NCBI GenBank assembly: GCA_024278555.1
Contig: JAJRSX010000085.1
Span: 1-15,040 of the forward strand
Reading direction: 5' to 3'
Source of the DNA: a bacterium
GTDB taxonomy: Bacteria; CG2-30-53-67; CG2-30-70-394
Length of the DNA stretch: 15,040 bases
A program made the position numbers and the translations under genes. The notes below the pieces were generated by a model, which saw nothing but the letters and a program-made list of their open reading frames with translations, was not told the DNA's origin and ran no database searches. This document shows, piece after piece, positions 1-15,040 of the stretch. The stretch's first letter is position 1, and each line of letters opens with the position of its first letter.

Positions 1-57
1 CCCCTCGGCCGCATCGAGGAGCCGCTCCCTTGTGTTCACCATTCGTGCCACCGCCAT
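1..57 (-). CDS. TetR-family transcriptional regulator, N-terminus only (runs off the left edge)
   Basis: Reading leftward from an ATG at 57, the frame gives MAVARMVNTRERLLDAAEG and continues past the window edge. The segment TRERLLDAAEG is the typical first helix of the TetR DNA-binding domain, as in many acyl-CoA or drug-responsive repressors. A second ATG at 42 is in frame. The one at 57 is preferred because GGAGG (69-65 region on the minus strand) lies about 6-7 nt upstream of it. The gene is divergent from lipA, and the intergenic region carries a TetR-type palindrome at 91-106, which suggests autoregulation. Only 19 residues are visible, so the family call rests on the N-terminal motif and the operator, and the ligand cannot be inferred from the protein. 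Confidence 0.72.
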   Translation of the reverse strand, partial: MAVARMVNTRERLLDAAEG

Positions 58-90
58 CACCACCCTCCGGTCTCGATCAGAGGCGAAAAG

Positions 91-106
91 TCAAACGTAT
101 GTTTGA
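91..106. promoter_or_regulatory. Palindromic operator TCAAAC-GTAT-GTTTGA for a TetR-type regulator
   Basis: The 16-bp site has 6-bp perfect arms around a 4-bp centre and lies between the divergent TetR-like gene and lipA. Its core CAAAC-N4-GTTTG fits the motif known for PsrA, the TetR-family fatty-acid sensor of Pseudomonas, (G/C)AAAC-N2-4-GTTTG(G/C style). That the adjacent regulator binds here is an inference from position and symmetry. Confidence 0.6.
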
Positions 107-214
107 ATCTCTGTCAAGGGGCGGAGACCATGACCATGACAAACACGGAGGGGAGCGGCCCGGCGTGTGCGCCCGGTTGCCCCCGGCAGCGCGAGGCTGC
201 ACGATCTGCGCCCT

Positions 215-1102
215 ATGTCCGTCACCACCGATCGGAAGCCGCGCTGGGCGAAGCGGCGTTTGGAGCTCGGCCGCACCGCGGCGGTCCACCGGATTCTCCA
301 CTCTACCGGTGTCCACACGGTGTGCGAGGAGGCGCGCTGTCCGAACCTCGGGGAGTGCTGGGGGCGCAAGACCGCCACCTTCATGGTCCTCGGGGATACC
401 TGCACCCGTGGCTGCGCCTTCTGCGCCGTGGCCACCGGGACGCCCGCGCCGCCCGACCCGGAGGAGCCGGCGCGGGTGGCGGCGGCGGCGGCGCGGCTGG
501 GGTTGCGCCACGTGGTGGTCACCTCGGTGGACCGCGACGACCTCGACGACGGCGGCGCCGGCCACTTCGTGCTCGTGGTGGAGCGGTTGCACGGTCAGGG
601 CCAGACGGTGGAGCTCCTGACGCCGGACTTTCAGGGGGACGGGGGGGCGATCGACCGGGTGGCGGCGGCGGGGCCGGAGATCTTCGGCCACAACGTGGAG
701 ACGGTGGAGCGGCTCTACCCGTCGATGCGGCCGCAGGCGGACTACGACCAGTCGCTCGCGGTGCTCGCGCGGGTGAAGCAGCGCTTCCCGCGGTTGCTCA
801 CCAAGTCGGGCCTCATGCTGGGCGTTGGAGAGCGACCGGAGGAGGTGGTGGAGGTGCTCCGCGACCTGCGGGCGGCCGGCTGCGACATCGTCACCCTCGG
901 CCAGTACCTCGCCCCGAGCAGCCACCACCACCCGGTGGAGGCGTACATCACCCCCGACCAGTTCGACGCCTACCGCGCGGCGGCGGAGGAGATGGGCTTT
1001 TTGTCGGTGGCCGCCGCCCCCTTCGTGCGCTCGTCGTACAACGCCGACCGGGTGTGGGAGCGGCTCGGGGCCTCCCCCGGGGCGTCCGGCGAGAGACGGT
1101 AG
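215..1102 (+). CDS. lipA: Lipoyl synthase (radical SAM)
   Basis: LipA inserts two sulfur atoms at C6 and C8 of the octanoyl chain carried on lipoyl domains, the last step of lipoate biosynthesis, in the cytoplasm. From the ATG at 215 the protein is 295 residues. The auxiliary [4Fe-4S] cluster motif C-x4-C-x5-C is at Cys37, Cys42 and Cys48 (CEEARCPNLGEC). The radical SAM motif CTRGCAFC has Cys63, Cys67 and Cys70. Near the C-terminus RSSYNAD carries the conserved serine that ligates the auxiliary cluster. A GTG at 167 would add 16 residues; neither start has a well-placed Shine-Dalgarno, and 215 was chosen because it begins close to the conserved KPRWAKRR segment. No lipB lies next to it in the window. 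The stop codon TAG (1100-1102) is part of a repeat element that begins at 1099. Confidence 0.95.
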   Translation: MSVTTDRKPRWAKRRLELGRTAAVHRILHSTGVHTVCEEARCPNLGECWGRKTATFMVLGDTCTRGCAFCAVATGTPAPPDPEEPARVAAAAARLGLRHVVVTSVDRDDLDDGGAGHFVLVVERLHGQGQTVELLTPDFQGDGGAIDRVAAAGPEIFGHNVETVERLYPSMRPQADYDQSLAVLARVKQRFPRLLTKSGLMLGVGERPEEVVEVLRDLRAAGCDIVTLGQYLAPSSHHHPVEAYITPDQFDAYRAAAEEMGFLSVAAAPFVRSSYNADRVWERLGASPGASGERR

Positions 1103-1181
1103 GAGCGGGCCATGCCCGCGATCCGCACTGCGGGCGCGGCCGACCCGACGGGCCGGGGTCGGGGGTGCAACCCCCTCCTAC
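1099..1181. repeat. GTAGGAG multi-hairpin element, copy 1 (83 bp)
   Basis: The element opens with GTAGGAGCGGGC-CAT-GCCCGC and closes with GGGGGT-GCA-ACCCCC-TCCTAC, so its two ends are inverted copies of GTAGGAG. Between them GACCC (1142-1146 region) can pair with GGGTC (1156-1160 region). It resembles the REP/BIME palindromes that open with GTAGGAGC in gammaproteobacteria. The lipA stop codon lies within the first four bases. The terminal hairpin could act as a transcription barrier between lipA and the opposing gene at 1210-3060. It shares ends, but less of the interior, with the copies at 3159-3245 and 12049-12135. Confidence 0.75.
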
Positions 1182-1209
1182 CGCTGAAAGCCGAGCGCTG
1201 ACCGCTCCT

Positions 1210-3060
1210 TTACAACCGATCTGCCGCCGCCTCGATCACCGGGATGGCCAGCTCGACACGGCCGAAGGGGGCGGAGATCTGGGCACCGTCGACCCGGTCC
1301 TTGACCGCCGCCAGGGCCTCGCGGGCGATCGCCAGCCCCTCGTCGCGGGCCGCCTCCTTGGAGACCTCGCTGGCGGTGCGCATCCGCTCGACGATCGGGT
1401 CGGGGACGATGACCCCGGGGACCTCGTGGGCCATGAACTCGGCGTTGCGGAAGGAGACCAGGGGCCAGATGCCGGCGAGGATGGGGATGCGGAAAGGGGC
1501 AATCTTGTCGAGGAAGCGGAGCAGGATCTCCGGGTCGAAGACCGGCTGGGTGATGGCGAACTCGGCCCCCTGCTCCACCTTCTCGTGGAAGTGGTCGACC
1601 TCGCGCTCGAGGTTCGTCGCCCCGGGGTTGGCGCCGACGCCGATGACGAAGCCGGTGGGCGGGCCGATGCGGTTGCCGCCGAGATCCAGCCCGTGGTTGG
1701 TGGCGGCGGCGAGGTGGGTGAGGCCGACGGAGTCGATGTCGAAGACCGCGGTGGCGTCCGGGTAGTCGCCCATCTTCGGCGGGTCGCCGGTGATGATGAG
1801 GATGTTGTGGATCCCCAGGGCGGCGAGGCCGAGGAGGTCGGACTGCATGGCCAGCAGGTTGCGGTCGCGACAGGTGTAGTGGAGGCAGCTCTCGATCCCC
1901 ACCTCCCGTTCGATGAGGACCGCCAGGTGCTGCGCCCCCATGCGCGCCGAGGCGCGCGGGCCGTCGGGGATGTTGACGATGTCGACGCCGGCCGCCTTCA
2001 GGGCGCGGCAGCTCGCCAGGACCTTGCTCGCGTCGGCGCCGCGCGGTGGGGTGATCTCGACGCTGGTGACGAAGTCGCCGGCGGCGAGCTTCGCCCCGAG
2101 GGCGGAGCGGGCGGCCAGGGCGGGCGGCTGCTCCGCCCCCTCGGCGGGCTCCCGCGGCTCGATGTGGATGGTGGTGCGGCCGGGGACCAGGGAGCGGATG
2201 GCGGAGCGCATCGCCCGGATGTGGGCCGGGGAGCTGCCGCAGCAGCCGCCGACGATCTTTACCCCGGCGCGTACGAAGTTGCGCGCGTACTCGGCGAAGT
2301 ACTCCGGCGACGACATGTAGATCAGGCGGTCGTCGACGTTGCGCGGCAGGCCGGCGTTGGGCTGCGCCGACAGGGGGCGGTCGGTGACCTCGGCGATCCG
2401 CTCGATGGTCTCCAGCATCGGTGCCGGCCCCACCGAGCAGTTGACCCCGATGACCTCCGCCCCCGCTTGATCGAGGGCGCGGGCGAAGGCCTCCGCCGGG
2501 GTGCCGTGGCTGGTGTAGCCGTGCTCGTCGACGGTCATCTGGGCGATGATCGGCAGCTCCGGCGCCACCGCCCGGGCCGCCTCGATGGCGGCGAGGATCT
2601 CGGTGACGAGGCCGAAGGATTCGAGGCAGACGAGGTCGACACCCCCGGCGGCGAGGCCCCGTATCTGTTCCGTGAAGCAGTCACGCGCCTCCGCCTGGCT
2701 TACCTTGCCCAGCGGCGCGAGGCGCAGGGGCAGCGGGCCCACGGCGCCGGCGACGAAGAGGGTATCGCCCGCCACCGCCCGGGCGATCTCCGCGCCGGCC
2801 CGGTTGATCTCCTCGACCTGGTCGCCGAGGCCGTACGGGGTGAGCTTCTGGCGGTTGGCGCCGAAGGTGTTGGTCTCCAGGATCTCCGCGCCGGCCTCGG
2901 CGTACTGCTCGTGGATCTCCCGCACCAGCTTCGGGTTGGTGGTGTTCGCCGCGTCGTAACACTGGTTGAGGAAGAGGCCGTGCTCGTAGAGCTGCGTCCC
3001 CATGGCCCCGTCGGACAAGAGGACGCGGGCGGTGACGGCGTCGAGGAAACGGGAGGACAT
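1210..3060 (-). CDS. Bifunctional homocysteine S-methyltransferase / 5,10-methylenetetrahydrofolate reductase
   Basis: The 616-residue protein joins two methionine-cycle enzymes. Residues about 1-300 are a zinc-dependent homocysteine methyltransferase: GAMGTQLYEHG (18-28), and the zinc ligands Cys208 (GVNCSVGP) and Cys273/Cys274 (GGCCGSSPAHI). Residues about 325-616 are the flavoprotein reductase that makes 5-methyl-THF: SVEITPPRGAD, with Glu335 at the position of the catalytic glutamate, then NIPDGPRASARM and ITGDPPKMGDYPDA, with Asp426 at the flavin-contacting aspartate. The arrangement matches Bacillus subtilis YitJ. The first domain lacks the cobalamin region of MetH, so it is probably a donor-flexible methyltransferase; whether it uses 5-methyl-THF directly cannot be read from sequence. 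The ATG at 3060 precedes the conserved FLDAVTARVLLSDGAMG start, but its Shine-Dalgarno is weak. It stands alone between two repeat elements. Confidence 0.95.
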   Translation of the reverse strand: MSSRFLDAVTARVLLSDGAMGTQLYEHGLFLNQCYDAANTTNPKLVREIHEQYAEAGAEILETNTFGANRQKLTPYGLGDQVEEINRAGAEIARAVAGDTLFVAGAVGPLPLRLAPLGKVSQAEARDCFTEQIRGLAAGGVDLVCLESFGLVTEILAAIEAARAVAPELPIIAQMTVDEHGYTSHGTPAEAFARALDQAGAEVIGVNCSVGPAPMLETIERIAEVTDRPLSAQPNAGLPRNVDDRLIYMSSPEYFAEYARNFVRAGVKIVGGCCGSSPAHIRAMRSAIRSLVPGRTTIHIEPREPAEGAEQPPALAARSALGAKLAAGDFVTSVEITPPRGADASKVLASCRALKAAGVDIVNIPDGPRASARMGAQHLAVLIEREVGIESCLHYTCRDRNLLAMQSDLLGLAALGIHNILIITGDPPKMGDYPDATAVFDIDSVGLTHLAAATNHGLDLGGNRIGPPTGFVIGVGANPGATNLEREVDHFHEKVEQGAEFAITQPVFDPEILLRFLDKIAPFRIPILAGIWPLVSFRNAEFMAHEVPGVIVPDPIVERMRTASEVSKEAARDEGLAIAREALAAVKDRVDGAQISAPFGRVELAIPVIEAAADRL

Positions 3061-3158
3061 TGGGGCTCGCGTTGCTCGCGGGGTAAGTGAGTGGTTGGTG
3101 GTGGCCTGTGGCCGGCGCGATGGTTTCGTGGGTAGAGCAGTCGTGTGTCGAATGTGGG

Positions 3159-3245
3159 GTAGGAGCGAGCTCCCGCTCGCGATCCGCGGCCAGCGGCCGC
3201 GGCAGGCCTTATGGGCCTGAATCGCCGGCGGGAGCCGGCTCCTAT
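3159..3245. repeat. GTAGGAG multi-hairpin element, copy 2 (87 bp)
   Basis: Four successive hairpins fill the element: GCGAGC-TCC(C)-GCTCGC, then CCGCGGCC-AGC-GGCCGCGG with 8-bp arms, then CAGGCC-TTAT-GGCCTG, then GCCGGC-GGGA-GCCGGC. The outer ends GTAGGAGC and GCTCCTAT are also complementary apart from the last base. It lies in the 244-bp gap between pepA and the HMT/MTHFR gene, which otherwise shows no gene. It is the same length as, and clearly homologous in inverted orientation to, the element at 12049-12135. Confidence 0.85.
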
Positions 3246-3304
3246 CGGGCTGATGGTCGTTGTTACGGCCGGAAGTCTGTTGGGTTGGGAGCCCCCCTAT
3301 CGTC

Positions 3305-4777
3305 TCACTCTCTGTCCATCAGCCACTGGGCGAGGAGGCGGACGCCGACGCCGGCGGCGCCTTTGCCGTTGTAGTAGGCGACGTCCGGGCCGCCCCAGGC
3401 GGTGCCGGCGATGTCGAGGTGGACCCACGGGGTCTCACCCACGAACTCCTTGAGGAACATGCCGGCGGAGATGGTGCCGGCGGTGCCGTCGCCGATGTTC
3501 TGGAGGTCGGCGGTCTGTGCCTCGATCGCCTTGTGGTAGTCGTCCCACAGGGGTAGGGGCCAGCACCGCTCGCCGGCCCGCTCGCCGGCGGCCACCACCT
3601 GGTCGCGGAGTCCGTCGTCGTTGGCCATGGCGCCGGTGGCGAGGTGGCCGAGGGAGACGAGGACGGCGCCGGTGAGGGTCGCCAGGTCGACCATCGCCGC
3701 CGGCTTGAAGGTGGCGGCGTAGGCGAGGGCGTCGGCGAGGATGAGGCGGCCCTCGGCGTCGGTGTTGAGGATCTCGATGGTCTTGCCGTTGTAGGCGGTG
3801 ACGATGTCGCCCGGCTTCTGGGCGGCGGCGTCGGGGAGGTTCTCGGAGGTGGGGACGAAGCCGAGGACCCGTTGGCGCGGCTTCAGCTCGGTGAGGATGG
3901 AGAAGAGGCCGAGGACCGCGGCGCCGCCGCACATGTCGAACTTCATCTCGTCCATCTTCTTGCCCGGCTTCAGGGAGATGCCGCCGGAGTCGAAGGTGAG
4001 CCCCTTGCCCACCACCGCCACGGTCTCCTTCGCCCCCTTCGGGGTGTAGTCGAGACAGATGAGCTTGGCCTCCTCGGCCGAGCCGCGGGAGACACCGAGC
4101 AGGGCGTTCATCCCCATGCGCCGCATCTGTGCCTCGGTGAGGACGCGCACCTTGAGGCTCCCCTTGTTCGCCATGGCACGCGCCTGGGCGGCGAGGTGGC
4201 TTGGGGTACAGACGTTGCCCGGACGGTTGGCGAGGTCGCGGGCGAAGCAGGCGCCACGCGCGAGCAGCGAGCCGAAGGCGAGCCCCTCTCTGGCGCAGTC
4301 GAGGCGGTCGTCGGGGACGTGGAGGCGGAGCTCCTTCACCGGCTTGCGCTCCTTGTCCGGCTCGCTCTTGTGCTCCTCGAAGCGGTAGGCGGCCAGGATC
4401 GCCCCCTCGGCGATGGCGCGCCCCGGGTCCTCCGCCTGCTCGGCGCCGGCGCCGAGGCAGAGGTCGCAGGCGGTGGCGGACGCCGCCTCAAGCTGCTTCA
4501 CCAGCCGCCCGGCAGCCTGACGTAGGACCTCGTCGTTGACCTCGTCGCGCTTGCCCATCCCCACCAGGACCACCGGCACGACCGCCTTGCCCACCGCCAC
4601 CGCCACCGTGGCAACGGTCTTCTTCTTGCCGGTGAAGCCCGCCGCCTTGGCGAGGGCGGCGAGCTCCCCGAGGTCGGGGAGGCGCGAGTGGCACGCCTCC
4701 TCCCCCTCGGCGAGGAAGAGGGCGACGGCGCGCCCTTTGCGCGTCTTGATGGCGGTCGAGGTGGCAGTGAGCTTCAT
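3305..4777 (-). CDS. pepA: Cytosol (leucyl) aminopeptidase, M17 family
   Basis: PepA removes N-terminal residues from peptides with a two-metal (Zn/Mn) centre and works as a hexamer in the cytoplasm; in E. coli it is also a DNA-binding protein. The 490-residue length is normal for the family. The catalytic C-terminal domain has VGKGLTFDSGGISLKPGKKM, with Lys258, Asp263 and Lys270, then MKFDMCGGAA with Asp281, and the M17 signature NTDAEGRL at 338-345, with Asp340, Glu342 and the catalytic Arg344. All expected ligands are present. The frame is open upstream to 5875, but the ATG at 4777 has AAGGAA 8 nt upstream and begins where the family begins (MKLTATSTAIKTRKG). The gene is divergent from the PEP-CTERM gene, and no partner follows in its own direction within 240 bp. 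Confidence 0.96.
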   Translation of the reverse strand: MKLTATSTAIKTRKGRAVALFLAEGEEACHSRLPDLGELAALAKAAGFTGKKKTVATVAVAVGKAVVPVVLVGMGKRDEVNDEVLRQAAGRLVKQLEAASATACDLCLGAGAEQAEDPGRAIAEGAILAAYRFEEHKSEPDKERKPVKELRLHVPDDRLDCAREGLAFGSLLARGACFARDLANRPGNVCTPSHLAAQARAMANKGSLKVRVLTEAQMRRMGMNALLGVSRGSAEEAKLICLDYTPKGAKETVAVVGKGLTFDSGGISLKPGKKMDEMKFDMCGGAAVLGLFSILTELKPRQRVLGFVPTSENLPDAAAQKPGDIVTAYNGKTIEILNTDAEGRLILADALAYAATFKPAAMVDLATLTGAVLVSLGHLATGAMANDDGLRDQVVAAGERAGERCWPLPLWDDYHKAIEAQTADLQNIGDGTAGTISAGMFLKEFVGETPWVHLDIAGTAWGGPDVAYYNGKGAAGVGVRLLAQWLMDRE

Positions 4778-4835
4778 GGGCGGCATTCCTTCTTGAGGGT
4801 GATCGATGGGGACGCGCACCGGAGCGCGCCGCGGC

Positions 4836-4865
4836 AAGGTAGCGGCCCCCCTCGGCGCTTGGCAA
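4836..4865 (-). promoter_or_regulatory. Candidate sigma-70 promoter for pepA
   Basis: On the minus strand TTGCCA (4865-4860) and TACCTT (4841-4836) are separated by 18 nt and lie about 60 nt upstream of the pepA start. The match to consensus is moderate. The call comes from sequence alone. Confidence 0.35.
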
Positions 4866-4905
4866 CGCGGTGCCGCAGGTCGGCCCACGGGTAGCGGCTC
4901 TTCGG

Positions 4906-4911
4906 TATACT
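4906..4911 (+). promoter_or_regulatory. Candidate -10 box (TATACT) for the PEP-CTERM gene
   Basis: TATACT is close to the sigma-70 -10 consensus in an otherwise GC-rich divergent intergenic region, about 60 nt upstream of the gene start at 4970. No convincing -35 hexamer is visible 16-18 nt upstream, so an activator may be required or the site may be fortuitous. Confidence 0.35.
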
Positions 4912-4969
4912 GGGAGCACGTACTAAGGAGGGAGCCCCACTCCAACCCGAGGGGGAAGGAGGAGGAGCC

Positions 4970-6016
4970 ATGCGGTGGTTCAGCTCTCTCGGAGCGGTGG
5001 CCGTAGCGGTCGCCGTGGCAACCCCGGTGCAGGCGCTCGTGGGCCCCTATTACGGCTACGGCTCGGTCTCCGCCGTCAGCGGCCACGCGGACGCCACGAG
5101 CCCGTACGGGTCCGACACCACGGACTACAACAAGACCGGCGAAGGGACGACGCCGCTCTCGCTCGCCACGGGGAATCGGTGGTGGTGTGAGGCGGGGGAT
5201 CCCGGCTGTGGGGTCGTCAACCCACCCGGCTCCGACGCCTCGGGCTGGGCGGAGGTTAGCGTCGATCCGGCGGCGGCCACCCTCGGCGGCCTCGCCCGCG
5301 CCTTCCACGACCCGGGGCCGGTGGGCCCCCATTGTGTTCCCAACCCCTTCGGGAGCGGGCAGATCTGCCAGCCCCAGTCCTTCTGGGGATATGCCGGGGC
5401 GTGGGCATACGCGAGCCAGCTCTACGAGGTCGCCTCTGACGGCAGCCTTGCCGCCGGGGACCCGGTCACTGTGAGCGGGACGCTCCACCTCGCCGGCGAC
5501 TGGCGGGGCGACCCCACCATCGTCGGTGACCGGACGGAGGCGATGGCGATCCTCCACCGCCTTGGGCTCGGCGCGACGCAGCCATGGTTCTTCGAAGGGA
5601 GCGGTGCCATCAACAGCCTCTCGAGCTACCTCGATCTCATCACGATTCCCGAGTGGAACGATGGCCTCCTCGCCTCCGCGGGGACGATGGCGGCGGTCCC
5701 CATGGCCAGCGTTGTAGCCGGCGGTTTTCCGGATCACACCGCGGTGGATCAGAGCTACCCCTTCACCGCCGACGTTCAGGTCGGCGACATCCTCCTCCTC
5801 CAAAGCTTCCTCGATGTCGAGGTCACCCTCGACAACGACCAGCTCTACCACGACGTCGAGGGCGACCTCCTCCACACGGCCGGCACGAGCCTGGCGGCGA
5901 CCACCGCCGGGGCCCTCCTCCTGCCGCGCAGCGGCGTGGTACCGGAGCCCATGTCGCTCCTCCTGGTAGCAAGCGGCGTGGGCGCCGCCTTTGTGGCTCG
6001 ACGGCGGTCAATGTGA
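4970..6016 (+). CDS. Secreted PEP-CTERM sorting-domain protein, function unknown
   Basis: The 348-residue protein has an N-terminal signal peptide (MRWFSSLGAVAVAVAVATPVQA, about 1-22). It ends with a PEP-CTERM signal: VVPEPMS (PEP at 325-327), a hydrophobic segment, and RRRSM at the end. Such proteins are processed by an exosortase (EpsH family) and attached or released at the surface of exopolysaccharide-producing Gram-negative bacteria. No exosortase gene is in the window, so it must be encoded elsewhere. The mature region is rich in Gly, Ser, Asp and aromatics and has few cysteines (WWCEAGDPGCG, HCVPNPFGSGQIC). I recognise no catalytic domain. AAGGAGG at 4956-4962, 7 nt before the ATG, supports the start. 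It is transcribed alone, divergent from pepA and convergent with the methyltransferase gene. Confidence 0.9.
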   Translation: MRWFSSLGAVAVAVAVATPVQALVGPYYGYGSVSAVSGHADATSPYGSDTTDYNKTGEGTTPLSLATGNRWWCEAGDPGCGVVNPPGSDASGWAEVSVDPAAATLGGLARAFHDPGPVGPHCVPNPFGSGQICQPQSFWGYAGAWAYASQLYEVASDGSLAAGDPVTVSGTLHLAGDWRGDPTIVGDRTEAMAILHRLGLGATQPWFFEGSGAINSLSSYLDLITIPEWNDGLLASAGTMAAVPMASVVAGGFPDHTAVDQSYPFTADVQVGDILLLQSFLDVEVTLDNDQLYHDVEGDLLHTAGTSLAATTAGALLLPRSGVVPEPMSLLLVASGVGAAFVARRRSM

Positions 6017-6020
6017 CCGT

Positions 6021-6050
6021 GAGGCGATGCGGCTATGGCCGCACCGCCTC
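6021..6050. terminator. Hairpin between convergent genes, probable bidirectional terminator
   Basis: GAGGCG (6021-6026) pairs with CGCCTC (6045-6050), and GCGGC (6029-6033) pairs with GCCGC (6038-6042), around a TATG loop. There is one A/C mismatch in a 13-bp stem. It begins 4 nt after the PEP-CTERM stop codon and overlaps the last codons of the methyltransferase gene. No U-run follows on either strand, so intrinsic termination would be imperfect. Confidence 0.55.
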
Positions 6051-6647
6051 GATCGACTTCACCACGTCGAGGTAGTGGTGGGTGATCCGTTCGACGCGGA
6101 ACCCGGCGCGCTCCACGTTCGCCACCGTGTCGCGGTTGAGCTCGGTGGAGAGGTGGGCGAGGTGGCGGGAGAAGAGGGTCATCGCAAAGAGCAGTGGCCG
6201 CACCAGAGGTAGCCGGCTCGCCGTGTGCTCGAACATCAGCAGCCGCCCGCCCGGTCGCAGGACGCGAAAGAGCTCCCCGAGCCCCGCCGCCGGGTCGGGG
6301 ACCGAGCAGAAGGTGCAGACGGAGAGCACCGTATCGAAGCTGCCATCGGCGAATGGGAGCGCCGTGAGGTCGGCCTCCACCAGGTCGAGCCGCCCCGAAT
6401 AGGTGGCGGCGCGTGGCCGGGCCCGAGCGAGCATCGCCGGGGAGATGTCGACACCGGTGACCTCCAGGCCCGGCGGCAGGAGGGCGATATCGAGGCCGGT
6501 TCCTACTGCCCCAAAGAGGGTGCGCCCGGCGATGCGGGAGAAGAGGTCGCGCTTCGGCGCAGCCCAGCGTCGCTCCTGACCGCGGGTGACCAGGTCGTAG
6601 GTGCTCGCCTGGCGGTCCCAGGCGCGCGCCAGGGCGGTGCGCTCCAT
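6033..6647 (-). CDS. Class I SAM-dependent methyltransferase (UbiE/METTL7-like fold)
   Basis: The 204-residue protein has the Rossmann methyltransferase motifs in order. An N-terminal WDRQASTYDLV (10-20) is typical of UbiE-type enzymes. The SAM-binding loop lies around FGAVGTGLDIA (45-55), with TGVDISPAML (64-73) holding the acidic residue for the ribose. DLTALPFADGSFDTVLS (93-109) is followed by FRVLRPGGRLLMFEH (127-141). The C-terminus (NRDTVANVERAGFRVERI) recalls the METTL7 group and small lipid or thiol methyltransferases. The substrate is unknown. Its ATG (6647-6645) shares the A of the upstream TGA (TGATG), so it is translationally coupled to the Met-rich membrane protein. That pairing suggests a membrane-associated or metal/metalloid-related substrate, which is inference. 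The open frame extends upstream to 7007, but that part overlaps the neighbour and is a shadow. Confidence 0.85.
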   Translation of the reverse strand: MERTALARAWDRQASTYDLVTRGQERRWAAPKRDLFSRIAGRTLFGAVGTGLDIALLPPGLEVTGVDISPAMLARARPRAATYSGRLDLVEADLTALPFADGSFDTVLSVCTFCSVPDPAAGLGELFRVLRPGGRLLMFEHTASRLPLVRPLLFAMTLFSRHLAHLSTELNRDTVANVERAGFRVERITHHYLDVVKSIEAVRP

Positions 6648-6991
6648 CACCCCTGAACCCCGCGGAGGTTTCGGTCGAGGTGGTGGAAGTAGAGGGCGAC
6701 GGCGAGGCCGACGAGGGCGCCGTCCATCGCCACCCCAACCGCGGGGAGGCGGCCGTGGACCATCGCCCCCACCATCCCCGCCGCCATCCCCCCCCACATC
6801 CCCGGGACCATCACCTCGAACATCCCGGTGATCGGGGTAAGGAGGAGGGCCCCCACCATGGCCACAAACATGCCGGCCACCATCGCCGCCACCATGGCCA
6901 CGCCGCCGCCCAGCGCGGCGGCGGCCCCGCCGCAGGTGGCCGCGACCGCGGCGAGGAGGGCCACACAGGCGATATCGATGAGGCGACGCAT
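6647..6991 (-). CDS. Small membrane protein with methionine at every fourth residue
   Basis: From the ATG at 6991 the product is 114 residues and mostly hydrophobic, with two to three probable membrane helices (about 5-20, 28-80 and 85-102). All twelve methionines lie in one register of four: 1, 33, 37, 41, 45, 57, 61, 65, 69, 73, 77 and 89, giving stretches such as GMWGGMAAGMVGAM. The DNA shows the same regularity, with CAT recurring every 12 nt on the plus strand, while the codons between differ. A helix with MxxxM spacing would expose a methionine stripe. MxxxM in the second helix of Ctr1 copper transporters is a known Cu(I)-passing motif, so metal binding is a reasonable but untested inference. 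I recognise no named family. The start is uncertain: there is no good Shine-Dalgarno and the frame is open to 7372, but hydrophobicity begins right after MRRLID. It is coupled to the downstream methyltransferase. Confidence 0.72.
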   Translation of the reverse strand: MRRLIDIACVALLAAVAATCGGAAAALGGGVAMVAAMVAGMFVAMVGALLLTPITGMFEVMVPGMWGGMAAGMVGAMVHGRLPAVGVAMDGALVGLAVALYFHHLDRNLRGVQG

Positions 6992-7075
6992 GGGGTGACG
7001 ACACCACGGATCCGCCGACGGGGCAAACCTGGGAGAGCTCGAGTGGATCGTCGGCTCTGGTTTACCCCTGCAGGG

Positions 7076-7096
7076 CGATACCGGCGATCGGTATCG
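7076..7096. promoter_or_regulatory. Perfect 8-bp-arm palindrome CGATACCG-N5-CGGTATCG, candidate operator
   Basis: The two arms are exact complements around GCGAT. The site lies about 85 nt upstream of the Met-rich protein start at 6991, where an operator or a 5'-UTR hairpin would be expected. No regulator gene is adjacent, so the binding factor is unknown. Confidence 0.45.
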
Positions 7097-7194
7097 TCGG
7101 TGATCGAGCCGCAAATGGGGCGCAAATGGTGGTGCCTCCACTCTGGCGTCTCCGGTGGCGCTCATCCGCGCGCAATGGCCTGGAAGGCGTTTTT

Positions 7195-7354
7195 TTGGCC
7201 ACGGAATCCACGGAAGGGCACGGAATAGGGGTCTCCTGTTGGGCTGGGCGAGCGACCCGAACCCCATTCTTGCTCGAAGTAGGACCGGCGCCACCTCGTC
7301 CTCTTCCCCCCCCCCGCCGCACGCTCTCGCCCCTTCCGTGGGTTCCGTGGCCAA
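7195..7354. repeat. 160-bp element with 23-bp terminal inverted repeats (element A)
   Basis: The left end (7195-7217) and right end (7332-7354) are inverted copies with one mismatch in 23. The left arm contains CACGGA repeated about every 9-10 nt (CCACGGAAT, CCACGGAAG, GGCACGGAA). The interior has a run of C and no ORF of any recognisable kind. The layout looks like a MITE or long-hairpin repeat. It fills much of the 477-bp gap between the Met-rich gene (6991) and the DksA-like gene (7469); the rest of that gap (6992-7075 and 7097-7194) shows no gene. Confidence 0.7.
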
Positions 7355-7444
7355 TTCCCTGCCGGGCAGCATGGTCCCCGCGTCTCTGCGCGAGGGCCCC
7401 CAACCGACGATTCTGGTGACGATCCTGGCGTTTCCGCATCCCCT

Positions 7445-7461
7445 TTATACGTGGCTATGAT
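7445..7461 (+). promoter_or_regulatory. AT-rich -10 candidates in front of the DksA-like gene
   Basis: TTATAC (7445-7450) and TATGAT (7456-7461) both resemble -10 boxes. They lie immediately before the gene, with no clear Shine-Dalgarno between them and the ATG codons at 7457, 7460 or 7469. If TTATAC is the -10, the transcript would start near 7457, close to or at a start codon, so a very short or absent leader is possible. No strong -35 is visible. Confidence 0.3.
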
Positions 7462-7468
7462 GCGGCCC

Positions 7469-7804
7469 ATGGACGAGGCCGAGATCGAGGGGTTCCGCGA
7501 GGCGTTGCTGCGGCTGCAGGCGGAGCTTCGGGGGCTTGAGAAGGTGGCTTTGGAATCGACGAAGCCGGTGGAGCTGGATCAGTCGCGGGTGGGGCGGTTG
7601 TCGCGGATGGACGCGATGCAGGGGCAGCAGATGGCGCTCGAGGTGGCGCGGCGGCGGAAGCAGCAGTTGGTGAAGATCGAAGGCGCCCTGCGGCGCATCG
7701 AGCTGGGGACCTTCGGCGACTGCTACGTGTGCGGCGAGCCGATCGATCTCCGGCGCCTCTCCATCGATCCGACCAATACCCGCTGCGTTGGTTGTGTGGA
7801 GTGA
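7469..7804 (+). CDS. Short DksA/TraR-family C4 zinc-finger protein
   Basis: The 111-residue protein has an N-terminal coiled-coil half (residues about 1-80). It carries the segment ELDQSRVGRLSRMDAMQGQQ that typifies a stand-alone small DksA-like family, followed by a complete C4 zinc finger with CYVC (Cys85, Cys88) and CVGC (Cys106, Cys109). DksA proteins bind RNA polymerase through the secondary channel and, with ppGpp, adjust rRNA and amino-acid promoters. This protein is shorter than DksA and lacks its N-terminal extension, so the same target is likely but unproven. The start at 7469 (MDEAEIEGFREALL) fits the usual N-terminus of the group. Starts at 7451 (GTG), 7457 and 7460 are also in frame, and none has a good ribosome binding site. 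It appears monocistronic. Confidence 0.9.
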   Translation: MDEAEIEGFREALLRLQAELRGLEKVALESTKPVELDQSRVGRLSRMDAMQGQQMALEVARRRKQQLVKIEGALRRIELGTFGDCYVCGEPIDLRRLSIDPTNTRCVGCVE

Positions 7805-7832
7805 CCCGGCCTCGCTACCGCTCACAGGAACT

Positions 7833-7990
7833 GCCTATCCCGTTAGCTCAGCAAAGCTGGATGGTCTGGTAAAACAGGAACACGAAATCTTGAAAAGCAC
7901 GGAAAAACTCCCTCAATACTTTTCGTGTTTTCTTCCTTTCGAGTCTTCATGTCCCCATCGGGCTCATCCATCTGAGCTAAGGGGATAGGC
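7833..7990. repeat. 158-bp palindromic element with 19-bp terminal inverted repeats (element B)
   Basis: The left end GCCTATCCCGTTAGCTCAG (7833-7851) and the complement of the right end (7990-7972) differ at one base of 19. The similarity continues inward (TGGATG, then CACGAA or TGAAGACTCGAAAGG on each arm), so the whole element can fold into a long imperfect hairpin. It begins 28 nt after the DksA-like stop and ends 3 nt beyond the cls stop codon (7996-7994), so it separates two convergent genes and may serve as their terminator. It encodes no recognisable protein. The right arm is closely related to the element at 9460-9565. Confidence 0.8.
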
Positions 7991-7993
7991 GTA

Positions 7994-9427
7994 TTACAGG
8001 AAGGGTGAGAGGAGCCAGCAGAGTGCGTCGCGCAGGCGCACCGGGAGGGAGCGGCCGTCCACCTCGTCCAGGGTGACCGGGGTCGACTGGGCGACGATGT
8101 CGCGCACCTGGTCGCCCATCGTTGCGGCGAAGGCGGGGTCGTGGATCTCCAGGGCGAGCTCGAAGTTGAGGCGCAGGCTCCTCGGGTCGAGGTTCGCCGA
8201 GCCGATCTGGGCGTACTCGCCGTCGACCAAGAAGAGCTTTGTGTGGGCGAAGGGGGGCGGCTGGTAGTAGACCGCGACGCCGCGCTGGAGGAGCTCCCAG
8301 AGCATGTTGCGGGTCGCCCAGTGGACGAAGGGGAGGTTGCTGCGTTCGGGCAGGACGATCGTCACCCGCACCCCCCTCAGGGCCGCCACCTGCAGGGCCG
8401 CGATCACCTCGCGCGGGGGGAGAAAGTAGGGGGTGACGATGTCGATGGAGCGGCGGGCCGCGGCAATGGCGCCGAGAAGCACGCTCACCAGCTTGTCGAG
8501 GTCGTCGCCGGGGCCGGTGGAGATCGCCCGGCAATGGGCACTCCCCTGCCTACCCAGCTCCCCCGTGGAGAGGCCGATCTCCTCGCCGGTGGCAAAGCGC
8601 CAGTTGTCGGCGAAGACCTCCTCCAGGTCGCGCACCACCGGGCCGGCCACCGCGAAGTGGATGTCTTGGGTCTGGTGGGCGGTGGGGTGGGTGGCTACCA
8701 GGTGGCGGTCGCCGATGTTCATCCCGCCGGTGAAGCCCACCTCGCCGTCGACCACCATGAGCTTGCGGTGGTTGCGCAGGTTGATGTGGAGAGCCGGCGG
8801 CAGGAGCCGCGGGGGGAGAAAGCGCGCCACGGCCACGCCGCGCCGCGCCAGCTCTTGGCTCGCCCGCGGCCGGGCGTACCAGTCGCCGACGCCGTCGATG
8901 AGCACCCGCACCTGCACGCCGCGCCGGTGCGCCGCCTCCAGGGCGTCGATGAAGCGGCGGCCGGTGCGGTTGGTCTCCAGGATGTAGGTCATCAGGTAGA
9001 CCGTGTGGCGTGCCTGCTCGATCGCCGCGACCATCTCCGGGTACGCCTCCTCGCCGTTGACCAGGGGGCGTACCTGGTTGCCCGGCAGGAGCGGCCTCCC
9101 GGAGACCCTCCGGGAGATGCGGGCGATGGCATCGGCGGCGGTCTCTCCCGCGCCCCGGTCGTCGAGCCGGAGTCCCCCTCCCGCCTCCGCCGCGCTCTCG
9201 TAAGGCATCCGGAACCAGTAGGTCGGCCGCCCGTGGAGCTGGCGGGCGCGGGTGCGCACCCGGTTGATGCCGAAGGCGAAGTAGAGGAGCGGCCCGGCGA
9301 GGGGAAAGAGCAGCGTCGCCGTGATCCAGCCGAAGGCGGCCCGCGGGTCGCGCTTGTACATCAGCGCATGGGCCGCGGCGACCGGCGCGACGAGCAGATG
9401 GAGGAGGAGGAGAAGGGTGGTCACCAT
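7994..9427 (-). CDS. cls: Cardiolipin synthase (phospholipase D superfamily)
   Basis: The enzyme makes cardiolipin from two phosphatidylglycerols at the inner membrane. The 477-residue protein starts with two membrane segments (about 3-22 and 31-54), as in ClsA. It then has the two HKD catalytic motifs: HRKLMVVDGEVGFTGGMNIG (His220, Lys222, Asp227) and HTKLFLVDGEYAQIGSANLD (His395, Lys397, Asp402). Both triads are complete, so the enzyme should be active. The start is supported by AGGAG at 9438-9434, 6 nt before the ATG. The gene stands alone and is bracketed by related repeats: element B begins 3 nt beyond its stop and the half-copy at 9460-9565 lies about 33 nt upstream of its start, in opposite orientation. 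Most family members are 470-510 residues, so the length is normal. Confidence 0.93.
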   Translation of the reverse strand: MVTTLLLLLHLLVAPVAAAHALMYKRDPRAAFGWITATLLFPLAGPLLYFAFGINRVRTRARQLHGRPTYWFRMPYESAAEAGGGLRLDDRGAGETAADAIARISRRVSGRPLLPGNQVRPLVNGEEAYPEMVAAIEQARHTVYLMTYILETNRTGRRFIDALEAAHRRGVQVRVLIDGVGDWYARPRASQELARRGVAVARFLPPRLLPPALHINLRNHRKLMVVDGEVGFTGGMNIGDRHLVATHPTAHQTQDIHFAVAGPVVRDLEEVFADNWRFATGEEIGLSTGELGRQGSAHCRAISTGPGDDLDKLVSVLLGAIAAARRSIDIVTPYFLPPREVIAALQVAALRGVRVTIVLPERSNLPFVHWATRNMLWELLQRGVAVYYQPPPFAHTKLFLVDGEYAQIGSANLDPRSLRLNFELALEIHDPAFAATMGDQVRDIVAQSTPVTLDEVDGRSLPVRLRDALCWLLSPFL

Positions 9428-9459
9428 CGCTTACTCCTCTCCTAAAGTGCCCAGACCCT

Positions 9460-9565
9460 CTAGCTCAGGTGGATGGTCCGATGGGAACACGAAGACACGA
9501 AAGGGGGAAGACACGAAAGATTTTGATGGAGTCTTTTCGGGTTTTGGGTCTTCTCCTCGGACAGA
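9460..9565. repeat. Element B-related repeat, partial copy in opposite orientation
   Basis: Starting at CTAGCTCAGGTGGATGG, about 75 nt match the complement of the right arm of element B, with clear identity through CCGATGGG, GAACACGAAGACACGAAAGG and the following A-rich segment. The copy is itself an imperfect hairpin: GGTCCGA on the left and TCGGAC near 9557-9562 on the right are complementary. The outer 19-bp inverted end of element B is missing on the right side, so the copy is incomplete or degraded. Confidence 0.65.
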
Positions 9566-9622
9566 AAATGAAGGTAGACCCCCATTCTGACCCCGATCTC
9601 CTGCTGGCTCTTCACCCTGTTG

Positions 9623-9736
9623 ATGATCGCCACCGCGGTGCTGTTCACCATTGCCGCCCGTTACTGTCGTGGCGAGACCTACATCCACGAAGAACACCCG
9701 GCGCGGCGGGGCGATCCACTGCCGGCTGAACGGTGA
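9623..9736 (+). CDS. Very short membrane-anchored ORF, unknown; possibly the tail of a broken gene
   Basis: From an ATG at 9623 the frame gives 37 residues, MIATAVLFTIAARYC followed by a polar tail RGETYIHEEHPARRGDPLPAER and a stop at 9734-9736. The frame is open further upstream to a TAG near 9572, and the codons there add LTPISCWLFTLL, which completes a membrane helix. A single helix followed by a charged tail looks like a real protein rather than random GC-rich sequence. It may be an independent small protein starting at the TTG (9620) or ATG (9623), or the 3' end of a gene cut off by the repeat at 9460-9565. I do not recognise the family. No good Shine-Dalgarno is visible. Confidence 0.35.
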   Translation: MIATAVLFTIAARYCRGETYIHEEHPARRGDPLPAER

Positions 9737-9977
9737 TCGCGTCGTGCTCTCGGGGAGCGCGGTGACGTTCATGGAAGGAGTCCGGCCTGCGCTATGGGTT
9801 TCTGGATCGAGGTAAACGATCGGCCGTCGCCGGTATGCGGTCCAGGGCTCACCGCACCTGGTCAGGGAAGAGGCCCGCCTCCAGTGGGGAGCCAGAGCGG
9901 CGGGGAAGGGGAGACGCAGGGGCGCCCGTGGGCTCGCTGCGGCTAGCACGCCACGCTGGGTCACAACGCCGCGGCGC
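9737..9977. other. Gene-free stretch, nothing recognised
   Basis: Both strands were read in all frames. Open frames exist, as expected from high GC, but none gives a family motif, membrane segment or ribosome binding site that would support a gene. Together with the repeat, the short membrane ORF and the nitroreductase remnant on either side, it looks like a region of gene decay. The 169 bp at 10131-10299, beyond the remnant, are likewise empty apart from a weak GCTGCC/GGCAGC hairpin near 10138-10157. Confidence 0.5.
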
Positions 9978-10130
9978 TCAGCCGAGCTCGGCGGGGGCGT
10001 CCCAGCTCCCGGTGAAGACCAGCGCCCCCAGGGTGACCGGCGCCACCGAGCGATCGGCGAAGGCCCGCGGGCTCCAGCGCTGTGCCGGAAGGTCGTGGAT
10101 CGGATAGTCGGTTGTCGCGAGCTTGTTCAT
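9978..10130 (-). pseudogene. Nitroreductase-family remnant with the middle of the gene missing
   Basis: The ATG at 10130 opens a 50-residue frame. It starts MNKLATTDYPIHDLPAQRWS and continues PRAFADRSVAP, which is the standard N-terminus of a group of FMN nitroreductases (YPIHDLL-RRWSPRAF-DRPV). After residue 32 the sequence jumps to LGALVFTGSWDAPAELG and stops, which resembles the C-terminal tail of the same group (LSEFVF-GRWGEPA). The roughly 150 residues carrying the FMN and catalytic core are absent, yet the frame remains open. GGAGG at 10145-10141 lies 10 nt upstream of the ATG. This is best read as an in-frame internal deletion that leaves a nonfunctional mini-gene. The N-terminal match is firm and the C-terminal match is from memory of the family. 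Confidence 0.6.
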
Positions 10131-10299
10131 CGGGATGCTGCCTCCCCGAGGGCAGCGAGTGGGCTGCGTTGTTAGATGGTGTCGCGATCACAGTCCGTCG
10201 TGCGTGGCTTCAGCGCAATCGCCGTGGCCGAAAAATGGGGCCGACGATTTGGGGGCGCTGCCGGCCCACACGCGACGACCGCTCGAACGGCCGTGTCGC

Positions 10300-10818
10300 T
10301 CAAAACGAGAGGCCGTGGGTGACAATGGCGATCATCACGCCGCCGGTGACCAGCTTGATCAGGCTGCCGGCGAGGCGGCCCATGAGCGCCCCTTTGGCCA
10401 CCGCCTGGGCGTTGCCCGGGTGGCGGGTGCGGGAGTACTCGACGGCGAAGGCGCCGCCGAAGGTGCCCGCCAGGGCGCCGGCGATAGAGCCGAGAATCGG
10501 TGCCACTGCCGAGCCGAGGATCGCCCCCACGATGCCGCCGGCCATGCCCCCCACCGCGCTCCACACACTCCCCTTTGCCTGCTTTGCCCCGAAATAGCCC
10601 GCCACCGCCTCGCCGACCTCGGCGGCCACGGCGAGACAGAAGAGGGTGATCGCCACCCACCACGGCAGCACCTCGGCGCCGGCGATGAGGGTGAAGAGGG
10701 CGGCCGCGGCCGCGATCAGGAACTGGCCGGGCACGCCTATGGGGATGACCAGGAGCCCCACCACCATGGCGAGGTAGAGGAGGGTCGCCTCAACGATCAG
10801 TCCGGCGGTGGCGAGCAT
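10300..10818 (-). CDS. DUF456 family integral membrane protein
   Basis: The 172-residue protein is almost wholly hydrophobic, with four to five predicted membrane segments. It has the DUF456 pattern: GVPGQFLIAAAAALF (28-42), an acidic pair AAEVGEAVAGYFGAKQAKGS (65-84), glycine-rich GGMAGGIVGAILGS (89-102), then AGTFGGAFAVEYSRTR. The function of DUF456 is not known; the glycine-rich helices resemble glycine-zipper membrane proteins. It is the last gene of the lipoprotein-protease operon: its ATG lies 9 nt after the protease stop, and its AGGAG (10828-10824) overlaps that stop codon, so translation should be coupled. No terminator with a U-run follows. Confidence 0.85.
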   Translation of the reverse strand: MLATAGLIVEATLLYLAMVVGLLVIPIGVPGQFLIAAAAALFTLIAGAEVLPWWVAITLFCLAVAAEVGEAVAGYFGAKQAKGSVWSAVGGMAGGIVGAILGSAVAPILGSIAGALAGTFGGAFAVEYSRTRHPGNAQAVAKGALMGRLAGSLIKLVTGGVMIAIVTHGLSF

Positions 10819-10827
10819 CGGTTCTCC

Positions 10828-12180
10828 TCACGGGCAGGTGAAGGTGTCGAGCTGCTCCACCGCGCGGTCGAAGCGCAGCAGGCCGTAGCCGCCCTTGTCG
10901 TCGCGGCCCGGGGCGCGGACGTCTTCGGCGGTCTCTCGTAGCAGCCTCCGGAGGCAGTCGTTGGTGAGGGTGGGGCGGGCGGCCAGGAGCGCGGCGGCGA
11001 CGCCGGAGACCAGGGGGGCGGCCATGGAGGAGCCGGAGAGGAGCTGGTAGCCGCCCTGGAGGAAGGCCGAGTAGATGTGCTCGCCCGGGGCGGTGAGCTC
11101 CACCGTGCGGTGGTAACTGGAGAAGTCGGCGATGTCGTCGTCGGCGAAGGCCCAGGCGGAGACGGAGATGGCGTCGTTGTAGCCGGCCGGGTAGAGCTGC
11201 TGCCGCTTACCGGCGTTGCCCGCGGCGGCGACCACCACCACCCCGGCCCTCCAGGCGTCGCGCACCGAGTCTTCGAGGGTGTGGCTGTCGTAGGGGGCGC
11301 CGAGGGAGAGGTTGATGACCCGGGCGCCGTGGGCGACCGCGTAGTCGATGCCGTCGGTCACGTCGCCCATGGAGCCGGTGCCGCGGCTGCCCAGCACCCG
11401 CACCGGCAGGAGCTTGCCGGCGAAGGGGGCGGCGATGCCGATGTGGTTGCCGGTGGTGGCGGCGGCGATCGCCGCCACGTGGGTGCCGTGGCCGTTGTTG
11501 TCGCGGGTGGTGCCGCTGTCACGCAGATAGTCGTGGCCGGGGAGCAGCCGCCCGGCGAGCTCCACGTGGCGCTCGTCGATGCCGGTGTCGACGATCGCCA
11601 GGGTGACCGCTGCATCCAGGGGGCGGCCGTGGAGAAGCTCCAGGGCGCGCGGCCCGCCGATCCGGCGGAACCCCCACTGGAGGGTGGTCACCGCCGGGTC
11701 GCTCGCCCAGGCGGCGACGGTGACCGGGTAGTTGGGCTCCACGTAGGCGACCCGCGGGTCGGCGGCCAGCCGGGCCACGGTGGTGTCGAGGTCCTGGCCG
11801 TCGAGGGCGAGGCGGGTGACCGGCCGGTAGTGGAGGGTGCCCGCCTCGCGGGTGGCGGTGGCGTGGACCAGGTCGCCGATGGCGCTGGTGGTGACCACCC
11901 CGGGGCGCAGGCGCACGAGGAGCTCGGTGATCGGCGGGGCGGCCTCGGCGGTCTGGGCGATCGCTGTCACGGCGACGGCGAGGAGGAGGGTGAAAAGGGT
12001 GAGGAGGGCGGCGCCCCACCCCCTCCTCACGGGGCCCGGCGAGGCGGGATAGGGGCCGGCTCCCGCCGGCGAAGCAGCCCCTTCGGGCCTGCCGCGGCCG
12101 TTGGCCGCGGCTCGCGAGGGGGAGCTCGCTCCTACCGTGATCCTGCGGGTTGGGGATGCGGTTTCGGGACACATCTTCAT
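10828..12180 (-). CDS. Secreted subtilisin-like serine protease (S8 family)
   Basis: The catalytic domain has a complete triad: Asp198 in AIVDTGID, His231 in NGHGTHVAAIAA and Ser385 in LSGSSMAAPLVSG, with oxyanion Asn322 in AAAGNAG. It resembles thermitase- or fervidolysin-type subtilases. Residues about 83-150 look like a propeptide (ELLVRLRPGV ... DPRVAYVEPNY). The signal peptide is at about 52-80 (RRGWGAALLTLFTLLL ... AQTAEA). With the ATG at 12180 the protein is 450 residues and the start overlaps the lipoprotein stop as ATGA. In that version residues 16-44 are encoded by the 87-bp repeat at 12049-12135. Alternatively translation starts at a GTG at 12030, directly before the signal peptide, giving 400 residues, but that start has no clear ribosome binding site. 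It is the middle gene of a coupled operon. Confidence 0.9.
   Translation of the reverse strand: MKMCPETASPTRRITVGASSPSRAAANGRGRPEGAASPAGAGPYPASPGPVRRGWGAALLTLFTLLLAVAVTAIAQTAEAAPPITELLVRLRPGVVTTSAIGDLVHATATREAGTLHYRPVTRLALDGQDLDTTVARLAADPRVAYVEPNYPVTVAAWASDPAVTTLQWGFRRIGGPRALELLHGRPLDAAVTLAIVDTGIDERHVELAGRLLPGHDYLRDSGTTRDNNGHGTHVAAIAAATTGNHIGIAAPFAGKLLPVRVLGSRGTGSMGDVTDGIDYAVAHGARVINLSLGAPYDSHTLEDSVRDAWRAGVVVVAAAGNAGKRQQLYPAGYNDAISVSAWAFADDDIADFSSYHRTVELTAPGEHIYSAFLQGGYQLLSGSSMAAPLVSGVAAALLAARPTLTNDCLRRLLRETAEDVRAPGRDDKGGYGLLRFDRAVEQLDTFTCP
12049..12135. repeat. GTAGGAG multi-hairpin element, copy 3 (87 bp), inside the protease 5' end
   Basis: Its complement (12135 down to 12049) matches copy 2 in length, order and most bases. 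It opens GTAGGAGCGAGCTCC, has CCGCGGCC-AAC-GGCCGCGG in the middle, then a CAGGCCC/GGGGCTG stem with a mismatch, then GCCGGC-GGGA-GCCGGC, and ends CCCCTAT. Loop and stem changes between the copies are partly compensated, so the paired structure appears to be kept. The 87 bp equal exactly 29 codons and sit in frame between the protease ATG (12180) and its signal peptide. Confidence 0.85.
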
Positions 12181-14684
12181 CGGGCGACCTCCAGGCGCAG
12201 GGTCTCGCCGGGGAAGGCGGCGACCGGGGCGAGGCCGGTGGAGTCGGTCGCCACCCGCCACACGGTGTCGCCGTCGACGAAGAAGCAGGTGCGGCCGTGG
12301 GGGGAGATGAGGATGGGGCCGTGGCTCTCCCGGCTGGTCCCGACCAGGGACGTCGGGCCGCTGCCGTCCACCGGGATCCGGTGCGGCCGGATCGACCCGT
12401 CGCTCGCCACGAGCGGCAGGATGAGGGCGGGCGGGTCGGTGTAGCGCCAGCCGCCGGCGTGGAGCCGCCAGTCGGCCGGGGCGGTAGAGGCGGGGGGGAG
12501 GCGGTCGCTGGCGGTGTGGACCGCGCCGGTGTCGACGGCCATCAGGTCGAGCCGCTCGCCGCCGCCGTCGTCCACCGCCATCGCCAGGTAGCGCCCCTGG
12601 GGGGAGAGGGCGGGGAAGCCGTGGGGGAGCTCGAGGTTGAGGTGGTGGACACCAAAATTGTCCGCCCCCACCACCCGCGCCCGGCCGATGGGGTCGAGAT
12701 CCCACACCTGGATGCGCTCCTCGAACCCCTCCTCCAGGGTGTCGAAGAAGAGGAGGTCCTCGTGCACCATCGCCAGCTCGCCGCCGAAGAGGAGGCGGCG
12801 GCCGTCGGCGGAGAGCTCTGGGTCGCGGTCGAGGGTGAAGACCGAGTAGGCGGTGCGGATGAGGCCTAAGAGGGCCTCGCGATCCTCCTCCGGGGTGAGG
12901 GATTTGCGGCGGCCGGTGGCGCGGTCCCAGAGGATGAGGTCGGTGAACAGCTTCGCCTTGTTGGCGTAGGCGAGGAAGCGGCCGAAGGGGCCTACGGTCG
13001 CCTTCCAGGCGCGGCCGTCGAGGAGGGCGGCGCCGCCCGGGGCGTCACGGGCGACGCGGAAGAGGCGCAGGTTGGGGTCGTCGAGGGAGTCCCAGAGGCC
13101 GTAGATGAGGTGATCGCCGTCGCCGTCCCAGGCGGCGGAGACCACCCGCCGGGTGACGCTCGGGGTGAGGTCGCGGACGCCGGTGTCGTCCGCCACCCAG
13201 AGGTGGGCGCCGTTGGCGGCGGCGGTGGTGGCGCCGGCGGCCGGGGCGATGAAGGCGACGCGGCGGCCGGCAGGGGAGGTGGGGGTGCGGTCGTAGACCG
13301 CGACCACGCCGCTGGCGGTTGCGGCCGCCGGGAGGGCCTCGGTAGCGCCGGTCTCCGGGTCGACGGCGAGCAGGCGGGTGGTCCCGCCACCGTCGGTCGC
13401 CCACAGGTAGAGGTGGTACGGCGCCTCGTCGGTGGCGGCGTCGAAGGGGGCGAAGTCGAGGGTGTCGGGGACCCCGTCGTTGTCGTCGTCGCGGTCGGCG
13501 TTGTTGCCGATCCGGTCGCCGTCCGCGTCCGCCTGCTCGCCGGGGTCCTTGGCGAAGGCGTCGTCGCAGGCGGTGGTCGCGGTGGTGCACGGGGCGTCGC
13601 CGACTACCCCGGAGTGGTCGCCGTCGTCGAGGACACCGTCGTCGTCGTCGTCCGGGTCATCCGCGTCGATCAGGCCGTCGCCGTCGGTGTCCGGCCGCAG
13701 GCGGCCGTCGATGGTGGCCCGCTCGATCTCCGTGTGGCGGTTGACCACCCCGTCGGTGGCCGACCCCTCGGTGGGGCCGAAGGTGCGGCCGAGGTAGAGG
13801 TGGTAGGTCAGGGTGCGGGCGGCGGCGCCGGCCTCGCTCACCAGGTCGTCGATGCGCAGGTGGAGGGTGTCGGCGAAGTAGCTGTTGAGGGTGGCGTGGG
13901 GGGCGCGCTCCACCAGCTCGATCGTCCGGTTCACGTGCACCGTGCGCGGGGTGCCGCGGGTCGGGGTGAGGGTGAGGTCGGCCTCGTCCACGTGGCGGGC
14001 GCCCACGTGGAGGTCGTTGGGGAGGAGGAGGAGCGGCGGGGTGGCGGTAATCGTCCCCCCGGTGACCGCCTGCTGCATCAGGGAGAGGCCGCCGCCGGTG
14101 GCCGCCAGGGTGAAGCCGAGGGTGGTGGTGGGGGCGGTGGCGGCAGGGAGGCCGAAGAGGAGCAGCGGGTCGGCGCCGTGGAGGAGCTCGGCGTCACCGA
14201 GGTAGGTCCAGGTGTCGTCTTTGCCGGTGGGGAAGTAGTCGCCGATGTCGTCGCCGCCGCCCCCCTTGTCCTTGAGGCCGAGGTAGTCGTCGATCACCCG
14301 GTCCGGGAGGAAGATGTCGAGGAGGTCAGCGAGGGGGTCGTTGAGGGTGTCGGCCACGTTGTTGATGAGGTCCACCGCCGGCAGCCCCTGGCCGGTGACC
14401 CCGTTGACGGCGGTGGAGAGGGCGCGGAGGGGGACGGCCCCGCGCGACAGGTAGGTGCGGTTGCCGGTGCGGGTGGCGGCGAAGGAGATCGCCGCGCCGA
14501 CGACCACCCTCTCCGTCATAGGCCCGGTGGCGGGGGGCGCGACCGTGTCGGCGGCCGGGGTGGCGGCCGGTGGCGCCACCGCCGTGAGGGGGGCCGCCTG
14601 GTCGGCGGGTGTGCCGCCGCCTCCGCCGCCGCCACAGGCGGCAGTGAGGGCGAGGACGAGGGGGAGGAGGCGGTGAAGGTCCAT
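12177..14684 (-). CDS. Large lipoprotein with thrombospondin type 3 repeats and a C-terminal beta-propeller
   Basis: The 835-residue protein begins with a lipoprotein signal: LVLALTAAC with Cys17, followed by seven glycines and a Pro/Ala-rich linker. No Asp follows the cysteine, which favours outer-membrane sorting. Residues about 330-420 hold calcium-binding thrombospondin type 3 repeats ([40 protein letters not shown]). The C-terminal half (about 425-835) has repeated blades such as [26 protein letters not shown] and [13 protein letters not shown], typical of TolB/PD40-like propellers. The region between residues 60 and 330 is not recognised. It is probably a surface or periplasmic scaffold or binding protein. 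Its stop overlaps the protease start (ATGA), making it the first gene of a three-gene operon. The start at 14684 lacks a strong Shine-Dalgarno but directly precedes a good signal sequence. Confidence 0.85.
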
Positions 14685-14784
14685 GGGGTTCGGCTCTGCG
14701 GTGGGGGCCGCGACTACCCAAGATACAGGAGCCGTCAGGCGGCGGGGCGTTCCCTCCCCACGCGATCGGAGCGTTTTGCTGTGG

Positions 14785-14790
14785 TAGGAT
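14785..14790 (+). promoter_or_regulatory. Candidate -10 box (TAGGAT) for leuC
   Basis: TAGGAT lies 22 nt upstream of the leuC ATG in the 128-bp divergent region shared with the lipoprotein gene. A TG dinucleotide (14781-14782 region) slightly upstream loosely resembles an extended -10. No clear -35 hexamer is visible. No leucine-rich leader peptide or attenuator was found in the short leader. Confidence 0.35.
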
Positions 14791-14812
14791 CCGCGCCCTT
14801 CGGAGACCTTTC

Positions 14813-15040
14813 ATGCAACCACGCACACTGCTCGATAAGATTTGGGATGCCCACGTGGTGGAGGAGCTGCCCGACGGCGCCACCCTGCTGTACATCGACC
14901 GCCAGCTCGTCCACGAGGTGACCAGCCCGCAGGCGTTCGAGGGGCTGCGCCTCGCCGGCCGCCGGGCGCGTCGTCCCGGCGCCGCCTTCGCGGTCCCGGA
15001 CCACAACGTCCCCACCATCGGTCGCGACCAGGGGATCACC
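14813..15040 (+). CDS. leuC: 3-isopropylmalate dehydratase large subunit, N-terminal part (runs off the right edge)
   Basis: LeuC with LeuD isomerises 2- to 3-isopropylmalate through a [4Fe-4S] cluster in leucine biosynthesis. The 76 visible residues match the family start: [16 protein letters not shown], then [20 protein letters not shown], where Asp-Arg and His-Glu are conserved substrate-site residues, and [10 protein letters not shown]. The cluster cysteines are beyond the window. GGAG at 14802-14805, 7 nt before the ATG, supports the start. leuD and leuB would be expected downstream if the usual operon is kept. Confidence 0.95.

Follow-up and report, generated by a model that had tools for sequence, protein, structure and literature searches.

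A conserved methionine ladder and a coupled methyltransferase: a probable unnamed component of bacterial copper or silver handling

A 114-residue bacterial membrane protein carrying a ladder of methionines (the Met-ladder protein) probably takes part in copper or silver handling as a component not yet named. This role is proposed because the methionine ladder is strictly conserved, a methyltransferase encoded beside it is constant, and Cu/Ag export genes adjoin the pair in several lineages. We read the pair as a transmembrane methionine relay that handles Cu(I)/Ag(I) and works with an obligate methyltransferase partner, and we give this reading a probability of about 0.5. Both genes lie in a 15,040-nucleotide stretch of contig JAJRSX010000085.1 (assembly GCA_024278555.1), which is called the window here.

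The Met-ladder gene occupies positions 6647..6991 on the minus strand and encodes 114 amino acids followed by a stop codon, as judged from its translation, a GC3 of 0.92, and a family HMM match of 2.7e-25. Its GC content by codon position (0.77/0.50/0.92) is similar to that of the neighboring genes, and the open reading frame is therefore a real gene. Methionine occurs at residues 1, 33, 37, 41, 45, 57, 61, 65, 69, 73, 77, and 89 and nowhere else; the statement in the initial annotation that all twelve are at positions of the form 4n+1 is thus exact by translation. Under random placement, the 11 noninitiator methionines fall into one class modulo 4 with P ~1.7e-7, or ~6e-4 when summed across periods 2–8, the number of proteins scanned by the reader being uncounted in both values. 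In the DNA, the 12-nt spacing is only faintly visible as two degenerate tandem arrays on the minus strand, which lie beneath the methionine codons of predicted helix 2 (6848..6899, 70% match) and helix 3 (6759..6803, 81% match). Among 39 homologues less than 80% identical, Met–Met separations of 4, 8, 12, and 16 residues were found in 168, 143, 98, and 66 pairs, versus 9–32 pairs at other separations. The spacing within the family settles the question of the register and is stronger evidence than the single-protein odds or the DNA arrays.

As a lone query, the window protein confidently matched only the congeneric copy in genome G001. A first scan of genome contigs with the window protein alone gave no matches, which made it necessary to scan 84,980 genomes with a degenerate DNA pattern (FExMxP...GMxxGM). 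This pattern yielded 34 loci, 33 of which encode a Met-ladder protein (L031 is a chance match), mostly in Nitrospinota and also in Nitrospirota, Deltaproteobacteria (Myxococcota, Desulfobacterales), Rhodospirillales, Bryobacterales, and one anammox genome. Three distant genomes were recovered with a two-row profile, the methyltransferase again being next in each, and profile searches placed the family in 35 of 77 Nitrospinota genomes but in just 5 of 386 genomes from a broad selection. Neither a plasmid tblastn search with three family members nor a search of viral contigs gave a match, and literature searches returned no description of the gene pair. Searches of Pfam, NCBIfam, and PDB sequences with the single protein and with a 32-member alignment matched no family or solved structure, in agreement with the earlier remark, whose author knew of no named family with this pattern.

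In the 39 sequences (<80% identical), methionine is held at positions 33 (100%), 41 (95%), 61 (90%), 69 (95%), 73 (100%), and 77 (97%) and is variable at 37 (31%, mostly Gly), 45 (18%), 57 (13%), 65 (21%), and 89 (3%). The search pattern itself included Met 61, 73, and 77; Met 33, 41, and 69 were absent from it. When the window protein is excluded, the six core positions are still 89–100% Met; across the remaining 38 homologues, 218 of their 227 alignment cells are Met and only five are Leu, Ile, Val, or Phe. Replacement by these four residues is thus rare, whereas residues that serve packing would be expected to interchange freely with them. Because the conserved methionines make up six of the eleven internal positions, the perfect 12/12 register is partly lineage-specific. 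The earlier proposal of methionines conserved amid varying flanks accordingly holds for 33, 41, 61, 69, 73, and 77 and fails for 37, 45, 57, 65, and 89. Its alternatives of a diverged repeat or a selected spacing are each right in part, as degenerate 12-nt repeats are present and selection on the spacing is seen at six positions. Conserved companions of the ladder are D6, G14, A18, G36, G40, G56, F58, E59, P63, G72, G76, G91, and G95, of which G14, G36, and G76 are Ala in the window protein. The copy in G001 appears decayed, with two frameshifts and 12 missing helix 2 residues in the Met-ladder gene as well as a TAG stop and deletions in the methyltransferase gene (both read by eye, where assembly errors are possible), and the pair therefore seems dispensable in that genome, a point against the metal reading.

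AlphaFold2 with the family alignment predicted four helices (mean pLDDT 92.8, pTM 0.83). Judged from this model and from conservation, helix 1 (residues 2–27; 6911..6988, minus strand) carries the conserved D6 and A18 and the Ala that replaces family G14, helix 2 (residues 29–55; 6827..6907, minus strand) the fixed M33, G40, and M41 together with the lineage-specific M37 and M45, and helix 4 (residues 84–109; 6665..6742, minus strand) the conserved G91 and G95. The family motif on helix 2 is MxxGxxxGM. Predicted helix 3 (residues 57–78; 6758..6823, minus strand) contains F58, E59, M61, and P63, the fixed M69, G72, M73, and M77, and the variable M57 and M65. All six fixed methionines (M33, M41, M61, M69, M73, and M77) are thus on the adjacent predicted helices 2 and 3. 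A turn at residues 55–56 would bring residues whose numbers sum to ~110 to the same level across these two helices, namely, 33/77, 37/73, 41/69, and 45/65. On a helical wheel, the glycines of helices 2 and 3 lie at 0–40 degrees and most fixed methionines at 60–140 degrees, with M61 at 340 degrees, from which a methionine ladder beside a glycine packing seam may fairly be inferred for the model. Foldseek searches with the model against the PDB and viral structures returned nothing significant.

The partner class I SAM methyltransferase (6033..6647, minus strand; 204 amino acids; Methyltransf_11, 1.3e-22) begins within the end of the Met-ladder gene, its ATG sharing one base with the TGA of the latter (TGATG at 6649–6645). 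The initial annotation was confined to the membrane protein and thereby omitted this translationally coupled gene, which is the constant partner. The same methyltransferase is located directly 3′ of the Met-ladder gene at all loci with enough downstream sequence (it is likewise present at L105), except for the decayed G001 copy, and the commonest junction is a 4-nt overlap (24/44). The paired methyltransferases group as one clade (support 95/87) in a tree that includes 15 unpaired relatives, and a single origin of the pair followed by its retention is therefore probable. A CxxC motif (C111–C114; 6306..6317, minus strand) occurs without exception in the 30 paired homologues less than 80% identical; both cysteines are found in about half of the unpaired relatives. 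On a Methylocystis plasmid (NZ_CP107561.1, locus L155), a relative of the methyltransferase forms the C-terminal part of a 621-residue annotated protein.

The structure model of the methyltransferase (pLDDT 94.4) is closest to RtPmtA, the PmtA of R. thermophilum (8ys9; TM 0.85, 29% identity; profile E 1.5e-22). That the closest solved relative is a phospholipid N-methyltransferase counts against the metal reading. The likeness to PmtA enzymes lies in the fold; the partner methyltransferase differs from them in scoring far below the PmtA cut-off (58.1 bits against NF045882, cut-off 390), in its invariant CxxC and FEH motifs, and in its membrane partner gene. The UbiE and MpqE models were likewise matched far under their cut-offs, and the same applies to curated models of the arsenite methyltransferase ArsM (best 54.8 bits, cut-off 510; PRK11873 49.6 bits, cut-off 263).

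The evidence for the metal comes from the gene neighborhoods of relatives. None of the neighboring genes in the window was identified as a metal-resistance gene, and nearly all Nitrospinota loci are without metal genes beside the pair, which in these loci and in the window is a stand-alone unit amid varied, unrelated genes. In a groundwater deltaproteobacterium (L039), only ~60 bp separate cusA from the start of the Met-ladder gene. The L045 locus of a Nitrospirae genome comprises, in sequence, cusB, cusA, a small lipoprotein-like ORF, the Met-ladder gene, and the methyltransferase gene; this ORF (L045:3406-3771, minus strand) encodes 122 amino acids and is without an NCBIfam match. Both pumps score far higher against E. 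coli CusA than against the zinc pump ZneA (1125 versus 513 bits in L039 and 903 versus 440 bits in L045) and retain Met 573/623/672, the Cu(I) site described for CusA (PMC8092243). A Bryobacterales genome (G464) holds three copies of the pair (L240, L241, and L242), one of them opposite cusCBA and another close to a copper P-type ATPase (617 bits, cut-off 397). Within ~8 kb of the pair in a Rhodospirillales genome are genes for a CopI-like cupredoxin, which scores below cut-off, and for a protein resembling multicopper oxidases. A further P-type ATPase at L048, flagged as Cu-type by phmmer, proved to be PMR1/SERCA-like and was dropped as support.

Unpaired relatives of the methyltransferase were found near Cu-type genes (P-type ATPases, CsoR, Cus-type pumps, and multicopper oxidases) at 9 of 15 chromosomal loci, compared with 0 of 16 control loci around other Methyltransf_11 genes of the same genomes, a contrast that is suggestive and somewhat circular, as the query proteins were partly drawn from the tested loci. 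On plasmids, 6 of 13 inspected relatives have genes for Cu, Hg, or other heavy metals nearby, including those of Cytobacillus (Cu-binding proteins), Thermococcus and Mycolicibacterium (heavy-metal ATPase), and Rhodococcus (metal-sensitive regulator). The other two of these six, on Streptomyces (L176) and Salinirubellus (L182) plasmids, are near the organomercurial lyase gene merB, in Salinirubellus directly downstream of it. Alteromonas copper islands encode isoprenylcysteine methyltransferases (PMC8478169), which belong to a different enzyme family from the partner methyltransferase. The methionine-lined metal path proposed in the initial annotation is thus favored by the neighborhoods of relatives, which point to Cu(I)/Ag(I), and by the fixed methionines on two adjacent predicted helices, and it lacks a metal gene in the window itself. 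The metal is most likely Cu(I)/Ag(I); the Hg genes near some unpaired methyltransferase relatives count against regarding it as settled.

In the mechanism that we propose, the 114-residue protein would be a four-helix inner-membrane protein, of which helices 2 and 3 bear the fixed Met 33 and 41 and Met 61, 69, 73, and 77, respectively, together with conserved glycines and one acid, E59. An antiparallel hairpin centered near residue 55 would pair Met 33/77, 37/73, 41/69, and 45/65 into rungs across the membrane. These rungs could bind Cu(I)/Ag(I) and pass the ion across or along the inner membrane, by analogy to the Met pairs and the Met-Met-Met-Glu site of CusA. The coupled methyltransferase, with its PmtA-like fold and invariant CxxC, is the obligate partner and may methylate a ligand used in metal handling, whether a thiol, a lipid, or a small molecule. 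Metal binding and the direction in which the ion moves are inferences, as are the rungs and what the methyltransferase acts on.

Copper transporters of the Ctr1/COPT type have three helices, with MxxxM in TM2 and GxxxG in TM3, and mediate Cu(I) uptake as trimers. The Met-ladder protein shares the MxxxM and GxxxG spacings within transmembrane helices but differs in its four predicted helices, the placement of the Met motif on helices 2 and 3, and its methyltransferase partner; a Pfam scan of 32 members found no Ctr family, even at an E value of 1. The HME-RND pump CusA, which exports Cu(I)/Ag(I) by means of a transmembrane methionine relay (PMC8092243), is similar in having paired methionines on neighboring transmembrane helices (predicted in the present case) and a nearby conserved Glu, and its gene is adjacent in two relatives. 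In contrast to CusA, the Met-ladder protein is only 114 amino acids long, with four predicted helices and no RND architecture, and the family gave no sequence match to RND models (Pfam) or solved CusA chains (PDB). YhiM of uropathogenic E. coli, another bacterial inner-membrane protein with an MXXXM motif, has been tied to Cu homeostasis (PMC11005409); it is a different protein with a single motif, and the portion of that report consulted mentions no methyltransferase partner. Homology to MgtE/SLC41 was rejected at the profile level (hhalign probability 1% against 18 MgtE sequences). Four MgtE chains headed the VIA-align list (Z 10–11, ~2.5 Å, 108 residues), which is below the tool's safe level for helical bundles; the Foldseek match to the MgtE transmembrane domain was nonsignificant (E 0.7), and the conserved DPA motif of MgtE and its following Asp are absent from the Met-ladder protein.

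Other explanations of the pair were weighed against the relay. A membrane adaptor for a lipid-modifying enzyme, which would dock the PmtA-like methyltransferase and present a lipid or quinone head group, with Met and Gly serving packing and flexibility, would account for the obligate coupling of the two genes, the GxxxG-type glycines, the profile match, and the resemblance of the enzyme model to RtPmtA bound to DMPE and SAH. Packing alone, however, leaves the near-absence of Leu/Ile at the fixed methionines unexplained, as it does the metal-gene neighborhoods, and the weak scores against the UbiE, PmtA, and MpqE models speak against it too, so that we consider the adaptor rather unlikely. Less probable still is a detoxification of thiols or chalcogens, in which the methyltransferase would S- or Se-methylate a small thiol, sulfide, selenide, or metal-thiolate and the Met-lined protein would pass the soft product or substrate through the membrane. 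UbiE-like methyltransferases have been implicated in Te/Se methylation, and the invariant CxxC and the merB-associated plasmid relatives would fit such chemistry. A precedent is the human class I SAM methyltransferase METTL7B, which methylates H2S and small thiols (PMC7921093). At one locus (L115, genome G299), YeeE/YedE-like and DUF2892-like genes, named by eye, are divergent beside the pair. The YeeE-like sulfur transport genes would favor the thiol explanation, but sulfur neighbors were seen at this locus only, and adjacency to cusA favors metal ions over organic thiols.

The ladder might also be a compositional accident or slippage product, left by a 12-nt repeat that is diverging within a GC-rich gene and whose methionines are unselected. 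The degenerate arrays and the G001 copy, which is short of exactly 12 helix 2 residues as slippage would produce, agree with this idea; as a full explanation it is refuted by the six methionines kept across several phyla and is regarded as extremely improbable, although it may account for M37, M45, M57, and M65. With the Cu(I)/Ag(I) relay preferred, we put forward, tentatively and at well below even odds, that the pair represents a new soft-metal module, a minimal transmembrane methionine relay obligately joined to a CxxC methyltransferase, found in Nitrospinota and other environmental lineages, in which the passage of metal across the inner membrane and the SAM-dependent methylation of a lipid, a thiol, or a ligand of the metal would be one process.

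The other genes identified in the window are lipA, a homocysteine S-methyltransferase/MTHFR fusion, an M17 aminopeptidase, a DksA-like gene, a PLD-family synthase-like gene, and a DUF456 gene. A 348-residue protein encoded at 4970–6016 (plus strand) is without a Pfam or NCBIfam match, and its end, VPEPMSLLLVASGVGAAFVARRRSM, resembles a PEP-CTERM sorting tail.

If the preferred reading is correct, the Met-ladder family would represent an unnamed, compact kind of membrane protein that handles Cu(I)/Ag(I) and is distributed across several phyla, nitrite-oxidizing lineages included. The principle of the CusA methionine relay would then be found in a self-contained protein of 114 residues that is easily mutated, and a methyltransferase subfamily without a known function, whose genes repeatedly occur next to those for copper and mercury, would gain a role that can be tested.
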